Virus record (IMG/VR): IMGVR_UViG_3300032308_002092
Coordinates: 1 to 64,000 of that record
Length of the DNA: 64,000 nucleotides
Strand: one strand, 5' to 3'
Origin: a virus
Within the stretch, counting starts at the first letter, position 1; each line of letters starts with the position of its first letter. Made by a program: the position numbers and the translations under genes. The notes beneath the pieces are model-generated. The model saw only the letters and a program-made list of their open reading frames with translations, was not told the origin of the DNA and searched no databases. This document shows positions 1-64,000 of the stretch, piece after piece.

Positions 1-62
1 CGCTTGGTCAACCACCAGGTCATTGCGTCTGTGATTTCTACGGTCTTGGCTGGTCTCTTCAT
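1..62 (-). CDS. Partial leftward gene, product unknown
   Basis: A leftward reading frame starts at an ATG (62 to 60) behind a strong ribosome binding site, AAGGAGG, eight bases upstream. It encodes MKRPAKTVEITDAMTWWLTK before running off the window edge. Too little is visible to name a product. It is divergent from the helicase gene, so bases 63-116 serve two start regions. Confidence 0.6.
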   Translation of the reverse strand, partial: MKRPAKTVEITDAMTWWLTK

Positions 63-82
63 GGATCATTCCTCCTTTGGGG

Positions 83-90
83 TATAAAAT
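83..90 (+). promoter_or_regulatory. Promoter-like box TATAAAAT before the helicase gene
   Basis: GGGGTATAAAAT lies 27 bases before the helicase ATG and resembles the GGTATAAATA boxes at 10253, 16887, 28130 and 55115(-). The box sits in a divergent intergenic region. No convincing -35 element is visible. The role is inferred from recurrence and position. Confidence 0.45.
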
Positions 91-116
91 ACTGACACAG
101 ATCATTAGGGGATCGG

Positions 117-1502
117 ATGAAGATACTCGTAAATAATTCCACGACTACCGTCGTATCCCCTGATAATGAATTGATATCGGGATTACGAAGACTTTTTACC
201 ATGAGAGATAAATCTAAAGAGTATCAAGTCAACCGTATGTCAAAAAATCCCTACGCTCGTATGTCTAAGGCGTATGAGCAGCTCAAATCCCAGGTCTACA
301 CCTCGCTACTAGATGAGTCTGTACCAGGTCAAGTCTCGTTCCCCACTCCGCTACTGGAGGTCTCTGGTCTACAGCCTACTGTAGACAGTAGATCTAGCAC
401 GGGCAAGACTATTTCCCTACCCTGGGACTCGTCCTACAAACCGGTGCAGCTCAGGCCGTACCAAGTCGAAGCCGTAGAGAAGGCAGCCAAATCCCAACGC
501 GGCATCATCAACATGGCTACCGGCTTGGGCAAGTCTAAGGTCGCCATCTTCCTTACTCGCCAACTCAAGAAGCGTACGCTCATAGTGGCACCCAACAAAT
601 CAATCGCCAACCAACTGTACGACGAGCTCTGTCAGTGCTTCGGCAAGCACTGCATCGGCTTCTACGGCTCCGGCAAGAAGAAGCTGGGTGACGTCACCGT
701 GGGTATAGCGCAGACCGTAGTCAACCACGTAGATGACTTCAAAGCCCACGACCTAGGCTTGGTGATAGTCGATGAAGCGCACCACACCGCAGCCACCACA
801 TTCTACTCCATAGTGGAGTCACTCTCCCACGTGGGCAACATCTACGGCCTCACCGCTACCGCCTTCAGGTCCGACGGCAAGGACCTACTGCTGAACGCTG
901 CGTGCGGGTTCCCTGTAGTCGAGTACGATGTGAAGTGGGGAATCCAGAACGGCTGGTTGGCAGAGCCAGTGTTCATCACTCGTAAGATTCGAACCTCGAC
1001 CCCGGACTACGATGATAAGCTGATGGCATACAAATCCCACATCCTCTCGGCCACAGAGATATCCTCTAGGATAGAGATCGATGCCCAGAAGATGATGCAG
1101 GCAGGTAAGGCTACTCTGATACTAGTGGACACCATCGAGCACGGCGAGGCGCTCTCGAAGTCGCTGGGTATACCGTTCGCCAAGGGCGAGGACAAGCAGT
1201 CGGAGGCTTACGTAGACCAACTCAACCAAGGCAAGATAGTTGGATTAGTTGCCACGGAGGGCAAGGCAGGAGAAGGCACCGATACCCGCAACGTAGACTG
1301 CCTCATCATGGCTCAGTTCACTGCAAGCAAAGGCGCAGTACTCCAAGCAGTAGGAAGAGGATTGCGTAAACAAGGCAATAAAACTCATTGTTACATTCTA
1401 GACTACTGGCCGACCTCCAGCCGTATGCTAGGTAGGCACGCAGCAAAGCGAGTAGAATTCTACCAAGAAATCACAGATCAAGTAAAAGTCCTAGATCAGT
1501 AG
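117..1502 (+). CDS. Superfamily 2 DNA helicase, UvsW-like
   Basis: This is a 461-residue SF2 helicase of the kind phages use to remodel replication and recombination intermediates. The N-terminal ~110 residues are not recognised. The helicase core then shows a Q-motif-like RPYQ, Walker A MATGLGKS (about 133-140), the DEAH box (219-222), motif III GLTAT, and motif VI QAVGRGLRK (about 409-417). Start is the ATG after AGGGGA. It heads the rightward DNA-metabolism block. T4 UvsW is the closest functional model; a bacterial-type DEAD/DEAH helicase is the alternative. Confidence 0.85.
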   Translation: MKILVNNSTTTVVSPDNELISGLRRLFTMRDKSKEYQVNRMSKNPYARMSKAYEQLKSQVYTSLLDESVPGQVSFPTPLLEVSGLQPTVDSRSSTGKTISLPWDSSYKPVQLRPYQVEAVEKAAKSQRGIINMATGLGKSKVAIFLTRQLKKRTLIVAPNKSIANQLYDELCQCFGKHCIGFYGSGKKKLGDVTVGIAQTVVNHVDDFKAHDLGLVIVDEAHHTAATTFYSIVESLSHVGNIYGLTATAFRSDGKDLLLNAACGFPVVEYDVKWGIQNGWLAEPVFITRKIRTSTPDYDDKLMAYKSHILSATEISSRIEIDAQKMMQAGKATLILVDTIEHGEALSKSLGIPFAKGEDKQSEAYVDQLNQGKIVGLVATEGKAGEGTDTRNVDCLIMAQFTASKGAVLQAVGRGLRKQGNKTHCYILDYWPTSSRMLGRHAAKRVEFYQEITDQVKVLDQ

Positions 1503-1512
1503 GGAGATCCAC

Positions 1513-1815
1513 ATGCAAGAAGTAAAGATGATTGGTCATGGGCGTTACTCAATCTCTAGAGTCGGAGATGGAGTTGGTGACTCTGGTCCAATGCTAGAGT
1601 CAATCAACCCAGAAACACTAGAGACCACCTCTGGTGTAATCAAGGTAGGTTGCCGCATCCGCTGCGGTTCTATATACGCCAGGACCTACGCTAGCCAAGA
1701 CTGGTGGCTGACCTCCAAGGTGACTGAGATCTTCGATCACGAAGAAGGTGAGTTCTCCTCGTCGTGTAAGTTTAGGACTGAGTCTAACTCCGTCTACATC
1801 TGCAAGAATTTCTGA
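1513..1815 (+). CDS. Small protein of unknown function
   Basis: A 100-residue product with no recognised family. It has a good ribosome binding site (GGAGAT) and follows the helicase by 10 bases, so the two are probably co-transcribed. The sequence is polar with several serines and three cysteines (C47, C51 and C86 approximately) and no membrane segment. Confidence 0.7.
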   Translation: MQEVKMIGHGRYSISRVGDGVGDSGPMLESINPETLETTSGVIKVGCRIRCGSIYARTYASQDWWLTSKVTEIFDHEEGEFSSSCKFRTESNSVYICKNF

Positions 1816-1837
1816 CTTACCCTGTATCTGATGACAG

Positions 1838-1843
1838 TACAAT
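1838..1843 (+). promoter_or_regulatory. Possible -10 element (TACAAT)
   Basis: CAGTACAAT lies in the 62-base gap before the gene at 1878, about 35 bases from its ATG. TACAAT also occurs in the TGTGATACAAT element at 53511. No clear -35 was seen. Weak evidence. Confidence 0.3.
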
Positions 1844-1877
1844 CAACGACGTACCGTGTCATAAACAAGGAGACCCA

Positions 1878-2180
1878 ATGTACTCGAATTCAAAAAGCGT
1901 CAATAGTGTTCTCACCAACAATGTTGCAACAGTTGAGTCTAATTTATCGAAAAGCACTCTAGAGCTATTAGAACAGTTCAGATCCCTCCCAGAAGGATCC
2001 TATACCCGGGATGAAAGTCTAAAAATTCTAAGTCGACACCCTACTGAGCTATCAGACGCAGAAGTAAGCTCTTTTCTAAGAGAGGTTTTAGATCAAAACC
2101 CAACTAGCCGTTTAGATGATCTGAATGCGTTGACGCTAGCAGATGGTACACATTTGTTGACCGCTTACTTCCGCCAATAA
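1878..2180 (+). CDS. Small protein of unknown function
   Basis: A 100-residue, largely helical-looking, acidic protein with no recognised domain. Its leader, AACAAGGAGACCCAATGT, is nearly identical to that of the next gene (AACAAGGAGACACAATGT). This fixes the start and suggests the same translation strength for both. Confidence 0.7.
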   Translation: MYSNSKSVNSVLTNNVATVESNLSKSTLELLEQFRSLPEGSYTRDESLKILSRHPTELSDAEVSSFLREVLDQNPTSRLDDLNALTLADGTHLLTAYFRQ

Positions 2181-2203
2181 GAAATCATGAACAAGGAGAC
2201 ACA

Positions 2204-2638
2204 ATGTCATTAAATCCAGAGAACAAGTGCGCCCAGCTTCTAAGCAACCCAGTAGCAGAGCTAGAGCTTGGCGAGCAGTCGCTGGTCAAGATGTTTGACA
2301 TGCAGAAATCTCTGCAAGAGAGACTTGGCTACGACTTCGACAATCTGACCATGGAGCAAAGAGTTGCCCACTTGAAGGAGAATTGGATCGCGCTTAGTGA
2401 CGAGTTCAGCGAGACGCTCGAGCGTTTGCCGTGGAAGAAGTGGAAGAAGTATACTCCAGAGGCAAAAGCCGACTGGACCTCAGAGGAGCAGAAAGTTGAG
2501 ACACAGTTCGAAGTTATCGATATGTTTCACTTCATGATCAACATGGCCCTCCTGGTGGGCATTGATGGAGAAACTGCGTGGAAGATGTACGCGCAAAAGA
2601 ACGCAGAGAATTTCGCACGTCAAGATAGAGGCTACTAA
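2204..2638 (+). CDS. Dimeric all-alpha dUTPase (MazG-superfamily)
   Basis: 144 residues. Enzymes of this family hydrolyse dUTP to dUMP and pyrophosphate. The sequence shows the family pattern: a MFDMQ...L helix near 30-40, metal-binding E67xxE70 followed by LPWKKWKK, the second acidic pair E103xxD106 in EVIDMFHF, and the C-terminal signature KNAENFARQDRGY. This matches the dUTPase_2 group, not trimeric dUTPases. Its activity would feed dUMP to thymidylate-synthase-like enzymes; two such homologues lie in the leftward cluster. Another dNTP specificity cannot be excluded. Confidence 0.75.
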   Translation: MSLNPENKCAQLLSNPVAELELGEQSLVKMFDMQKSLQERLGYDFDNLTMEQRVAHLKENWIALSDEFSETLERLPWKKWKKYTPEAKADWTSEEQKVETQFEVIDMFHFMINMALLVGIDGETAWKMYAQKNAENFARQDRGY

Positions 2639-2658
2639 CACCACTACCTAAGTACAAC

Positions 2659-2673
2659 CCTCCTCACAGGAGG
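2659..2673 (+). promoter_or_regulatory. Hairpin sequestering the ribosome binding site
   Basis: CCTCCT (2659-2664), a three-base loop, and AGGAGG (2668-2673) form a perfect 6-bp hairpin. It buries the ribosome binding site five bases before the ATG at 2678. A GTACAAC motif lies just upstream. The RuvC-like gene at 8432 has the same arrangement. Confidence 0.55.
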
Positions 2674-2677
2674 ATTC

Positions 2678-3373
2678 ATGAGAATCACGCCATCCGCTTT
2701 CCCATCGGCCATAAACATAAAGCACGCCAAGCCGCTAGATAAAGAGAGTATCTGGCCGATGAACGTGGAGCTTGCCGTTTTTAGCGTACCCATCCGTAAG
2801 AAAGATGGGTACGACCTTGCTTCTGTGCGATCGCTTGCAACTAAGCTTAAAGCCTCTATGGCACCAAATGGCAAGGTATTTATAAACTGCTATGCCCCAG
2901 CGGAATGTAAGTCTAGACCTTTCGAGGTGGCAAGTGAGATGGCCAAAGCTGGCTTCAACCATGTCGAGAATCTAGTGATAGAAAAGACATGGATGCCAGG
3001 TAGGAAGTCGGACTCTACTCTGGTCAACACCCATGAGTTCGTGTTCTTCTTCGTGAACGGCGAGCAGTGGACGATAGACAGAGCACCAGTGAGGCAGTAT
3101 CTCATGCTGCCAGAGGATCAGCCATGCTGTGGAAACACTTGGCTGGTACAGTCAGGCTCCCTAGACGAAGCTTACTCAGATGACCTGGCAGAGCTGATAG
3201 TCCGCTTCTCAGACCTGCTTCCAGGTAGCTCGGTGTTTGACCCGTACATGGGTAACACCGGCATCATCAAGGCGTGTCTTAAGTTAGGTCACTCACTCAC
3301 GGGCTTCGAGTCCGACCTAAAGAAGATCAAGCAGTATCAGAAAATAATCGAAGAATTTAAATTGGAGGAGTAA
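2678..3373 (+). CDS. DNA methyltransferase-fold protein, catalytic motif missing
   Basis: 231 residues. The C-terminal third resembles the SAM-binding end of N4/N6-type DNA methyltransferases: SSVFDPYMGNTGIIKACLKLG (motif I, FxGxG-like) followed by GFESD (acidic motif II). In this family the catalytic DPPY motif lies near the N-terminus. The corresponding strand here reads ELAVFSVPIR, with no D/N/S-P-P-Y/F/W. It may be a SAM-binding protein without methyl transfer, or a divergent enzyme. Its ribosome binding site lies in a hairpin. Confidence 0.55.
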   Translation: MRITPSAFPSAINIKHAKPLDKESIWPMNVELAVFSVPIRKKDGYDLASVRSLATKLKASMAPNGKVFINCYAPAECKSRPFEVASEMAKAGFNHVENLVIEKTWMPGRKSDSTLVNTHEFVFFFVNGEQWTIDRAPVRQYLMLPEDQPCCGNTWLVQSGSLDEAYSDDLAELIVRFSDLLPGSSVFDPYMGNTGIIKACLKLGHSLTGFESDLKKIKQYQKIIEEFKLEE

Positions 3374-3374
3374 C

Positions 3375-5087
3375 ATGAGCATCGCTTACATCAAGTCTAA
3401 GGCCAAGACTACGGTCTCAGGTCAGAGTGAACTAGAGAAAATTGTGGACGAGACTTTGGCCCACGCCGCTACGGTAGTGGGAAGAACACTCGGGCCAAGT
3501 GGGCGCCCCATAGTTCTGGAGCGAGAGGGACTTTCACCCATCATCACCAAAGATGGTGTCACGGTGCTCAAGCACCTAGGTCTACCTTCTGCAACCCACA
3601 ATCTCATCCTGGACACAGTGAAGGAGGTATCCCTCAACACAGCCAGGGACGCAGGTGACGGCACTACTACCGCTATCGTGCTGGCAGATGCCATCGTGCG
3701 TGAGGGTAAGAAGTATCTGCGTGAGAATCCAAAGTCAAACCCACAGCGCGTGATGCGCGAGCTACAACACTGCTACAGCTCTGTAGTTGTTCCTTTCCTA
3801 GAGAGGGTATCAACCCCAGTAACTACCGACGAGCACCTACATCGCGTAGCCATGATCTCCGCCAACGGCGACGAGGAGATCGCCGCTTCGGTGGTCAAGG
3901 CCGTAACTGCTGCAGGCGAAGACGGAACTGTCCTGATCCAGGAAGATCAGGGCGGAGGGATGCGAGTAGAGACAGTCGACGGTTACATCGTCACGACTGG
4001 ACTTAGGGACATCGGTGCTATCGGCGTAGCTTTCGTCAACGACCGTGCTGGGCAGCAAGTCAAGATGGACGCGGGACTAGTAGTACTGTTCGACGGCACA
4101 CTGAACGATCTCGTACTACCTGCTGCGATCCAGAGTGCTTGCGAGAACAACCCCGATTTGTACGGTAAACCCATCGTCGTATTCGCACACGACTTCTCCG
4201 ACCCCGTCATCGAGAAGTTCTTGAAATCGACCAAGGCGGGAGTCACAGTACTTCCAATCAAGACACCCAAGTCTACGCTCACCAACAGCAGAACTATGTT
4301 TCTGCAAGACATGTCGGCTTACGCCGGTGGCACGGTCATGGACCCAGCTACCGCACCTGGCTTTACCGAGAACAACTTCGGCTTCTTCACTCAAGTCAGA
4401 TGTGGCTACTACGAGACCTTCTTGCAAGCAGAGGTAGACTCGGAGCAACTAGAGAGTCGCGTAGAGGAGCTCAAGGCAATTCTAGCTGGAGCTAGATCAG
4501 AGCACGATCAAGCCCACTTGCGAGCACACCTAGGTAAGCTCACTGGCGGTATCGCTACGGTTTGGGTAGGCGGAATGACGGATGCTGAGATCCGTGAGCG
4601 CAAAGATAGAGTGCAAGACGCAGTTGAGGCAGTTAGATCTGCAGTAGCAGAAGGTATCGTACCCGGTGGCTGCTCTACTCACTTGTCTCTAGCGGTAGAG
4701 ATCCTCGGCAGCAAGTCGTATGCTCACTCCTGGAAGATCCTCAGCCAAGCCCTTAATCAGCCTATCATAAAACTACTCTCCAACTGCGGAGAAGAAGAGC
4801 TGATCCCAGAGGTCATGACTAACATCTGCGACAGCATCAACTCGAACGGCATCGCCACTAAGACCTTCGACGCAGATGTCCACAAGATGGTGGACGCGGT
4901 AGAAGCAGGGATAGTAGAACCAAGCAAGGTCCACCGTATTGCCATCGGCAACGCGCTATCCGTAGCAGGTGTGCTGATGACCGTAGGTGGTATCGTAGTT
5001 TCTCCACGTGACTACAATCTAGAGACTCAACTAGAGCTCTCTAGGGACGCTTTTAAGAACATGCTGAACCAAGGAGACGAGCAATGA
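3375..5087 (+). CDS. GroEL-type chaperonin
   Basis: 570 residues, close to bacterial GroEL (~545). Hsp60 hallmarks are present: RTLGPSGRPIVL near the N-terminus, the ATPase motif DAGDGTTTA with the catalytic Asp near residue 95, GTVLIQEDQGGG, and a C-terminal equatorial DRVQDAVEAVRSAV in which the second catalytic Asp is kept. The usual GGGVA is GGCST and the C-terminal GGM tail is absent. No GroES-like gene is visible, so it may use the host co-chaperonin or none. Phage chaperonins are thought to fold virion proteins; client proteins here are unknown. Confidence 0.9.
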   Translation: MSIAYIKSKAKTTVSGQSELEKIVDETLAHAATVVGRTLGPSGRPIVLEREGLSPIITKDGVTVLKHLGLPSATHNLILDTVKEVSLNTARDAGDGTTTAIVLADAIVREGKKYLRENPKSNPQRVMRELQHCYSSVVVPFLERVSTPVTTDEHLHRVAMISANGDEEIAASVVKAVTAAGEDGTVLIQEDQGGGMRVETVDGYIVTTGLRDIGAIGVAFVNDRAGQQVKMDAGLVVLFDGTLNDLVLPAAIQSACENNPDLYGKPIVVFAHDFSDPVIEKFLKSTKAGVTVLPIKTPKSTLTNSRTMFLQDMSAYAGGTVMDPATAPGFTENNFGFFTQVRCGYYETFLQAEVDSEQLESRVEELKAILAGARSEHDQAHLRAHLGKLTGGIATVWVGGMTDAEIRERKDRVQDAVEAVRSAVAEGIVPGGCSTHLSLAVEILGSKSYAHSWKILSQALNQPIIKLLSNCGEEELIPEVMTNICDSINSNGIATKTFDADVHKMVDAVEAGIVEPSKVHRIAIGNALSVAGVLMTVGGIVVSPRDYNLETQLELSRDAFKNMLNQGDEQ

Positions 5088-5860
5088 TCAAGACAATTTT
5101 AGAGCAGCTGTGGGCGAACGAGAAGACCAGGTACGTGCTACTGGTAGTTGGTGGGCTACTGGTCGGAGTACTGTCGACCGTGCTCCTGTATCCAACCAAG
5201 CAGATCCGAGAAGAAGCACAGAAAGAACTACGTGAGCAAGTGCAGCAGGAAGCACAGTCCTCTTTTGCAAAGAGAGAGCAAGAGCTTACAGAGCGCTTCA
5301 CAAAAGAAGTGAATACGCTTACCTCCCAAGTAGAGAAGTCCATGCAAGAGCAATCTTCCCTCCAGAAGAAAGTATCCTCTCTGACCACCGAGAACACGCA
5401 GCTCAAGCAGAAGCGAAGGGTTGAGACTATCATCGTCAAGAAGCCAGATGGTACAGAAGAGACCCACATCGTTGACGTCACGGATACCGAGTCTATCTCA
5501 TCCAAGCACGAGCAGCAGATCTCAGAGCTAAACGAGACCCACAAGCAAGAAGTAAAAGAGCTGGAAAACAAGCACCAAGAGCAGATCGTGGCTGAGCAAA
5601 ACAAGTCACAGAAGAAAATAGATGAGGTCTCGCAGGAGCTCTCGAAGTCCAAGCAGACAATCGAGCTCCTAGAGAAGACCAGTAAAACCATCACTACCAA
5701 CGTGCGCAACTTTGGTATCGGCGCTGGATACACTACTGATCGCGACTACTCCGGCGAGGTGTCGTACCAGTTCTGGGGTCCAGTCTACATGCAGCTCTCA
5801 GGTGACTCTGACTTCAAGTCAGATTACCTCGGCAGAGCAACCCTGGGGATCCGCTTCTAA
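5084..5860 (+). CDS. Membrane-anchored coiled-coil protein
   Basis: 258 residues. One membrane helix (about 17-36, VLLVVGGLLVGVLSTVLLY) is followed by a long Glu/Gln/Lys-rich coiled coil to about residue 205. The C-terminal ~50 residues are Gly/aromatic-rich and look beta-structured (FGIGAGYTTDRDYSGEVSY). The start overlaps the chaperonin stop by four bases, so translation is coupled. No family recognised. A spanin-like or envelope-associated role is possible but unsupported. Confidence 0.7.
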   Translation: MIKTILEQLWANEKTRYVLLVVGGLLVGVLSTVLLYPTKQIREEAQKELREQVQQEAQSSFAKREQELTERFTKEVNTLTSQVEKSMQEQSSLQKKVSSLTTENTQLKQKRRVETIIVKKPDGTEETHIVDVTDTESISSKHEQQISELNETHKQEVKELENKHQEQIVAEQNKSQKKIDEVSQELSKSKQTIELLEKTSKTITTNVRNFGIGAGYTTDRDYSGEVSYQFWGPVYMQLSGDSDFKSDYLGRATLGIRF

Positions 5861-5861
5861 T

Positions 5862-6212
5862 ATGCCCAAATATACGTTTCAATGTACTAAGTGTGGACAC
5901 AAAAAAGCTGCGTACACGAACACTAACATTCGTGTTGCTCCGTGCCAAGAGTGTCATAGCCCTGCAATCAGGTTACCTCCAAACACCAACAAGGCTAATG
6001 TCACAGAACTGATCGATTCCTATTCCGGAGTACATCTATCCCCAGAATACAGGAACGAGATGGATCAGAGATCTCTAGATCACTTCTGGGCAGTCGAAGT
6101 GCCGAGACTAGTTGGTGAGCACCCAGAAGCCGAGTGTCTAGCCAATGGCTGGCTCTACAAGAATGAAAAGGGAGAGCTCTGTATTCAGACCAAGCCGCCC
6201 AACAGGAGATGA
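5862..6212 (+). CDS. Small zinc-ribbon protein
   Basis: 116 residues beginning MPKYTFQCTKCGHKK. Two CxxC knuckles (C8/C11 and about C28/C31) resemble FmdB-type zinc ribbons. The ATG directly follows the upstream stop. An in-frame start 150 bases earlier would overlap the upstream gene heavily and is unlikely. The rest is not recognised. It lies directly before the gp46-like gene. Confidence 0.65.
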   Translation: MPKYTFQCTKCGHKKAAYTNTNIRVAPCQECHSPAIRLPPNTNKANVTELIDSYSGVHLSPEYRNEMDQRSLDHFWAVEVPRLVGEHPEAECLANGWLYKNEKGELCIQTKPPNRR

Positions 6213-6215
6213 TGC

Positions 6216-7979
6216 TTGCAGATACAGTCGATCAAGATAAGTAACTTCCTCAGTATCGGGGAAGCAGAAGTACAGTTCCCAAATCAAGGCATGCTACTAA
6301 TAGAGGGTTGGAACCATGACAATCAGTCAAGCAACGGCGCTGGCAAATCTTCTATTCTGTCTGCAGCATCTTGGTGTCTATACGGTAAACTCCCCCGTGG
6401 GATCACATCTACTTCTGTTACTAGATCCGGAGAAAAGTCCACATCTGTATCACTTGAATATAGATCTAATACTGGACACTTTAATATCCAGAGAACTAGA
6501 GGCCCTAACGCGCTCTGGCTCTCGGTGGATGGTGAGGACCCAAAGCAAGTAGATCAAGAGCAGCTTGATGAGATACTTGGCTTATCCTACGAACGCTTCC
6601 TACAGATAGCTTACTTCGCACAAGGTCTAGGCCAGAGGTTCCTAGATCTGTCAGATACAGATAAGAAGCAGCTATTCCTAGATCTGTCCAACTCGGTAGA
6701 CTACTCTGCAGCAAAGCAGAAGGTTGAGGCAAAGCTCAAAACTCTTGTCTCTGAAAAATCAGCGTTAGAGCTTAGGTCAGCGCAGGTCAATGCTAAGCTA
6801 GAAGAGCTGTCCTCTGTAACTATAGATACGGTTGCATTAAACCAAACCTTAGAGCAACTATACTTGCAGCGAAGCAAGCAGCAACTCCACATGTTAGAAC
6901 TATCTAAAACTCTGAACCCTCCAGATACAGCTAAACACAAAGATCTTTTGTCCAAGCTCAGAGGGCAGCTATCTAAGATACAAGAAGCGAAAGGCGAGTT
7001 GCGGCAGCTGCACATTCAGCTCAAGCAGCTCAGCGCACCCATTGAGAAACCCTCGCCTCTGCCTTGCCCACACTGTAATGGCGCTCTAACCATAGACGAA
7101 GACACAGTAGTTGTCTGCGATACCCAAGCCATGGAAGACTCCTACTTCAGGCTACTAACTAGACAGAAAACCAGAGTCGAGGACATCAAGTCTAAGATCA
7201 TCGACGTCGATTCCTTGGTCTCAAAAGAAGAGAGAACCAGAGAGGCGATCGAAGCCTGTGAGCAAGAAGTGCGAGATCTATCCACTAAGTACCTTGAGAC
7301 AAAGTCTGACATGGATCAACTGACCATGGCTATCAGTAAGACCAACCATTCTGTTGAAATCACGCTAGCAGAGGTGTCTAGAGCAGAGGCACTGTCCTCT
7401 AGGTTGGGTAAACTCAGGGACGAAGCCGAATCCATATCTGTCGATATCGCCGAGCTGAATTCAAAGATCCTCATCCTGAGTGAAGCGATAAGTGTCCTTG
7501 GACCATCCGGTATCCAAGCCTACGTGCTTGATTCCATCATAGACCAGTTCAATGAGTTCGTTAGAGGCGTCTTGTCTGAGGCTTGGCCATCTATAACCTA
7601 CGAGTTGCTGTCGTTCAAAGAGAATAAAACTGGGGTCGTATCCACTAGGTTCTCAGACTCTGTGTCTATAGACGGTAGGGTTACCACTATAGGAGCCATG
7701 TCTGGTGGCGAGAGGCGCTGTCTATCTATAGCCATAGACCTCGCGGTATCCAAGGTACACTCCCTATACTCTGGTGTCCAGGTTGCCCCGCTGATACTAG
7801 ACGAGCCCTTTGACCACATGGACTCTACCAATAGAGAGCGAGCTATCTCCATACTCCAGACCGTGGCTAACGATACCACAATTGTGGTAGTCGATCATGC
7901 CAATGAAGTCAAGGGGTTATTCGATTCCATCATCACCGTGGAGAAGAAGGGTGGTATATCTGCCGTCAGGGTAGAATAG
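6216..7979 (+). CDS. Recombination nuclease ATPase subunit, Rad50/SbcC/gp46-like
   Basis: 587 residues. Walker A SSNGAGKSS (about 38-46), a long central coiled coil, a zinc-hook CPHC (C284-C287), the ABC signature SGGERRCLS (about 496) and Walker B LILDEPFDHMD (about 526-535). The length matches T4 gp46 and T5 D13. Partnered with the Mre11-like subunit at 19830, it would process DNA ends for recombination-dependent replication. The start is a TTG with AGGAG seven bases upstream; the nearby ATG is out of frame. Confidence 0.85.
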   Translation: MQIQSIKISNFLSIGEAEVQFPNQGMLLIEGWNHDNQSSNGAGKSSILSAASWCLYGKLPRGITSTSVTRSGEKSTSVSLEYRSNTGHFNIQRTRGPNALWLSVDGEDPKQVDQEQLDEILGLSYERFLQIAYFAQGLGQRFLDLSDTDKKQLFLDLSNSVDYSAAKQKVEAKLKTLVSEKSALELRSAQVNAKLEELSSVTIDTVALNQTLEQLYLQRSKQQLHMLELSKTLNPPDTAKHKDLLSKLRGQLSKIQEAKGELRQLHIQLKQLSAPIEKPSPLPCPHCNGALTIDEDTVVVCDTQAMEDSYFRLLTRQKTRVEDIKSKIIDVDSLVSKEERTREAIEACEQEVRDLSTKYLETKSDMDQLTMAISKTNHSVEITLAEVSRAEALSSRLGKLRDEAESISVDIAELNSKILILSEAISVLGPSGIQAYVLDSIIDQFNEFVRGVLSEAWPSITYELLSFKENKTGVVSTRFSDSVSIDGRVTTIGAMSGGERRCLSIAIDLAVSKVHSLYSGVQVAPLILDEPFDHMDSTNRERAISILQTVANDTTIVVVDHANEVKGLFDSIITVEKKGGISAVRVE

Positions 7980-7999
7980 ATATAGCCACATCGGAGACC

Positions 8000-8404
8000 T
8001 TGGTGACAGATAAACTAGACAAAGCCATACCAGGCATCCCATCACCTACTGCGCCAAAGCCACCCAAGGTGCCTTCTATGGCACCTACGTCTAAGAAGTC
8101 TGCGGTCAAGCAGATAGAGCAGCTCAAAAGTCCACAGATGAACGAGCTGCACATGAAGCAAGCCAAGACCATGGAAGCTAGCCTCAAGAACCCTATGGCC
8201 ATGACCAAGGACGAGAACGAGCAATCCTTCCACGTCACCAAGGACGGTTCTAGGGTCACTACCGAGCCTATCCCCCTAAGCCATATCGATTCCCACCTGG
8301 GCGGCAAAGATCGCCTAGAGCAAGCAGGATACAACCTGGTCCCAGTCAAGCGCGAGCGACTAGTCAAGCAACCAAACGGTCAGTGGTCCATCGAAGAGTA
8401 CTGA
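8000..8404 (+). CDS. Protein of unknown function with C-terminal NGQW motif
   Basis: 134 residues. The N-terminal half is Pro/Lys/Ser-rich and probably disordered; the second half has a compact region (SFHVTKDGSRVTTEPI...). The protein ends with LVKQPNGQWSIEEY, which matches the NGQWxLxKS motif of four head-region proteins. Start is TTG 8000 or GTG 8003 after GGAGA. Its place among replication genes is odd if the motif is a virion signal. Confidence 0.6.
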   Translation: MVTDKLDKAIPGIPSPTAPKPPKVPSMAPTSKKSAVKQIEQLKSPQMNELHMKQAKTMEASLKNPMAMTKDENEQSFHVTKDGSRVTTEPIPLSHIDSHLGGKDRLEQAGYNLVPVKRERLVKQPNGQWSIEEY

Positions 8405-8411
8405 GTACAAC

Positions 8412-8428
8412 TACCTCAATGTGAGGTA
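8412..8428 (+). promoter_or_regulatory. Hairpin sequestering the ribosome binding site
   Basis: TACCTCA (8412-8418), loop ATG, TGAGGTA (8422-8428) form a perfect 7-bp hairpin. It covers the GAGG ribosome binding site four bases before the ATG at 8432. GTACAAC precedes it, as at the 2659 hairpin. Confidence 0.55.
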
Positions 8429-8431
8429 ACC

Positions 8432-9148
8432 ATGACGATATTTATCGCTCTCGATCCAGCGCAGTCGACTGGATTTGCACTCGCTAGAGTAGACGGTACT
8501 CACTGCGAGATCTTCGACTACGGCTTCATTGACGTAGACAACTCCTCCGCTTACGTTGGAGATTGGTGCATCGACTTAATGTCGCGCATAGACACCATCC
8601 ACGCAGCACACAAATTTACCGACATCGCCGTAGAGTCCTTCTTCTTCTCCTCGCGTTTCGTCAGTGGAACAGATATCAACCCAGCTTACAGAACCGCCAT
8701 CCACATCTGGGCGCGGCAGAGAAACCTACCATACTCGATCCTGAACATCTCCTCGTGGAAGACGATCGTGGCTGGACGCTCTACTCCAACCAAGGAGCAG
8801 AAGGCAAAGTACGGCAAGGAAGCAGCCAAGAAGATCATGATCGTGCAAGCACTCTGGGAGCGTCACGGTATTCGCTTACCCAACCACTCTATCTCAGAGG
8901 CTACTGGTAAACCGATACTATTTCGCTACGACATCGGTGACGCCATCGGCCAAGCCATCTACCACGCTTACGAGAAGTATCGCTGCAAGACGTTCTCGTG
9001 TTCTGTTCCCGTTCCACCAGACGTCACTTTCCCACGTGTCTCCAAGAAACACTTCTCGTATGATGATCTCTGTATAACCCCTTCTGAAAAGGAGGACACA
9101 AATGGCAAAAAGAGTAAGTCTAGGAAAAGCAGATCAGGTACTATCTAA
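8432..9148 (+). CDS. RuvC-like Holliday junction resolvase
   Basis: 238 residues of RNase H-like fold. Acidic residues sit in the RuvC order: D8 (MTIFIALDPAQSTG), E68 (IAVESFFF) and D167/D170 (RYDIGDAIGQA). These enzymes cut four-way junctions before packaging. The last ~30 residues are Lys/Ser-rich and overlap the next gene in another frame. Translation may be controlled by the hairpin just upstream. Confidence 0.75.
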   Translation: MTIFIALDPAQSTGFALARVDGTHCEIFDYGFIDVDNSSAYVGDWCIDLMSRIDTIHAAHKFTDIAVESFFFSSRFVSGTDINPAYRTAIHIWARQRNLPYSILNISSWKTIVAGRSTPTKEQKAKYGKEAAKKIMIVQALWERHGIRLPNHSISEATGKPILFRYDIGDAIGQAIYHAYEKYRCKTFSCSVPVPPDVTFPRVSKKHFSYDDLCITPSEKEDTNGKKSKSRKSRSGTI

Positions 9149-9395
9149 GAGCTTCGTCGATTCTATCGCAGAGTTGGGTGAGGACGAGTTGGAGCAACTG
9201 ATCGTCAAGACAGAGCAAGAGATCCGCAAGATCAAGACAGAGAAGAAGAACGACTCTAAGTTGAACTCAGCCAAAGAGATCGCGAAGGATCTGTCTGCAG
9301 CTTACACGGCAGCTATCGCTCACAACGATGCAAAGAAGAACTTTCTGCTGGACAAGCTGGAAGAGCTGCAAGGTGGCGACGATGCTGACGAGTAG
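9102..9395 (+). CDS. Small charged helical protein
   Basis: 97 residues, mostly Lys/Glu-rich helix (a coiled-coil-like stretch at about 28-60), no recognised family. The ATG follows AAAGGAGGACACAA, a strong ribosome binding site, so the 47-base overlap with the RuvC-like gene is probably real. Confidence 0.65.
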   Translation: MAKRVSLGKADQVLSKSFVDSIAELGEDELEQLIVKTEQEIRKIKTEKKNDSKLNSAKEIAKDLSAAYTAAIAHNDAKKNFLLDKLEELQGGDDADE

Positions 9396-9597
9396 TATTC
9401 TGATGACGGTCTTGCTTGCTGCCTCCTCTGGAGAAGGCAAGAATAAGCCAGAGGCGAAGGAACCAGGGCAGGTCTATATCTGTGAGGCTGAGACAAGTGG
9501 CCCAGACAAAGACATCGATCTAAAGAACTGCAAGAAGCTGAAGCCAGAGCCTACACCTTCTCCCACGCCTAGGCCACCAAGTCCTCCTCGCCACTGA
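9382..9597 (+). CDS. Small exported protein with proline-rich tail
   Basis: 71 residues. The start MLTSSILMTVLLAASSGEG looks like a signal peptide or membrane anchor, followed by a charged stretch and a Pro-rich end (PTPSPTPRPPSPP). Proline-rich exported phage proteins are often outer-membrane spanins, but there is no lipobox cysteine, so this remains a guess. It overlaps the upstream gene by 14 bases. Confidence 0.5.
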   Translation: MLTSSILMTVLLAASSGEGKNKPEAKEPGQVYICEAETSGPDKDIDLKNCKKLKPEPTPSPTPRPPSPPRH

Positions 9598-9602
9598 TGT
9601 GG

Positions 9603-9608
9603 TATAAT
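9603..9608 (+). promoter_or_regulatory. Extended -10 promoter (TGTGGTATAAT)
   Basis: TGTGGTATAAT ends 23 bases before the ATG at 9632. It has the TGnTATAAT extended -10 form and is identical over 11 bases to the element at 48103-48113. Confidence 0.6.
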
Positions 9609-9631
9609 CCTACTATACTATAGGAGGGTTT

Positions 9632-10234
9632 ATGTCTGAGATTTCACTGAAAAGTCAATACCTTGAGGGAGCCACGGGTTTAACCCAAAAGTTGGCGGAC
9701 GCCTTTGAGCTCGGCAGAAGGTTCATTAGACCCCAATTTGATGACGTCCCTTTCAAGGACGCCGTAGCAGTGTCTACGACTTCGCCACACTTCACTATTT
9801 CAAACTCTGGTAGCAATACCTTGCTGTTAGCTGGCTACACCGTGCGTTATGATAACGCGGGTACTGAAGTAGAGCGCATAGTTGCTAGTCCACTGGTTGC
9901 TGGCTCTACATTTGACGTAACAGTAGCTCCTCCTGCTGCGGTTACCGGCAAGTCTCTACGCTACTCTAGCCCTAGACCTGCTGGCTACACCACTCTAGCC
10001 AATGAGCTTACCTCTGCAGCTGCTGCTGGCAAGACCTCATTCTCTGTATCCATCGAGACTTCCGACAACCCTTCCTACCTGCGCCTACAAGGCCACTATA
10101 TGAACGCTTACTTCGCGGGTATTGAGTACGCTCTAGGTAAGGAAGGCATCTTCCCCACTTACGAGGTCAAGTTGACGTTGGACACCTCTGATACACTTGC
10201 TACCAAGGTTAAGTTCGCTTTCACATTCTGCTAA
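9632..10234 (+). CDS. Beta-rich protein, probably structural
   Basis: 200 residues rich in Ser, Thr, Ala and Gly with alternating hydrophobic pattern, as in phage virion proteins. No family recognised and no membrane segment. It is a single gene between an extended -10 promoter and a TATAAATA box, so it is probably expressed as its own unit. Confidence 0.6.
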   Translation: MSEISLKSQYLEGATGLTQKLADAFELGRRFIRPQFDDVPFKDAVAVSTTSPHFTISNSGSNTLLLAGYTVRYDNAGTEVERIVASPLVAGSTFDVTVAPPAAVTGKSLRYSSPRPAGYTTLANELTSAAAAGKTSFSVSIETSDNPSYLRLQGHYMNAYFAGIEYALGKEGIFPTYEVKLTLDTSDTLATKVKFAFTFC

Positions 10235-10252
10235 TGTCTTGCCCTGATCTGG

Positions 10253-10260
10253 TATAAATA
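10253..10260 (+). promoter_or_regulatory. TATAAATA promoter-like box
   Basis: CTGGTATAAATA lies 31 bases before the GTG at 10291. It matches the T4 late consensus TATAAATA exactly. It would drive the 103-residue gene and the A1-like phosphoesterase. Confidence 0.5.
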
Positions 10261-10290
10261 TTCTTGCGACGAATCACGGGAGGAACATGC

Positions 10291-10602
10291 GTGAAATGGT
10301 CTGAGCAGCAAGAATTATTCCAAAGTATGGTAAACGAAGAGAAGCTACTACTTGAGAACAAGGGTAGGGAGTACTCATCAGATACCGACTCTCTGGCCAA
10401 TTTCAAGACCAAGGCTGACATTGGTCTAACTCCAATGCAGGTAGCGATGGTGTTCATGGACAAGCACTACTCATCCATCAAATCGTACGTAAAGAACGGC
10501 AAGGAACTCTCCAGCGAGAGTATCGAGGGTAGAATCGCAGACATGCGTAACTACCTATTCCTTTTAGCTGCTCTCATCAAAGAGAAGAAGTCAGGAGAAT
10601 AA
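10291..10602 (+). CDS. MazG/Nmad1-like small protein
   Basis: 103 residues from a GTG behind GGGAGG. The pattern NKGREYSS...NFKTKADIGLTPMQVAMVFMDKHYSSI...GRIADMRNYLFLLAALI resembles the DUF1599/Nmad1 type small all-alpha domain, a group linked by context to nucleotide modification or hydrolysis. The metal-binding ExxE pairs of true MazG enzymes are not obvious, so activity is uncertain. It directly precedes the A1-like gene. Confidence 0.5.
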   Translation: MKWSEQQELFQSMVNEEKLLLENKGREYSSDTDSLANFKTKADIGLTPMQVAMVFMDKHYSSIKSYVKNGKELSSESIEGRIADMRNYLFLLAALIKEKKSGE

Positions 10603-12198
10603 ATGGCTGTAGACAAGAAGACTCAGATACTTCGAAAGTATGCTGCCACGGCCAAGAAGCTTAGGCGCGATCCTAAGATGTCTGACCTGAAGGCAATTGG
10701 CGTAACCAAGGATATGGTCACACACCACTTCAATTCTCTAGGCTCCCTCAATCTTGCTGCACGAGAAGCTCACCCCGACAGTTTCTTCGACGTATCTATC
10801 GACTCCATCTACTCCAACAAGGCTCTAACAAATCTGCGCACAGAGGTGTCTAAGAACAAGCGGTTCGTGGTAACAACTGCGGTTACTGGGTGTAAGGTAA
10901 GTGATAATTTCTACGCGTCTATTAAAAACTACTGCAAAGTAAACGATGCTTGCCTCCTGATTCTAACTGCATCCGACCCAGCCAGCTCAGTAACTGCCTC
11001 CAGCTTTGGCATGATCGATACCAAGCTGCAGAACGAGACTATTGTGTTCGAGGACACGAAGCTAAACTCCAACGTGTTTCTGTCTACGATCAAGATGTCG
11101 GCCAAGCACATCGATCCCATCACTGGACTATCCAGAATCGGTCAGCGTAACGGTACGTTCCTGTACGCTTCTCCAAAGCAAAGACTGCAGGCAGTAGCGG
11201 TAGGTAACAATAAACTCCCTCACTTCCTCATGACTACTGGTGCCATCACAGAACCCAACTACAAGACCGAGCGGTATATGTCAGACCGCACCGCCTACAT
11301 CGCAAACAACGACCACGTCATGGGTGCGGTGATAGTAGAGATACAAGACGACGAGATCTTCTTCTTCCGTCAGGTGCAGGCAAATGCCAAAGGCGAGTTC
11401 CCGGATCTTGGCGTGATGTACACTCCTAGCTCTTCTAAGCCTTACGCGCCTTCTGCTTTCGTCCTAGGTGACTGGCACTCTGGATCTACTGACCCAGATG
11501 CTAGATCCTGCTGGGAAGAAGTGATCCAGACGCTCAAGCCCAACATGGTCGTCTTACACGACTTATTCGACGGTAGGTCCATCAGCCACCACGAAGAGAA
11601 GGACATCGTACTCAGGTCGCAGCGCGCTGGACGCGACGAGCTCTCACTAGAGCTAGAGCTGCAGGGAGTAGCACAAGATCTGCAAGACCTATCTGAGATC
11701 ACCAACAAGCTCATCGTAGTAAAGTCCAACCACGACCTCTTCCTAGAGCGCTACCTCAGAGAAGGTAGGTACGTCAAGGACCCATTCAACCACAGACTAT
11801 GCCTGATCCTCGCACTAGACCTTATTGATGGTAACGACCCACTCAAGTCTGGAGTGGAAGTGTTTCTCGACAAGAAGGTCTCTGATAAGATATCGTGGCT
11901 CGGCATGGACGAAGATTTCAAGATCGCAGGTGTTCAGCTAGGCGCGCATGGACATGCAGGATCAAATGGATCCAAAGGCTCACTCCCTGCCATGGAACAT
12001 GCTTACGGCAACTCCATCACTGGACACACGCACACACCTAGTATCCTCAGAGGCGCGTGGCAAGTAGGTACTAGCTCGTATCTGAAACTAAGCTACGTCA
12101 AGGGCTCTAGCTCCTGGCTACACAGTTCGTGCTTGCTCTATCCCAATGGATCTAGACAACTGATCAATTGCATTGATGGCAACTGGCGCCTCAAATAA
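10603..12198 (+). CDS. Metallophosphoesterase, T5 A1-like
   Basis: 531 residues. The C-terminal half is a calcineurin-like phosphoesterase: GDWHSGSTD (D290, H292), HDLFDGR (D320), KSNHD (N376, H377), GAHGHAG (H449, H451) and GHTHT (H475, H477). The N-terminal ~280 residues are not recognised. Size and domain order resemble T5 protein A1, required early for host DNA breakdown and completion of DNA entry. A role in host DNA degradation is inferred; another nuclease role is possible. Confidence 0.65.
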   Translation: MAVDKKTQILRKYAATAKKLRRDPKMSDLKAIGVTKDMVTHHFNSLGSLNLAAREAHPDSFFDVSIDSIYSNKALTNLRTEVSKNKRFVVTTAVTGCKVSDNFYASIKNYCKVNDACLLILTASDPASSVTASSFGMIDTKLQNETIVFEDTKLNSNVFLSTIKMSAKHIDPITGLSRIGQRNGTFLYASPKQRLQAVAVGNNKLPHFLMTTGAITEPNYKTERYMSDRTAYIANNDHVMGAVIVEIQDDEIFFFRQVQANAKGEFPDLGVMYTPSSSKPYAPSAFVLGDWHSGSTDPDARSCWEEVIQTLKPNMVVLHDLFDGRSISHHEEKDIVLRSQRAGRDELSLELELQGVAQDLQDLSEITNKLIVVKSNHDLFLERYLREGRYVKDPFNHRLCLILALDLIDGNDPLKSGVEVFLDKKVSDKISWLGMDEDFKIAGVQLGAHGHAGSNGSKGSLPAMEHAYGNSITGHTHTPSILRGAWQVGTSSYLKLSYVKGSSSWLHSSCLLYPNGSRQLINCIDGNWRLK

Positions 12199-12206
12199 TC
12201 CCTCCG

Positions 12207-12212
12207 TATAAT
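12207..12212 (+). promoter_or_regulatory. Possible -10 element (TATAAT) before the polymerase gene
   Basis: CCGTATAATCTC lies in the 48-base gap before the polymerase GTG at 12247. It has a perfect TATAAT but lacks the TG extension. Confidence 0.4.
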
Positions 12213-12246
12213 CTCAATATCAGAAACCCCAATCCTGGAGAAAACA

Positions 12247-15200
12247 GTGATTGCATTACTTTACCATGACGTCGAGACGACAGGTCTCGATTCTCGCCTC
12301 AACGATGTCATTCAGCTTGCTTGCATCCCAGTAATCAACGGTGTAGAGCAGAAGCACTTCAATGAGTTCTGTCAGCCGCTGAACTACGAGACCGTAGAGC
12401 AAGGCGCCATAGATGCCCACGGCATCACCGTTCAGAAGATGAAGACGTTTCAACTCCAGTCAGAGATGATCAAGTCTTTCGTGGCCTACCTCAAGCAGTT
12501 CAACTGCAACTTCGTCATGGCTGGCTTCAACATCAACTTCGACCGTAAGTTCCTAGGCGCCCTATTCCAAAAGCATGGGTTCAACGAGGAGTACCGAGAG
12601 TTCTTCTCCAACAACGTGCACGACGTGTACACTCGCGCCAAGCTACTCAAGTCCCAGAAGAAGATTGCCTCTGCTAAACTGGGTGTAGTGGCCGAGTACC
12701 TAGGTGTCACCCTAGACAACGCCCACGACGCGCTCAATGACATCAGGGCTACTATAGAAGTAGACGAGAAACTATCTGACCTTCTTGGCGAGCATCAGAT
12801 GGAGACCAACTCCTCTGTTGTCCTACCTGACTTCGACGTATCAGAGCCTCCTGCGCTACACCTCCACTCCGAGTACTCCGTCTACGACTCTGCAACTACC
12901 TCCGCACAGTGGCTCAAGTGGGCACAGAAGAACAAGGTCTCTGGAGTTGCGTTCCCGGACCACGTCTATGCTACTAGCTTATTCACCTCGGTCAACCCAC
13001 CGATGAACAAAGAGACGAAACAACCCCTGTACCCAGACGTAACGATGGTGCCAGCTATATCCATATGGGTCAGGGACAACGGCCTAGAGTACACCCTCAA
13101 CGCTTGGGCCACTAGCAACACCGGCTACCGCAATCTGATGAAGCTCTCTTCGCTGGGTTGGACCAACCCATACTCACTAGATGGCGACAAGAAAGTAGCG
13201 CCGTGCGTAGACCTAGAGACACTCAGCTCCCACAACGAAGACGTAGTGTTCGGCTCTGCTTGCGACAAAGGACTGCTGAGCGCCATACTGGACAGCACCA
13301 TGGACTTCGATTCTGCGGTCAAGTACGTGACGCATCTGTCCACTAATTTTTCGCTCATGTTCGAGCTACTCACGCTAGATATCAACAAGTACTACAGCCA
13401 GGTGTACGGTATGACAGCCTACAACAAGCCAGCTCTGTCGCCGTATCAGAACAGAGCCAAGGCTATAAACAATCTGGCTTGGTCGCTCTCGAAGCGAAGC
13501 ACCATCAGGTGTATCGTCTCTTCTGCGGCACACTTCATCGACGAGTCCGAGAAGATCGTCCAGGACTGCAAGATGAAGAACTCGTTCAAGGACGAGAGAT
13601 ACTTCTGGGAGTCCCGCCACCAGCGCAGTGCCAAGGAGCAGTACGCCATACTGGCATCCCACATAGAGGGATTCTCTTTGGGTTCTTGGATTGCACTCTG
13701 CAACAACGCCCAAGACATCGTAGAAGCGGCCAAATCAATCAAGATAAAGCACGACTACTTGCTACCAAAGATCGAGATCCCAGATGATATCAGATCTAAG
13801 ACCGACGACTATGATAAGCAACTGTATTACTTGACCATGAAGAAAGTTGTAGAGCACGGCAGGTGGAATGAAGATCCTACCTACGTAGCTCGCTTCAAGA
13901 AAGAGCTGGACGTGATCTGGAAGAACGACACCATGAACTTCCTCGCGTACTTCTTGCTGTACGAGGATATCGGCTCCTACGCTAGGTCACAGGGCGTTCT
14001 ACAAGGTCTTGCACGAGGATCTGCTGGTGGTAGTCTACTAAGCTACTACCTCAAGATCACCCACCTAGACCCAGTGAAGAACGATCTTCCATTCGAGCGA
14101 TTTCTCTCACATGCTCGAATCAAGGCAGGATCATTCCCTGACGTCGACTCTGACTTTGGAAACCGCACCCCTATCATCGCGTATCTGAAGAACAAGTACG
14201 GTCTAGGCTTCGCACAAGTAGGTACGTTCCTAAAGATGAAGGTGAAGTCGGCGATCAAGCAGGCGATGTTTGCACTGTACGGTAGACCATCAAACGACTT
14301 TGAGATCGCTAGACTCTGTGACCTCATCCCAGACTCTCCACAGGGACTAGATGAGTTCAAGTTCGTCTACGGCTACGTGGACAGCGAAGATGTATCCCAC
14401 AAAGGTGCAGTAGAGACAACACCAGAGCTGGCTAATTTCTTCAACCAGTACCCAGACTGTGAAGAGCTAGTAAAGAAGCTTCTAGGGCTACCAGCCTCAC
14501 TTGGCCGTCATGCTTCTGCGTTCGTGGTATCTACGGTTGATTTGTCTGATGGTCGGGTTCCAACGTTCTCCATTGACGACAACGATCTGGGCGCTATCCA
14601 AGTGGTACAACTAGACGGCGCGATGACTGAGAAGTCGGGTCTAGTCAAGGCGGATATCTTGGGCGTGACTACGATTCAAACCATCTCTGACTGCATTAAG
14701 CGCATAGGTAAGAGACATAGAGCAGATCTGCTAGAAGAAGACGACAAAGGCGTAGCACTCATATATCGCCTACCCGAAGATCCATCCGTGTACACTGATT
14801 TCTACAACAGGAAGACCGACTCCAGCTTCCAGTTCAACACGGATTTGATCAAGGGTTTTGTAAGAGACTTCGCGCCACAGTCAATCAAAGACCTCGCGGA
14901 CCTCACGGCCCTAGCTAGACCCGGTGCACTCGATGTCGAAGCGGCACCAGGTATCTCTGCGACCAAGCAGTACACCTTAGTGCGCAATGGTCAAGCTGAC
15001 CCAATATACGTCCACTCAGAGCTAGAGCCAATACTCAAAGAAACGTATGGGGTTGTAGCCTACCAAGAGCAGCTCATGAAGATCCTGGTAGATATTGCTG
15101 GCTACACTCTAGAGGAGTCTGACCAGATCCGCTCTGCCATCGCGAAGAAGAAGCGAGACGTGATGACCAAGGCTTTCGAGCGGATACGCGAAGCTACGGC

Positions 15201-16332
15201 CAAGCGTGGCTGGACACCAGTGCAAGCACAGGGACTTTGCGACGTCTTGACTGCATACTCTAACTATAGCTTTAACCGTAGTCACAGCTTCGCCTACGCT
15301 TCTCTCGGCTACATCACTATGTACCTCAAGCACCACTATCCGCTAGAGTGGTGGGCATCTGAACTCAACCTCTCCAACGAGGACAAGCTCCGTAAGTACA
15401 TGGGTGTGATCGGCAACCTCATCCAACCACCCAATCTCAAAGTCCCGTCCATGGAGTGGGAGATAGTTGACGACAAGATCTCTGCGCCGCTTACTTCCGT
15501 GAAGGGCATCGGCGAGAAACCAGTCAAGCAACTGATGGTGAATGCACCGTATGAATCCTTCGAGGAGTTGCTGAACACCAACGAGGGCCGCATCTTTCAC
15601 ATAGGTTCGTTCTCTGCCTGTCTCAAGGCCAGAGCCACTGATTGCTTCCTGGACCCATCACTACCCTACAAAGAAGCGAAGAAGAAACTGGTCTCTGCTT
15701 TCTTCGCTGCTCGCGGTAAGGATCCACGCCTAGTTGACAACGTACACAAGCGCAACGACATCAAGAAGAAGCAAGTAAAGCAGAAAGCGTTCGATCCGAT
15801 ATTCGAGGAGTCAGACCCTTTCAAGCTGTACCTTATGGAGCGAGAGGTATCCAAGGTCTTCTCGAAGTCTTTGCTGTCGGACGGTATGATTCGTGGCTGG
15901 CTTGAGTCTAACCTTGCAGCACTCAAACCAACCGGTAAGTCTCCGCTGCCGTACGTTATGGGGGAAGATCAAACGCCATTTCTCAGGGACGTGGATGTGA
16001 TGGCCAGACTACTAGAGAAGAATCCAGATATGGACAACTCGTTCTACGGGATCTTCCTGTTTCAGGGTTCAAGTGGAAAGAGTGGCACTTCAAAGAAATC
16101 TGGCAGACCATGGCAGAAATTGGAAGTAGAACTATCAGACGGAGTTAGAACTATCTATTGTACCATTTGGGACACAGATAAGCCGTTGAGATGGAACGTA
16201 GATATGCCAGTTATAGTCTATGGAAAGCTAGCACTAGACTGGCGCTCTAGGCCAACACTAGTTATTAAAAGTATCGAGAAGATAGAAGATATTATTTTTA
16301 GGAGAAAGAATGACAAAGTTCGTAATATCTAA
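12247..16332 (+). CDS. DNA polymerase III alpha-type with fused 3'-5' exonuclease
   Basis: 1361 residues, the probable replicative polymerase. Order: a DnaQ-like proofreading domain (D8-V-E10 and a later HDALND motif, to about residue 185); a PHP domain from LHLHSEYS (about 204-211) with PDH (238-239); the C-family core with GSAGGSLLSY, PDVDSDF (D632/D634), KADILG (D803), TYGVVAYQEQLM and YSFNRSHSFAYA; then helix-hairpin-helix (VKGIGEKP) and an OB fold near 1270-1350. Fusing the exonuclease at the N-terminus of a DnaE-like core is uncommon. Start is GTG after GGAG. No clamp, primase or replicative helicase is visible. Confidence 0.92.
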   Translation: MIALLYHDVETTGLDSRLNDVIQLACIPVINGVEQKHFNEFCQPLNYETVEQGAIDAHGITVQKMKTFQLQSEMIKSFVAYLKQFNCNFVMAGFNINFDRKFLGALFQKHGFNEEYREFFSNNVHDVYTRAKLLKSQKKIASAKLGVVAEYLGVTLDNAHDALNDIRATIEVDEKLSDLLGEHQMETNSSVVLPDFDVSEPPALHLHSEYSVYDSATTSAQWLKWAQKNKVSGVAFPDHVYATSLFTSVNPPMNKETKQPLYPDVTMVPAISIWVRDNGLEYTLNAWATSNTGYRNLMKLSSLGWTNPYSLDGDKKVAPCVDLETLSSHNEDVVFGSACDKGLLSAILDSTMDFDSAVKYVTHLSTNFSLMFELLTLDINKYYSQVYGMTAYNKPALSPYQNRAKAINNLAWSLSKRSTIRCIVSSAAHFIDESEKIVQDCKMKNSFKDERYFWESRHQRSAKEQYAILASHIEGFSLGSWIALCNNAQDIVEAAKSIKIKHDYLLPKIEIPDDIRSKTDDYDKQLYYLTMKKVVEHGRWNEDPTYVARFKKELDVIWKNDTMNFLAYFLLYEDIGSYARSQGVLQGLARGSAGGSLLSYYLKITHLDPVKNDLPFERFLSHARIKAGSFPDVDSDFGNRTPIIAYLKNKYGLGFAQVGTFLKMKVKSAIKQAMFALYGRPSNDFEIARLCDLIPDSPQGLDEFKFVYGYVDSEDVSHKGAVETTPELANFFNQYPDCEELVKKLLGLPASLGRHASAFVVSTVDLSDGRVPTFSIDDNDLGAIQVVQLDGAMTEKSGLVKADILGVTTIQTISDCIKRIGKRHRADLLEEDDKGVALIYRLPEDPSVYTDFYNRKTDSSFQFNTDLIKGFVRDFAPQSIKDLADLTALARPGALDVEAAPGISATKQYTLVRNGQADPIYVHSELEPILKETYGVVAYQEQLMKILVDIAGYTLEESDQIRSAIAKKKRDVMTKAFERIREATAKRGWTPVQAQGLCDVLTAYSNYSFNRSHSFAYASLGYITMYLKHHYPLEWWASELNLSNEDKLRKYMGVIGNLIQPPNLKVPSMEWEIVDDKISAPLTSVKGIGEKPVKQLMVNAPYESFEELLNTNEGRIFHIGSFSACLKARATDCFLDPSLPYKEAKKKLVSAFFAARGKDPRLVDNVHKRNDIKKKQVKQKAFDPIFEESDPFKLYLMEREVSKVFSKSLLSDGMIRGWLESNLAALKPTGKSPLPYVMGEDQTPFLRDVDVMARLLEKNPDMDNSFYGIFLFQGSSGKSGTSKKSGRPWQKLEVELSDGVRTIYCTIWDTDKPLRWNVDMPVIVYGKLALDWRSRPTLVIKSIEKIEDIIFRRKNDKVRNI

Positions 16333-16864
16333 AGAAGTCCCAGCGGAGCTGTCCAACTATGAGATGAGGATAGATCCACCAACGCTTCTACAAGAAGTGC
16401 AGAACTGCTGGAACCACAGACCGGTAAATGGCTTGACTGGCCCAAACTGGCTTAGGCAGATCGCTAACGAGATCACAAAGTGGGATAAGAGCTTCAACCC
16501 ATATCGTACTATCACCCCAAGCGAGTTCCAGGGTATCCCATACTCTACCCCAGAAGAAGTAGCGGCTATCGTACTTAGGATGGTAACAGAGCGATACCCT
16601 GGCCTCACCGACGCTTGGGTCGAGCACTGCATAAAGCACAAGCCGCCGTTCACGAAGCTGATCTGGTTCACTGGTGACTTCAAGCAGACAAGTAAGTTCT
16701 CTGCTAATTTCGTCGACCAAATTGATTTGTCTGAGGTAGACGAGTACATGGGTCGCCACGCCGTCAAGAAGCCAACTGGGATGCCGCTAGGCAAAGGCAC
16801 TAAGGGTAAGCAAGAGAAGACCATCCAACAAGTAGATGAGCTCACGCTGTCGCTAGAAGATTAA
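16310..16864 (+). CDS. Protein of unknown function, coupled to the polymerase
   Basis: 184 residues with no recognised family. It overlaps the polymerase end by 23 bases and its ATG follows AGGAGAAAGA, so translation is coupled. The C-terminal ~35 residues are Lys/Gly-rich then acidic, like a flexible tail. A replication accessory role is suggested only by position. Confidence 0.65.
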   Translation: MTKFVISKEVPAELSNYEMRIDPPTLLQEVQNCWNHRPVNGLTGPNWLRQIANEITKWDKSFNPYRTITPSEFQGIPYSTPEEVAAIVLRMVTERYPGLTDAWVEHCIKHKPPFTKLIWFTGDFKQTSKFSANFVDQIDLSEVDEYMGRHAVKKPTGMPLGKGTKGKQEKTIQQVDELTLSLED

Positions 16865-16886
16865 CCCTGCAAGATATATCAATGGG

Positions 16887-16894
16887 TATAAATA
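16887..16894 (+). promoter_or_regulatory. TATAAATA promoter-like box before the SSB gene
   Basis: GGGTATAAATA lies in the gap between the polymerase operon and the ssDNA-binding protein gene, about 46 bases from the ATG at 16940. A terminator-like hairpin begins three bases after the box. Confidence 0.5.
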
Positions 16895-16896
16895 CG

Positions 16897-16927
16897 TACG
16901 AAGAGAATTTCCTCTTCGTATTTTTTT
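16897..16927 (+). terminator. Rho-independent terminator or 5' hairpin
   Basis: TACGAAGAG (16897-16905), a six-base loop, CTCTTCGTA (16912-16920), then seven T. The 9-bp stem and T run fit an intrinsic terminator for the polymerase operon. A transcript starting from the TATAAATA box would carry most of the same stem at its 5' end. Confidence 0.7.
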
Positions 16928-16939
16928 ATTGGAGTCAAT

Positions 16940-18016
16940 ATGACACGAGCAAAGACAGCACTGAACGTACGCGCATTCGAAGACAAGCGAGAGATGACAC
17001 GCCACAAAGTAAACTCAGGTGAAAACATCTATCGAATCCTCCCTCCATTTGGGGAGCAAGCAGATGGCTATCCCTACAAGCGATGGACACTGGCTTGGCT
17101 TCTAGATCCTTCAACCGGTAACCGTCGACCATTCGCGTCGCCATGGTCGTTCGGTCACGAAGCATGCCCAATCGGCGAGTATGTGCGTCAACTCCAAGAC
17201 AAGAAAGAAAGCATCGAGCAGAAGCTTGCTGCTACAATGGAAAAGGATGAGATCAAGGAAAAAGTCAAGTCTATTACGGAAACCATCAACGCAGTCAAGG
17301 CTAAGTCGACCTTCTTCTACAACGCAGCCAATAAGTCAGGTCAAGTAGGTGTTCTGGAACTCAAGAAATCTGCTCACGACGCTCTCAAGAAGGTCTACAC
17401 TGGGTATATCTCGGACTACAGTTTCGACCCTACCTCGCTCAACTCAGACCAAGATGACTCTGGCGTATGGGTCAAGATCTCTCGTACCGGATCCGGCATG
17501 AGCACCGAGTATGCGGTAGAAAAGAACCAGAACAAGGTCAAGAACAAAGAGACAGGCAAGATCTCGTTCGAAGACGATCAGTCCGAGCTTCCAGCTGGAA
17601 TAGTAGACAACTACGATTCCATGGCTACTGACCTATTCAAGTTGTATCGAGAAGTTTCCTACGACGATCTCAAGGACATATTGCTCTTCAACCTAGCGCA
17701 GCTCCATTCTTCTTTCGTCAAGGATCTGGGTGAGAAAGCAGCAAACCTAATCCTCGTCCCAGGATTCGAGTTTGACCACCTACTCGATGAGGAGCCAGCA
17801 CCTAAGACAGCACCTAAGCCGCAACCACAAGCTGCACCTAAGGCTAAGGCTATGCCTAAGTTTGACGACGAAGAGGAAGAAGAACAACCACGCCGCACAT
17901 CTAGACCTGCTGCAGTGCTTGTATCAGATGAAGATCTCGATATCCAAGTTAAACCAACCAAGAAGACGCTCAGTAAGTCTAGCGTATTTGATCTCGCAGA
18001 GGACATCTTGAGCTAA
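16940..18016 (+). CDS. Single-stranded DNA-binding protein, gp32-like
   Basis: 358 residues. The core (about 25-270) has basic and aromatic residues and a central coiled-coil-like stretch. The C-terminus is a Pro/Lys linker with a strongly acidic run (DDEEEEEQ) and a final hydrophobic-acidic tip (SVFDLAEDILS). That tail is typical of ssDNA-binding proteins that recruit partners. It lies between the polymerase and RecA-like genes. The zinc site of T4 gp32 is not evident, so family membership is inferred from architecture and position. Confidence 0.65.
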   Translation: MTRAKTALNVRAFEDKREMTRHKVNSGENIYRILPPFGEQADGYPYKRWTLAWLLDPSTGNRRPFASPWSFGHEACPIGEYVRQLQDKKESIEQKLAATMEKDEIKEKVKSITETINAVKAKSTFFYNAANKSGQVGVLELKKSAHDALKKVYTGYISDYSFDPTSLNSDQDDSGVWVKISRTGSGMSTEYAVEKNQNKVKNKETGKISFEDDQSELPAGIVDNYDSMATDLFKLYREVSYDDLKDILLFNLAQLHSSFVKDLGEKAANLILVPGFEFDHLLDEEPAPKTAPKPQPQAAPKAKAMPKFDDEEEEEQPRRTSRPAAVLVSDEDLDIQVKPTKKTLSKSSVFDLAEDILS

Positions 18017-18026
18017 GGGGATAACC

Positions 18027-18503
18027 ATGTCTGCTCTGATACCTTTAGAGGACATAGAGTCTCGACTAGACTCTATCGATATAAATAAGCTAAACGACTA
18101 CGTACGTAAGCTACAAAACATAGATCAGGGTCACAACAAGAACCTCGCGCCAGGGATGATGCGAGACTTCATCGTGGCTCAGGATATAGCATCTGTATTG
18201 CTTGCTCGTGCCGTCCAAGCAGAGATGCTCGCTAAGTCCGCGGTAGAGACAGCAGAGGCTATCGCTACCCTAGACAAGGCGGACGATTACTTCTCAGCCA
18301 AGAACCAGAAGGCTACAGACAAGATGCGACAGGCTTATGTAGCACTAGACCCAGACGTCAAGCAAGCCAAGGAACTACATGCTAGGTCGGTAGCTATAGT
18401 TACCCTGGTGAAGAATAGAGTGTATGAATTCAAGTCGGGTTACGAAGCGGTGAAGCAGTTGTGTAGAGATACCCAGCAGACCCCATGGGAGGGGATTGGG
18501 TGA
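18027..18503 (+). CDS. Helical protein between SSB and recombinase genes, possible mediator
   Basis: 158 residues, almost entirely helical, with no recognised motif apart from an AxLDKADxY...K-x-TDKMRQAYV stretch (about 90-118). In T4-like recombination systems the loader UvsY acts between gp32 and UvsX. The neighbouring genes here are the SSB and recombinase, so a loader role is a reasonable guess, based on position only. Confidence 0.55.
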   Translation: MSALIPLEDIESRLDSIDINKLNDYVRKLQNIDQGHNKNLAPGMMRDFIVAQDIASVLLARAVQAEMLAKSAVETAEAIATLDKADDYFSAKNQKATDKMRQAYVALDPDVKQAKELHARSVAIVTLVKNRVYEFKSGYEAVKQLCRDTQQTPWEGIG

Positions 18504-18539
18504 TTAGTGTTCATGAAAATAAAATAAAGGAGAACTACA

Positions 18540-19640
18540 ATGACAAACAAGTGGATGAGTAAACTTACACGTGAGTTCGGCACACAGGCGTCAGAACTCA
18601 AACAGCCCAAGTGGGCTCCAGTGCCGTTACCGTCGCCTTCACTGAATTGGGCAACTACAGCCGGCGGTTTCACACCAGGCAAGGTGACGATAGCTTACGG
18701 ACCAGAGTCAAGCGGTAAGTCAATGATCTGCATGATGGCTATTGCCGAGCTGCAGAAACGCGACTCAGAAGCTATCGCTATCTGGTTCGACGCTGAGTAT
18801 AGCTTTAATGCAACTATGTTCGAGAAGGTAGGCGGCGATCCAAGCAGGTTGGTTGTTCGTAAGTCTAATGACCCCCTGAAGATCTTCGACTACATCGGCG
18901 GCGAGATGCTAGAGATGCTACAGGACGGAGCTCCGATCAAGGCTATCGTGATCGACTCCATCAAGTCTATTAGGTATCCAAAGGATGTCAGGAAGCAGAC
19001 TACTGATCAAATTATGGGTGGCTCTGGTTCACAGTACCTCGGTAGTGCTCTCAAGCTCGTCATCCCAGTTATTGCCGAGTACGGACTACTGGGTATGTTT
19101 ATCCAACAAGTCACGGCGCAGCTCGATCCGATGAAGGCTCTGCGTAATCCGTACGTGATCAGTGAGGGTCACGCGCTCAAGCACGCAGCCGACCTCATGC
19201 TCGAGATTACCAGGGTCGACTCTAAGAAGGGTGTTCTAGAGCACGGCGAAACTATCTCTGGTGCTGCTGCTCAAGTAGGCCATATGGTCAGGGTCAAAGT
19301 GAAGAAGAATCGTCTCGGTGCACCAGCGCGTCAGGCACAGTTCATGTTCCACTACGACAAAGGTGTGATCAACCAAGGTGAAGAGATATACGATCTGGCC
19401 AAATCATTGGGTGTGATCTATCACCCCAAGAACCCAGAGACAGGCAAGGAGAACACCATGATGTGGCAGTTCAGCAATCTGCCACCAGTGCGTGGTGAGC
19501 CTGCTATGAAGCAGATGGTCACATCAGACAAAGCCCTGCAGAACAAGATACTAGAGGCCTGCTATGCTTATGCTGATGTCCCTGCTGTTACTGACGCGGA
19601 TGGCTTTGTCTCAGACCTCTCCGACGAGGAACTCATCTGA
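18540..19640 (+). CDS. RecA/UvsX-type recombinase
   Basis: 366 residues. Walker A GPESSGKS (about 54-61), a Walker B-like strand AIVIDSIKSI, and an SQYLGSALKLVIPVI...QQVTAQ stretch matching RecA loop/motor regions. The C-terminus is acidic (DEEL). It would form the strand-exchange filament, working with the SSB-like protein and the gp46/gp47-like nuclease. The ATG follows AAAGGAG. Confidence 0.88.
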   Translation: MTNKWMSKLTREFGTQASELKQPKWAPVPLPSPSLNWATTAGGFTPGKVTIAYGPESSGKSMICMMAIAELQKRDSEAIAIWFDAEYSFNATMFEKVGGDPSRLVVRKSNDPLKIFDYIGGEMLEMLQDGAPIKAIVIDSIKSIRYPKDVRKQTTDQIMGGSGSQYLGSALKLVIPVIAEYGLLGMFIQQVTAQLDPMKALRNPYVISEGHALKHAADLMLEITRVDSKKGVLEHGETISGAAAQVGHMVRVKVKKNRLGAPARQAQFMFHYDKGVINQGEEIYDLAKSLGVIYHPKNPETGKENTMMWQFSNLPPVRGEPAMKQMVTSDKALQNKILEACYAYADVPAVTDADGFVSDLSDEELI

Positions 19641-19837
19641 TGCAGACTAGAAGACAGAGTGTCTACGAGGCTTGGACCAACACGATACTCGGGTTGGCCA
19701 TCAGCCAAGGGGTGCTCATGTTGTTCGAAGTGCCTGCGGGTAAGGCTGCGATTATGGCCATAGTGATGGTCTTCATCTCTACGCTTAGAAACTATATGGT
19801 TAGAAGGGTTTTCAATAGGATGAGCACAGATGTCTAA
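19640..19837 (+). CDS. Small membrane protein
   Basis: 65 residues with two hydrophobic helices (about 14-31 and 36-49) and a basic end (RNYMVRRVFNR). The pattern QxRxSxxE...N and SxxRxYxxRRxFN resembles a widespread small phage membrane protein family (DUF7220-like). Function unknown. Start and stop overlap its neighbours (TGATG before it, eight bases after). Confidence 0.6.
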   Translation: MQTRRQSVYEAWTNTILGLAISQGVLMLFEVPAGKAAIMAIVMVFISTLRNYMVRRVFNRMSTDV

Positions 19838-20864
19838 GATTCTCTGCGTAGGCGATCTTCATCTCAGTCACACCCGGCTTGCGCTGTGTAGCAGTGTCTT
19901 GAAGTGGATCGCTTCGACTATAGTCGAACACGAACCAGACGCCGTGGTTTACCTAGGTGACGTCTTCGATACCCACGCCGTAATACGCTCGGAGTGTTTG
20001 GGTATCTGGACCAACCATCTACGCAACACCCTAGACTACTGCGCCACCTATTGGATCGCGGGTAACCATGAATTTTTCAAACCCAATGACTCCACTTACA
20101 ATGCCCTCATCCCGTTCGCTGCTTGGCAGCACAAGCACTTAAAGATCGTAACTCAAACAGTAAAACTAGACGGTCTTGGCTTCGTGCCGTATCTACCGCA
20201 CGGCCAGTCTTGGAAGGAGGCGACTAGTGGGTTTCGATCAGATGTTACGTTCACACACAATACTTTTCTTGGAGCAGACCTTGGATCGCGACTCGCTGAA
20301 CAAGGTATTGCTGGCGAAGAAGTTTCTGGAGACCTTATCGTTTCTGGGCATATACATAAGCGACAACAACTCTCAATGGGACGAGGCTCATCTCCTACTA
20401 CAGTACTCTACCCAGGAACACCATACTCCTGGTCGGCGAACGACGTAGATATGACCAAGGGTCTAACCATCCTAGACTCTGACACACTGCAAACTGAGTT
20501 CATCGAGTCCCCGTTTCCAACGTGGCGTAAGGTCGAGGTAGACTTATCTGTAGCCACCGAGATCTCCATACCAGATAGGGTTAGCGCCAAGGATCATCTC
20601 TTGCTGCATCTTACCGGCTCCAGAGCTACTATAAAACCCATAGTAGGCGGTAGGCTAGTAGAAGACCTTAGGTCTAAGTACGCCTCGGTCTCTGTTTCAA
20701 CTAAATTCATAGACTCTGCCAAATCCAATGCCAGTGTAAGCAGCGTCAGCACTAGCTCCATATCTGAAACGGTAGAATCCTTTATGTCAAGGGTATATAA
20801 GGGCTCAGCACAGGCAGAAGACGTCAAGAGGGTGGTTCTAAACGCCCTAGGGGAGAAGAGATGA
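19830..20864 (+). CDS. Recombination nuclease subunit, Mre11/SbcD/gp47-like
   Basis: 344 residues. The metallophosphoesterase motifs are in order: VGDLHLSH (D9, H11), YLGDVFD (about 41-47), AGNHEFF (N79, H80), THNTF, and SGHIHKRQ (H174, H176), followed by YPGTPYS. This is the typical nuclease half of the gp46/gp47 complex; the ATPase partner is at 6216. It overlaps the small membrane protein gene by eight bases. Confidence 0.85.
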   Translation: MSKILCVGDLHLSHTRLALCSSVLKWIASTIVEHEPDAVVYLGDVFDTHAVIRSECLGIWTNHLRNTLDYCATYWIAGNHEFFKPNDSTYNALIPFAAWQHKHLKIVTQTVKLDGLGFVPYLPHGQSWKEATSGFRSDVTFTHNTFLGADLGSRLAEQGIAGEEVSGDLIVSGHIHKRQQLSMGRGSSPTTVLYPGTPYSWSANDVDMTKGLTILDSDTLQTEFIESPFPTWRKVEVDLSVATEISIPDRVSAKDHLLLHLTGSRATIKPIVGGRLVEDLRSKYASVSVSTKFIDSAKSNASVSSVSTSSISETVESFMSRVYKGSAQAEDVKRVVLNALGEKR

Positions 20865-21277
20865 GCATAAGAGAAGAAGATCTTAAGGATCCATCCTACT
20901 GGCTAAAGTGGTCTATAAACGCGGGCTTGGCTACAGATGCAGTCAAAAATTCTTTGTATAGCTACGGATACCTATCCCACAAAGACGTGAAAGCCGCTGA
21001 AGTTGTTATAAATGTTGAGTCAAAGCAAGTTGACTATAAGCTCTACCTGCCAAAGAAAACCCACGCCTCTTACTTCAAATACCATGAGTTGATGAAGTCT
21101 GGGGGTATAATTGACCTATGGCGCGCTAAGCGTCTGTTGAAGAGGTATGGTAACTTGGAGATACACAACGTGCTTATGGACTTCGTATCTAAGCTGTGTG
21201 GATCTGATTGGGCTACCACTGTTTACATCGGACTTGAGGAAGACTTTGTTGAAGACGGAGGAGAAGAGACGGCTTGA
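20861..21277 (+). CDS. Protein of unknown function
   Basis: 138 residues, no recognised family. ATGA overlap with the gp47-like gene indicates coupled translation. The C-terminus is acidic (EEDFVEDGGEE). Confidence 0.65.
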   Translation: MSIREEDLKDPSYWLKWSINAGLATDAVKNSLYSYGYLSHKDVKAAEVVINVESKQVDYKLYLPKKTHASYFKYHELMKSGGIIDLWRAKRLLKRYGNLEIHNVLMDFVSKLCGSDWATTVYIGLEEDFVEDGGEETA

Positions 21278-21284
21278 TGCCATA

Positions 21285-21686
21285 ATGAATCTGACCGAGG
21301 ACCATGAGCTCCAATCTGAGCTGTGGATACTTCTCTCAGAGACTCCCTCTCTTTCTCCAAAGCAAGCTCTAGAAGAAGCTATTCGCAAAGCAAAGACCGA
21401 TGACCTGGTTTTCAGAGCTATGGGTGATCTACTAAAGACACAACCTAAGACTCACACGTTGGTACTGCTTGACTCTCTAGAGCCAATAGAGAGATCCATA
21501 GTGGTCATGATGATGCTGGGTCTCAAGCAAGACACAATACGCGAGTACAACCACTTAAGTTATATACGGTATAACCAAGCGGTTAGCGCCTTAGTATCTT
21601 CTAAGGCCTGGGGGATCTTCATTGAAGAAGAAGCTAAATCTAGAACAGAGACAGGGCTTAGAAGAAGCCCAGGTAAGAACTGCTGA
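21285..21686 (+). CDS. Helical protein upstream of the terminase genes
   Basis: 133 residues from the ATG at 21285, mostly helical. A C-terminal segment (IERSIVVMMMLGLKQDTIREYNHLSYIRYNQAV) looks like a helix-turn-helix. The ATG lacks a close ribosome binding site; a TTG at 21249 after GAGG is an alternative that would overlap the upstream gene. Function unknown. Confidence 0.6.
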   Translation: MNLTEDHELQSELWILLSETPSLSPKQALEEAIRKAKTDDLVFRAMGDLLKTQPKTHTLVLLDSLEPIERSIVVMMMLGLKQDTIREYNHLSYIRYNQAVSALVSSKAWGIFIEEEAKSRTETGLRRSPGKNC

Positions 21687-22224
21687 GACATACCTAAACA
21701 TCCATGGTAACAACCCGCTTTCTGACTTAGAGTCAGCCCCGATGCTGGAAGCATTTCTGGTTGGCTACTCTATAGACGAAGTGGCAGACCGGTATCCGCA
21801 CGCAGATAGGCAGAAGCTTATCTACACGGCTGCAGTTAATGGGTGGGCAAAGAAGCGCCAAGAGGTAGCAGCATCTATCTATGACAGGGTTAGAGCTAAG
21901 TTAGTTCGCTCTGTCGTGGAGCAAGTAGACCACATGACCGACTTGCTTTCGGTAGCGTCCACAGAATCCAAGGCACAGATAGCGGCGTATCTACAAGACC
22001 CTGTTGCAAACCCGCCGCCGCAGAATAGAATTAGATCCATGAAGGAATACAAAGACGCCATCGAGTCTTTGATGAAACTAACCGAGAAGGTATCGGTCCT
22101 AGGCTCCAACAGGGACAACGCTAAAGGTAGCTCTAAGCAGAAGGCTAGAGCAAAGACAGACTCTGGCTACTCTTCTAAGGAAGCAGCTACGCTAGCTCTA
22201 CTCGCTGGTGATGACAGTGAGTAA
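21622..22224 (+). CDS. Candidate terminase small subunit
   Basis: 200 residues starting at TTG 21622. A helix-turn-helix-like stretch, FLVGYSIDEVADRYPHADRQ, is followed by VNGWAKKRQ, the pattern seen in small terminase subunits and related recognition proteins. The C-terminus is basic then Ser-rich. It is directly upstream of, and overlaps by 17 bases, the large terminase gene. The 65-base overlap with the previous gene makes the exact start uncertain. Confidence 0.6.
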   Translation: MKKKLNLEQRQGLEEAQVRTAETYLNIHGNNPLSDLESAPMLEAFLVGYSIDEVADRYPHADRQKLIYTAAVNGWAKKRQEVAASIYDRVRAKLVRSVVEQVDHMTDLLSVASTESKAQIAAYLQDPVANPPPQNRIRSMKEYKDAIESLMKLTEKVSVLGSNRDNAKGSSKQKARAKTDSGYSSKEAATLALLAGDDSE

Positions 22225-24328
22225 GCATCGAAAACAAATGTTGAACGTAGGCAAGAAGTGTACTTATGGTGTATGTGAGAAGCCCGCATTCTCCCGCACA
22301 CTCTGTAGGTACCATTACCGTCTAGTTCACGACGAAGGTGGTCTAGCAGAAGAGAAGAAGCTAAATAAAGAGCTAGACAAGAAAGAGGCGAAGGAGAAGA
22401 AGCGTCTTCAGACGCTCAGTGCTCTTTCTGATGAAGAGCTTAAAACTCTATTTCTGACGCCGTGCAAGACTAGACAAGAGCTCATGAACTTCGTTAAGTT
22501 CTTCTTTGGTCTCCACATGCCCGAAGTCAACGTATCTCGCTACACGGATACAAATCCGTTCGATGCTCTATGGGAACTGTACCAAATAACGGTCCTAAAT
22601 AAGAACCCAGATAATATAAAAGAACTTGTGTACTGCGCCAGTCGTGGCTCAGGGAAAACGCTTTCTGTTGCTATTGCTCAGCTACTTGCTGTTGTTCATG
22701 GTAAGCGAGACGTGGTTCACGTTGGAGCTATCCTAAGTCAGGCCGAGCGTTGCTACGCTTATGTCAAGGGCTTCATACTCGCTCGATATGTCAAGAACAT
22801 TCTTTCTCCGCCAGGAGTCACAGAAGACAACCGAATCCTACGCAAAGACACGATGCACAAGTCGATCCTAAACTTCGGCACTCGCGACCATACCATCGAG
22901 ATCGTACCTTGTACGCTCAAGGCTGTCAACGGACCACACGTTAGTTTTGTTACTGTGGACGAAGTGGATACGCTTGCTACTGGTGAGCAGATGAAGGCCT
23001 ACAAAGACATCTCGGGTATGCTTGACTCTCGTGATGGCAAGAAGCCACTGCGTGTAAACATCTCTACCAGAAAGTCCCGCTACGGACTGATGAACCAACT
23101 CATGGAGAACGCGGAGAAGCAGGGTAGGACGGTTCGTCGCTGGACTGTCTTTGAGTTCATGGAACGTTGCCCAGAATCTAGGTCTGGAGTTGGCAAGCAG
23201 TCTTACTACATCGATCAGATGAAGTTCGACACTAAGACCGAAGCCGAGTTCGTGAATGTACCAGAACAGGCCAAGAAAGAATACGCGAAGCACGACATGT
23301 ACGTAGGTTGCTACAAGTGTCCAATCGCACCAATTTGCCTAGGTGATGCCAAGAAGCAAGTCTCTAAGTCACCGATGCTCAAATCTATCGATGAGATCGG
23401 TCAGAAGGTGTTATCTGAAGGACCAGACTGGGCTCTGTCTCAGCTCATGAATCTGAAGCCATCTGTTGAGGGCATAGTCTACAAAGAGTTCGATGAGCGC
23501 CAACACATCTGCTCATGGAACAAGATGTGGGAGAAACTAACATCAACTAACTTCCCCGGTACTTGCGACCACGACACCTTCGTGAAGAAGTGTTTATCCA
23601 TGGGGCTACAAGCTTACGCCGGTATCGACTGGGGTTGGAGTAACCCATCTACGTTAGTCGTATTTTTTATAGATAAGAAAGAGAACGTGTTTGTCGTTAG
23701 GTGCGATGGGCAAACCTATATCTCCAACCCTACTTGGATCAACTACATTAAAACTAAGTGGCACAATAAATACAAGGTGAGCCTATACTCCCCTGACTCC
23801 GCAGATCCAGGCAACATACAGGAGATGCAGAAAGCTGGTCTGCCTACCTCAGATAAAGCAGGCAAGTCTAAGATCTCTACTGGGGTGCAGGTTATCAAAA
23901 AGTGGCTCAAGGCGCCTGGCTCAGGTGAGGCCAAGATCTTCCTCTCAGAAGAGACCTGTCTGCCAATGATCAAAGAGTTCCAGTCCTACCACTATAAGAC
24001 CTCGCCTGATGGCATAGTGAGCGACGATATCGACACAGAGTACGACCACTGGTTGGACGCGCTTCGCTACGCTATGGAGGGGATCTTCGGTAAGGCCTCA
24101 GTAATACTATCTTCTGAGTCTATGGAGTCCATGGACACTACAACTATAGTCAACGCCAGTGGTCAGTACCTAAGACCGCCCACACCATCCGAGTGGGCGC
24201 AAGTCAATAATATTACGATCAATAGCCCAGATACAACCAAGATAGGCAAGGTGGGCAGGTGGTCAGAGCTAGAGGGCGATGATGACCTAGATGTGGGTGG
24301 CGAAGGCGGCATGATGTGGACGTTCTGA
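22208..24328 (+). CDS. Terminase large subunit
   Basis: 706 residues. An N-terminal Cys/His motif (CTYGVCEKPAF...LCRYHYR) looks like a small zinc site. The packaging ATPase has Walker A SRGSGKT (145-151) and Walker B FVTVDE (D251, E252). The nuclease has AGIDWGWSNPS (D474), YSPDSADPGN and a C-terminal YDHWLDALRY (about D617). Starts at GTG 22208 or ATG 22211. Full-length. Confidence 0.92.
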   Translation: MMTVSKHRKQMLNVGKKCTYGVCEKPAFSRTLCRYHYRLVHDEGGLAEEKKLNKELDKKEAKEKKRLQTLSALSDEELKTLFLTPCKTRQELMNFVKFFFGLHMPEVNVSRYTDTNPFDALWELYQITVLNKNPDNIKELVYCASRGSGKTLSVAIAQLLAVVHGKRDVVHVGAILSQAERCYAYVKGFILARYVKNILSPPGVTEDNRILRKDTMHKSILNFGTRDHTIEIVPCTLKAVNGPHVSFVTVDEVDTLATGEQMKAYKDISGMLDSRDGKKPLRVNISTRKSRYGLMNQLMENAEKQGRTVRRWTVFEFMERCPESRSGVGKQSYYIDQMKFDTKTEAEFVNVPEQAKKEYAKHDMYVGCYKCPIAPICLGDAKKQVSKSPMLKSIDEIGQKVLSEGPDWALSQLMNLKPSVEGIVYKEFDERQHICSWNKMWEKLTSTNFPGTCDHDTFVKKCLSMGLQAYAGIDWGWSNPSTLVVFFIDKKENVFVVRCDGQTYISNPTWINYIKTKWHNKYKVSLYSPDSADPGNIQEMQKAGLPTSDKAGKSKISTGVQVIKKWLKAPGSGEAKIFLSEETCLPMIKEFQSYHYKTSPDGIVSDDIDTEYDHWLDALRYAMEGIFGKASVILSSESMESMDTTTIVNASGQYLRPPTPSEWAQVNNITINSPDTTKIGKVGRWSELEGDDDLDVGGEGGMMWTF

Positions 24329-24379
24329 AAAAGTATAAGGCCACTATTGCGTTGTGCTACCTAATAAAGAGCAATAAGG

Positions 24380-24385
24380 TATAAT
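24380..24385 (+). promoter_or_regulatory. Promoter-like TATAAT before the portal gene
   Basis: AAGGTATAATCATTAAG lies in the 82-base gap after the terminase gene, 26 bases before the portal ATG. It has GG before TATAAT, like the other elements, but lacks the T of the TG extension. Confidence 0.5.
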
Positions 24386-24410
24386 CATTAAGAAGCATTA
24401 GGAGAAGCAG

Positions 24411-26372
24411 ATGGCCAATTGGTTTGACGACCTACGAAATTCGCTGATAGACTCGTTGAAGTCTGACATCAAACAAGCCACTTTAACTGGCTTGGAAGAG
24501 CCACTCGAGAAGTCTGCCGCACCAGATAATGGTGAGACTGTGGGCCGCAAGGCGCTACTGCTCGATCCTTACTACGAGAACACCTCTGCCAACTACTACC
24601 TCACTAGAGGTAGACTATCTCGTATCTCAAACAGGACGCTCAAGGACATATCGGTTCGCGACTGGCTTGTTTCCGTAATCATTCAAAACCGCGTAGACAC
24701 TTTCCTACGCTTTGCTAGACCTGCCCACGACCGCTTCAAGATGGGTTACAAGTTCTCCCGCCGCGATGGTCAACAGGTGACAGATGAAGACAGAGAGCAG
24801 ATTCATTTTCTAGAAAACTTCGTCTACAATTGCGGCAGAACAGACAGTCTCCCCAGTGGCGATGAGATGAACTTCGGTGAGTTCCTAAAACTGACCGTCA
24901 GAGACGCACTTACGTTTGGCTACATCGGTGTCGAGAAGATCCTCACCAGAAGCCAAACACTACACCGCTTCCGACCAATCCCTGCTGAGACTCTCTATAG
25001 GATCAACCCGCAGAGCAGCAGGGAAGTGGTTGAACAAACTGCAGAAAGTGCTAGGTCTACCTACCACAGGAAGAAATCAGACAACGATCCCAAGTCAGAA
25101 GGTACCATATACCCACGTGAGATCGACTACTACAAATACGTTCAAGTCACTTCAGATGGGTTGCCTATTGCTGTGTTTGGTGACGAAGACCTTATCTTCA
25201 AACTAGCCAACGCACAGAACTTCGCTGACTCCAATGGCTACTGTATCTCAGTGGTTGAGCAAGCTGTGATCATGATCACCAGCCACTTGAATGTAGAGAA
25301 CTACAACGCAAACTACTTCACCCACGGCTACGCTTCCAAGGGTATACTGCACCTCAAGGGTACGGTCACACAGAATGCGCTAGCTGCGTTTCGCCGTCAA
25401 TTCTACAACACCATCTCTGGTACTCAGAACGCTTGGCGCACACCTATAGTCGCTGGTCTAGATGATGTACAGTGGGTGCCAATGTCTGGCTCCGCTAGAG
25501 AGATGGAGTATATCAACTTCAACTCGCATATCATGCGTGCCATCTGCGCTCAGTTCCAAATCGACCCGATCGAAGTCGGTCTAGACTACCTCACTTCGGC
25601 CAATGGTCGTGCTGCATCCAATGCCAAGGAATCAGGCCAATTCAAGATCACCTACTCCCGTGAGCGCGGCTTATTGCCACTACTGCTCATGGTCGAAGAC
25701 ATGATCAACAGCGATATAATCAAGGCCTATGACTCGGAGTTGGCCGATAAGTATATCTTCAAGTTTCATGGCTATGACGATAACACCGCTCAGACTGACG
25801 TGGCACTGCGCCAAGCCCAGATGACTACGTTTGCTTCGATGAATGACCTGCTAGTAGCAGAGGGTAAGAAGAAGATAGAGCTACCAGTGGCTGATGTGCC
25901 GCTGAACCAATCTTTCTGGGGCTTGATTGAGAAAAACTACACTCGTGGCGAAATTAGAGAGTTCTTCTTCGGTGACAAAGGTGCATCTAAGCGACCTGAA
26001 CTCCAGTATCTGCCTGCTGATCCACAGTTCCTAGCTTGGTCGCAGATGCTCCTAACCATGTCTTCCCAGAAGAAGCAAATGGAAGACCAGAAGGAAGCAC
26101 AAGAGCAACAGCAGCAACAACAGCAGCAGCAGTTGGAGCAACAGCAGGAGCAAGCCGACCACGACAAGCAGCTACAGCTAGGCCAAGACCAACGTGAGCA
26201 AGAAAAGCACAAGCAAGAGATGTCTACTGTAGAAGATCAGAAAGCACAAGCAGCAGTCAACCATGGCCAAAGTCTACACGACGCAGCGAAGTTATTTGGC
26301 GCCAGTGGCGCAGACCACGTGGGTGGCAAGATAATGAAGAACCCAATGAATTTGTTTTCAGATGAAGAATAA
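24411..26372 (+). CDS. Portal protein
   Basis: 653 residues. The body matches large phage portals: an N-terminal region with ISVRDWLVSVIIQNRVDTFLRFARP, a wing region, and the clip/stem segment ISVVEQAVIMITSHLNVENYNANYFTHGYASKGILHLKG with YTSANGRAASNAKES-type context. The C-terminal ~100 residues form a Gln/Glu-rich coil with nine consecutive glutamines, encoded by a CAG/CAA repeat. Located directly after the terminase, as expected. Start ATG after AGGAG. Confidence 0.85.
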   Translation: MANWFDDLRNSLIDSLKSDIKQATLTGLEEPLEKSAAPDNGETVGRKALLLDPYYENTSANYYLTRGRLSRISNRTLKDISVRDWLVSVIIQNRVDTFLRFARPAHDRFKMGYKFSRRDGQQVTDEDREQIHFLENFVYNCGRTDSLPSGDEMNFGEFLKLTVRDALTFGYIGVEKILTRSQTLHRFRPIPAETLYRINPQSSREVVEQTAESARSTYHRKKSDNDPKSEGTIYPREIDYYKYVQVTSDGLPIAVFGDEDLIFKLANAQNFADSNGYCISVVEQAVIMITSHLNVENYNANYFTHGYASKGILHLKGTVTQNALAAFRRQFYNTISGTQNAWRTPIVAGLDDVQWVPMSGSAREMEYINFNSHIMRAICAQFQIDPIEVGLDYLTSANGRAASNAKESGQFKITYSRERGLLPLLLMVEDMINSDIIKAYDSELADKYIFKFHGYDDNTAQTDVALRQAQMTTFASMNDLLVAEGKKKIELPVADVPLNQSFWGLIEKNYTRGEIREFFFGDKGASKRPELQYLPADPQFLAWSQMLLTMSSQKKQMEDQKEAQEQQQQQQQQQLEQQQEQADHDKQLQLGQDQREQEKHKQEMSTVEDQKAQAAVNHGQSLHDAAKLFGASGADHVGGKIMKNPMNLFSDEE

Positions 26373-26402
26373 GAAAGCGTCTACCCAGTAGCGTGACTAA
26401 CT

Positions 26403-27203
26403 ATGACCATACAAGACAATGAAGACATACTGGGGTCGGTAGAGAGCATTAGGCGTAGGTTTAAAACTGAAGCCAAACGCGACCCTGACGCCGTAAAGAT
26501 GTCCTTCCTAGATGAGGTCAATGCGCTAGTCCGCAAGATCTTTCGCGAAGATGACGTTAGTGTCTACGATGCGTTCTCGCCAGAGATGCTTGAAAAATGG
26601 AAGCGACGTCGCCTCAGGCGTCTACTGAGTAAGGTAAACCCACACAAGATTTTCTTGTTCCTACTGTTGCTGACCATAACCGGTTTCTTGGTCACTCAAG
26701 CCTTACCCTTCTATGCTCTTGACGGTGTGATATCCACAAGCACTTGGGTGCAAGCTATACTCACTGAGATTTGCTTTGTGTTCGTCAGCTCATACAGGGC
26801 GGTTGGGTGGTTTCAGACCTCCATCGCCTACGTAGCTAGAGCTGGGATATTCTCACTGATGCTCTTTGTAGTGTCGGCTGAGGTGTTGATGCAGGGTACC
26901 AATCAAGTCAATGAGATCAACGTCATTGCCCAGAAGATAGAGATCATCCAAGAGCAGATAAAGCAGAAGGATGATCTGATCAAGTTCTACAGGGACAAGG
27001 GTTGGGGAAACTCTACTAAGAAGCAGTCTGATGAGAAAGATGCTCTACTGAAGGAGCTACTGAACCTCAAGAACCAGCAGATAGAAGGTAAGAACCAGGA
27101 AGTCTCAGATATAGTTCAGTACAAGACATGGGGTAAGGCGTTCTTTCGAGTGGTCTTGATTCTCATGTCCGTACTGATCTCTAGGCGACTATTCAGTCTC
27201 TAG
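26403..27203 (+). CDS. Multi-pass membrane protein with coiled coil
   Basis: 266 residues. Hydrophobic helices occur at about 80-100, 112-130, 138-158 and 248-263, with a Lys/Gln/Glu-rich coiled coil at about 175-225 between the last two. The N-terminal ~70 residues are soluble and basic. No family recognised. A membrane protein inside the head module is unusual. Its TAG stop overlaps the stop of the opposing small gene. Confidence 0.65.
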   Translation: MTIQDNEDILGSVESIRRRFKTEAKRDPDAVKMSFLDEVNALVRKIFREDDVSVYDAFSPEMLEKWKRRRLRRLLSKVNPHKIFLFLLLLTITGFLVTQALPFYALDGVISTSTWVQAILTEICFVFVSSYRAVGWFQTSIAYVARAGIFSLMLFVVSAEVLMQGTNQVNEINVIAQKIEIIQEQIKQKDDLIKFYRDKGWGNSTKKQSDEKDALLKELLNLKNQQIEGKNQEVSDIVQYKTWGKAFFRVVLILMSVLISRRLFSL

Positions 27204-27364
27204 TCTTCTACAGCAACTACTTCTTTCTCTATCTTAGCTTCTTCTTTGGGTGCCTTAGCTTTTGCCTTAGGTGCGGGTTCCTTCTTTGCGGAAGGAGCCT
27301 TAGGACCCTTAGCTGCTAGTTCTTCCAAGATAGCCTTCATTCTCTCGATATTTTCTTGTCTCAT
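27200..27364 (-). CDS. Small Ala/Lys/Pro-rich protein
   Basis: 54 residues on the minus strand. It starts MRQENIERMKAILEELAAKG, then has an Ala/Pro/Lys tail ending in acidic residues. The ATG (27364-27362) follows AAGGAG. It is 10 bases downstream of the repeat-protein gene and converges with the membrane-protein gene, sharing two stop-codon bases. Basic tails of this kind are seen in nucleic-acid-associated proteins, but there is no direct evidence. Confidence 0.6.
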   Translation of the reverse strand: MRQENIERMKAILEELAAKGPKAPSAKKEPAPKAKAKAPKEEAKIEKEVVAVED

Positions 27365-27374
27365 GGCTTACTCC

Positions 27375-28001
27375 TTAAGCGTCTGGATCTAGTACGGTTA
27401 CTTTGAAAGCTGCGTGTGCTCCATTTACGGAGCCTGCGTCCAAAGCTGCCAGCGATGCGTTCATATCGGTCTGCAGCTCAGAGAGTGCAGCCAAGATGTC
27501 GTCCGCTAGGCTCTTGTTCGCCAACGCAGAGCGCAGTGAAACCCTTAGGGTAGCCTTGTGCTGTGCGCCGCCGAGGAAGTCATCTGGATTTACAACAGAT
27601 ACACCAGCCGTGGCAACCCAGTCAGTTGCAGCAAGCGTTCCAGCTTCTGCATCTAGCTTGGCCAACATAACAGCGTAAGCCGTAGCCGACTCAGCGATGG
27701 TCTCGATGATCTCGTCCGCTAGCTTCTTGTGAGCTAGTGCAGAGCGTAAGGCTTGCCTAAGCGTAGCCTTGTGCTGTGCTCCGCCAATGCCTACGTCAGC
27801 GTTGATTGGAGTAACTGCTGCAGCTGAAGCCACGTAGTCTGTATCCAATGCCACATCTGTGTCTGCATCGAGCTTGTCCATAGTCCCGTTCCAGCTTGCC
27901 TGAAGCGAGTTGATCGCAGCCAGAACCTGGTCTGCTGCCTTCTTGTGGGCTAGTGCAGAGCGTAGTGCCTGCCTCCTGGTAGCCCTGTGTTGTCCTGCCA
28001 T
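27375..28001 (-). CDS. Triple-repeat alpha-helical protein, candidate virion component
   Basis: 208 residues from the ATG at 28001 behind GGAGG; an in-frame start 42 bases earlier lacks a site. Three tandem repeats of ~65-70 residues each start (G)AQHKATLRQALRSALAHKKLADEI, followed by a helix and a short AxLDAD...DTDY/W linker. No family named. Similar helical repeat proteins occur in phage capsid clusters, so a capsid-associated role is possible. The gene and its small partner are inverted relative to the head operon. Confidence 0.65.
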   Translation of the reverse strand: MAGQHRATRRQALRSALAHKKAADQVLAAINSLQASWNGTMDKLDADTDVALDTDYVASAAAVTPINADVGIGGAQHKATLRQALRSALAHKKLADEIIETIAESATAYAVMLAKLDAEAGTLAATDWVATAGVSVVNPDDFLGGAQHKATLRVSLRSALANKSLADDILAALSELQTDMNASLAALDAGSVNGAHAAFKVTVLDPDA

Positions 28002-28054
28002 TAGTTGTATCCTCCATATAAGACGCACGATTATTCGTGTCAACTAACCCTATT

Positions 28055-28060
28055 ACTATA
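28055..28060 (-). promoter_or_regulatory. Possible -10 element for the inverted cassette
   Basis: On the minus strand the sequence reads CGTGATATAGT, similar to TGTGATATACT at 31664 and TGTGATACAAT at 53506. It lies about 54 bases before the start at 28001. No good -35. Confidence 0.35.
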
Positions 28061-28129
28061 TCACGGTCTTTGTGTAGGTTTAAGTTGGACGATACCCTTA
28101 TCCCCACTTACTCATTGAAAACACACGGG

Positions 28130-28137
28130 TATAAATC
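28130..28137 (+). promoter_or_regulatory. TATAAATC promoter-like box before the nucleotide kinase gene
   Basis: CGGGTATAAATC lies 26 bases before the kinase ATG. The 11-mer GGGTATAAATC recurs inside the gene at 40473 (40688-40698), upstream of a nested reading frame. Confidence 0.45.
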
Positions 28138-28162
28138 AATAATGGAATAGATAGGAGACAAT

Positions 28163-29011
28163 ATGGCTTGGATTATCCTAGAGGGCGCAGATAAAGTAGG
28201 CAAGTCGACCGTGGCTAAACACTACGAGTCCAAGGGTTTTCAAGTCATACACTTCTCTGCCCCACCCAAAAAGTACTATGCCCCAGGCTATGCTGGCCCA
28301 AGCTACGTAGATGACTTGGTCGAGCGCTTAGTCCCACTATCCGGCAAGGATGTCTTATTCGACCGGTCCTGGTATGGTGAGCTCATCTGGTCCAAAGTCT
28401 ACAACCGTCCATGCCTAATAAACGAAGATGACCTAGAGCTGCTCTCAGAACTAGAGCAGCAGAACGACACGCGTAAAATCCTTCTACACGACCCAGACGT
28501 AGAAGCCCACTGGAAGAGGTGCGTCGAGAACAATGAGCCAGTCAACAGACAACAGTTCCTCCTCGTTAATCAGCTCTTCGAAGGACTTTGTAAACAACGC
28601 GCTTTTGAGAGGCTGGATTACAAGTCACTTCTCAGTGAGGGAAGGGGTGATACTAATAAGCCCAGCAATAGTAGCAACGACGCCGTCGTGGGACATAGCG
28701 AACCTACTGTGCCTCCTAGACAAGATGGAGATACTAGTAGTGAAACAAGCAAGTTGGAAAGAGTTCTATCCATGACGCCAGAGCAAAAACGCCTCGCAGA
28801 GGCCAATGCAATCAACGATGTACTCTCCAGGCCTATCGTGAAACACAAGGGTGATCACTTCCAGTCTATCGAGGCTAAGATTCGCGCTTTCTTGAACGAC
28901 GAGCTCGCGGTCCTCTTGGGTACAAAGCAAGAAGTAGAGGTTGCCTCTCTATCTAAAGACGAGATCTTATTTATTAAAACGCTAGTCAGCAAAGCAGGAG
29001 TAAAGAGATGA
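28163..29011 (+). CDS. Deoxynucleoside monophosphate kinase with extra C-terminal domain
   Basis: 282 residues. The N-terminal ~170 resemble thymidylate kinase: P-loop EGADKVGKST (6-15), DRSWYGELIW (DR of the DRY/H motif) and a lid-like EPVNRQQ. A Ser/Asn/Pro-rich linker (about 165-195) leads to a helical ~85-residue domain (MTPEQKRLAEANAINDVL...). The kinase would phosphorylate dTMP or a modified pyrimidine dNMP, as T4 gp1 does. Substrate unknown. It is the only nucleotide-metabolism gene in the head block. Confidence 0.65.
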   Translation: MAWIILEGADKVGKSTVAKHYESKGFQVIHFSAPPKKYYAPGYAGPSYVDDLVERLVPLSGKDVLFDRSWYGELIWSKVYNRPCLINEDDLELLSELEQQNDTRKILLHDPDVEAHWKRCVENNEPVNRQQFLLVNQLFEGLCKQRAFERLDYKSLLSEGRGDTNKPSNSSNDAVVGHSEPTVPPRQDGDTSSETSKLERVLSMTPEQKRLAEANAINDVLSRPIVKHKGDHFQSIEAKIRAFLNDELAVLLGTKQEVEVASLSKDEILFIKTLVSKAGVKR

Positions 29012-29553
29012 AGCAGACAGGAATCAACAAGCCAAATCAACTAGAGCGAGTAACTCTGTTAGAGAAGACTGCGGAGACACTCTCGATGGGTGTACGCGTA
29101 TCTCAGATGCTCGTGCAACAGATAATGCAGCGAGTGGCTCAGTTAGAAGAAAGACTCGCTTTCGTAGTGTCATCTAACAACGACCTACAGTACCGCCTAC
29201 TCGCGTTACAAAAAGTCACCAACGTAGATGTTGCTACCCTTCAAGCCGAAGCAGACCGCATCAAGTTGGAAGAATGGAACAAGGCATCAGCCGAAGACAC
29301 CAAGTCCCGCAACCTAGTCCCAGCGGACGAAGTCTTAGATGAGAGCTCCATCGTAGTTATTACGTCCTCAACTCCCGGCCAAGACGACAAGGGTATCTTC
29401 CGCTCCAAGGTCTCGGTCGCAGAGATCGGCTCTAACGAAGCTACAGATAAGTTCAAGGGTAAGAAGCCAGGCGATAAGTTTGAGCTCGAGCTCGCGGGCA
29501 ACACCCACGTGGTTGAGTTGCTAGAAGTCTACAGTCAACAAGGTCAGCAATGA
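29008..29553 (+). CDS. Coiled-coil protein with C-terminal GreA/B-like region
   Basis: 181 residues. A helical coiled-coil N-terminal half (about 15-95) is followed by a beta-rich C-terminus whose KFKGKKPGDKFEL...HVVELLEV stretch resembles the FKBP-like end of GreA-type proteins. That similarity is weak and not enough to name it. ATGA overlap with the kinase gene and ATGA overlap with the next gene point to one operon. Confidence 0.55.
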   Translation: MKQTGINKPNQLERVTLLEKTAETLSMGVRVSQMLVQQIMQRVAQLEERLAFVVSSNNDLQYRLLALQKVTNVDVATLQAEADRIKLEEWNKASAEDTKSRNLVPADEVLDESSIVVITSSTPGQDDKGIFRSKVSVAEIGSNEATDKFKGKKPGDKFELELAGNTHVVELLEVYSQQGQQ

Positions 29554-30002
29554 CAGATGACCTTCGCTCTCGCTTTAAAAAGTCTTGTCCACTGCAGATG
29601 CAAAACCTACCCAAGCACTGGGCTTCGGGTGGGCAAAAGTTACACTACTGCCCCGTAGCGGTAACAAGACTAAAAGCGATACGAGCGGCTAGGGCAGATG
29701 GAAAGGTCCTCACTCAAGAGGAGGAAGCCCAGCTACCTGGGTGTCCTTGGGCCGTCAAGTCTCAGATGTCGGGATACTGCTGGTTCATCTACGAAGCTAT
29801 CTCTATGCCAGAGCAGCCAACCCTAGATGCCGATATAGCTGCTATCCTAGATCTACCAGTGGATCAGGTCAAGTCATGCGCCCTTAGTGCCGCACAGAAG
29901 ATACTATCTAACCCAGAGGTCACTAGCTTAAAAGAGGCACTGATCTCTGAGACCAATGGCTCCAGGCTGTCTTTGGAGGATGAGCATGTATATTTCGACT
30001 GA
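29550..30002 (+). CDS. Cysteine-containing protein of unknown function
   Basis: 150 residues. Cysteines at about 10, 34, 67 and 75 (CPLQMQ, YCPVAV, GCPWAV, GYCWFIYE) suggest a metal or disulfide site. The C-terminal half is helical. No family recognised. The start overlaps the upstream stop (ATGA). Confidence 0.6.
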   Translation: MTDDLRSRFKKSCPLQMQNLPKHWASGGQKLHYCPVAVTRLKAIRAARADGKVLTQEEEAQLPGCPWAVKSQMSGYCWFIYEAISMPEQPTLDADIAAILDLPVDQVKSCALSAAQKILSNPEVTSLKEALISETNGSRLSLEDEHVYFD

Positions 30003-30162
30003 GGACGTTGAGGAAGATGAAGACGAGGAGCTCGACGAGCAGGCAGAAGAACTTGAGTACCTAACCCTACTACAAGAGTCGCTTATGATCAGGGCCATGA
30101 CCGGTAGCAGCAGTCAGAAGTTGGCCACAATAGACCCGCGGCTACTGTTCATGCTGAGGTAG
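29986..30162 (+). CDS. Small acidic protein
   Basis: 58 residues from ATG 29986, with GGAGGA six bases upstream inside the previous gene. The N-terminal half is extremely acidic (EDVEEDEDEELDEQAEE), the rest hydrophobic/basic. Function unknown. Confidence 0.55.
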   Translation: MYISTEDVEEDEDEELDEQAEELEYLTLLQESLMIRAMTGSSSQKLATIDPRLLFMLR

Positions 30163-30176
30163 ATTAATAGATATAG

Positions 30177-30182
30177 TATAAT
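30177..30182 (+). promoter_or_regulatory. Promoter-like TATAAT in an AT-rich gap
   Basis: ATAGTATAATATT lies 39 bases before the ATG at 30221. It matches GATATAGTATAATAG at 30632 over about ten bases, so two consecutive genes share this element. Confidence 0.5.
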
Positions 30183-30220
30183 ATTATGGTACTATATACG
30201 TATACATATTGGAGGGTGAG

Positions 30221-30556
30221 ATGGAAAATCTAGTAAAGAACAATTTGGGGCAATGGAGTCTACAGAAATCAGGCGGGGAAGATATTACCTTTAAGCATAA
30301 AGAGCATACGCATTTGCCGCAGACTGGAAAAGATGGTGAAAGGCCGATTGGCGCTATGGATCATCACTCTTTCGATGTTTATCATAAGGGTAACCACATA
30401 GGTACAGCTAATGCCCTGCACGAGTCTGATGATATACACCCTACTGGTATCGATGTAAGCGGTAGGCACCCAAACGAAGTCAAGCAGGCCTTTAAGCGCC
30501 ACTTGAATGGTAATTGGAAAAAATACACATCGATGTCGCCAACTTACGGAAAATAG
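30221..30556 (+). CDS. Small head-region protein with NGQW-type motif
   Basis: 111 residues from ATG 30221 after GGAGGG. It begins MENLVKNNLGQWSLQKSG, matching the NGQWxLxKS motif of proteins at 41432, 43311 and 43723. The body is His/Asp-rich and may adopt the fold hinted at in the 43311 product (SFDVYHKGNHIGTANAL). It stands alone between two promoters, directly before the protease gene. Confidence 0.65.
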   Translation: MENLVKNNLGQWSLQKSGGEDITFKHKEHTHLPQTGKDGERPIGAMDHHSFDVYHKGNHIGTANALHESDDIHPTGIDVSGRHPNEVKQAFKRHLNGNWKKYTSMSPTYGK

Positions 30557-30631
30557 TACCTAATACTATTTAGTTCATTGCTGTTAAGTGCAAATCAATG
30601 CCCAGTTTAAGCCGATTGTCTATCGATATAG

Positions 30632-30637
30632 TATAAT
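30632..30637 (+). promoter_or_regulatory. Promoter-like TATAAT before the protease gene
   Basis: GATATAGTATAATAG lies 22 bases before the protease ATG at 30659. Confidence 0.5.
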
Positions 30638-30658
30638 AGTCCATTGGAGGATTGTAGT

Positions 30659-31504
30659 ATGTCAATCGAGATCGATATGTGCGCAGGAAGTGCCTTGCGG
30701 GACACCCAGGGCGAGATACTAGATATCGAGGGCGCTGACATCAGTGAGCTCGAAGCCGGGCGCGGGATCTTCAACGACAACCATAGTTCAAAACTCCCCG
30801 ACGTGCTTGGTCGCGTAACTAAAGCTAAGAAGATCTTTAAGTTAGAAGACTGCGAAGACGACCGTCAACGCTACTACTGGAACAAGATTAAGGCGCCATA
30901 TATCTACGTTAAGGGTAGGCTCTGGAACGACCCTGCTCACCGCTCTGCTAACGCGGCCGCAGCCATCCTACGCAATCAGTTCTCCGAAGATTCACCTTTA
31001 AAATTAAAGGCTTCTGTCGAAGGCGGAATTATAGAGCGCGGCGGTAACGACGACAGGGTCCTCAAGCGCACCAAGATCAAAGGGGTGGCTCTCACTTTTA
31101 CCCCGGCTAACAACGCGACTCTAGTCGAGGGCCTCAACCTCGCCAAGTCTGCCATCACCCCTCAGGACCAGGCCCTCATCAAGTCCATGATCCCGCTAGC
31201 CCAAGACAATGTGCCTACCTTCATCGAGATGGCTGACACCCTGTCCGAGTCTAAGATCCACAGGAATGTCAACAAGATACGCTCCCTAGTTAAAGCTCTG
31301 TCTGCTGGCGTAGGTGCAGGTGCCCCAACTGATAGAACCGGTGGCCAAGTGCTGCAGACCGAGAGCCTCGAGGGAGACGGTAAGCAGATCGAGTGTCCGA
31401 GCTGTGGCAAAGGGCAACACTACTTTCGTCATCAAGTTAAGTGCAGAAGTTGCGGAAAGTCCTTTCCTTTCGATACCTTAGCCAAGTTCTTCATCAAGAA
31501 GTAG
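30659..31504 (+). CDS. Prohead protease with C-terminal zinc ribbon
   Basis: 281 residues from the ATG after GGAGG. The HK97-type protease pattern is present: NDNHSSKLPDVLGRV (likely catalytic H42) and LKLKASVEGG (likely S119). After the protease domain comes KALSAG...VLQTESLE (about 211-238), nearly the same peptide as in the capsid protein N-terminus. Then a zinc ribbon with CPSCGKGQ...CRSCGK (C246, C249 and a second pair). It lies before decoration, scaffold and capsid genes, as expected. The zinc ribbon is unusual for this family. Confidence 0.75.
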   Translation: MSIEIDMCAGSALRDTQGEILDIEGADISELEAGRGIFNDNHSSKLPDVLGRVTKAKKIFKLEDCEDDRQRYYWNKIKAPYIYVKGRLWNDPAHRSANAAAAILRNQFSEDSPLKLKASVEGGIIERGGNDDRVLKRTKIKGVALTFTPANNATLVEGLNLAKSAITPQDQALIKSMIPLAQDNVPTFIEMADTLSESKIHRNVNKIRSLVKALSAGVGAGAPTDRTGGQVLQTESLEGDGKQIECPSCGKGQHYFRHQVKCRSCGKSFPFDTLAKFFIKK

Positions 31505-31708
31505 TATAAGGCAACCCCTCTCCAGGTTTGACCTCGCTGACCCTGTACAATTGAAACAAGCTCACCACTATACCAACCTGCAGCCTCTATGGGCTGAAGA
31601 TAATTTATCTAAGTCGAATAAAGTATTATAAGTATAAGATAGTTATGGCTAATAGTGGCCATGTGATATACTATAGTAATGTCATAGCCATAGACAAAGG
31701 AGATAAAC
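31505..31708 (+). promoter_or_regulatory. 204-base intergenic region with possible promoters
   Basis: No gene is visible. It contains CTGTACAAT near 31542 and, nearer the next gene, TGTGATATACT near 31664, which resembles the TGTGATACAAT element at 53506. ATGGC...GCCAT around 31643-31660 could form a small hairpin. The ribosome binding site AAAGGAG precedes the ATG at 31709. Confidence 0.4.
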
Positions 31709-32095
31709 ATGGCCAACAATAGGTTCGTCCTTGATAAGATTGCTCGTAACCTAGAGCAATACGGTTTAACAGTTACCCGTGGTTCCGCCGGCCAAGTACT
31801 CGCTGCTGGACTCACGGTTTCCTACAACGATGCAGTTATTCAGTCACCAATGGGCGGTGTATCTGATGCTGTTTCACCATTTCTCGGTGTTGGTATTGCT
31901 AACCCTGGCAAGTTGAAAGTGAAAGGCGGAGCGGGACAAAATACTCTCGCTGCTATCCTTGGCACTGCTGACGACGTGACTGTTTGGTCAATCGTAGCTC
32001 GATTTGCTAACGACGCTTCTATCGAAGCTGGCGACACTGCTACTGAGCTCCTTGCTCTCCGCGGTCACCCAGATATGCTAGCAGTTGGCGAGTAA
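31709..32095 (+). CDS. Probable capsid decoration protein
   Basis: 128 residues, Ala/Gly/Val/Thr-rich, no charged low-complexity regions, predicted beta-rich. Placement between protease and scaffold, upstream of the major capsid protein, is typical of head decoration or stabilisation proteins. No signature was recognised, so the call rests on position and composition. It has its own strong ribosome binding site and a likely promoter, consistent with high expression. Confidence 0.55.
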   Translation: MANNRFVLDKIARNLEQYGLTVTRGSAGQVLAAGLTVSYNDAVIQSPMGGVSDAVSPFLGVGIANPGKLKVKGGAGQNTLAAILGTADDVTVWSIVARFANDASIEAGDTATELLALRGHPDMLAVGE

Positions 32096-32123
32096 TCATC
32101 AACCAAGGGAAAGGGGACTAGAT

Positions 32124-32846
32124 ATGGATAACCTCCAGAAAAGCCTGACAGAGCTCATTGATGAGACACTGGCAGAAATCGAAGCCCTCAAGAAGTCTGA
32201 ACGCTATTCCGCTCATGAGATCGACCTTGCTGATGAGAAGGCAAACGGTTCCATGGACGCTAAAGCGGTAGCTAAGGCTGAAGAGGACGACGAAGAAAAA
32301 GAAGATGAAGGCAAAGAAGAGTCTGAAGAAGCTAAGAAGTCTGACGATGAAGACGAAGACGACGAAGACAGCGAAGACGACGAAGCCGACATGAAGAAAG
32401 CTGAAGAAGCTTGCGCAAAAGCTCTCAAGAAATATGAGATGGCGAAAGCCGAAGCTGAGCACAAGAAGAAGATGCTTGCAATGAAAAAAGGCGAGTCGGC
32501 TAAGAAGTCTGACGACAAAGATGAAGATGACAAGGACGAAGAGAAGGACCTTAAGAAGTCCATCGACGCCCGTGTTGCTCCGATCGAGTCGAAGCTTTCA
32601 GAAGTCCTCTCAGCAGTCAAGAAGCTCTCCGAGACTCCGGTTCCAGCACGTGGTGCTAGCTACCGAGACGTGAAGCCTCTTGCAAAATCAATCGAAGTTG
32701 AAACGCTCACAAAGGCTCAAGTCCTGAATGAGTTGGTCAGCTTGAAGAAATCAGGTAAGGAAGTTCTGTCGGAAGACGTTATTCAAGTAGAAGACGGTTC
32801 TGCAGATCACCTAACTATGGCTCGTAAATACGGCATCAAGGCTTAA
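32124..32846 (+). CDS. Probable scaffold protein
   Basis: 240 residues from ATG 32124; an earlier in-frame start overlaps the previous gene. The N-terminus is helical, followed by a long Glu/Asp/Lys run (about 60-150) and a helical C-terminal domain. A highly charged, helical protein directly before the capsid gene is the standard scaffold arrangement. Several KKS/KS dipeptides recur. No sequence family recognised. Confidence 0.65.
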   Translation: MDNLQKSLTELIDETLAEIEALKKSERYSAHEIDLADEKANGSMDAKAVAKAEEDDEEKEDEGKEESEEAKKSDDEDEDDEDSEDDEADMKKAEEACAKALKKYEMAKAEAEHKKKMLAMKKGESAKKSDDKDEDDKDEEKDLKKSIDARVAPIESKLSEVLSAVKKLSETPVPARGASYRDVKPLAKSIEVETLTKAQVLNELVSLKKSGKEVLSEDVIQVEDGSADHLTMARKYGIKA

Positions 32847-32866
32847 ACTTTAGAAAGGAGTATAAG

Positions 32867-34315
32867 ATGCTACAGGATTCTTTGAATCAAATCCTTGCTG
32901 GAGTTGAGCAAGGGCTTATCAGTCAGGAAGAGGTCGAAAACCTCTCCAAGGCATTGTCTGCAGGCGCAGGCTATGCTGGTCGTCCAACAGACCTCACCCA
33001 CGGTGGAGTCCTTCAAACAGAGTCGCTCGAAGCTACCCTCAAAGTAGTTACGTTCGACATGAAGAACCTTAAGTTGTGGCCATCCATCTCGATGGATAAG
33101 GCTACTAACTTGTTCGAACAATACAACCGCATTACCGGCTACGGTTCTGACGCTTCACCTTACATCGGTGAAGGCGGAGCTGGACAAGAAGAAGACAGCA
33201 CCTACGTTCGTGACGGACAAAGGATTGCATTCTTCTCTGAGCGCCGTAAGGTTACACACCAGATGACTCTGGTTAAGACCACGGTTGGCGACGTCGTTGC
33301 CCAACAGAAAAAAGAAGGCACGATGAACCTCCTCAAGAAGGTTGAGCGCGAACTCTACTGGGGTCACGCACACTTCGTTTCTGCTACTGGTCAATTGACT
33401 GGCCTCGAGCAAGACCTTCCTCCAAACTCAATCGCAATGAGCGGTCTCTTCAAGCAGATCCTCAAGGGCGACAGGGACATTCAGTTCCGTTCGGGTGACT
33501 TCGATGGTTGGGGAGCTGAGCAGCAATCTGTTGTTCGCGATCTCCAAGGCCTTTCCTTCAGCCAAGACGACGTTGAGTCTCTCGCTGTAGCAATCATGGA
33601 GAACTTCGGTACTCCAGGTGAGCTCCACGCTGAGCCTGCAGTTATCTCTGCTTTCGTTAAGACCTTCTATCCTCAGTTCCGTTCTGAGCCAGGTCTTGCT
33701 AACCAGACTGTCGGCTATGACGTAGCTAAGGTTACGACTACTGCTGGTCCTATCGACCTCAAGCCTAGCTTGTTCCTCCGTCCACGTCAAGGCGTTCGCC
33801 CAGTTGGCGTGAATGCTAAGGCTCCATCAACCGCTGGCTTGTCCATCGCTGGTGCTGCTGCTGGTTCTGGATCTAAGCTTGCTGCTGGTACATACGCTTA
33901 CGCTATGACCTTCGTCAATGACTTCGGTGAGTCCGCTCCTATCTTCTCGGCTGGCGTTGCAGTTACTGCAGGCCAGAACGTTACGATCACTGTTACTGGT
34001 ACCATCCCTGCTGACGTCAAGTACGTCAAGATCTTCAGGGCTGCTTCTGGTGCAGCTGCTGCCACGGCTCAGTTCGTTACGAACCACCGCCTTGGTCAAG
34101 CAATCGTTGACGCTGGTGAGAAGAGACCTGGACTCGGCGAAATGTTCCTCTTGGACATGAAGCCAGAGTCGATGAGATTCAAGCAATTGATGCCACTGAG
34201 CTCAATGCCTCTCGCCGTAGTTACGACTGCAATCGAGTTCCTGGTAATCATGTACGGAAGCCTTTTCGTGTATGCTCCTAGGTTCTCAGGTATCCTGAGG
34301 AACGTCGGTAAGTAA
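32867..34315 (+). CDS. Major capsid protein
   Basis: 482 residues. The N-terminal ~25 residues are followed by KALSAG...VLQTESLE (about 28-55) and TLKVVTFDMKNLKLWPSI, a pattern of the HK97-fold capsid proteins of large phages. Near 318-430 is an inserted Ala/Gly/Thr-rich, Ig/FN3-like segment (GTYAYAMTFVNDFGESAP...TITVTGTIPADVKYVKIFRA), probably surface-exposed. The C-terminus returns to the capsid fold. Strong ribosome binding site; a strong terminator follows. Confidence 0.85.
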   Translation: MLQDSLNQILAGVEQGLISQEEVENLSKALSAGAGYAGRPTDLTHGGVLQTESLEATLKVVTFDMKNLKLWPSISMDKATNLFEQYNRITGYGSDASPYIGEGGAGQEEDSTYVRDGQRIAFFSERRKVTHQMTLVKTTVGDVVAQQKKEGTMNLLKKVERELYWGHAHFVSATGQLTGLEQDLPPNSIAMSGLFKQILKGDRDIQFRSGDFDGWGAEQQSVVRDLQGLSFSQDDVESLAVAIMENFGTPGELHAEPAVISAFVKTFYPQFRSEPGLANQTVGYDVAKVTTTAGPIDLKPSLFLRPRQGVRPVGVNAKAPSTAGLSIAGAAAGSGSKLAAGTYAYAMTFVNDFGESAPIFSAGVAVTAGQNVTITVTGTIPADVKYVKIFRAASGAAAATAQFVTNHRLGQAIVDAGEKRPGLGEMFLLDMKPESMRFKQLMPLSSMPLAVVTTAIEFLVIMYGSLFVYAPRFSGILRNVGK

Positions 34316-34342
34316 TTGTAACGATTACTGAACCTCCTCTAG

Positions 34343-34383
34343 TAAGATGGGCTTATCCATAGTGGTAAGCCCATCTTTATTTT
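34343..34383 (+). terminator. Strong rho-independent terminator after the capsid gene
   Basis: AGATGGGCTTA (34345-34355) pairs perfectly with TAAGCCCATCT (34366-34376) around a ten-base loop. The stem can extend two more pairs. The 3' arm is followed by TTATTTTT. It lies 30 bases after the capsid stop and closes the capsid transcript. Confidence 0.85.
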
Positions 34384-34422
34384 TGCCTAAAATGGTTTCA
34401 CTAGCCCTCTAAATCCCCTCAG

Positions 34423-34428
34423 TACAAT
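34423..34428 (+). promoter_or_regulatory. Possible -10 element (TACAAT)
   Basis: CAGTACAATATC lies in the gap after the capsid terminator. It repeats CAGTACAAT from 1835-1843 exactly. It would drive the small reading frame at 34438 and the gene at 34588. Confidence 0.35.
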
Positions 34429-34437
34429 ATCATTATC

Positions 34438-34575
34438 ATGAATCCCAAACCATTTTTTACAAACTACAGGCATGTCACTAGGCTGCTAAGGTCTCTAGCT
34501 AAACTAGAAGTTGTACATGCTGATAGCATCCAAAACGGTCTGGTATTTAAGGTAGCGGGTCGAACACACGGGTGA
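34438..34575 (+). CDS. Possible small gene, 45 residues
   Basis: A reading frame MNPKPFFTNYRHVTRLLRSLAK... fills most of the 272-base gap between the capsid and the next gene. It is basic and helical-looking. No clear ribosome binding site precedes the ATG, so it may not be translated. Confidence 0.3.
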   Translation: MNPKPFFTNYRHVTRLLRSLAKLEVVHADSIQNGLVFKVAGRTHG

Positions 34576-34587
34576 ACGGGAGACTAC

Positions 34588-35028
34588 TTGAACATATTCG
34601 TAACCAGTAACTGCCCTAAGCGCAACGCTAGGCTCCTGGACAACAAGAGGCTGGTCAAGATGGTGCTAGAGACCACCCAGCTGCTCAGCAACACCTTGTG
34701 GCACCACTATGGCTCTGGACCATACAAAACAACCCATTTAAACCATCCCTGCAGCGTGTGGTTGCGTCAGTCTGGCGGCAACTACTGGTGGACTGTTCGC
34801 CTACTGGAGGAGATGTGTGCAGAGTATACCCGAAGGTACTGCAAGGTACACAAGTGCCAAGGCTTACTGCCTATGTTTCAGTCGGCCACCGTCGATGAAC
34901 AGCCCATGACTCCTTTCGTGAATTGTACCGATTTCAAGGACTTACCCACCTTCGCTGCGTACCGTAAGGCGATGCGAACCAAGTGGGCGAACGACAAACT
35001 CCCTCCCAGATGGACTTCCCGAACCTAG
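34588..35028 (+). CDS. Conserved phage protein of unknown function
   Basis: 146 residues starting at a TTG (MNIFVTSNCPKRNARLLDNKRLVKMVLE). The pattern MNIFV...A..L.D+..VKM.LET.QLL, then THLNHPCSVWLRQS..NY.W and EYTRRYCKVHKC, is a widespread phage protein family usually annotated as hypothetical. Conserved His, Trp and Arg residues suggest an enzyme. The start follows GGGAGA. Some annotation pipelines label relatives as DNA glycosylases; I see no support for that here. Confidence 0.65.
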   Translation: MNIFVTSNCPKRNARLLDNKRLVKMVLETTQLLSNTLWHHYGSGPYKTTHLNHPCSVWLRQSGGNYWWTVRLLEEMCAEYTRRYCKVHKCQGLLPMFQSATVDEQPMTPFVNCTDFKDLPTFAAYRKAMRTKWANDKLPPRWTSRT

Positions 35029-35049
35029 TCTTCGGGTATAACTCCGTGG

Positions 35050-35055
35050 TATAAT
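35050..35055 (+). promoter_or_regulatory. Extended -10 promoter (CGTGGTATAAT)
   Basis: TGGTATAAT lies 33 bases before the ATG at 35088. A small CCCGAA...TTCGGG hairpin (35018-35036) directly upstream covers the previous stop codon. Confidence 0.6.
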
Positions 35056-35087
35056 GTCTAGTGAATACCTCACCATGGAGAAATTAA

Positions 35088-35420
35088 ATGAGGGCGTCCA
35101 ATATACTCTCTGGCGCACAGAGAACTTCCGAAGTAAGCTTGGTTTGGAAAGAGATAAACTCTGGTGGCGGAGCCAGCCAGATAGAAGTACCTAGGCACAC
35201 AGCTATTCGAGTGCGTGCGACTGCTGGCACCGCTATTTCATTGGATGGCATCCTCGCTGCCACCATGATCAATGGCGAGATCTTGGTCTTCAACTCTGGC
35301 CTTGGTGAAAACTACGGCAGGGTTAGCGACCCAAAGAACACCGTGACGCTGGCTTGGACTGGCACGTGCTTCATTCAACTGGGCATGGAGTCACAAGAGC
35401 AATGGCAGGATGATATCTAA
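35088..35420 (+). CDS. Small beta-rich head-region protein
   Basis: 110 residues with alternating hydrophobic pattern and no charged tails (IEVPRHTAIRVRATAGTAISLDG...). No family recognised. It follows an extended -10 promoter and is start/stop overlapped with the next gene (TAATG), beginning the second head operon. Confidence 0.6.
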   Translation: MRASNILSGAQRTSEVSLVWKEINSGGGASQIEVPRHTAIRVRATAGTAISLDGILAATMINGEILVFNSGLGENYGRVSDPKNTVTLAWTGTCFIQLGMESQEQWQDDI

Positions 35421-36433
35421 TGTCTAAGGCAATTAGGGAGCTGCTGCTCCGCAAGACAGACAACCCAAACCTCCGCTTCTTGATCCAGTCTGCGTCCGAT
35501 AAAGCCATCCAAGACATGGTTGTCGAGTCACTGGAGAAGATGGCGTCTTACGCAGGTAAGAAGGCCATCAAGATGAACGCGGCCGTCAGGGACTTCCTAA
35601 ACAACTCCCTAGCAGAGACACAAGCAGGCGAGCCGAGTCCTATGGAGCATCTCCGAGACGCACTTGGTCATCACGCTTCCCACTACACTGCGGCTAGGCA
35701 AAACGGCAACCAAGCGCTTGCCGATGAGCACGCGAAGCAGTTCCTCAAGCTGGGCCACCTAGCCCACAAGTTAGACTCTGGCTCTAAGACTATTGCTAAC
35801 TTCGAGCACCACGATGACATGGACTACAAGATCGGCATGCTGGATGCTGCCAAGTTCGATGCGCCCGACCTTCAGGCGTGGCAAGCTACTAGTCCACAAC
35901 ACTTCGCGAACCGCCACAAATCCTCTGGAGTTGATCTCCCTGGCTGGCGCGCATACCAAAAGCAAGACGGCGTTCGCAGCCGAGGCGACGGCGTCAACGA
36001 GCCCAACAAGTTCAGCTTCGCTTGGCTCGCGAACAACCCTCACCCAGACCACAAAGATATCGGTAAGCACATGATGATGGGTCACGACGAGTCTGGCTAC
36101 CCCATGGAGCAAGTACAAGTCAACGGCAAGCATATCCCAGTGGGTGTCGTAGAGTACAACCCTAAAGATTTTAAGCCTAACCCAAATGGCTCTGGCGATA
36201 AAGTTCACTCGCCACATCCATTTGATTACCATCCGATAGTCCAGCACTTCGATGAGTCGCCAGAAGAGCACGCACCTAAGGCAGAGCAGTACAAGAACAA
36301 GCTCGCTCTGTTCCACGGCGGATCACACGGTCTAGCCCTAGCAACTAAAGGCGCGGAACTCGCTCAACCAGACCACGGCAAAGAACCTGGACTAGTGGTG
36401 CATCCTAAGGTGAAGGTAGAGAACAATGCCTAA
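35420..36433 (+). CDS. Head-region protein of unknown function
   Basis: 337 residues. The N-terminal ~70 are helical. A His-rich middle (MEHLRDALGHHASHYTAAR...LGHLAHKL) and a His/Pro/Asn-rich C-terminus follow. Abundant histidine and low hydrophobicity suggest an internal or DNA-associated virion protein. No domain recognised. The start overlaps the upstream stop by one base. Confidence 0.6.
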   Translation: MSKAIRELLLRKTDNPNLRFLIQSASDKAIQDMVVESLEKMASYAGKKAIKMNAAVRDFLNNSLAETQAGEPSPMEHLRDALGHHASHYTAARQNGNQALADEHAKQFLKLGHLAHKLDSGSKTIANFEHHDDMDYKIGMLDAAKFDAPDLQAWQATSPQHFANRHKSSGVDLPGWRAYQKQDGVRSRGDGVNEPNKFSFAWLANNPHPDHKDIGKHMMMGHDESGYPMEQVQVNGKHIPVGVVEYNPKDFKPNPNGSGDKVHSPHPFDYHPIVQHFDESPEEHAPKAEQYKNKLALFHGGSHGLALATKGAELAQPDHGKEPGLVVHPKVKVENNA

Positions 36434-38984
36434 GGGAGTAATCAAGACCAAGTCGCAAGAGAAGAAGTGGGACAAGGCCAAGGAAGCAGCTGCCGACCAA
36501 GGTAAGTCACAGCGCTGGCCGTTAATCATGCACATTTTCAAACAAATGGGCGGTCTCAACAAAGAAGACAACGACCGCAACGCCAAGATCGAGGCGGCAC
36601 TAGCGGCACAGGGTCGTAAGACTACTATCCCACAGGAAGCCCACGACGTTTTACACTCTTGGTGGTCCACAAATAAAGATCAAGTGCTCTCACCTGAGAT
36701 GAAGCAGCGAATGGCTGACATCAAGGCTCCAAAAGAGAAAAGAGCACAGTTCAAGATCGTCAAGTCCAAGCAAGAAATTCTAGATCTCCAGAAGTCACTA
36801 GAGTACCTCAAGACAGCTGTGTCCTCTGATCTGTTCAAGGCAAAGTCTACGAGACCAGAGTGGTCGCCGTCTAGGCAATATTCGGCCCAAGACACGGCAG
36901 CCATGCAACCACACCTCGACGCGGGTCACTCGCTACAGGAAGCTGCACACCTATCTGGGGTAGATCCGACTAGGTCTGGCCACTCGCACCAAGTGTCCGA
37001 GCTCTCCCCAGCGATGATGCAGCGTGCCAAAGCAGCTGCGCTAGACTGGGTCTCCAAGACGAAGCAACGTGAGGCACTCGAAGCCAAACCAGAGCACAAC
37101 CCAGAGAAGTTCGTATCCGGTAAGGCAGCAGAGATAGGACAGTCAGCTTCTGCAGCGGCTAAGTCGTACGCCGACTCGCTCAAGGAGCACAAAGCCTCTA
37201 TCTCACACATGCCTCCAGATGAGCAACTGAAGTCTATCCAGAAATTCAAGTCAGACTGGCACGCTTCCCCAGCGGCTAAAATGGCACACGTAGATGCAGC
37301 TAAGTCCCACGCTGATTTCACCTCGCAGGCTAAGGAAGCTAGATCTAAGGAACTGTACGAGCAGAGGAAGAACATCCTCATGGGTGGTCAAGGCCTTGAC
37401 TCACCCATGTCGACCCATACCGACTCAGCTATGGACCGCGACGAAGATGTCTTGTCGCAAGAAGACCTAGAGGATATCCATGGTGGCGACAGTCATCTGG
37501 GAAAAACTAGGCCCAACATCGAATTTGCAGATATTTTAGAAAAGATTTCTAAAAAGCAAAGCATGCAGATGTTGGGCAACGATCCTAAGGCCAAAGAGAT
37601 TGCCGACTTCATCTCAGATAAAAAACTACGAGACGATACGGGAAACTGGCTTATTCGTAACTATAGAAAAGATCCCAGTATTTGGAACGATGAAAATAAG
37701 AAAGCGATAGAACATTTTTCTGGTATGGGCCATGCAGATGAGGTAAATAAGGTTAGGTTTAGCAAAGACCACGACTTCAACTCAGGCATACAGATGTGGA
37801 AAGATGCAGAGAAGAAGTACCAAGATAAACATGCTGAATCAGGTCACCTTATAGAGCCGGACAGCAACACTAAAAAGATAGTTGATCTCGGCAACGGTTG
37901 GGGTTGGCACGACCTTGGTAAGGGCTCTTGTAGCAAAGAGGCTAAGGCCATGGGTCACTGTGGCAATGAGCCATCTGAAGTTGAGGGTGATCGAGTACTG
38001 TCGCTTAGGCACGACAAGAAGATAGGCGATAAAACTTATCATGAGCCACATCTTACCTTTATTGAAAATGGCGGCACCTTAGGTGAGATGAAAGGTAGGG
38101 CAAATGAGAAACCAAACCCAAGGTATCACCAAGCTATAGCAGAGTTACTCAAGAACCCAAGGATACATACCCTGATGGGTGGCGGTTATGCAGAAGAAAG
38201 CAACTTTGGCCTAAAAGACATGGATCCAAAGTTGGTCCAAGAGATAAAAGCTAAGAACCCTAGTTTAGAAGAAGGTATTACTAAAGAAAATATAGATAAA
38301 ATGCCCAAAAAATACATCGAGAATGTGTTGCAATCCCCACATGCCACTCTAGCTCATGTGGATAAAGCTATGAACGATGAAAATGACTATGTTAGAGCAG
38401 CAGCTGTGCGCTCACCACTCGCTACTTCAGCTCATGTAGATAAAGCTATGAACGATAAAGATTGGGGTGTTAGATTCGCTGCTCTAGAGTCCCCTCATGC
38501 TACTGCAGCTCACGTAGATAAAGCCATGAATGATGATCACGAGAATGTCAGATTGGCCGCACTTAGATCGCCTCATTTCACCTCAGCTCACGTGGATAAG
38601 GCTATGGATGATGAGAGCCCTGATGTTAGAGGTACCGCAGTGAGATCCCCACATGTTACTCCAGCTCACGTAGATAAAGCTATGGATGATGAACATTGGT
38701 ATGTCAGAGAAGCAGCATTTAGCTCTCAACACGCCACTCCAGCCCACATAGATAAAGCCATTAACGATAAGAGTTACGATGTTACAGCTGCTGCACTTAA
38801 TCATAATGCAACTACCCAAGCTCACATAGATAAAGCCATGAATCACAAGGACCCTGATATTAGAGCGCTGGCGGTAAATTCTCGCCATGCTACTCCAGCC
38901 CACATAGATAAGGCTATGAACGATAAAGACCCTGGCGTAAGGGAAATTGCTAGAGAAGTAAAACAAGGAAGGATGGCTCAATAA
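36426..38984 (+). CDS. Large head-region protein: PcfJ-like segment plus eight 26-residue repeats
   Basis: 852 residues. The N-terminal ~40 (KTKSQEKKWDKAKEAA...WPLIMHIFKQMGG) is a short module seen in phage virion proteins. About 70-350 is helical with many Ala/Ser/Lys. Around 478-565, NGWGWHDLGKG...MGHCGNEP...VLSLRH...KGRANEKP resembles the PcfJ-like 'MxHC' domain. Residues 637-844 are eight 26-residue repeats of the form SPHATxAHVDKAMNDxxxxVRxAA, a leucine-rich-variant/HEAT-like solenoid. Function unknown; probably carried in, or tied to assembly of, the head. Confidence 0.65.
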   Translation: MPKGVIKTKSQEKKWDKAKEAAADQGKSQRWPLIMHIFKQMGGLNKEDNDRNAKIEAALAAQGRKTTIPQEAHDVLHSWWSTNKDQVLSPEMKQRMADIKAPKEKRAQFKIVKSKQEILDLQKSLEYLKTAVSSDLFKAKSTRPEWSPSRQYSAQDTAAMQPHLDAGHSLQEAAHLSGVDPTRSGHSHQVSELSPAMMQRAKAAALDWVSKTKQREALEAKPEHNPEKFVSGKAAEIGQSASAAAKSYADSLKEHKASISHMPPDEQLKSIQKFKSDWHASPAAKMAHVDAAKSHADFTSQAKEARSKELYEQRKNILMGGQGLDSPMSTHTDSAMDRDEDVLSQEDLEDIHGGDSHLGKTRPNIEFADILEKISKKQSMQMLGNDPKAKEIADFISDKKLRDDTGNWLIRNYRKDPSIWNDENKKAIEHFSGMGHADEVNKVRFSKDHDFNSGIQMWKDAEKKYQDKHAESGHLIEPDSNTKKIVDLGNGWGWHDLGKGSCSKEAKAMGHCGNEPSEVEGDRVLSLRHDKKIGDKTYHEPHLTFIENGGTLGEMKGRANEKPNPRYHQAIAELLKNPRIHTLMGGGYAEESNFGLKDMDPKLVQEIKAKNPSLEEGITKENIDKMPKKYIENVLQSPHATLAHVDKAMNDENDYVRAAAVRSPLATSAHVDKAMNDKDWGVRFAALESPHATAAHVDKAMNDDHENVRLAALRSPHFTSAHVDKAMDDESPDVRGTAVRSPHVTPAHVDKAMDDEHWYVREAAFSSQHATPAHIDKAINDKSYDVTAAALNHNATTQAHIDKAMNHKDPDIRALAVNSRHATPAHIDKAMNDKDPGVREIAREVKQGRMAQ
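38334..38957 (+). repeat. Eight tandem 78-bp repeats in coding sequence
   Basis: Eight units of exactly 78 bases with no insertions or deletions encode the 26-residue solenoid repeats. Units share AHVDKAMND or AHIDKAMND and VR cores and differ elsewhere. Units 1-5 carry AHV and units 6-8 carry AHI, so the array appears to have grown from both ends or by block duplication. Confidence 0.85.
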
Positions 38985-39649
38985 TGGCCGATGATCACAA
39001 GAAAGTCCTAGACTACATCCTCGCCTCCCACTCACCTACGATTGGCGGGACCATACATCGTATGCGCGAGAAGTACCCCCATCTGAAAGACCAGGATCCG
39101 GGTGATCTCTACGAAGCTGCGACCAACGCGGCCATGACCGCTATCCACGGCCACGACCCAGACCGCGGCGCTAAGCTGTCGACCTACATGAGTCAGAAGA
39201 TCGCCAACGCCTTGCTTCAGCGCTTTCAACCTAGAGACGTAGCTGCAACCGACAGGGCAATGGCATCTGCAACTAGACCCGCGCAACAGCGTGACGTCGA
39301 CAGCGTAAGATCCACTGCGCCTTCTGCCTCCCGCGGCGAGATCGAGTCTGCTGGCGGTTCGGTGTCAGAAGACGGAGCTACCTCGGGTGTCTCAATCATA
39401 CGTAATACGGCAGCTGACTTTGCGGCTAGGAATCCCCACATACGGGCAGAGCTAGAGCGCAAGACAAAGAACTACGAGGCACAGCAAGCGAAGAAGCAGC
39501 CAGTGGTGCAAGAAGCGCCACCAGAGCTGCCCAAGCCTAAACCAGAGCAGCCGAAGATGATCGTCCGCAGGAAGCAAGTAGAGTCTTCACTGCAGCCAGA
39601 GCACCTAGATAGAATGAAGCGAATCGATGGGAAGAAGGTAACAGAGTAA
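38984..39649 (+). CDS. Head-region protein with sigma-region-2-like N-terminus
   Basis: 221 residues. Residues 38-80 (PGDLYEAATNAAMTAIHGHDPDRGAKLSTYMSQKI...) match sigma70 region 2.1-2.2, with DL near the start and FDPxRGxxFSTY replaced by HDPDRGAKLSTY. There is no region 4. The rest is a Pro/Glu/Ser-rich disordered stretch. A KMIVRRK motif near the C-terminus also occurs in the product of 41432 (GMIVRRK). It could be a virion-carried regulator or a domain reused structurally. Confidence 0.6.
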   Translation: MADDHKKVLDYILASHSPTIGGTIHRMREKYPHLKDQDPGDLYEAATNAAMTAIHGHDPDRGAKLSTYMSQKIANALLQRFQPRDVAATDRAMASATRPAQQRDVDSVRSTAPSASRGEIESAGGSVSEDGATSGVSIIRNTAADFAARNPHIRAELERKTKNYEAQQAKKQPVVQEAPPELPKPKPEQPKMIVRRKQVESSLQPEHLDRMKRIDGKKVTE

Positions 39650-40470
39650 TGTCAAAGACCAATACACCAGATATCCCAATATACCCATTTCAAGCAACTG
39701 AGCTCGACAACTCGGTCGATCGCTATGGCGAGATACCCACAGTACAGACCATGAGAGATGTCTATTTGTTTGGCGTACCCCTCAAGTCCTCACTCACCGG
39801 ACAAGAAGTCAACGACACGATGATACAGACTTTCATCAATGCTGCTATTGGGCAACTCGAGATGGATCTGAATATCACCATCACGCCAACTACTTTCGAT
39901 GAGCGCCACGACTGGATTAGGCAGCAGTGGACCCACTCGTTTGGATGGCTGAAGCCAAACCACAGACCTATCATCAACGTGTCTGAGATGTCAATCGTGT
40001 TTTCGAATGACGAGCAGCGCTCAGTAACATTTCCCAATGAATTCATCTATGTTAACTCGCAAGATGCCGCGATACAGGTAGTCCCAGCGATCGGTACGTC
40101 AATGCAAGGCTTCCTAGTCTCAGTGTTCGCTGGTTCCCAGATGTGGGCACTATACAGTCAAAACCTAGGTTCGTTCCCCGGAGCAATTAGAGTTGTGTAT
40201 AAGGCGGGCTTCGAGAAGGACAAAATTCCATACATGATCTCCTCACTTATTGGGTTGATCGCTTCGTATAAACTACTTACGAACATAGGTCCGTTGATCT
40301 TCCCATTTGGGTCGTACTCGATAGGCGCAGACGGCTTGTCACAGTCGATCTCAAGCCCGGGTCCGCAGTTCTTGGCACAAAGGATCAACGACCTAAAAGA
40401 TCAGATAGAGCAAGAGATGCAGATAGCAAGACACTACTTCCTGGCTTCGCCACAGATAGATTGGTTGTAA
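39649..40470 (+). CDS. Head-tail connector or neck protein
   Basis: 273 residues. The fold pattern (TFINAAIGQLEMDLNITITP..., IRVVYKAGFE..., IPYMISSLIGLIASYKLL, then GADGLSQSISSPGPQFLAQRINDLKDQIEQEM) matches head-completion/neck proteins of large tailed phages. There the helical C-terminus follows a GADGLSQS motif. The location after portal, capsid and head proteins supports this. Start/stop overlap (AATG) with the upstream gene. Confidence 0.65.
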   Translation: MSKTNTPDIPIYPFQATELDNSVDRYGEIPTVQTMRDVYLFGVPLKSSLTGQEVNDTMIQTFINAAIGQLEMDLNITITPTTFDERHDWIRQQWTHSFGWLKPNHRPIINVSEMSIVFSNDEQRSVTFPNEFIYVNSQDAAIQVVPAIGTSMQGFLVSVFAGSQMWALYSQNLGSFPGAIRVVYKAGFEKDKIPYMISSLIGLIASYKLLTNIGPLIFPFGSYSIGADGLSQSISSPGPQFLAQRINDLKDQIEQEMQIARHYFLASPQIDWL

Positions 40471-40472
40471 CA

Positions 40473-41435
40473 ATGAAGATAAAAGCACTACACAAAGGCA
40501 AGTGGCACGACGTCAAAGATATCACCAAGTGTGACGATGGCGTAGAGTATCAACTAGAGGGTATCAACGGCAAGACCTATGCCAAGGACATCAAGGACCT
40601 TGACCTAGATAAAGGTGAAGTCACTAACCCAGATGGGTCAGTAACTCGTTTCCCCGGCAAGGAGCAGCTTAAGAAGCCCTTGGCTAAGGGTATAAATCTA
40701 ATGGACAAATGGGCATTACTGAAGGCTCGTCTCAACCACAAGAACGCCTTCCAAGACATGGATATATTTACCGATGATGACGAAGAAGCCGATGACGACC
40801 GAGCTGACGGTTCCACAGACGCTGATAGCGCTGGAAGCATACCGGGAGGACCTGGAGGCCAAGAACGAGCTGGATACGACCAAGATCCTAATTCGCCTGG
40901 AGGTGATCAGGCAGGAGTTCCGCAGGAAGATCCACGTGGACTCCTACGAGATGATGGACGGGGAGGAGCTGATCAGGAAGCAGATCGACCGGTCCAGGAT
41001 AATGAAGGACTTCAGCAACCTGATGCCGCCTCAGAGGAAGGCCCTGGTGAACCTACTGATAACGCTGAACAGTCTGGAGATCTTCCGCCACTAGAAGGTG
41101 AAGAACTACAAGAAGCCTTGAAAGAGATCGGCTACTCTGACACCGAGATAGCATACATCCTACACGGCCATTCGCCTGCGATTCCCTCACCTGAGGAGCT
41201 TAAGGCGCAGCAATCACAGCAGAACATGTCTCAAGACCAAGAGGGTCACCACCTCACACTAGACCAACGCACTGAGGAACACGACGTAGACCTAGATCAC
41301 AAGAAGAAGATGCACGAGCTAGAGCTAGAGTACGCTAAGCGTGAGAAAGAGCTTAAACTGAAGCATCTGGAAGAGGAACTAGCCATAAGGCGCGATAAGA
41401 TGAAGAGTAAGGATTCTTCTGGAGGTGCTAAGTGA
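40473..41435 (+). CDS. Head-region protein with a low-complexity centre overlapping a nested gene
   Basis: 320 residues from ATG 40473. The N-terminal ~100 (MKIKALHKGKWHDVKDI...) look folded. The C-terminal ~110 are helical and include GYSDTEIAYILHGHSPAIPSPEEL, a stretch common in phage head proteins, then a long charged coiled coil. The centre (about 110-210) is Gly/Pro/Asp/Gln low complexity. It coincides with a well-formed reading frame shifted by one base at 40774-41094. The centre probably owes its composition to that overlap. Confidence 0.6.
   Translation: MKIKALHKGKWHDVKDITKCDDGVEYQLEGINGKTYAKDIKDLDLDKGEVTNPDGSVTRFPGKEQLKKPLAKGINLMDKWALLKARLNHKNAFQDMDIFTDDDEEADDDRADGSTDADSAGSIPGGPGGQERAGYDQDPNSPGGDQAGVPQEDPRGLLRDDGRGGADQEADRPVQDNEGLQQPDAASEEGPGEPTDNAEQSGDLPPLEGEELQEALKEIGYSDTEIAYILHGHSPAIPSPEELKAQQSQQNMSQDQEGHHLTLDQRTEEHDVDLDHKKKMHELELEYAKREKELKLKHLEEELAIRRDKMKSKDSSGGAK
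40774..41094 (+). CDS. Nested out-of-frame gene, candidate overprinted protein
   Basis: 106 residues (or 100 from ATG 40792) entirely inside the 40473 gene, in the +1 frame. The product is helical with a normal mix of residues (LTVPQTLIALEAYREDLEAK...). Its codons favour G/C at third positions (ctg, gag, atc, aag), unlike the neighbours, which use many cta, tct and aga codons. No strong ribosome binding site. A GGGTATAAATC box lies 76 bases upstream at 40688-40698. Either dual coding or an inserted foreign segment. Confidence 0.5.
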   Translation: MMTKKPMTTELTVPQTLIALEAYREDLEAKNELDTTKILIRLEVIRQEFRRKIHVDSYEMMDGEELIRKQIDRSRIMKDFSNLMPPQRKALVNLLITLNSLEIFRH

Positions 41436-42652
41436 GCGAAGAGATCAAGAAATCTAAGAACGGCCAATGGGTGCTAGAGAAATCCTACTCCGACGAGGAA
41501 AGAAAGAGAAGAAACCGCGCTAGGTTCTTTGCGTCGCAAGCAGAAGAGATGAAGCAGCAGAAAGAAGAAGACAAAGAGGCTGACAGAAAAGCAAACTTGT
41601 CTAATCCGTTTACGGGTCGTATCGACTCATTCAAGCCTGAAGATCCAAAAGCCGATTGGAAGAGCCGAATAGAAGATATCAGCAACAACCCTCTCTCAAC
41701 CAAGCCGGGCGTGGACTCCTCTAGTATGCAGCTGTCCCCTCAAGTTGCTTTTCAGCAAAAGAAAAAAGCCATGGCTCAAGCAGAGGCTAATACCAAGGCT
41801 GTTCAAGATGCGAATCACCAAAAGCACATGGGTGAGATACTAGCGGGCAGGAAGCAGCCAGTGACCATGTGGGAGAAAGCCGCTCTAGTTGCGCACATGA
41901 AGCAAAAACACGCAGAGATGTCTGCACCAAAGTCGAGTCCACAGTCGGTTAAGTCAGGCTCGCAACCAGTAAAGCCTAGTGGCATGATAGTAAGAAGAAA
42001 AGAAGACATGAATAAATCAGACATGAGTAAAGCAGACTACGAGATGGATATGTCAAACCTCATCGAGCTACTACATCATATCAAAGAGCTAAAGGCCAAC
42101 CTACAAGAAGGCGATGAGCTCCCAGACTGGGTCTCAGCTAAGTTGACCCTTGCTACCGACTACCTCTCCCGCATTGCTCACTATGTCGACGGCAAGAAGG
42201 AGATGGATAGCCCGCTCAACAAGATCGCACAGCTAGAGAAAGCACTCAAGGACCTCAAGAAAGAAGATGCTTACTGGCAGAACAAGAAGCCAGTGAACCA
42301 GATCGACCGCGAGAACCAGAAGGCGGTACAGCAGTATCGCCAACAAAAGATGGGTGTTGGTCAAGGCTCTGGACCAGATGTCCAAGTAGGCTCTGCACCT
42401 AGACTTACAGGTGTAGCTAAAGAGTACCAAATGGGTACTACTAAATCCAATAAGCCCATCATGTCGTGGCCAGAGCATGTAGCTCACAATGACTTTAATG
42501 AGGCAGATCACGGCGAAGCTTTCGCTGCACACAAGAAAATTAGGGACGAGCTACGCGCTGACCGAGGTGCTAATCCTAAGTTGGCAGATCACCACCACAA
42601 CGCTGCCGAGTATCACTCCAAGATGCAAGCGAAGCTGAGGTCTGGTAGATGA
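41432..42652 (+). CDS. Head-region protein with N-terminal NGQW motif
   Basis: 406 residues from a GTG overlapping the previous stop. It begins MSEEIKKSKNGQWVLEKSY, then a long Lys/Glu/Gln-rich helical region. A GMIVRRKEDMNKS motif near 186 is also found in the 38984 product. About 200-270 is helical (YEMDMSNLIELLHHIKELKANL), and the C-terminus has His-rich HKKIRDELRAD...HHHNAAEYHSKM. No family recognised. Probably a virion-associated protein. Confidence 0.6.
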   Translation: MSEEIKKSKNGQWVLEKSYSDEERKRRNRARFFASQAEEMKQQKEEDKEADRKANLSNPFTGRIDSFKPEDPKADWKSRIEDISNNPLSTKPGVDSSSMQLSPQVAFQQKKKAMAQAEANTKAVQDANHQKHMGEILAGRKQPVTMWEKAALVAHMKQKHAEMSAPKSSPQSVKSGSQPVKPSGMIVRRKEDMNKSDMSKADYEMDMSNLIELLHHIKELKANLQEGDELPDWVSAKLTLATDYLSRIAHYVDGKKEMDSPLNKIAQLEKALKDLKKEDAYWQNKKPVNQIDRENQKAVQQYRQQKMGVGQGSGPDVQVGSAPRLTGVAKEYQMGTTKSNKPIMSWPEHVAHNDFNEADHGEAFAAHKKIRDELRADRGANPKLADHHHNAAEYHSKMQAKLRSGR

Positions 42653-43311
42653 GCAGATGCTGGGAAGGATACAAGCCCACTCCGGGTAAGAAGCCTTACT
42701 CAGAAGGCTCTTGCATAGAGAAGACAGACTTCGAGCCCGACAGCCAATATGTAAAAGTGTCGGGTCACGATGGGTGGCATAAAATTCTAGATATTAAAGA
42801 CACCAACATCCCAGCGCACAAGCCTGGCGGCGGCAACAACTATACGGTGCAGTGCGTTAAAACAGGCAAAAAGCAAGTAGTGCATCAGTCTAAGGTTTCT
42901 TCTCATTCTTTTGGCGACGACATAGAAGAGCTGAGTAAGTCTGCTGTTGTTTGTTTTTACAGTGATGGATCCGTAGACTACGTTGCAGCTCATGATTTTA
43001 GCGAAGCAGCTGAGTCAGCGTTAATTAAACACCTAGAGTCACTAGGTTACACTGAAGACCTATCTAAGGGTCTCAAAGCAGAGCACAAGTCATCTAAGGG
43101 CGGCATGACTGCTGCTGGTGTTGCGGCTTATCGTCGCGAGAACCCAGGCTCTAAGCTTCAAACTGCGGTTGGAGAGAAGAACCCAACTGGTAAGCGAGCA
43201 AAGCGCAGACGTTCGTTCTGTGCAAGGATGTCTGGTAACGATGGCCCTATGAAGGATGACAAGGGTAGACCAACTAGGAAGGCTCTGGCGCTCAGAAGAT
43301 GGAGATGCTGA
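42649..43311 (+). CDS. Head-region protein with DUF6321-like C-terminus
   Basis: 220 residues. It starts MSRCWEGYKPTPGKKPYSEGSC, a small Cys-containing module common in phages. The C-terminal ~75 (MTAAGVAAYRRENPGSKLQTAV...KRAKRRRSFCARMSGNDGPMKDDKGRPTRKALALRRWRC) match a conserved virion-associated domain, DUF6321-like as I recall the family. It is strongly basic with conserved Cys. ATGA overlap with the upstream gene. Molecular function unknown; may bind DNA inside the head. Confidence 0.65.
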   Translation: MSRCWEGYKPTPGKKPYSEGSCIEKTDFEPDSQYVKVSGHDGWHKILDIKDTNIPAHKPGGGNNYTVQCVKTGKKQVVHQSKVSSHSFGDDIEELSKSAVVCFYSDGSVDYVAAHDFSEAAESALIKHLESLGYTEDLSKGLKAEHKSSKGGMTAAGVAAYRRENPGSKLQTAVGEKNPTGKRAKRRRSFCARMSGNDGPMKDDKGRPTRKALALRRWRC

Positions 43312-43736
43312 TGAGCTTAATCTCTTTTGCTAAAAATGGTCAGTGGCGCCTCAACAAATCAAGCGGTATCTCGCTGGACAAGATCAACCACTTCGAGGGA
43401 TCCGACCTTGCTCCCGCAGAGCATCACTACTCAGTGAACAAAGACGGCAACTCCATCGGTAGAGCTATAGTCTTCGACAAAGACCCTAAGTCTATACACG
43501 AAGCGGGTAGGACAGGTCCATCACTAAAAGATATTCGCCTCAAGCCAGAGCATCAGGGGCAAGGCCACAGCAAGCAGATCATAGACCAACTGACCGCAAT
43601 TCACGGTCCTCTTTCTTCCGACTCCAGGGGTAATATCTCTGCTGCGGGCAGCAAGATGTTCGACGCCTACGGTACAAAACACAAAGACAGCAATGGAACT
43701 AGTTTTCACGTGCTAGGAGACCATGATGCCAAGTAA
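43311..43736 (+). CDS. Small head-region protein, possible acetyltransferase-like fold, with NGQW motif
   Basis: 141 residues from ATG 43311 (TGATG overlap). It begins MSLISFAKNGQWRLNKSSG. The centre has IVFDKDPK...KDIRLKPEHQGQGHSKQIIDQL, which resembles the acetyl-CoA-binding motif A of GNAT enzymes (xxPxxQGQGxxxxxI). The rest of a GNAT fold is not clear, so this may be a degenerate or coincidental match. Confidence 0.55.
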   Translation: MSLISFAKNGQWRLNKSSGISLDKINHFEGSDLAPAEHHYSVNKDGNSIGRAIVFDKDPKSIHEAGRTGPSLKDIRLKPEHQGQGHSKQIIDQLTAIHGPLSSDSRGNISAAGSKMFDAYGTKHKDSNGTSFHVLGDHDAK

Positions 43737-44181
43737 GAAAGAACTGATCGCCGAGCACGAGAAACTAATCCCTGTGCTCCGAGAAGGTACAAAAGAAGAG
43801 CGCGAGAAGGAAGCCGACGAGCAGGAAGGCGAGCTCGCTGATATGAAGAAAGAGCAGCTGGTCTTTGCTAAAAACGGTCAATGGAGTTTAGTCAAGATGT
43901 CGAACTACGGTCCAAAAGGCGCTGGTCTCTATGACCCAGTGGTCAACTCTAAGCGTAAAGAGAACAACACGGGTCAATCTGTGGAAGATGCAGGCCGCAA
44001 CAAAAATGTCAAGGAATACACCAATATCCAAGGCACCGCCCAAGCACAGGCCAAAGCCCTTGCAGCCAAGCAAGCTAAACTTAACGCCAAGCAACCGGTG
44101 AAGACAGAGATCCCACCTGAGCTCAAGGCTAGGCTAGAGGCTGAGGCCAACAAGCCAAAAGAAAAAGAAAAGAAATCTTGA
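43723..44181 (+). CDS. Small head-region protein with internal NGQW motif
   Basis: 152 residues, overlapping the previous gene by 14 bases, with AGGAG upstream. Lys/Glu-rich helix at the N-terminus, then LVFAKNGQWSLVKMSN near 44-59, and a Lys/Ala-rich helical C-terminus. In the other head proteins the motif is at the extreme N-terminus; here a ~40-residue extension precedes it. An internal GTG-type start cannot be excluded. Confidence 0.6.
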   Translation: MMPSKKELIAEHEKLIPVLREGTKEEREKEADEQEGELADMKKEQLVFAKNGQWSLVKMSNYGPKGAGLYDPVVNSKRKENNTGQSVEDAGRNKNVKEYTNIQGTAQAQAKALAAKQAKLNAKQPVKTEIPPELKARLEAEANKPKEKEKKS

Positions 44182-44194
44182 CTCAAACGTCTGA

Positions 44195-44200
44195 TATAAT
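44195..44200 (+). promoter_or_regulatory. Promoter-like TGATATAAT
   Basis: CTGATATAATTTAG lies 63 bases before the ATG at 44263. It has the TGnTATAAT form. It marks the boundary between the head block and the fibre block. Confidence 0.5.
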
Positions 44201-44262
44201 TTAGGTACATTTGGGTGTTACAAGGGTAGCACCGTCAGGAAAATCGAGCATCGGAGTATGTG

Positions 44263-44844
44263 ATGTTGGAAAAACGCTTTTATGCGGTTCCTCCACAACT
44301 GTTAACCACCAATGGTAGCGTCAACGGTTTCATAACTATCGCAAATGCTTCGATTTTACTTAAAGTCAAGCAAATCGTTAACGTCACCGATACCCTTGGT
44401 AATCATAGAACTTATGAAGTAAAACGAGTAGACTTCCCGGATATCGTGTTCCTCGGGCCAATTGGCAAACCTATAGGCACTTACGATGATATGTCTGCCT
44501 ATACTACTGTCAATGGTGCCTTCCTTTTTGCTGATGAGCAGCAACGTACTAAAATTGCAGAGCAAGAGATACCTCGTGCAGTGTATGCTGAAGAGCCTAC
44601 TGTGGCAATTAGATCAACACTAGTTGATACTAGTGGGCGCAGTTATGGTACAGCGATTAATCCTATAAATATAACGGGTTCCGTATCGACAAGCGGTGGC
44701 TTGGTGTTCGACGATATTCAGTTAACTAGAGATAGCGATGGCGATATCACTAAGGCCGTGTATCGACTAGCCACTGTGCCTGTTCTAACTTACGACTTAT
44801 TTTACGACTCCAACAAAGATCTAATAGAGGTGATTAAATCATGA
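44263..44844 (+). CDS. Tail-fibre-region protein
   Basis: 193 residues; start ATG 44263 (or GTG 44260), after CGGAG. Beta-rich with Val/Thr/Asp and no charged tails. No family recognised. It is the first gene after the promoter at 44195 and is ATGA-overlapped with the next gene, so it probably belongs to the fibre operon. Confidence 0.6.
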   Translation: MLEKRFYAVPPQLLTTNGSVNGFITIANASILLKVKQIVNVTDTLGNHRTYEVKRVDFPDIVFLGPIGKPIGTYDDMSAYTTVNGAFLFADEQQRTKIAEQEIPRAVYAEEPTVAIRSTLVDTSGRSYGTAINPINITGSVSTSGGLVFDDIQLTRDSDGDITKAVYRLATVPVLTYDLFYDSNKDLIEVIKS

Positions 44845-45056
44845 CAGTAAAAGATAAGACCAAGATCGAGTTTAATGTGTTCAACCCGACGCAGCCATTT
44901 GACTTGGTGAAGGTTTTTAATGAAAATCGTATCGTTACTCATCAGTATACCCCAGCCGGAAGTAAGCGTGTGCAGTATGATACTTTCTCAAACACTTGGA
45001 TAGTAGAAGACCCACAGATAGTCGTAGATAATGATGGTAACGTTGTTGTTATTTAA
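44841..45056 (+). CDS. Small fibre-region protein
   Basis: 71 residues, beta-rich (TKIEFNVFNPTQPFDLVKVFN...), no recognised family. Coupled to the upstream gene by ATGA overlap. Confidence 0.6.
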   Translation: MTVKDKTKIEFNVFNPTQPFDLVKVFNENRIVTHQYTPAGSKRVQYDTFSNTWIVEDPQIVVDNDGNVVVI

Positions 45057-45076
45057 GGTATAGGCGGTAAACAACA

Positions 45077-46030
45077 ATGTCAAAGCATAACGCCTTAGAT
45101 TATAGCGATCTACATTCGCCGTCATCGCAGCAGATAGAGAACACATCAGGTGTTACGCTGCTAAGAGGTACTGTTGTAAGACTAACAGGCTTTGGCATAC
45201 AGTTCCCAACCGTAAACGTCGCCAACCCATTGGTGTCTTCTAATTTTGGCATTGCACAATCAGATATTCTCCCTGGCGACGTAGGCTTTGTCACTTGTAT
45301 TGGTCTAATGCGAGAGCTAGATACATCTGCTTTTGTTGTAGGAACACCGCTATACTCCACAACCGCTGGTGTGCTTTCATCCGTAGCACTAGGACCCATA
45401 GTCGCTAGTGTTTTAAAGCAAGACGCCATAGATGGTGTACTTTACGTAGTTGCTGCTGTCGATCTAACGAGCGGAGGTGCCGTACCATGGGACGTAAACG
45501 GTAACGGAGGCACCAACCCTGCCTCTAATTTCATCGGCACCACAGATTATCAAGGTCTTTCAGTAAGAACAAACAACATCGAAGCTGCTAGATTTACAGA
45601 GCAACAGCGTTTTGGCCTAGGTACTGCAACACCGGGCCTTCATTTTGAGCAGAGATCGCACTCATCTACTAACGCCTCGGGTCTTCAGACCGAGACGTTC
45701 TATCTCGAGACGAACTCTAACCTGCCGCAGACTGCTTACTCCCTGACACTCGCGAACCCTGAAGTCATGCGTTTTACATTTGAAGCTACTGCTAGAGCCA
45801 TCGATGGGTCTGGACGAGCGTTGTTTACTAGAACTGGGCTAGCATATAGAGAGTCATCAAACGTGCAGCTGCAGGGTGGTACTTGGGAAACCGACAACAC
45901 TATAAAGTCCAATAACGCTTATTCCGTGAGTTATCAGTTGGGTGTCTCGTCGATTACTTTTCGTGTTAAATCAGCAGTATCCAGTGAGACGCGGTGGACC
46001 GGAAGGGTTATAGTACAGCGCGTGGTATGA
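45077..46030 (+). CDS. Tail fibre protein
   Basis: 317 residues. The N-terminal half (ALDYSDLHSPSSQQIENTSGVTLLRGTVVRL...) resembles fibre/baseplate attachment modules. A Gly/Asn-rich hinge near 135-150 follows. The C-terminal ~120 residues form a beta-sandwich-like domain (SYSLTLANPEVMRFTFEATARAID...). Overall composition is typical of fibres. No catalytic motif. Confidence 0.6.
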   Translation: MSKHNALDYSDLHSPSSQQIENTSGVTLLRGTVVRLTGFGIQFPTVNVANPLVSSNFGIAQSDILPGDVGFVTCIGLMRELDTSAFVVGTPLYSTTAGVLSSVALGPIVASVLKQDAIDGVLYVVAAVDLTSGGAVPWDVNGNGGTNPASNFIGTTDYQGLSVRTNNIEAARFTEQQRFGLGTATPGLHFEQRSHSSTNASGLQTETFYLETNSNLPQTAYSLTLANPEVMRFTFEATARAIDGSGRALFTRTGLAYRESSNVQLQGGTWETDNTIKSNNAYSVSYQLGVSSITFRVKSAVSSETRWTGRVIVQRVV

Positions 46031-46031
46031 T
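46026..46031 (+). promoter_or_regulatory. Promoter-like TGGTATGAT
   Basis: CGTGGTATGATAC lies 36 bases before the ATG at 46067 and overlaps the end of the previous gene. One mismatch to TGGTATAAT. Confidence 0.4.
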
Positions 46032-46066
46032 ACTAGTACCAGTTTTAATTAAAAAGAGGTGTGTAT

Positions 46067-48079
46067 ATGGCTATTATAACAGGTAGAATTACAGTAAACG
46101 AAAAGCAGATTCTCGAAGTAGATGCTGTCCCCTCCTCTGGCGGCGGTACATCGGCGGAAATCGGTTCGTTGGCCATGTTTACGACCGGCTCTGTGGGTAC
46201 GGTCTACATAAAGACTGGAGCTGCAGATACAGCATGGGACCAGGTCTCAACATCTACCGCTTCCGGTACCATCGAAGCGGGTGTAGCTGGGCGCCTAGCT
46301 CTATATCCAGCTTCTGGCAATACACTTAACGATCAATATACTCAAAACTCTCAGCTTATTGACGTTAATATCGCGCCGCAAGGCACTAGAAGTGCTGCTA
46401 TAGCCTACACCATCCCCAATCCTGGAGATGCGGTAACTGCTGCCTCCTTTGTATTGACCGAAGGTGCTACAACTATTAATGGCGCCTTAACTCTAACTAG
46501 TCCTCTAGCGATGTCAGGCCAAGGCATTACTGGACTTGCGAATCCGATCAGTGCGCAAGATGCTTCGACTAAGTTTTATGTCGACTCCGTTGCGCAAGGT
46601 TTAACTTGGAAAAACTCTGTTCGCGCTTCTACAACTGCAGCAATCACGCTTTCGGGTGCTCAGACGATTGACGGCGTGTCGGTAATTGCTGGAGATCGAG
46701 TACTAGTTAAAAACCAAGGATCTGCAATCGCAAACGGTATATACGTCGCAGCCGCTGGCGCTTGGTCTCGCTCTTTGGATATGGATGGTGGTACAGAAGC
46801 TATTGGTGCCGCTGTATTCGTAGAAGAAGGTACTACAAACGGAGATACAGCGTGGGTCCAGGTAACTGATGCTCCTGCGACTATCGGTACCGATCCGCTT
46901 GTTTTTACTCAGTTTGCCGGTGCTGGTACTTATACCGCGGGCAACGGCTTGTCTTTGACAGGTACTCAGTTCGCTGTAAACCTTGCTTCCGCATCTGGCT
47001 TGACCTTTACCTCTGGCGCTCTAGACCATCTACTAGATGGTTCTACGCTATCTAAGTCCGCTTCTGGACTTCGCGTTGCTCTTCTTGGAATTACAAATGC
47101 GGAAGTCTCAGCATCAGCCGCGATTGCAAGATCTAAGCTTGCTTCTGGAACCGCTGACCATGTCTTGATCAATGATGGCTCAGGCGTGATGAGCTCAGAA
47201 GCCCAGCTCGCACTTACACGTGGCGGTACTAACGCCTCGCTTACTGCTGTAGATGGTGGAATCGTTTACTCTGGTGCATCTGCTCTAGCGATCTCAGCTG
47301 CTGGTACTTCTGGTCAAGCTCTCATCTCTGGAGGCGCTGGCGCCCCTACATGGTTCTCTGGCACTGGCGTGGTCAAAGCGACTTCTGGTGTTCTGTCTGT
47401 CGGCAATGTATCCCTTACGACAGAAGTTTCTGGTATCCTGCCAGTCGCAAATGGCGGCACCAACTCCAGTACGGCTCTAAACAGCAACCGTTTCATGGTC
47501 TCAAGCGGTGGTGCAATCGTTGAATCGGCTGCTATCACTGCTGGTCACGTAATCTATGCAAACACAAATGGACTTCCAGCGGGTTCTGCTAACCACTTCT
47601 GGGACAACGCGAACTCTAGGCTTGGTATTGGTATTGCCGCTCCTACTCAGACACTACATGTAGTAGGAAATACTTTATTTGGAACCGGTTCTGCATTCCT
47701 TCACCAAGCGGTTTCTGGCATTACTTGGCGCGAGCAGCAGGCTACAGTTGATACCGTTAATGCTACTGTTGTCTCACTTGATACTTTTACGGTACCCACT
47801 GATACAGTTGTTCTAGTAGAGTTCCGTGTGATCGGTCGTAGAACTGGCGGTATCGGCGGTACCGTTGGTGATTCATCTACGTACGTCAGAACAGCCCGTG
47901 TCCGCAACGTAGGTGGAACGCTTACAATTCTAAATCTGCAGTCTGACTACACGTCCGAAAGCGTCCCTGCAACTAACTGCACAATCGATGTTTCCGGTGC
48001 TGACCTACGCTGCCGTGTAACAGGCCCTGCTACAGCAGACTATACCTGGTTCTCACACGCTAAGATTCTAAACGGATAA
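46067..48079 (+). CDS. Long tail fibre protein
   Basis: 670 residues from ATG 46067 after GAGG. The N-terminus MAIITGRITVNEKQI...GSLAMFTTGSVGTVYIKTGAADTAWDQV is homologous to the next product (48158). A central Gly/Ala/Ser/Thr-rich shaft includes LTWKNSVRASTTAAITLSG...AGDRVLVKNQ, a fibre module. The C-terminal ~110 residues have a TARVRNVGGTLTIL beta domain, likely trimerisation or receptor binding. Confidence 0.7.
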   Translation: MAIITGRITVNEKQILEVDAVPSSGGGTSAEIGSLAMFTTGSVGTVYIKTGAADTAWDQVSTSTASGTIEAGVAGRLALYPASGNTLNDQYTQNSQLIDVNIAPQGTRSAAIAYTIPNPGDAVTAASFVLTEGATTINGALTLTSPLAMSGQGITGLANPISAQDASTKFYVDSVAQGLTWKNSVRASTTAAITLSGAQTIDGVSVIAGDRVLVKNQGSAIANGIYVAAAGAWSRSLDMDGGTEAIGAAVFVEEGTTNGDTAWVQVTDAPATIGTDPLVFTQFAGAGTYTAGNGLSLTGTQFAVNLASASGLTFTSGALDHLLDGSTLSKSASGLRVALLGITNAEVSASAAIARSKLASGTADHVLINDGSGVMSSEAQLALTRGGTNASLTAVDGGIVYSGASALAISAAGTSGQALISGGAGAPTWFSGTGVVKATSGVLSVGNVSLTTEVSGILPVANGGTNSSTALNSNRFMVSSGGAIVESAAITAGHVIYANTNGLPAGSANHFWDNANSRLGIGIAAPTQTLHVVGNTLFGTGSAFLHQAVSGITWREQQATVDTVNATVVSLDTFTVPTDTVVLVEFRVIGRRTGGIGGTVGDSSTYVRTARVRNVGGTLTILNLQSDYTSESVPATNCTIDVSGADLRCRVTGPATADYTWFSHAKILNG

Positions 48080-48091
48080 GTCGTGGACTGA

Positions 48092-48131
48092 GTGCAACTT
48101 ACTGTGGTATAATACTTACAGTAAGTTGCAC
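48092..48131 (+). promoter_or_regulatory. Perfect 14-bp inverted repeat around an extended -10 promoter
   Basis: GTGCAACTTACTGT (48092-48105) and ACAGTAAGTTGCAC (48118-48131) are perfect inverted repeats. The 12-base loop holds TATAAT (48108-48113) of TGTGGTATAAT. It could be an operator around a promoter, or a terminator-like stem; no T run follows. Confidence 0.7.
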
Positions 48132-48157
48132 CATTATTTCGCGATAGGTTTAAGTAA

Positions 48158-48592
48158 ATGGCCATATTAGGACAAATTACAGTAAACGAAATCTCAGTAG
48201 CAGAGCTAGACCAAAGCCCGCTAGTAGATCCCATTTCTCTACCAATCGGCTCGCTCGGCATAGATACCGTTACGGGTATCGTGTATTCTAAGATTGGCCC
48301 ACTAGATTCAGACTGGACGGAGCTTGGTTCTGCTGGCGCAGTTACTAGAGTTGGCTCCACTAATGACCGTAGAATCGCAATATGGGATGGTGACGACCTT
48401 GATACTATAAAAAACAGTAAGGCCGAGGTTCAAATCGGCGGAGCTATACAAGCGCAGTCATTCGTAGGTAGAAAAGAAATCGACGACATCGTTTTGATAC
48501 CAAGTAAGCATTATGTGATAAGCTCTGGTATAACTATCATGCCAACAGGGTCAGTAACTATCGATGTCGATAGTGAGTTAATAATAATATAA
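48158..48592 (+). CDS. Small fibre-associated protein
   Basis: 144 residues. The first ~55 (MAILGQITVNEISVAEL...IGSLGIDTVTGIVYSKIGPLDSDWTEL) match the N-terminus of the 46067 fibre, suggesting a shared attachment module. The rest is a short beta-rich domain. Could be a chaperone or short fibre. Follows the inverted-repeat promoter. Confidence 0.6.
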   Translation: MAILGQITVNEISVAELDQSPLVDPISLPIGSLGIDTVTGIVYSKIGPLDSDWTELGSAGAVTRVGSTNDRRIAIWDGDDLDTIKNSKAEVQIGGAIQAQSFVGRKEIDDIVLIPSKHYVISSGITIMPTGSVTIDVDSELIII

Positions 48593-48601
48593 GGAGGCCG
48601 T

Positions 48602-50059
48602 ATGGCCACAACACCCCCAGGAGCACTAGGTTTTGCGCAACTAAGCACATCTCCATCTGCGCCACCTGCTGGTTACTGTATCATTTATTCAAAAACAGAC
48701 AATATCTTGTACCTTCAAGATTCTGCTGGGATAGAAGTTGCATTGGGTTCCGCAAGTGGAATCACGGCTCTAACTGGTGAGGCTACAGCTACTGGACCAG
48801 GATCAGCAGCAATAACTCTATCAAACTCTGCGGTGATCGGAAAGGTCCTTACAGGATTCGTTTCTGGACCTAATAGTGTAGTCTTAGCTACAGATTCTAT
48901 TCTACAAGCGGTTCAGAAACTACAAGGGCAGATATCAGCTACTTCTGGTGCGGCGATCACCTCTCTTACAGGCGATGTAACGGGAACTGGGCCAGGAGCC
49001 ACAGCCGCAACCGTTGCTTTTGTAGGCGGTAAATCTGCAGCCAGCGTAGCTACTTCAGTAGATGATACGCAGGATGCAACTTCAATCAATACTGCTTCAA
49101 GAATAGTTAAGCGAGATGCTTCAGGTAACTTTGCCGCAAATGTGATCACAGCTTCTCTTACTGGTGACGTTACTGGTAACGTTACTGGTAACGTTACAGG
49201 ATCAGCTGGGTCTTTTACAGGAGCCCTAGCAGGCGATGTAACTGGGCTTCAGGGATCTACGGCCATTGCATCATCTGTAGTCACCGGTAAATTGCTTACG
49301 GGTTTAGTTGCTGGTGCTAATACACCCATCGTCGCTACTGATAGTTTACTAACAGCTTTTGCTAATCTCCAGGCTCAAGTGACTGCAACCTCTGGTGCTG
49401 CAATCACGGCTCTCTCTGGAGACGTGGTCGCAACAGGACCAGGCTCGGTTGCTTCTACTATCCAGGCGAACGTTGTTAGTAACAGCAAATTATCACAAAT
49501 GCCAACCCTTACCTTTAAGGGTAACAATACTGGATCTACTGCAGACCCACTTGATTTGACTGTATCTCAAGTTACCTCTGTTTTAAACAACGCCGCTCTA
49601 CCCGTGCAGATCGGTACATCTAACTTTGCTGGTGCTTCTCAGTATCTTGCTCTAGCAGACCACGTTCATAGCCATGGTAATCAAACTGTGGGCACGTTGC
49701 ACGCGGCCGCAACTGGATCAGTGAATGGCTTCATGTCTTCCGCTGACAAGACTAAGCTGGATGCGTCAACTAGCGATAACACTGTTTCAACTATTGTGCA
49801 AAGAAGTGCGGCAGGTCTGGTTGAACTCACGACCCAGCAACTGAACGGATCAACATCTGGTAATGTGCAGCTGAAAGCAGCAGATACCACGACATCCTAT
49901 GTTTTAAAATTTCCATCAGTACAAGGTCCTGCAGGTACTTATCTATCCAACGATGGAGCGGGTAACCTATCCTGGTCAACCGCTGTGGTTAATATTGACG
50001 GTGGTAGATCTGATTCTGTATTTGTAATTGGGGCCAACATTGTTGGCGGAACGCCTTAA
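48602..50059 (+). CDS. Tail fibre protein with repeated modules
   Basis: 485 residues. It begins PGALGFAQLSTSPSAPPAGYCIIYSKTDNILYLQDSAG, a fibre N-terminal module. The shaft has repeated segments (SATSGAAITSLTGDVTGTGPG, ATSGAAITALSGDVVATGPG and GKLLTGLVAGANTPIVATDSLL). The C-terminus DGGRSDSVFVIGANIVGGTP resembles fibre C-terminal caps. GAGG ribosome binding site. Confidence 0.7.
   Translation: MATTPPGALGFAQLSTSPSAPPAGYCIIYSKTDNILYLQDSAGIEVALGSASGITALTGEATATGPGSAAITLSNSAVIGKVLTGFVSGPNSVVLATDSILQAVQKLQGQISATSGAAITSLTGDVTGTGPGATAATVAFVGGKSAASVATSVDDTQDATSINTASRIVKRDASGNFAANVITASLTGDVTGNVTGNVTGSAGSFTGALAGDVTGLQGSTAIASSVVTGKLLTGLVAGANTPIVATDSLLTAFANLQAQVTATSGAAITALSGDVVATGPGSVASTIQANVVSNSKLSQMPTLTFKGNNTGSTADPLDLTVSQVTSVLNNAALPVQIGTSNFAGASQYLALADHVHSHGNQTVGTLHAAATGSVNGFMSSADKTKLDASTSDNTVSTIVQRSAAGLVELTTQQLNGSTSGNVQLKAADTTTSYVLKFPSVQGPAGTYLSNDGAGNLSWSTAVVNIDGGRSDSVFVIGANIVGGTP
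49158..49193 (+). repeat. 12-bp tandem repeat in the fibre gene
   Basis: TTACTGGTGACG is followed by two perfect copies of TTACTGGTAACG, encoding (T)GDVTGNVTGNVTG. It may allow length variation of the fibre shaft by slippage or recombination. Confidence 0.6.
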
Positions 50060-50068
50060 GGAGAAAAT

Positions 50069-51292
50069 ATGCCCGCAGTAAGCGTAATACAACTGAGAAG
50101 AGCGACGGCAGCTCAATGGTCTAGTGCTAACCCAATCTTAGCCATTGGTGAGCTTGGATACGAGACAGACACCAACACCTACAAAGTGGGTGATGGCTCA
50201 ACTGCTTGGTCTTCATTATCCTATGGTGGGTTGGTTGGTCCGCAGCAAACAGAGGTGTTGGAAAGCTACGGCGATGGCTCTGATGGTGACGTAACTGTCT
50301 CATCAGGTGTTACTACCTTAGTTAGGGACACTTACTATAACAATCTAACTATCTCTGGTACTGGAAGTATTTTTACAAACGGTTGGAGAATATTCGTAAA
50401 AGGCACCCTAGATATATCGGCTGCCCCTGCCGGCGCGATAAACTGGAACGGAAACAACGGAAGCAACGCAACTACTTCGGCTGGCGCAAGCGGCGGCGCT
50501 GCTGTTACTGGAATAACAGTTGGAAGTACTTCAGGGGGCGGCACAGGAGCAAGCACGGGAAGTAACGCTGCTGGAGGAACAGGCACTTCGGTTTCATCAA
50601 TCGGATTGGGTAACGGCGGTGCGGGAGGAGGCGGCGGCGCTGGCGGTGCTGGTGCTGCTGGTGGTGCAAACGCTGGCGGAGCATCTACTGTGGGTGGTGC
50701 GATTACTGCAAGTTTTCCAATTAGACGCTATGAAACTGAGCTTATTAGAGGAACGGCCTTGATACCTGGCGGCAACGCCGGCCGAGGTGGATCTGGTGCA
50801 GGATCCGATAGCTCTGCAGGTGGCCGTAACGCTGGCGCTGGTGGAGGAGGAGCTAGTGGAGGAGTTGTTGCTGTCTGGGCAAAAACTATAAATCGAGGCG
50901 CTTCTACTGCTGTTGGTGCAATTAGAGCAAACGGCGGTAACGGTGGTAACGCAGCAAACGCTGCTGCTGGTATCACTGGTGGTGGCGGTGGTGGTGGTGG
51001 CGGCGGTGGCGGTTGGGTGTTCATTCAATACGATTCTCTTACAGGCACTTCTGCCACTAACGCAGTTACTGCAAATGGCGGTACAGGCGGCAACGGTGGC
51101 AACGGTTTGGGCGTCGGTGCAGCCGGAGGAACTGGTGGCCAAGGTGGTTCGGGCGGAAGAGTTACTCTACTAAACGTAAGAACGTCTACTGGCTCTGAGC
51201 TTGTAGGAACAGCAGGATCTGCCGGTAGTGGACCTTCAGGGTTAACAGGTGGTTCCGGCGGAGCTGGAAACTTAGCACAGGTGAATTTATAA
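50069..51292 (+). CDS. Glycine-rich adhesin with Mtd-like N-terminus
   Basis: 407 residues. The first ~55 (IQLRRATAAQWSSANPILAIGELGYETDTNTYKVGDGSTAWSSLSY) match the Mtd N-terminal fibre/tip module. A short conserved linker (DGDVTVSSGVTTLVRDTYYNNLTISGTG) leads to Gly-rich blocks (GGxGG runs) from about 125, as in polyglycine-sandwich receptor-binding adhesins. Paralogue of the next gene. Confidence 0.7.
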   Translation: MPAVSVIQLRRATAAQWSSANPILAIGELGYETDTNTYKVGDGSTAWSSLSYGGLVGPQQTEVLESYGDGSDGDVTVSSGVTTLVRDTYYNNLTISGTGSIFTNGWRIFVKGTLDISAAPAGAINWNGNNGSNATTSAGASGGAAVTGITVGSTSGGGTGASTGSNAAGGTGTSVSSIGLGNGGAGGGGGAGGAGAAGGANAGGASTVGGAITASFPIRRYETELIRGTALIPGGNAGRGGSGAGSDSSAGGRNAGAGGGGASGGVVAVWAKTINRGASTAVGAIRANGGNGGNAANAAAGITGGGGGGGGGGGGWVFIQYDSLTGTSATNAVTANGGTGGNGGNGLGVGAAGGTGGQGGSGGRVTLLNVRTSTGSELVGTAGSAGSGPSGLTGGSGGAGNLAQVNL

Positions 51293-51293
51293 T

Positions 51294-52523
51294 ATGGCAC
51301 AGAAAATTCAACTCAGGCAAGGAACAGCAGCTAGCTGGACTAGCACTGACCCCGTGCTGGCAGACGCAGAGATAGGCGTAGAGACAGATACTGGCAGATT
51401 TAAGTTTGGCAATGGTACCGACACGTGGTCGGTTAGAAGCTATGCTGATGTTCAAGGAGGAAACCAAACATTCCCCTATCGCTCATTCGGCGATGGCTCT
51501 GATGGTGATGTGGTTGTTAACTCTGGGACCACGACTCTGGTTAGAGATATGTACTACAACAATCTAACCGTGTCTAGTACTGGAAAAATTACTACACAGG
51601 GTTTTAAGGTGTTCGTCAAGGGGGTTTTAGACCTTTCTAATGCAGGTGCTAGCGCTATAAACGCAGATGGAGCCGCTGGAGCAAATGCCACCGGATCTGC
51701 CGGTGGTGTAACGCCGAGTGCGTATGCAGCTGGATCTTCTGCTGCACAAGGCCAGGGAACATCAGGATCTACAGGTGTGACCGGCACGGGCGTGGCTTCA
51801 GCCACACCTACTGCGATCACTGGTAACGGTGGTATTTCTAACACCGCAGGAAATGGTGGTGCTGGAACAAACGCCGGCGCAACCGGCGGAGGTGGCGCTT
51901 CGCCAACCTCCAACGATATAAATATTTATGCCACTAATTTATTTAGAGGCGTCACGCTGCTAGGCGGAGGCTGCGGCGGTAGAGGAGGGGCTTCTGGCGG
52001 GGGAGACGGAGTCAACACTGGTGGCGGTGGCGGTGGCGGAGGAAACGGCGGCGGCGTTCTTGCCTTGTACGCTAATATCATAGTGACATCGTCGTCTACT
52101 TCTCAGTCGTGCATATCTGCGTTGGGCGGCAACGGCGGCAATGGTGGATCTACTTCTGCAGGGGTCACCGGCGGCGGTGGAGCTGGCAGTGGTGGCGGTG
52201 GTGGTTGGATATACTTAGTGTACAACAGAAAGTACGGCCCAACTATCACAAACATGCTGAATGCTTCCGGTGGTGTAGGTGGCGCAGGCGGCAACAGCTT
52301 TGGCACCCTGACGTCAGGTCTGCCTGCTGGTGGCGGTGGCGCTGGTGACGGCGGGTATGCTGGCCGCATAACCACATATCAAGTCCCAACCGCTGTAGGT
52401 AGAAGCTTATTTGCGGTTACTAATAACATCTACAATCCTAAGGTTGACATAAGCAACAGTGCTCAAACAGACGGCATTGGAAAGAATGGCGGCGAAAGCG
52501 GCCTATTATATGGAGATTTTTAA
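51294..52523 (+). CDS. Glycine-rich adhesin, paralogue of the preceding gene
   Basis: 409 residues with the same layout: MAQKIQLRQGTAASWTSTDPVLADAEIGVETDTGRFKFGNGTDTW, then GDGSDGDVVVNSGTTTLVRDMYYNNLTV, then Gly-rich blocks. The N-terminal and linker regions are well conserved with the previous product; the Gly-rich blocks and insertions differ. This suggests duplication with divergence of the receptor-binding surface. Confidence 0.7.
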   Translation: MAQKIQLRQGTAASWTSTDPVLADAEIGVETDTGRFKFGNGTDTWSVRSYADVQGGNQTFPYRSFGDGSDGDVVVNSGTTTLVRDMYYNNLTVSSTGKITTQGFKVFVKGVLDLSNAGASAINADGAAGANATGSAGGVTPSAYAAGSSAAQGQGTSGSTGVTGTGVASATPTAITGNGGISNTAGNGGAGTNAGATGGGGASPTSNDINIYATNLFRGVTLLGGGCGGRGGASGGGDGVNTGGGGGGGGNGGGVLALYANIIVTSSSTSQSCISALGGNGGNGGSTSAGVTGGGGAGSGGGGGWIYLVYNRKYGPTITNMLNASGGVGGAGGNSFGTLTSGLPAGGGGAGDGGYAGRITTYQVPTAVGRSLFAVTNNIYNPKVDISNSAQTDGIGKNGGESGLLYGDF

Positions 52524-52526
52524 TAC

Positions 52527-52730
52527 ATGAAGCTACAAGTGATATGTCAAGAGTGTGGTAAAAAAATAATTGAAGTTCATAAAGAAGTCATCTCAAATGA
52601 AGATGTTTCCCTTTATGAAAAATCCTGCAGCTGCGAAGAGCATGGTGGCAACACATATGTCTATGATGAGGAAACTGGAGAACTACTCAGCTCCACAATA
52701 GTTGTTAAAGCATTTAGGGTTGCAGATTGA
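52527..52730 (+). CDS. Small zinc-binding-like protein
   Basis: 67 residues. C8/C11 in QVICQECGKK and C33/C35 in KSCSCEEH could form a zinc site. Acidic. The start lies four bases after the adhesin stop. Function unknown. Confidence 0.55.
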   Translation: MKLQVICQECGKKIIEVHKEVISNEDVSLYEKSCSCEEHGGNTYVYDEETGELLSSTIVVKAFRVAD

Positions 52731-52731
52731 T

Positions 52732-53046
52732 ATGGGACTCAACATACCACCACATTTGGCTATAATAGGTGCTGCTAAAGTAGCTAAGGCGAAAAGTGAA
52801 TTTAATAAGCTGGTCGATGAAGTTGCTGGTGAAAATATTATTGCACAGATTACGGCGGCAGGAAAGACTAAACTAATAGCAGATGCGCTTAGAGATGTTG
52901 CTTACTACGGTAGTCAAGGCAGCTTGTGGGAAGTCTATGTAGCAGTCGAGAAGGTCCAGCTGACACCTGAGATGTCTCCCTTTCTTACTGAAGAAAGACG
53001 ACAGAACTTCAAGAATCGAATAATATCTATTATAAGCTCATTGTAA
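52732..53046 (+). CDS. Small helical protein of unknown function
   Basis: 104 residues from ATG 52732; an in-frame start 30 bases earlier overlaps the previous gene. Helical, no family recognised. Directly precedes the permuted NlpC/P60-like gene. Confidence 0.55.
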   Translation: MGLNIPPHLAIIGAAKVAKAKSEFNKLVDEVAGENIIAQITAAGKTKLIADALRDVAYYGSQGSLWEVYVAVEKVQLTPEMSPFLTEERRQNFKNRIISIISSL

Positions 53047-53058
53047 GGCAGACTCTTT

Positions 53059-53505
53059 ATGATGGTGGGTTTCAGTTACTCCAACAAGATACTCTCCAGA
53101 ATAATCAGAAAAGCCACCCGCTCCGAGTGCTCCCACTGCTATATCCTAGACCCTGATGCTGGACTGGTATTCCACGCTCAAGGCATGACTGTGCATGCAT
53201 TATCCTACGAGAACTTCAAAAAGCAGAACGTCATTGTCTGGGAATCTGGTGAGACTGGAATTCCTTTCTCTCACACTGATTGGAACTGGCTGCGCAACCA
53301 GCTCGGCAAACCTTATGGCACTGCCACACTTATTGGCCATGCCATACCCTTGCTTTTTAATACACCAAATCCATTCAACGACTCTGACTACTCCTTCACT
53401 TGCTCTGAGCTAGTAGCTAGGTGGGCTGGCATAAAGAACGCTGAAAGAGCCAGGCCAGATCAGCTCCTAGTCTACCTCAGAGATGGCAAGCCTTTAGATC
53501 TATAG
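53059..53505 (+). CDS. Permuted NlpC/P60-type (YiiX-like) cysteine hydrolase
   Basis: 148 residues. Permuted papain-fold order: the catalytic-type His in SECSHCYIL (H26) comes first, and the Cys in FTCSELVARWAG (C115) comes later. A GKPYG motif lies between. Enzymes of this group cleave amide or thioester bonds, including peptidoglycan cross-links. No signal peptide. Near the fibre genes it may be a tail-carried wall enzyme or a lysis factor; the substrate is unknown. Confidence 0.65.
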   Translation: MMVGFSYSNKILSRIIRKATRSECSHCYILDPDAGLVFHAQGMTVHALSYENFKKQNVIVWESGETGIPFSHTDWNWLRNQLGKPYGTATLIGHAIPLLFNTPNPFNDSDYSFTCSELVARWAGIKNAERARPDQLLVYLRDGKPLDL

Positions 53506-53510
53506 TGTGA

Positions 53511-53516
53511 TACAAT
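53511..53516 (+). promoter_or_regulatory. Promoter-like TGTGATACAAT
   Basis: AGTGTGATACAATAGG lies 51 bases before the ATG at 53567 and overlaps the preceding stop. Confidence 0.45.
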
Positions 53517-53566
53517 AGGTATGTCTAGTCACCCACGGGTGTCGCTTGTTGCGTCTAGGAGCTGCC

Positions 53567-53983
53567 ATGTCAGAATCAAATATCGAGTTAATTCGATTAC
53601 TTGTAGAGCAAGTTAAACAGAACTCCAATAAACTCGATGACATGAAGGAAGCCTACTACGAGCTTAAAAACGCAGTAGATTCTCACCAAGACATGGATGA
53701 GAAGATGCACAAAGACGTCTGCCAGTTCATGGAAAGCACAAATAAAAAATTAGACGAGTATAATCGGCAACTTGAGATTCACATAGCAGGTACGGTTGAG
53801 AATAGAAATGAGATAGCTGAGTTTAAAGCCACCCTTAAGCCACTGATCGATGACTTCGTAGAAGACAGCATTATCAAGAGAGCTAATAAAAAGTCTATGA
53901 TCAAGTGGACTAAGGTGGCTGGCTTTGTTGGTGCTGTGGCTGGTGCCGCAGCCGGGATACTTAAGCTGCTGGGCTTAATCTAG
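53567..53983 (+). CDS. Coiled-coil protein with C-terminal membrane helix
   Basis: 138 residues from ATG 53567 after AGGAG. A long coiled coil (about 5-100) ends in a Gly/Ala-rich membrane helix (VAGFVGAVAGAAAGILKLLG). The architecture fits a small membrane-tethered protein of the XhlA type, sometimes linked to lysis, but no signature is present. It converges with the leftward cluster; the two stops overlap by nine bases. Confidence 0.6.
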   Translation: MSESNIELIRLLVEQVKQNSNKLDDMKEAYYELKNAVDSHQDMDEKMHKDVCQFMESTNKKLDEYNRQLEIHIAGTVENRNEIAEFKATLKPLIDDFVEDSIIKRANKKSMIKWTKVAGFVGAVAGAAAGILKLLGLI

Positions 53984-54274
53984 ATCTTCTGGGATCTCTT
54001 TCGCGCATTGCTCCATCGCCATCAGAAACTCTATTTGCACGTTCCCTCCAGCTTGGATCTTGTCTTCGAGGCTATAGATCTTTTGCTCCGCGCAGAAGCA
54101 TAGATCTTGTGGTGCTCCCATACCAATACACTGAGCGATAAACACCGAGTGCAAAGGCTCAGTAAACTTGCCTGCAGTATTAATGTGATCCCCAGCCCAG
54201 AAGCCTGCAGCAGCTACAAGCCCAGCTGCAACGCCTGCTCCAACTATAATTCCAAATACTTTCAACTTACTCAT
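53975..54274 (-). CDS. Small exported or membrane protein
   Basis: 99 residues from the ATG at 54274 behind AAGGAG; an in-frame start far upstream overlaps another gene. An N-terminal hydrophobic helix (VFGIIVGAGVAAGLVAAAGFWAG) is followed by a Cys-containing domain (AQCIGMG...DLCFCAEQK...EQCAKE), four cysteines suggesting disulfides. Last gene of the leftward cluster. Confidence 0.6.
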   Translation of the reverse strand: MSKLKVFGIIVGAGVAAGLVAAAGFWAGDHINTAGKFTEPLHSVFIAQCIGMGAPQDLCFCAEQKIYSLEDKIQAGGNVQIEFLMAMEQCAKEIPEDLD

Positions 54275-54284
54275 TCTTTTCTCC

Positions 54285-54482
54285 TTATTCCTTAAAATCC
54301 CACGAATTGTCTTTTTCAAAATGTAGATTTCCTGCAAATGATACATGAACTTTGGGGACGGCGCTAGGTTCCCATTCGACATCAAGGCTGACCATAAAAG
54401 GTATTTCTTGACCATTTACAAACATCTGTCTTGCGCGACCCATGCTGTCCGTGACTATTCTAATTTCCGGCAACTTACTCAT
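54285..54482 (-). CDS. Small protein of unknown function
   Basis: 65 residues, beta-rich (RIVTDSMGRARQMFVNGQEIPF), no recognised family. The ATG overlaps the upstream stop region (eight bases) after AGGAG. Confidence 0.6.
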   Translation of the reverse strand: MSKLPEIRIVTDSMGRARQMFVNGQEIPFMVSLDVEWEPSAVPKVHVSFAGNLHFEKDNSWDFKE

Positions 54483-54663
54483 TCTTTTCTCCTTGGTTGC
54501 TCAATACATTGTTCAATGTAAACATCGCGCCCGCGATCTGAGTTAGACGCGTGTCGATCTCCCTCATACGACCTTGAATTGCTTCTCTCTCGAGAACAAG
54601 CTGTTCTGCTTCTTTCCCGAGTTTCTCAAGCTCTTCTGCGAGTCTTTGCTCTACGCTACTCAC
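54475..54663 (-). CDS. Small coiled-coil protein
   Basis: 62 residues, almost entirely Glu/Leu/Arg heptads. No family recognised. ATGA-type overlap with the upstream gene. Confidence 0.6.
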   Translation of the reverse strand: MSSVEQRLAEELEKLGKEAEQLVLEREAIQGRMREIDTRLTQIAGAMFTLNNVLSNQGEKNE

Positions 54664-54956
54664 CGCTTAGAAACCTCGTATTTAGTTGGTGATCCAACTT
54701 TGGGTTGGTTCTTCAGAGTCGCGATAGAGGTAATCGACCGCAGAGTCGATGCGCCGCTGTCGCTAACGCGGTTGACCATAAAAAGTACGTTGCTGGTGTT
54801 GCCATACTTGTCGGTAAGCTTTAGGCGAACAGTCGAGCCTTTGATGAAGGTCTCAGACTTGTTTGTGCTAACTACCCCCGAGTCTACCAATCGGTTAAGT
54901 GTAACCGTGATGCATGTGTCTGTGCTAGAAGCCCTAGTAAAAAGTACTTGTGTCAT
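54660..54956 (-). CDS. Small beta-rich protein
   Basis: 98 residues, Ser/Thr/Val-rich, no charged tail; no recognised family. It has a strong ribosome binding site (AGAGGAGAAC) and is the first gene after the 150-base leader with the TATAAATA box. Confidence 0.6.
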   Translation of the reverse strand: MTQVLFTRASSTDTCITVTLNRLVDSGVVSTNKSETFIKGSTVRLKLTDKYGNTSNVLFMVNRVSDSGASTLRSITSIATLKNQPKVGSPTKYEVSKR

Positions 54957-55107
54957 GTGTTCTCCTCTGTTTATGACCTGTTTAAAAGTGGTGCTGCCGC
55001 TTATCCCTACACCGTTTTCGACCTAAGTTCCATACGCGACAATCGGCTGGCACCAGTTGGGTACCGTGGAACCTGAATAACCTGCCAGGGTTGTTCATTG
55101 GTCGATG
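54957..55107 (-). promoter_or_regulatory. Long 5' leader, possibly structured
   Basis: About 150 bases without a reading frame separate the TATAAATA box from the ATG at 54956. GCACCA (55050-55055) and TGGTGC (54989-54994) can pair, as can GTTCCA and TGGAAC nearby. A tRNA was considered but the T-arm sequence is missing. It may be a regulatory leader. Confidence 0.35.
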
Positions 55108-55115
55108 TATTTATA
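55108..55115 (-). promoter_or_regulatory. Leftward TATAAATA promoter-like box
   Basis: On the minus strand the sequence is GAGGTATAAATACATC, an exact TATAAATA. It overlaps the stop of the deaminase gene and would drive the four small genes to its left. Confidence 0.55.
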
Positions 55116-55962
55116 CCTCAGATATAATTCGCCTAAGTTCTTGGATAGCGCTCTGAGCTTCTTCCTTGTTGTTCCAAAAGCGGGATAGTCCGCTTGGGTG
55201 AGGCATGTGATGTCTCTTGCACTGATACATACTCAGTACGTCCCTAGCTGTATCTCCAACTGTTACCAGTAGATCTGGGTCTAGTTCTTTCAACTCGAAG
55301 CCTAGTCTGAAGAAGCCTTGCTCCATCTGCTTCTTGCTTAGGGATTTGTTTAGCGTGGTTTTCTCGTTGCATACGTTCAAGAAAACTACGTGGATGTCCA
55401 AGCCGTTTACCCACTCTCTTACTTTCCTACCGGACTTCGTGTCTGGATGGAAGGCTGAGTTGTCTGGGGAGTTGTTGCTTGGGTTTGAGCCAACGAACAC
55501 CACTCGGGGTAGTCTGGGTTTGTAGGTTAGTTCTGTGTAGCCTTCTGGCGTGGCATGCTCGCTTATGTATAGGTCTCTCATCTCTTTTAGAGATCCGAAG
55601 TCCTTGTACTTCTCTTTCACGACAACCTTCTCTATACCTGCCTGGTAGATCGCTCGCATACATGTCACACACGGAGACATAGTGCAGACCAGGTACTTAC
55701 CCTCTGTGGAGATGCCTTGCTTGGCGCACGACGCCAGCATATTGATCTCGCTGTGGACGATGTATCTGTATTTGTCTGGCCTTTTGCTTGGGAGACGGTG
55801 GTCACATGCGCCTCTTACGAAACCGTTGCAGGCAGATGCTAGTGCCATACCGCTCTTGCTGTCAACTATGACGCACCCAACTTGAGTTTCTTCGTCGTGA
55901 GACCTTAGTGCCGCGACCTCAGCTAACCGCATGAGCTGCTCTGTCTTAGAGATCCTCTTCAT
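55111..55962 (-). CDS. dCMP deaminase fused to a uracil-DNA-glycosylase-like domain
   Basis: 283 residues. Residues 1-145 are a zinc deaminase of the dCMP type: H70-S-E72 and P97-C98-V-T-C101. Residues 152-280 resemble the UDG superfamily: VVFVGSNPSNN (motif A-like, G158), a second strand VVFLNVCN, DPDLLVTVGDTARDVL, and HPSGLSRFW (motif B, H255). Deamination would make dUMP for the thymidylate-synthase homologues. The attached domain could remove uracil from DNA or bind it. The fusion is unusual. Confidence 0.75.
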   Translation of the reverse strand: MKRISKTEQLMRLAEVAALRSHDEETQVGCVIVDSKSGMALASACNGFVRGACDHRLPSKRPDKYRYIVHSEINMLASCAKQGISTEGKYLVCTMSPCVTCMRAIYQAGIEKVVVKEKYKDFGSLKEMRDLYISEHATPEGYTELTYKPRLPRVVFVGSNPSNNSPDNSAFHPDTKSGRKVREWVNGLDIHVVFLNVCNEKTTLNKSLSKKQMEQGFFRLGFELKELDPDLLVTVGDTARDVLSMYQCKRHHMPHPSGLSRFWNNKEEAQSAIQELRRIISEV

Positions 55963-56152
55963 CGTCAGTCTCCCTAGCCTCAGACATGCTTTCTACGTAT
56001 GGCGTGAACTTGTACTCTACTGGTTTGTATTTAACGCCCTTGACTTTCTGCTTGACCAAGCCCCTAACTGGGCAAGTGAACTCGACTTCGGTCCAGAATT
56101 CCTCTAGAACCTCTGCCTTCCTCTCCCCAGTGTGCTTCTTCTTTCTGCTCAC
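55946..56152 (-). CDS. Small basic protein of unknown function
   Basis: 68 residues from a GTG overlapping the ThyX-like stop, with GGAG upstream. Lys-rich N-terminus and acidic C-terminus; no family recognised. Overlaps the deaminase gene by 17 bases, indicating translational coupling between the ThyX-like and deaminase genes. Confidence 0.6.
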   Translation of the reverse strand: MSRKKKHTGERKAEVLEEFWTEVEFTCPVRGLVKQKVKGVKYKPVEYKFTPYVESMSEARETDDEEDL

Positions 56153-56691
56153 TTGCTTCTCCGAATATAGTCTTCTAGCTCTGGGTACTCTACTTTCAGT
56201 ATGTCTTCTACCGCTTTCTGGTAGGTTTTGATCTGATGTGGCGCATGCTTCTGCTGATAGAAATCACACCATGTCTCTAGGTCAGCGTACATCACCCCCA
56301 ACCAGTAGGTAGATATGGTTGAGGTCATGGTGGCTACGAACCGGTTGCATCCGTCCTTTACGTACATGTCCCTATTGATGTTCCCGGCGTCTATGGTTGA
56401 TTTGATTGAATCAGCCATGTCTTGCCTAGACTCAACCTCTATCGGTGCGATCTCGTCAATCTCTGGATGATATACCTCTTGAGAGTACGTCTGATCTGTG
56501 ATGGATCTGATGTTGCCCATGGCTAGGGTTACGAAGTAGGGCGCTTTTACTTTGAAGTAGACGGTTGGCACCCTAAGTAGGTGTGGGCCAACTTGACCAC
56601 GTCGCATCTGCTGGACGATGAGGCTTAGCTGCTTGCCGTTGGGTGCGCAAGAAAGTAGCTCTACGAAGCCTTTGTCCAAGCAAGGAATCAT
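56149..56691 (-). CDS. ThyX-family protein without the signature motif
   Basis: 180 residues from the ATG overlapping the transglycosylase stop. It begins MIPCLDKGFVELL, as in flavin-dependent thymidylate synthases. The core strand VYFKVKAPYFV aligns with the ThyX 'FHVKAPIFVARQ' strand. The following RHRxxSxNExSxRY signature is replaced by GNIRSITDQTYSQ (59-71). The later LRxxxxAQxEI helix is QQKHAPHQIK. The fold appears kept while FAD/dUMP-binding arginines are lost. It may be an inactive partner, a regulator or an enzyme with different chemistry. Confidence 0.6.
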   Translation of the reverse strand: MIPCLDKGFVELLSCAPNGKQLSLIVQQMRRGQVGPHLLRVPTVYFKVKAPYFVTLAMGNIRSITDQTYSQEVYHPEIDEIAPIEVESRQDMADSIKSTIDAGNINRDMYVKDGCNRFVATMTSTISTYWLGVMYADLETWCDFYQQKHAPHQIKTYQKAVEDILKVEYPELEDYIRRSK

Positions 56692-57458
56692 TTGGTGTCT
56701 TTCTTGTGTCTGAGCCAAGTCGGAGATTTCCTCTTCTCTACGATCCTCTCGATCGCAAGTAGAGCCGCATAGAAATTTCTACCACTGTAGCCAAAACGCT
56801 TACCATCATAGAGATCGGTGACTGCGCAAATATCGTTACCGAACTGGGTCTGCGCTCTAGTCATCGCGTTGACACCCTGGTTCCAGGCGGTGATGGTTAG
56901 TGGCCAGTACTCGATCTCTTTGTGCTTGATCTGCATCAGCCTTGCTGCGGCCTTGGTACTGATCCTAGGGTCTTTAAGCTGCTTGTAGTTCTTGAGACCC
57001 AGCGACTTAACCCAGAACGGCATGATTTGAAATAGACCAGCGGCTCTAACCTTAGATACCGCCTTGGGGTTGTACGAAGATTCTACGTGGGGAAGAAGCG
57101 CAATCTCTATTGGCAGGTTTGCTGCTTCTACCTCTTCGTGAACCATATCGCCCAAGCCGCTTTCGTAGCGAACCATACCCGCTTCAAACTTAGAAGAGAT
57201 GCCGCGCTGCACCTTCACGTCTGGATCTGGGTACTTCTTCTTGACTTTGACTAAAACCTTCTTCTTGGCTTTCTTGTCCTCTGGGTAGTTGATGACCTCT
57301 AGGATCTCCATAGTCGAGGTGTCTACTACTAGACCTTTGTTCACGTCGTACTCGGTGTAGACCTTCTCCCAGAAGTCAATCCTAGGGACTAGGCACTCTG
57401 GTTCTGTCGCTAGTGCGGTTTGTGTCAACAGGGTCAGCGCCAATATCTTAAGTCTCAC
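56688..57458 (-). CDS. Lytic transglycosylase, SLT/MltD-like
   Basis: 256 residues from a GTG after GGAG. Signal peptide MRLKILALTLLTQTALA. Residues 95-210 match the lysozyme-like SLT domain: LPIEIALLPHVESSYNPKAVSKVRAAGLFQIMP with catalytic E126, followed by DPRISTKAAARLM and ITAWNQGVNAM. It cleaves peptidoglycan glycan strands from the periplasm, so it is a likely lysis enzyme. No LysM repeats. Overlaps both neighbours. Confidence 0.85.
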   Translation of the reverse strand: MRLKILALTLLTQTALATEPECLVPRIDFWEKVYTEYDVNKGLVVDTSTMEILEVINYPEDKKAKKKVLVKVKKKYPDPDVKVQRGISSKFEAGMVRYESGLGDMVHEEVEAANLPIEIALLPHVESSYNPKAVSKVRAAGLFQIMPFWVKSLGLKNYKQLKDPRISTKAAARLMQIKHKEIEYWPLTITAWNQGVNAMTRAQTQFGNDICAVTDLYDGKRFGYSGRNFYAALLAIERIVEKRKSPTWLRHKKDTK

Positions 57459-57816
57459 TCTCTACTCCGGCTACGCAAGTGAATGGTTCTTTGTCTGAGA
57501 GAAGAGTCTCTTCCATGATGATGTCAGTGGATCTCTCGATGATGTAGTCTGTGGTCTTGGCGTCTAACCACTCTATCTTGGTCTTGAGTTCTTTGTTGAG
57601 TATGTAGACCTTAGCGTGGTGCATCTCTTTGGTCCACAAATCAGCGACGTACTCGACCATCTCCATGAAATCAAACGGACCCCTGAGCCCAGAGATAACG
57701 CAGTGCTGCTTGTCTCTGTCGCCAGAAGACACAGACACAGCGAAGGTCTTGTCCGTTAGTCTAGATAGGTCCATGTGTTCTATTTGCGGCACGAAGCCAT
57801 GAGATGAGTCAGTCAT
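57448..57816 (-). CDS. Protein of unknown function
   Basis: 122 residues behind GGAGGATC, no recognised family; no signal or membrane segment. Overlaps the transglycosylase gene by 11 bases. Confidence 0.6.
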   Translation of the reverse strand: MTDSSHGFVPQIEHMDLSRLTDKTFAVSVSSGDRDKQHCVISGLRGPFDFMEMVEYVADLWTKEMHHAKVYILNKELKTKIEWLDAKTTDYIIERSTDIIMEETLLSDKEPFTCVAGVESET

Positions 57817-57850
57817 ACGATCCTCCGTGATTGATATCAGATCGGGATGA

Positions 57851-58438
57851 TCAGGAGTCGAAGCCTATGACGAAGCGCATGCGTGGCTTGCCTTGCCCTA
57901 GGAACTCACACTCAGCCTTGATGGCTTCGTACGCATCCTTAACTGGCTCCACGGTCAGAGTGTCGTAGTCGAAGTAGTGATCTCTTCCCGTCTCTGGGAT
58001 GTAGATGGGTGACTTGTTTTTGCTTCTTATTTTTTCTAGCTTGTCTATTCTTCTGAAGAGATTAGCTGCCGCATCGAAGTCATCTAAGGCGGACTCCCAC
58101 ATCGTGTGCTCGTATTTCTTGATGGCTCTCTCCATCTCTCTGATGTTACACCAAGTAATTGAGTGATACTCATTCTCATCTAGCCACTCTAGGGTTTCTT
58201 TGGTCGCATCCTTGGGTACACCTCTACCATCAGCTATTGGCTTATGGAACATAGATCTAACGCCAGCTAGTATACCAAAGAACTCGTAGTTGCGACCCGA
58301 TATGCAGTCGATCTCGTCGTTAGCGTAGTTGTATGGATCCTTGTAGCTGTCGTACGAGATATATGGTCTTTTGAGCCATAGTTTCCAAGGCTCTCCAGGG
58401 TACTTGATTTCGCACAAGATGTGAATATCGCAGCCCAA
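57851..58438 (-). CDS. Conserved phage/bacterial protein, MGCDIH family
   Basis: 195 residues from a TTG after AGGAG. It begins MGCDIHILCEI and contains RNYEFFGILAGVRS and HSITWCNI, the pattern of a family of unknown function found in phages and bacteria. Conserved Cys, Asp, His and Trp suggest a metal or nucleotide site. No activity can be assigned. Confidence 0.65.
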   Translation of the reverse strand: MGCDIHILCEIKYPGEPWKLWLKRPYISYDSYKDPYNYANDEIDCISGRNYEFFGILAGVRSMFHKPIADGRGVPKDATKETLEWLDENEYHSITWCNIREMERAIKKYEHTMWESALDDFDAAANLFRRIDKLEKIRSKNKSPIYIPETGRDHYFDYDTLTVEPVKDAYEAIKAECEFLGQGKPRMRFVIGFDS

Positions 58439-58443
58439 TTTAC

Positions 58444-58896
58444 CTACTCCTCTATCAGCTTCTCTATCTCGTAGTCAGCCATGACCCTTGATATAAGGTC
58501 TTCCGATAGACCAGAGTAGCTACTTGGTACATTGACGTTCACCACGCCATATATTGCCTTAAGCTTATTCTTGTATTTGATGTCCTTCAGGAGGAACTCT
58601 AGATCTTCCGTGGATAGATCGCCAGATTTTAGTAACTGTTTTAGTTGCTCTGCTTGTTGCTCTGGGTCGTACGGACCGAACGTGTTGTTGATAATGCCAC
58701 TAGTGTTTGGTCCAAGCGTCCAAGAGCCTGATGAGAATGTGCCAGCTTGATTAGACATGGTGTGAGTAGTCGTAGTGTTAGGCACAATTTTGCCTTGTAT
58801 AGTGTGAGTAGTCGTAGTGTATGGTGAGCCAACTGTTACCGGCACATCACTTGGCACTTGATACTCTTGTCCGTTAATTGTTACTTTTTTACTCAT
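58444..58896 (-). CDS. Protein of unknown function with repeated Thr/His motifs
   Basis: 150 residues. The N-terminal half has two similar stretches (YTTTTHTIQGK and NTTTTHTMSNQ), the C-terminal half is helical. No family recognised. Its ATG overlaps the ThyA-like stop. Confidence 0.6.
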   Translation of the reverse strand: MSKKVTINGQEYQVPSDVPVTVGSPYTTTTHTIQGKIVPNTTTTHTMSNQAGTFSSGSWTLGPNTSGIINNTFGPYDPEQQAEQLKQLLKSGDLSTEDLEFLLKDIKYKNKLKAIYGVVNVNVPSSYSGLSEDLISRVMADYEIEKLIEE

Positions 58897-59636
58897 TCTA
58901 CGTACCCTATCATCTTCTTTACGGTTTCTATTGTACTTTCGTAGATATGGAGGGAGTGGGCGATGTGCGTGAAGGTACCTTTCTGGAGGTCGGGGTAGGT
59001 ATCTTTAAGCTCTAGCAACATGTCATCCATTAGTCCCATGAAGAACGGCCAGTCAAATGCAGTTCCTTTGACCAGATCGTTAGCGCGCATCACTATCGAT
59101 AAGTTCAGACGATTATCTCGAATCAACCAGTTGCCATGAGTAGTGCAAGTAAAGTCGCGCACGCCCTTATAGAAGTGCTCTGGTCTACTGAACCTCATGA
59201 GTGCCTGACGGGTGTCTTTGTCTGCTTTGAGGGCTTCTACGCACCATTGCCACGGGGTCCTCATTACACCCTCGAACTCAGGATTGCCGTGGTCTGCCAA
59301 ACCCTTGATCAGATAACCGTACGCTGAGTTCACGGTACCATTTGGGTTACCCAGCTTACCCCAGAACTTAGAGATCTTCTCGAAGTCCTCTACCTTGTTA
59401 CTCATGCTGTAGTAGAGGTTTTTCTCTTTCTGGGTGTAGCTCGCGATTACTTTGTTGCGCTCCAGATCCCTAGTCACCAGCGGCTCTGAGTCTGGGTATA
59501 GGATCTCAATTACTGCGTCGGTAACTTCATGTATCTTCTGCCCCCTAGGTGAGCAGACAAACTCTGGCTCCAGCAGTACACCCTCTAGAAGCTTGACGTA
59601 CGCTTCACTCGGGGTTTTGTACGTATGCGCTCTCAT
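58893..59636 (-). CDS. Thymidylate synthase/deoxypyrimidine hydroxymethylase homologue
   Basis: 247 residues, shorter at the N-terminus than ThyA but with the catalytic core: C164 (FTCTTHGNW), LIRDNRLNL, VMRANDLVKG (R184, D187), and HSLHIYE (H230, Y232). Where ThyA has Asn in LPFN to select uracil, this protein has GTAFD (D195). Asp at that position is typical of dCMP hydroxymethylases such as T4 gp42. The substrate could therefore be dCMP rather than dUMP; product (methyl or hydroxymethyl) unknown. Confidence 0.7.
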   Translation of the reverse strand: MRAHTYKTPSEAYVKLLEGVLLEPEFVCSPRGQKIHEVTDAVIEILYPDSEPLVTRDLERNKVIASYTQKEKNLYYSMSNKVEDFEKISKFWGKLGNPNGTVNSAYGYLIKGLADHGNPEFEGVMRTPWQWCVEALKADKDTRQALMRFSRPEHFYKGVRDFTCTTHGNWLIRDNRLNLSIVMRANDLVKGTAFDWPFFMGLMDDMLLELKDTYPDLQKGTFTHIAHSLHIYESTIETVKKMIGYVE

Positions 59637-59659
59637 GCGGCTACTCCGGCTGCTTTGGA

Positions 59660-59938
59660 TTATTTAGAGATATAGCATTGGCTTCTGAATACGCCATCGC
59701 CATTTGGGTCCTTGTATACAACGAGCATGGCAGTTGGATATTCGGCAACTCCAGTGATAAACTCACCGTACCGATATCCAGTAAACCCACATACGCCGCT
59801 GTCGCTGCAGCCACCAATGCTCATCACGAGTACTCCATAGCTTTCTTCTTCAATCGTAGAGCACTTTTTTCGCTCGCTGGTCGTTGCGCAGCCAGCCAGT
59901 AGGATTGTAGATAGAAAACTCAATGCAAACTTATTCAT
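59660..59938 (-). CDS. Small lipoprotein
   Basis: 92 residues from the ATG at 59938 behind AAGGAG. A signal sequence ends in a lipobox LAGC (about 13-16), followed by a Cys-containing beta-rich domain. Lipidation supports a Gram-negative-type envelope target. Could be a superinfection-exclusion or outer-membrane spanin-type protein; no decisive motif. Confidence 0.65.
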   Translation of the reverse strand: MNKFALSFLSTILLAGCATTSERKKCSTIEEESYGVLVMSIGGCSDSGVCGFTGYRYGEFITGVAEYPTAMLVVYKDPNGDGVFRSQCYISK

Positions 59939-59954
59939 AAGTCTCACTCCTTTG

Positions 59955-60338
59955 TTACTCCTCTAATTCGAATTGTACTTTCTCAAATTGCGAATGCCAG
60001 CGCGCATACCCGCGGGCGTTACTGGTAAGCTTCTTCATCAGAGCACCAACTCGGAACTGCAGGTGGGTATGCAAGAAGCTAGACTCCAGCACCGGTCTTC
60101 CAGTTGGTCCGCCAATGGTGTCTGGTTTGAAGTTTTGTAGTGCCACTACTAGCTCAGTAAGTAGGTGCTGGCGGATGTCCCCTAGGGTCATACCGGTGTT
60201 ACCCAACATGATGTTGTCCCTTGTCTTCGGGTTGTTCCTAGCCTCGTTGAAGTTCTTCACCACGTGTCTTTGGATGAAGGAGTCTACCATCCACTCGTAC
60301 TTTTTAATGTCTTCGTTCGTGATCTTACGCTTAGTCAA
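59955..60338 (-). CDS. Possible phage sigma factor, region-2-like
   Basis: 127 residues from TTG 60338 (GAGG six bases upstream); a TTG at 60365 would overlap the preceding gene more. The segment TLGDIRQHLLTELVVALQNFKPD...SSFLHTHLQFRVGALMKKL resembles region 2 of small phage sigma factors. T4 gp55 is the functional model for recognising TATAAATA boxes. The match is weak and by eye. Confidence 0.4.
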   Translation of the reverse strand: MTKRKITNEDIKKYEWMVDSFIQRHVVKNFNEARNNPKTRDNIMLGNTGMTLGDIRQHLLTELVVALQNFKPDTIGGPTGRPVLESSFLHTHLQFRVGALMKKLTSNARGYARWHSQFEKVQFELEE

Positions 60339-60624
60339 TTGTGGCCTCGTTTTCTGTGTCGTCAATAACTAGAGTTTGTGGGAAAGCTACTGGGTCGTTT
60401 AAAAAGGGAGTTTGTGGGGCAACCTCTGGATCATTTGGAATGAGAGTCAGTGGGATACGATTTGCATTTTGTGCAACAACCTCTACTAAGTCAACTCCTT
60501 CGCGTGATTTTAAAATTATTACGTGCTCAGTGTTTTTACCGTCGTGTACCAGGTCCATCATGTTCATTATGGTTCTAATATCGTCTATAGTGGCCTTGTC
60601 GTTAAGTCTGATTTTGTAGCTCAT
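60331..60624 (-). CDS. Protein with three 12-residue C-terminal repeats
   Basis: 97 residues. The N-terminal 55 are helical; the C-terminal part has three imperfect repeats (IPLTLIPNDPEV, APQTPFLNDPVA, FPQTLVIDDTE). No family recognised. Behind AGGAG. Confidence 0.6.
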   Translation of the reverse strand: MSYKIRLNDKATIDDIRTIMNMMDLVHDGKNTEHVIILKSREGVDLVEVVAQNANRIPLTLIPNDPEVAPQTPFLNDPVAFPQTLVIDDTENEATID

Positions 60625-60634
60625 GTTCTACTCC

Positions 60635-60916
60635 TTATTTGTTTAGGCCTAAGTCTTTTTCCATCTCTTCTTGTGTGTATAGGTTTTCTCTGATTATCTT
60701 CACAATGGCTTGCGATACTCTGTTGCAAACCACCTCTGTATAGTCGGATAGTATCTTGGGAATAGCCTGTTCTACGGGTAGTTGCCTTAATCTATTGGAT
60801 ATATCAAGAGGATATTGATAGTGAATTTGCGACCTCAATTCCCCAGATAGTGAAATAAATTCTTGTACTATGGCGGTCTCTAGGTGCGACTTACCCTTCT
60901 TCAGCATTAGCGTCAT
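60635..60916 (-). CDS. Small helical protein
   Basis: 93 residues, helical, no recognised family. AAAGGAGAAG ribosome binding site gives a firm start. Confidence 0.6.
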   Translation of the reverse strand: MTLMLKKGKSHLETAIVQEFISLSGELRSQIHYQYPLDISNRLRQLPVEQAIPKILSDYTEVVCNRVSQAIVKIIRENLYTQEEMEKDLGLNK

Positions 60917-60926
60917 ATCTTCTCCT

Positions 60927-61271
60927 TTATTTTTCTTCGTATCTTCGGATGTTTACTTTTCTTTGGGTGGCCAAACTAACCATGTTCTCTGTTCCTCTAC
61001 CGCCTGGAAAGGCTACCACTAGGTCTGGCTTACCTTCGTCTAGCATCTGTAGGTTGCGATACGGACCTGCGGATTTCCCAAAGCGAGCCCAATCTGCGGG
61101 GAAGGTGAGTGTTTGTACTCGGTTCTTCCTCGCCCACTCCCTCGCGCAAGCGTCTGCTCCAGTGGCTCCGCCTTCTATGACCACAGTGATGTCTGACCTA
61201 TACTCGTCTAGGACTTCATCCACCGCCGCCTGGTCCCAGTAGTTTCTGCCACCACATACCAGTATTCTCAT
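60927..61271 (-). CDS. SLOG/YspA-like (DUF2493) nucleotide-binding protein
   Basis: 114 residues. MRILVCGGRNYWD...VVIEGGATGADACAREWA...FPADW...AGPYRNLQML...VVAFPGGRGTENMV is the DUF2493 pattern of the SLOG (Rossmann-like) superfamily. Members bind nucleotides or nucleotide-derived signals; some are linked to defence and counter-defence. The ligand here is unknown. Confidence 0.8.
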   Translation of the reverse strand: MRILVCGGRNYWDQAAVDEVLDEYRSDITVVIEGGATGADACAREWARKNRVQTLTFPADWARFGKSAGPYRNLQMLDEGKPDLVVAFPGGRGTENMVSLATQRKVNIRRYEEK

Positions 61272-61272
61272 A

Positions 61273-61605
61273 TCAGCTACCCGGGAACGGGGTCATGGTG
61301 CCGTCTTCTAGGTACTTTGTGGGATCCTTCCAGATGCTCATGAGACCGGTAGATCCGTCGTACTGGGTCGGGAAGTAGATCTTGTCGTTATCGAAGGCGA
61401 TGAAGTTAGGGCACTCTGGACTTCCGTAACCCGTGTGGTACGGTGTGTCTAGGATAGTGCTGTCCTTGTTGATGATTTGTCGTAACTTCACGTCTTCTAA
61501 GCTAGCCCAACCGCTGCGACCTTCGGTGTCGTGCCATATGATAGTGCCGGTTTCCCAGTCGAAACCTTCTTCAGTAAGTTCTTTTCGTAGTGTTGGGTTT
61601 CGCAT
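61273..61605 (-). CDS. Protein of unknown function
   Basis: 110 residues behind GAGGGG; beta-rich, no recognised family or signal peptide. Confidence 0.6.
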   Translation of the reverse strand: MRNPTLRKELTEEGFDWETGTIIWHDTEGRSGWASLEDVKLRQIINKDSTILDTPYHTGYGSPECPNFIAFDNDKIYFPTQYDGSTGLMSIWKDPTKYLEDGTMTPFPGS

Positions 61606-61616
61606 TTAGTTTCCCC

Positions 61617-61967
61617 TCACATCGTACAGTTGTCACATATTTGATCTGCTTTGTCTTCTTTACTCTTGGAGGTCTTCTCCCCATAGATTAGATCGGATAT
61701 GAGGATCTCTAGCTTGTTGCACTTGAAGTAATGTCTAGTCACGAATACCGTGCCGAAGCCGTTCATGCCGATATCTTTGGTGCATCTTTCCATAAAAGTA
61801 CCAAGCAGGTCTGGTGTGAAATACATATTGAACCGAAGGCGGGTAGAGACGTGATCCCACTTGCTGTCTTTCTCTGGAGGAAAGTGGTATGCCACAAAAG
61901 AAGTGGCCGAAGGAATGGAGACAAAAATAGCAACTGCAGATACGAAGCCTAAGATGAACTGTTTCAT
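61617..61967 (-). CDS. Exported protein of unknown function
   Basis: 116 residues with signal peptide MKQFILGFVSAVAIFVSIPSA. Cys-containing mature part ending DQICDNCTM. A periplasmic or envelope role is likely; no family recognised. Confidence 0.6.
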   Translation of the reverse strand: MKQFILGFVSAVAIFVSIPSATSFVAYHFPPEKDSKWDHVSTRLRFNMYFTPDLLGTFMERCTKDIGMNGFGTVFVTRHYFKCNKLEILISDLIYGEKTSKSKEDKADQICDNCTM

Positions 61968-61980
61968 GGTTTAGTGTTCC

Positions 61981-62187
61981 TTATTTATCTATGTTAATTT
62001 CGGGTATCTTGTGAGGACCTTTGCGGATACAGGCTTGCACTTCCGAGTATAGCTCGTAGTTCTTCGAGCACCAGAATTCCTTATTTTCTTTTCCAATAGC
62101 GCCAACGATAAGCATGCCAGATATGAGTCCAACTAAAAGAAATACGACCGCTATAAGGGTATAAGTCATTCCGTCCTGGTGGTTCAT
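61981..62187 (-). CDS. Small single-pass membrane protein
   Basis: 68 residues. One hydrophobic helix (TLIAVVFLLVGLISGMLIVGAIG) then a soluble Cys-containing tail (FWCSKNYELYSEVQACIRK). ATGA overlap with the upstream small gene. Confidence 0.6.
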   Translation of the reverse strand: MNHQDGMTYTLIAVVFLLVGLISGMLIVGAIGKENKEFWCSKNYELYSEVQACIRKGPHKIPEINIDK

Positions 62188-62324
62188 CTAAGCGTCTCCC
62201 TTATTGCTACATATAGATAAGCTATTACCATAGCCCCAACTAAGGTGTATAAAAATAGATCCATCGGCTTAGCATCTAGTACACAAGCCTCTACGAAGTT
62301 TCTGATCGTACACTCTGTTTTCAT
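62184..62324 (-). CDS. Very small membrane protein
   Basis: 46 residues, MKTECTIRNFVEACVLDAKP followed by a membrane helix (LFLYTLVGAMVIAYLYVAI). ATG at 62324 behind GAGGG, and ATGA overlap with the next gene; both support translation. Confidence 0.6.
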   Translation of the reverse strand: MKTECTIRNFVEACVLDAKPMDLFLYTLVGAMVIAYLYVAIRETLR

Positions 62325-62331
62325 TGGTCCC

Positions 62332-62523
62332 TCACAAAGGTCTTTTGGAAATTAGCTTGTCAAGTCTTTCACACGATTCCTGTGCTCTGTCTAAAGAACC
62401 CTGGATCCGCCCAAGGCTTTGCAGTAGCGACTCGACGTCCTCCCACTTAACCCAGTCGCCTTGGGGACGTTCATCGATGCTTTCCATGCGCCAGTTGATA
62501 TCGTACCGCTTAATTTCAATCAT
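62332..62523 (-). CDS. Small helical protein
   Basis: 63 residues from ATG 62523 inside the end of the upstream gene. It reads MIEIKRYDINWRM...WVKWEDVESLLQSL..., a type of small phage protein with a WV/KWEDVE motif. Function unknown. Confidence 0.55.
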   Translation of the reverse strand: MIEIKRYDINWRMESIDERPQGDWVKWEDVESLLQSLGRIQGSLDRAQESCERLDKLISKRPL

Positions 62524-62812
62524 TGTCGTTAACCCACAACCTACCACTCTCAGGAATCATGACGGAGCCATTAGGCTGCGTACCTACTCTAAGGGTGGCC
62601 TTCAGCCAAAGGTTCTGCGCCTCGGGATCTGATGTTAAGAATGGTACGAAGTAATCAGCAACTCGGATAAACTCAGGCACCAGCTCCCAGTCGTCTGCCA
62701 TGACATCAATATAGTCGTCGTCGCTCGAATCAAACCACGCGTCTTTCGCCCAGCTTTTCCTTCTAGCTCTGCGGCCTTCGCGAATCTCTGGTAGTATTTC
62801 TTCAAGTTTCAT
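62516..62812 (-). CDS. DUF2829/Tad2-like protein, copy 2
   Basis: 98 residues: KLEEILPEIREGRRARRKSWAK...DVMADDWELVPE. The 'ILPxIRxGxxARRxSW ... ADDWE' frame matches the DUF2829/Tad2-type domain, some members of which sponge the Thoeris signalling nucleotide. It is paralogous to the product at 63201-63557 over its full length. Whether it is an anti-defence protein is inferred. Confidence 0.5.
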   Translation of the reverse strand: MKLEEILPEIREGRRARRKSWAKDAWFDSSDDDYIDVMADDWELVPEFIRVADYFVPFLTSDPEAQNLWLKATLRVGTQPNGSVMIPESGRLWVNDND

Positions 62813-63204
62813 TCATCCACCTCCACTTCAATTTCATACGGTGTGTCGATGAGCCAGCGGAGAACATAAGGACCGAGTGCTTCATCCGCCTCTTTGCGGG
62901 AACGGAACAGCTCACGGCTTATATGTATACCCCTGGAATCTGAGCAAAAAGCTGGCGCCATCTTAACCGTCTTGCGTTCCTTTGGCCGTTCTTTGCCGAG
63001 GTATTCTACGAGGTCTCTATTTACAGACTCATTACCATATACCTGATGAGTACCGTCTAAAGTCCATGAGAATTTGCCAGATTTAACAATATATCCAGTT
63101 ACGGGATACTGTGTGCCGAAGTCATTAGGGACGCAATCACTAACCACAACCTCAGCCAACCTGCCATCACGTGTCTTGTACCAGCCGCTTTGCTCAACTT
63201 TCAT
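62809..63204 (-). CDS. Protein with YKTRDGRxAxV-type module
   Basis: 131 residues. WYKTRDGRLAEVVVSD...GYIVKSGKFSWTLDGTHQVY...DLVEYLG is a recurrent small phage module of unknown function. The C-terminal half is separate (KTVKMAPAFC...RSRKEADEAL). Overlaps both Tad2-like genes, indicating one operon. Confidence 0.6.
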   Translation of the reverse strand: MKVEQSGWYKTRDGRLAEVVVSDCVPNDFGTQYPVTGYIVKSGKFSWTLDGTHQVYGNESVNRDLVEYLGKERPKERKTVKMAPAFCSDSRGIHISRELFRSRKEADEALGPYVLRWLIDTPYEIEVEVDE

Positions 63205-63557
63205 TTCTGCTCCCTCTCACTTCCCGGAACCATCACGCTGCCCTCTGGTTGCTGGCCGATGGGGAGTGTATTTCGAAAATATGTTGGGTATGTCCCAGTT
63301 TCATAAACATAAAGTTGACTGACAGTTGGAACCAGATAATCAGCAACCCGGACGGGCTCCGACTCCAGTTCCCAGTCATCTGCTAGGATATCGTCGTGGA
63401 GAGGTAGGTACATACGACCGTCCTCCGAAATCAGTTGGTCAGGGAACTCAGGATTTATGCATATGTAGCAGTCCCAGTCTACCTCGCCGGGCCAGCTGTT
63501 TCTTCTGGCCTTCTGGCCTTTACGAATCTCTGGTAGTATCTCTTCTAGCTTTGCCAT
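63201..63557 (-). CDS. DUF2829/Tad2-like protein, copy 1
   Basis: 118 residues from ATG 63557. MAKLEEILPEIRKGQKARRNSWPG...YLPLHDDILADDWELESEPVRVADYLVP follows the same pattern as copy 2 with extra residues in the central loop. Both copies share the C-terminal RVADYxVP...QPxGSVMxPxS. Tandem paralogues suggest specificity for different ligands. Confidence 0.5.
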   Translation of the reverse strand: MAKLEEILPEIRKGQKARRNSWPGEVDWDCYICINPEFPDQLISEDGRMYLPLHDDILADDWELESEPVRVADYLVPTVSQLYVYETGTYPTYFRNTLPIGQQPEGSVMVPGSEREQK

Positions 63558-63570
63558 CTTGTCCCCACTC

Positions 63571-63960
63571 TCACTTTCTAAAAACGCGCTTGCCAGACTT
63601 GGGCGGCAGGATTCCCAGGTGCAGCCATGTAGGTGCGTCCAGTCTGTCCTCTGCATACAAGTCGAACTGCTCCAATAGACGGTTGTCGTCCTTCGTCACC
63701 ATTGCATACAGCTTGCCATCCTTGTCAGCGATGTCGATGGCAGCAGCCTTGCAGTGCGCTGAGTTCTTCGAGCCGCCAATCTTGACGTTGTATGCAGGGC
63801 TACGGTATCCACTGTTGACCGTGAACGGCATGCCCAATAGGTCACGCAGCTTGTTGACCTGGACAAGCAGCTTGATAGCGTTCATATAGTCATCATGGTC
63901 CAGCTCAGTCAGGTCCTGGCCGCCAAAGTACTCTTCAGCTGATATTTTTATTTTACTCAT
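63571..63960 (-). CDS. M15-type D-Ala-D-Ala/L-Ala-D-Glu peptidase, likely endolysin
   Basis: 129 residues. The zinc peptidase pattern is complete: PFTVNSGYRSPAYN, SAHCKAAAIDI (H69, D76) and the C-terminal WLHLG (H114). Peptidase_M15_3-type enzymes cut the peptide part of peptidoglycan. No signal peptide, so export would need a holin. First gene visible in the leftward cluster; with the transglycosylase it forms a likely lysis set. Confidence 0.8.
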   Translation of the reverse strand: MSKIKISAEEYFGGQDLTELDHDDYMNAIKLLVQVNKLRDLLGMPFTVNSGYRSPAYNVKIGGSKNSAHCKAAAIDIADKDGKLYAMVTKDDNRLLEQFDLYAEDRLDAPTWLHLGILPPKSGKRVFRK

Positions 63961-64000
63961 TTTTTTAAGACATCCTTCGTAATAGAAATTACTGTTAAAG

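Follow-up and report, generated by a model that had tools for sequence, protein, structure and literature searches.

We describe a phage gene that joins a dCMP deaminase to a domain of the uracil-DNA glycosylase (UDG) superfamily within one protein. Comparison with related phages suggests that the conserved unit is a pair or trio of genes, i.e. dCMP hydroxymethylase-like, dCMP deaminase and UDG-like, in phages for which cytosine modification is predicted. The preliminary description of this DNA was right in taking the fusion as real and missed this unit, the fusion itself being seen in one contig. In our judgement the chances are about even that the protein is a SMUG1-like U/hmU-DNA glycosylase of a cytosine-modified phage, fused to the deaminase that makes the precursor.

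The analysed stretch, termed the window, comprises the first 64 kb of a 151,207-bp IMG/VR phage contig. The fused gene and its parts are located as follows:

55111..55962, minus strand: fused gene, dCMP deaminase plus UDG-superfamily domain (single open reading frame, 283 aa)
55519..55962, minus strand: N-terminal dCMP deaminase domain, residues 1-148 (Pfam PF00383, PHROG 174, PDB sequence and fold matches)
55507..55551, minus strand: junction, approximately residues 138-152 (where the two genes of the relatives are set apart by a stop and a new start)
55114..55518, minus strand: C-terminal UDG-superfamily domain, residues 149-283 (PF03167, 4.4e-10; model pLDDT 92.4)
55477..55491, minus strand: motif I GSNPS, residues 158-162 (alignments; N160 aligned with MUG N18, the counterpart of SMUG1 Asn85)
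55375..55377, minus strand: N196, paired in the profile alignment with Asn82, the base-recognising residue of S. tokodaii UDG
55180..55203, minus strand: motif II PHPSGLSR, residues 254-261 (P254-G258 invariant in 80 of 80 sequences)

Open reading frame, coordinates and strand agree with the single gene recognised in the preliminary description, as do the residues it named (H70, C98 and C101, GSNPS at 158-162 and HPSGLSR at 255-261). Its claim that a deaminase and a UDG-like domain share one protein is borne out, with both halves above the Pfam gathering scores and the active site intact. The dCMP_cyt_deam_1 family (PF00383) covers residues 5-115 (2.7e-19, 69.4 bits, gathering cut-off 25) and the UDG family (PF03167) residues 149-276 (4.4e-10, 40.2 bits, gathering cut-off 24.3). 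The N-terminal half matches PHROG 174 dCMP deaminase (2.5e-32), has the dCMP deaminase fold and carries an HxE and PCxxC zinc site, the zinc and catalytic residues being H70, E72, C98 and C101. A PDB fold search with the AlphaFold2 model of the full-length protein (pLDDT 89.6) retrieved UDGs as well as dCMP deaminases, the latter from S. mutans, cyanophage S-TIM5, T4 and human. Fold and two-domain architecture of the fused protein are well supported. The nearest PDB sequence to the deaminase half is 7fh4, a dCMP/dCTP enzyme; the predicted substrate is dCMP, possibly hm-dCMP or dCTP.

For the C-terminal half, structure prediction had been proposed as a check, and the AlphaFold2 model computed from an alignment with ten relatives (pLDDT 92.4, pTM 0.87) has a UDG fold. 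All 50 of its 50 PDB fold matches at E<=1e-3 belong to the UDG superfamily, comprising families 4/5, SMUG1, UdgX, MUG, TDG and UNG. Together with the Pfam score, this rules out a non-UDG fold or a chance match.

Conservation of the active site was analysed in 80 aligned sequences, where N196, P161, G236, P254-G258 (including H255) and N264 are invariant and N160 is Asn in 70. In SMUG1, catalysis involves Asn85 and His239 and base choice Phe98 and Asn163 (PMC6749576), while in S. tokodaii UDG F55 provides stacking and Asn82 recognises the base (PMC11078745). The Asn/Phe/Asn/His set described for SMUG1 is present as N160, F171, N196 and H255, based on profile alignment and motif position. In the profile alignment F171 pairs with F55 of S. 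tokodaii UDG; it is not conserved in the group 2 UDG-like proteins described below, which are shorter in that region. Replacement of Asn by Asp at the equivalent position converts UNG into a cytosine glycosylase (PMC11289083), and the base-recognition residue of Brig1 is Glu147 (PMC11078745). The invariant Asn at this position suggests that a U-type base (U, hmU) is favoured over a cytosine-type base. This argument is not absolute, as TDG also has Asn at the base-recognition position and yet excises oxidised cytosines.

The reading frame of the fused gene is open across the junction. There is no ATG nearby and the only other in-frame candidates are two GTG codons without a Shine-Dalgarno-like sequence. 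Thus, with a continuous frame and no remnant start or ribosome site, the junction does not support two separate proteins in the window contig. Both alternative frames stay open for about 30 codons beyond the junction, so that the overlapping stop and start of the relatives cannot be restored by an error of one or two bases. It might be argued that a sequencing or assembly error merged an ATGA-coupled gene pair, since the fusion is present in one contig only, the relatives have overlapping separate genes and a 2-base change could in principle join such frames. Given that no leftover start codon or ribosome site is seen, that the other frames have no stop close by and that the linker is shorter than in the related locus L001, we regard an artefact as very improbable indeed.

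A second deaminase-UDG fusion was not found among 80 loci. Since the outgroup deaminases are unfused, a single fusion event on the window branch is the simplest history. Trees place the window deaminase outside the other deaminases with weak support, and the derived state of the fusion is therefore an argument from parsimony. Two other proteins considered as similar fusions were ruled out: RAS14 carries an N-terminal extension and no UDG domain, and gp49 of a Tunturiibacter phage (L038 3983-4945) is a dCMP deaminase joined to a carbohydrate-binding module, CBM5/12 (6.4e-10), rather than to a UDG. A further deaminase with an additional part, encoded at L018 3898-4998, has an N-terminal extension resembling an HNH-type endonuclease.

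In every other phage found, deaminase and UDG-like domain are encoded by separate genes, usually adjacent or overlapping. In the group 1 lineages (L001, L010, L012-14, L015, L016, L017, L018-21 and L024) the UDG-like gene lies downstream of a separate dCMP deaminase gene, and the end of the one and the start of the other frequently overlap by 4 bases (L001, L015, L018). The surroundings of the fused gene and further genes of nucleotide metabolism and repair in the window phage are listed here:

58893..59636, minus strand: ThyA-fold gene of dCMP-hydroxymethylase type with Asp at the specificity position (PF00303, 2.5e-12)
55946..56152, minus strand: small CPVRG-protein gene, upstream of the fused gene and overlapping its start (neighbour kept in relatives)
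2204..2638, plus strand: all-alpha dUTPase_2-type gene (PF08761, 3.3e-8, at 2282-2563)
28163..29011, plus strand: nucleotide-kinase-like gene, candidate dNMP kinase (PF03976, 5.7e-5; thymidylate kinase PHROG merely 0.025)
34588..35028, plus strand: pyrimidine-dimer-glycosylase-like gene (PF03013, 1.1e-10; near the UDG-like gene in L001 and L012)

The ThyA-fold gene, located about 3 kb from the fused gene, encodes a protein whose best PDB match is T4 dCMP hydroxymethylase (3.1e-14), and its FDWPF motif aligns with the Asp of the T4 enzyme. Such a gene is present in 10 of 10 group 1 genomes tested, window phage included, and its specificity position is occupied by Asp in those group 1 phages whose sequence was read. 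A separate ThyX was found in 9 of the 10-11 genomes tested, a 108-kb contig being without it, so that the ThyA-fold gene is not required for dTMP. As the group 1 relatives represent one phage lineage, co-occurrences within the group are not independent. Known DNA glucosyltransferases were not found in group 1 genomes, where the AGT search had no positive control.

Genes with PF03013 recur, often near the UDG-like gene (window 34588-35028; L001 9760-10356; L012 5869-6357; L088 880-1416; L112 370-912). The window further encodes a DNA polymerase III alpha subunit of bacterial type belonging to the phage itself, which has exonuclease and PHP domains (12247-16332), a YspA-type SLOG domain protein (60927-61271; 9e-20), possibly nucleotide-sensing, and two adjoining glycine-rich paralogues with a common N-terminal repeat (50069-52523), probably tail or fibre proteins. 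Another phage genome holds a VWA/metallopeptidase-like (DUF2201) and MoxR-like pair (L003 5680-7086 and 13472-14596), as in MoxR-VWA systems.

A wider IMG/VR scan yielded 80 loci, 79 of them with a scored UDG-like open reading frame, forming 44 clusters at 80% identity. A dCMP deaminase occurs in the flank of 24 of these 44 clusters, within 250 bp in 18, and is absent from the flank in 15 clusters having at least 1 kb upstream. Flanking ThyA-fold genes carry Asp at the dUMP/dCMP specificity position in 19 of 19 cases, as in T4 dCMP hydroxymethylase.

The scan includes a divergent group 2 (e.g. L061, L065, L088, L091, L099, L112, L115), in which a T4-type dCMP hydroxymethylase, a dCMP deaminase and the UDG-like protein are encoded in compact order. 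These genes mostly overlap, with a wider gap ahead of the UDG-like gene in L061 and L111, and in L116 the hydroxymethylase gene directly overlaps the UDG-like gene with no deaminase between them. Taken singly, the group 2 UDG-like proteins have marginal Pfam UDG scores below the cut-off (6e-4 to 1.2e-3); profile comparison shows that they are homologous to those of group 1 (99.9%, 1.7e-31). Neighbours at the group 2 loci examined are genes for PRA-PH, pyrimidine-dimer-glycosylase-like proteins, UDP-galactopyranose mutase, an epimerase, inositol-1-phosphate synthase or proteins with a 5-hmdU-kinase helical domain. L061, L065, L088, L112 and similar loci appear to be cytosine-hypermodification operons of uncultured phages, and such operons also hold several large unannotated proteins (L088 4353-7451).

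In the MetaGPA study, Asp at the ThyA specificity position marks cytosine-modified contigs, with which PF00383 deaminases co-occur (PMC8670742). We consider the link between the UDG-like genes and cytosine modification in these phages a strong inference. Cytosine-modified phages are not the only carriers of the family, as no ThyA-fold gene was found on several large contigs bearing a UDG-like gene (146, 98, 154 and 139 kb) and in one such phage the ThyA is of the Asn type. These exceptions, and the deaminase that adjoins or is fused to the UDG-like gene in many phages, would fit a plain uracil guard, i.e. an enzyme that removes U put into DNA from a dUTP pool raised by the deaminase, the cytosine-modification setting being incidental. 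However, a dUTPase is already encoded by the window phage and most relatives (seven relatives have the trimeric type, the window phage the all-alpha type), the UDG-like gene of L116 is coupled to the hydroxymethylase without a deaminase, and none of the 19 flanking ThyA-fold genes departs from the Asp type. We therefore view a plain uracil guard as unlikely, though worth serious consideration.

The same neighbourhoods, with Asp-type ThyA genes and in group 2 sugar and hypermodification genes next to the UDG-like gene, would also suit a modified-cytosine glycosylase like Brig1 or Brig3, acting against hmC competitor phages or discarding incompletely modified bases of the phage's own DNA. Brig3 likewise has an active-site Asn-Pro-Ser loop, formed by N50, P51 and S52 (PMC13160076). 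In contrast to Brig1, the acidic base-recognition residue is absent and Asn is found in 80 of 80 sequences, and such an enzyme would threaten the DNA of its own phage. We give this explanation little credence.

A second fusion was found in Bacillus phage G by a fold search of viral models. Its gp315 (L037 4928-5923), annotated as thymidylate kinase only, consists of a nucleotide kinase with a C-terminal UDG domain (PF03167, 1.5e-12), and nearby genes encode a dCMP deaminase (gp317), an Asp-type ThyA (gp319) and an AGT-like alpha-glucosyltransferase (gp313). Both phages thus join a UDG domain to an enzyme of dNTP synthesis within a similar gene cluster; gp315 differs in its thymidylate-kinase-like partner and in its motifs QNPGG and HPAY. 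We regard the two fusions as having arisen independently. The other matches of this search were UDG-like domains on phage DNA polymerases.

As these partners are nucleotide enzymes, a deaminase in the window phage and a kinase in phage G, the UDG-fold domain could also act on free nucleotides, or serve the deaminase as a binding or targeting module without catalysis of its own. Retention of motifs I and II and the base-recognition Asn over 80 divergent sequences speaks against this, as does the HPSG[LMR]NR loop, which is similar to the DNA-wedging loop of MUG and SMUG1, and we attach even less weight to this explanation than to a modified-cytosine glycosylase.

A tblastn comparison of six UDG-like proteins with 50,697 reference phage records found no relatives, and the family is thus readily overlooked by annotation based on cultured phages. 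None was confirmed in GTDB genome contigs at tblastn-level sensitivity. The genome profile search overlooked the PF03167 domain of L001 (hmmscan 1e-9), and its negatives are hence weak. Among the papers searched, none brings the four relevant subjects together.

Taken together, we propose the following model for a SMUG1-like U/hmU-DNA glycosylase. The carrier of the fused gene would be a large tailed phage with predicted modified cytosine. The N-terminal half would convert dCMP to dUMP, and perhaps also yield hm-dUMP, the separate ThyX would convert dUMP to dTMP, and the Asp-type ThyA-fold enzyme, whose gene lies 3 kb from the fused one, would hydroxymethylate (or methylate) dCMP. The C-terminal half would flip out and excise U-type bases, uracil or more likely 5-hydroxymethyluracil (hmU), which could stem from dUMP or hm-dUMP carried up to the triphosphate or from hmC deaminating in DNA. 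That coupling to enzymes of precursor synthesis recurs suggests that the glycosylase is delivered together with the dNTP-synthesis complex. Being fused in the window phage and translationally coupled in its relatives, it may stay with the dNTP-synthesis machinery and hence near the replication fork. Phages that use hmC for cytosine face deamination of hmC to hmU, and we know of no phage enzyme assigned to hmU repair. A more tentative proposal, which we hold at somewhat less than even chance, is that these proteins form a dedicated base-excision part of phage cytosine modification, SMUG1-like enzymes that clear hmU (from deaminated hmC or incorporated hm-dUMP) and reach the fork through being fused with or coupled to dCMP deaminase, dCMP hydroxymethylase or dNMP kinase. 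With the trio in two divergent phage groups and two independent fusions, the question can be tested with small proteins.

Comparison with the known UDG families places the domain within the superfamily, and one tested defining feature fails for each of SMUG1, family 2 and family 4, so that it cannot be assigned to any of them. SMUG1 (family 3) is similar in fold (GmeSMUG1 1.2e-5, human SMUG1 3.3e-5), in the motif I Asn (GSNPS/GMNPS here and GMNPG in SMUG1), in the HPS of motif II, in the stacking Phe (group 1) and in the base-recognition Asn. However, the present domain is shorter (about 135 aa compared to 215-250), its motif I ends in Ser, and sequence likeness to SMUG1 above chance was not found, with no SMUG1 chain among the PDB sequence-profile matches even at E<=10. 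MUG/TDG (family 2) shares the motif I Asn (GINPG in MUG) and the GLSR following motif II, with a sequence-profile match to MUG of 2.9e-4. In contrast to family 2, Asn occupies the base-recognition position here and motif II opens with His rather than Asn; the family 2 opening (Asn/Met, NPSGLSR) is absent, HPSG being found in 80 of 80 sequences. Families 4/5 (S. tokodaii, T. maritima, T. thermophilus) and UdgX provide the best profile match (4zbx, 1.2e-5) and the best TM-scores (0.73-0.78), whereas the Ala of their GEAPG motif is replaced by Asn here and the alignments contain no conserved Cys that could represent the four 4Fe-4S cluster ligands of family 4. Judged from these sequence comparisons, the domain probably represents a new UDG subfamily in a new fusion, SMUG1-like by its residues. 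Phage family-A DNA polymerases with a UDG-like domain similarly tie the UDG fold to the replication machinery, the partner there being a polymerase. Brig1 and Brig3 share the UDG superfamily and the tie to modified cytosine, but they belong to bacterial defence and attack the DNA of phages, whereas the proteins described here are phage-encoded. On the phage side, these new small UDG-fold enzymes may be a counterpart of the Brig defence glycosylases.
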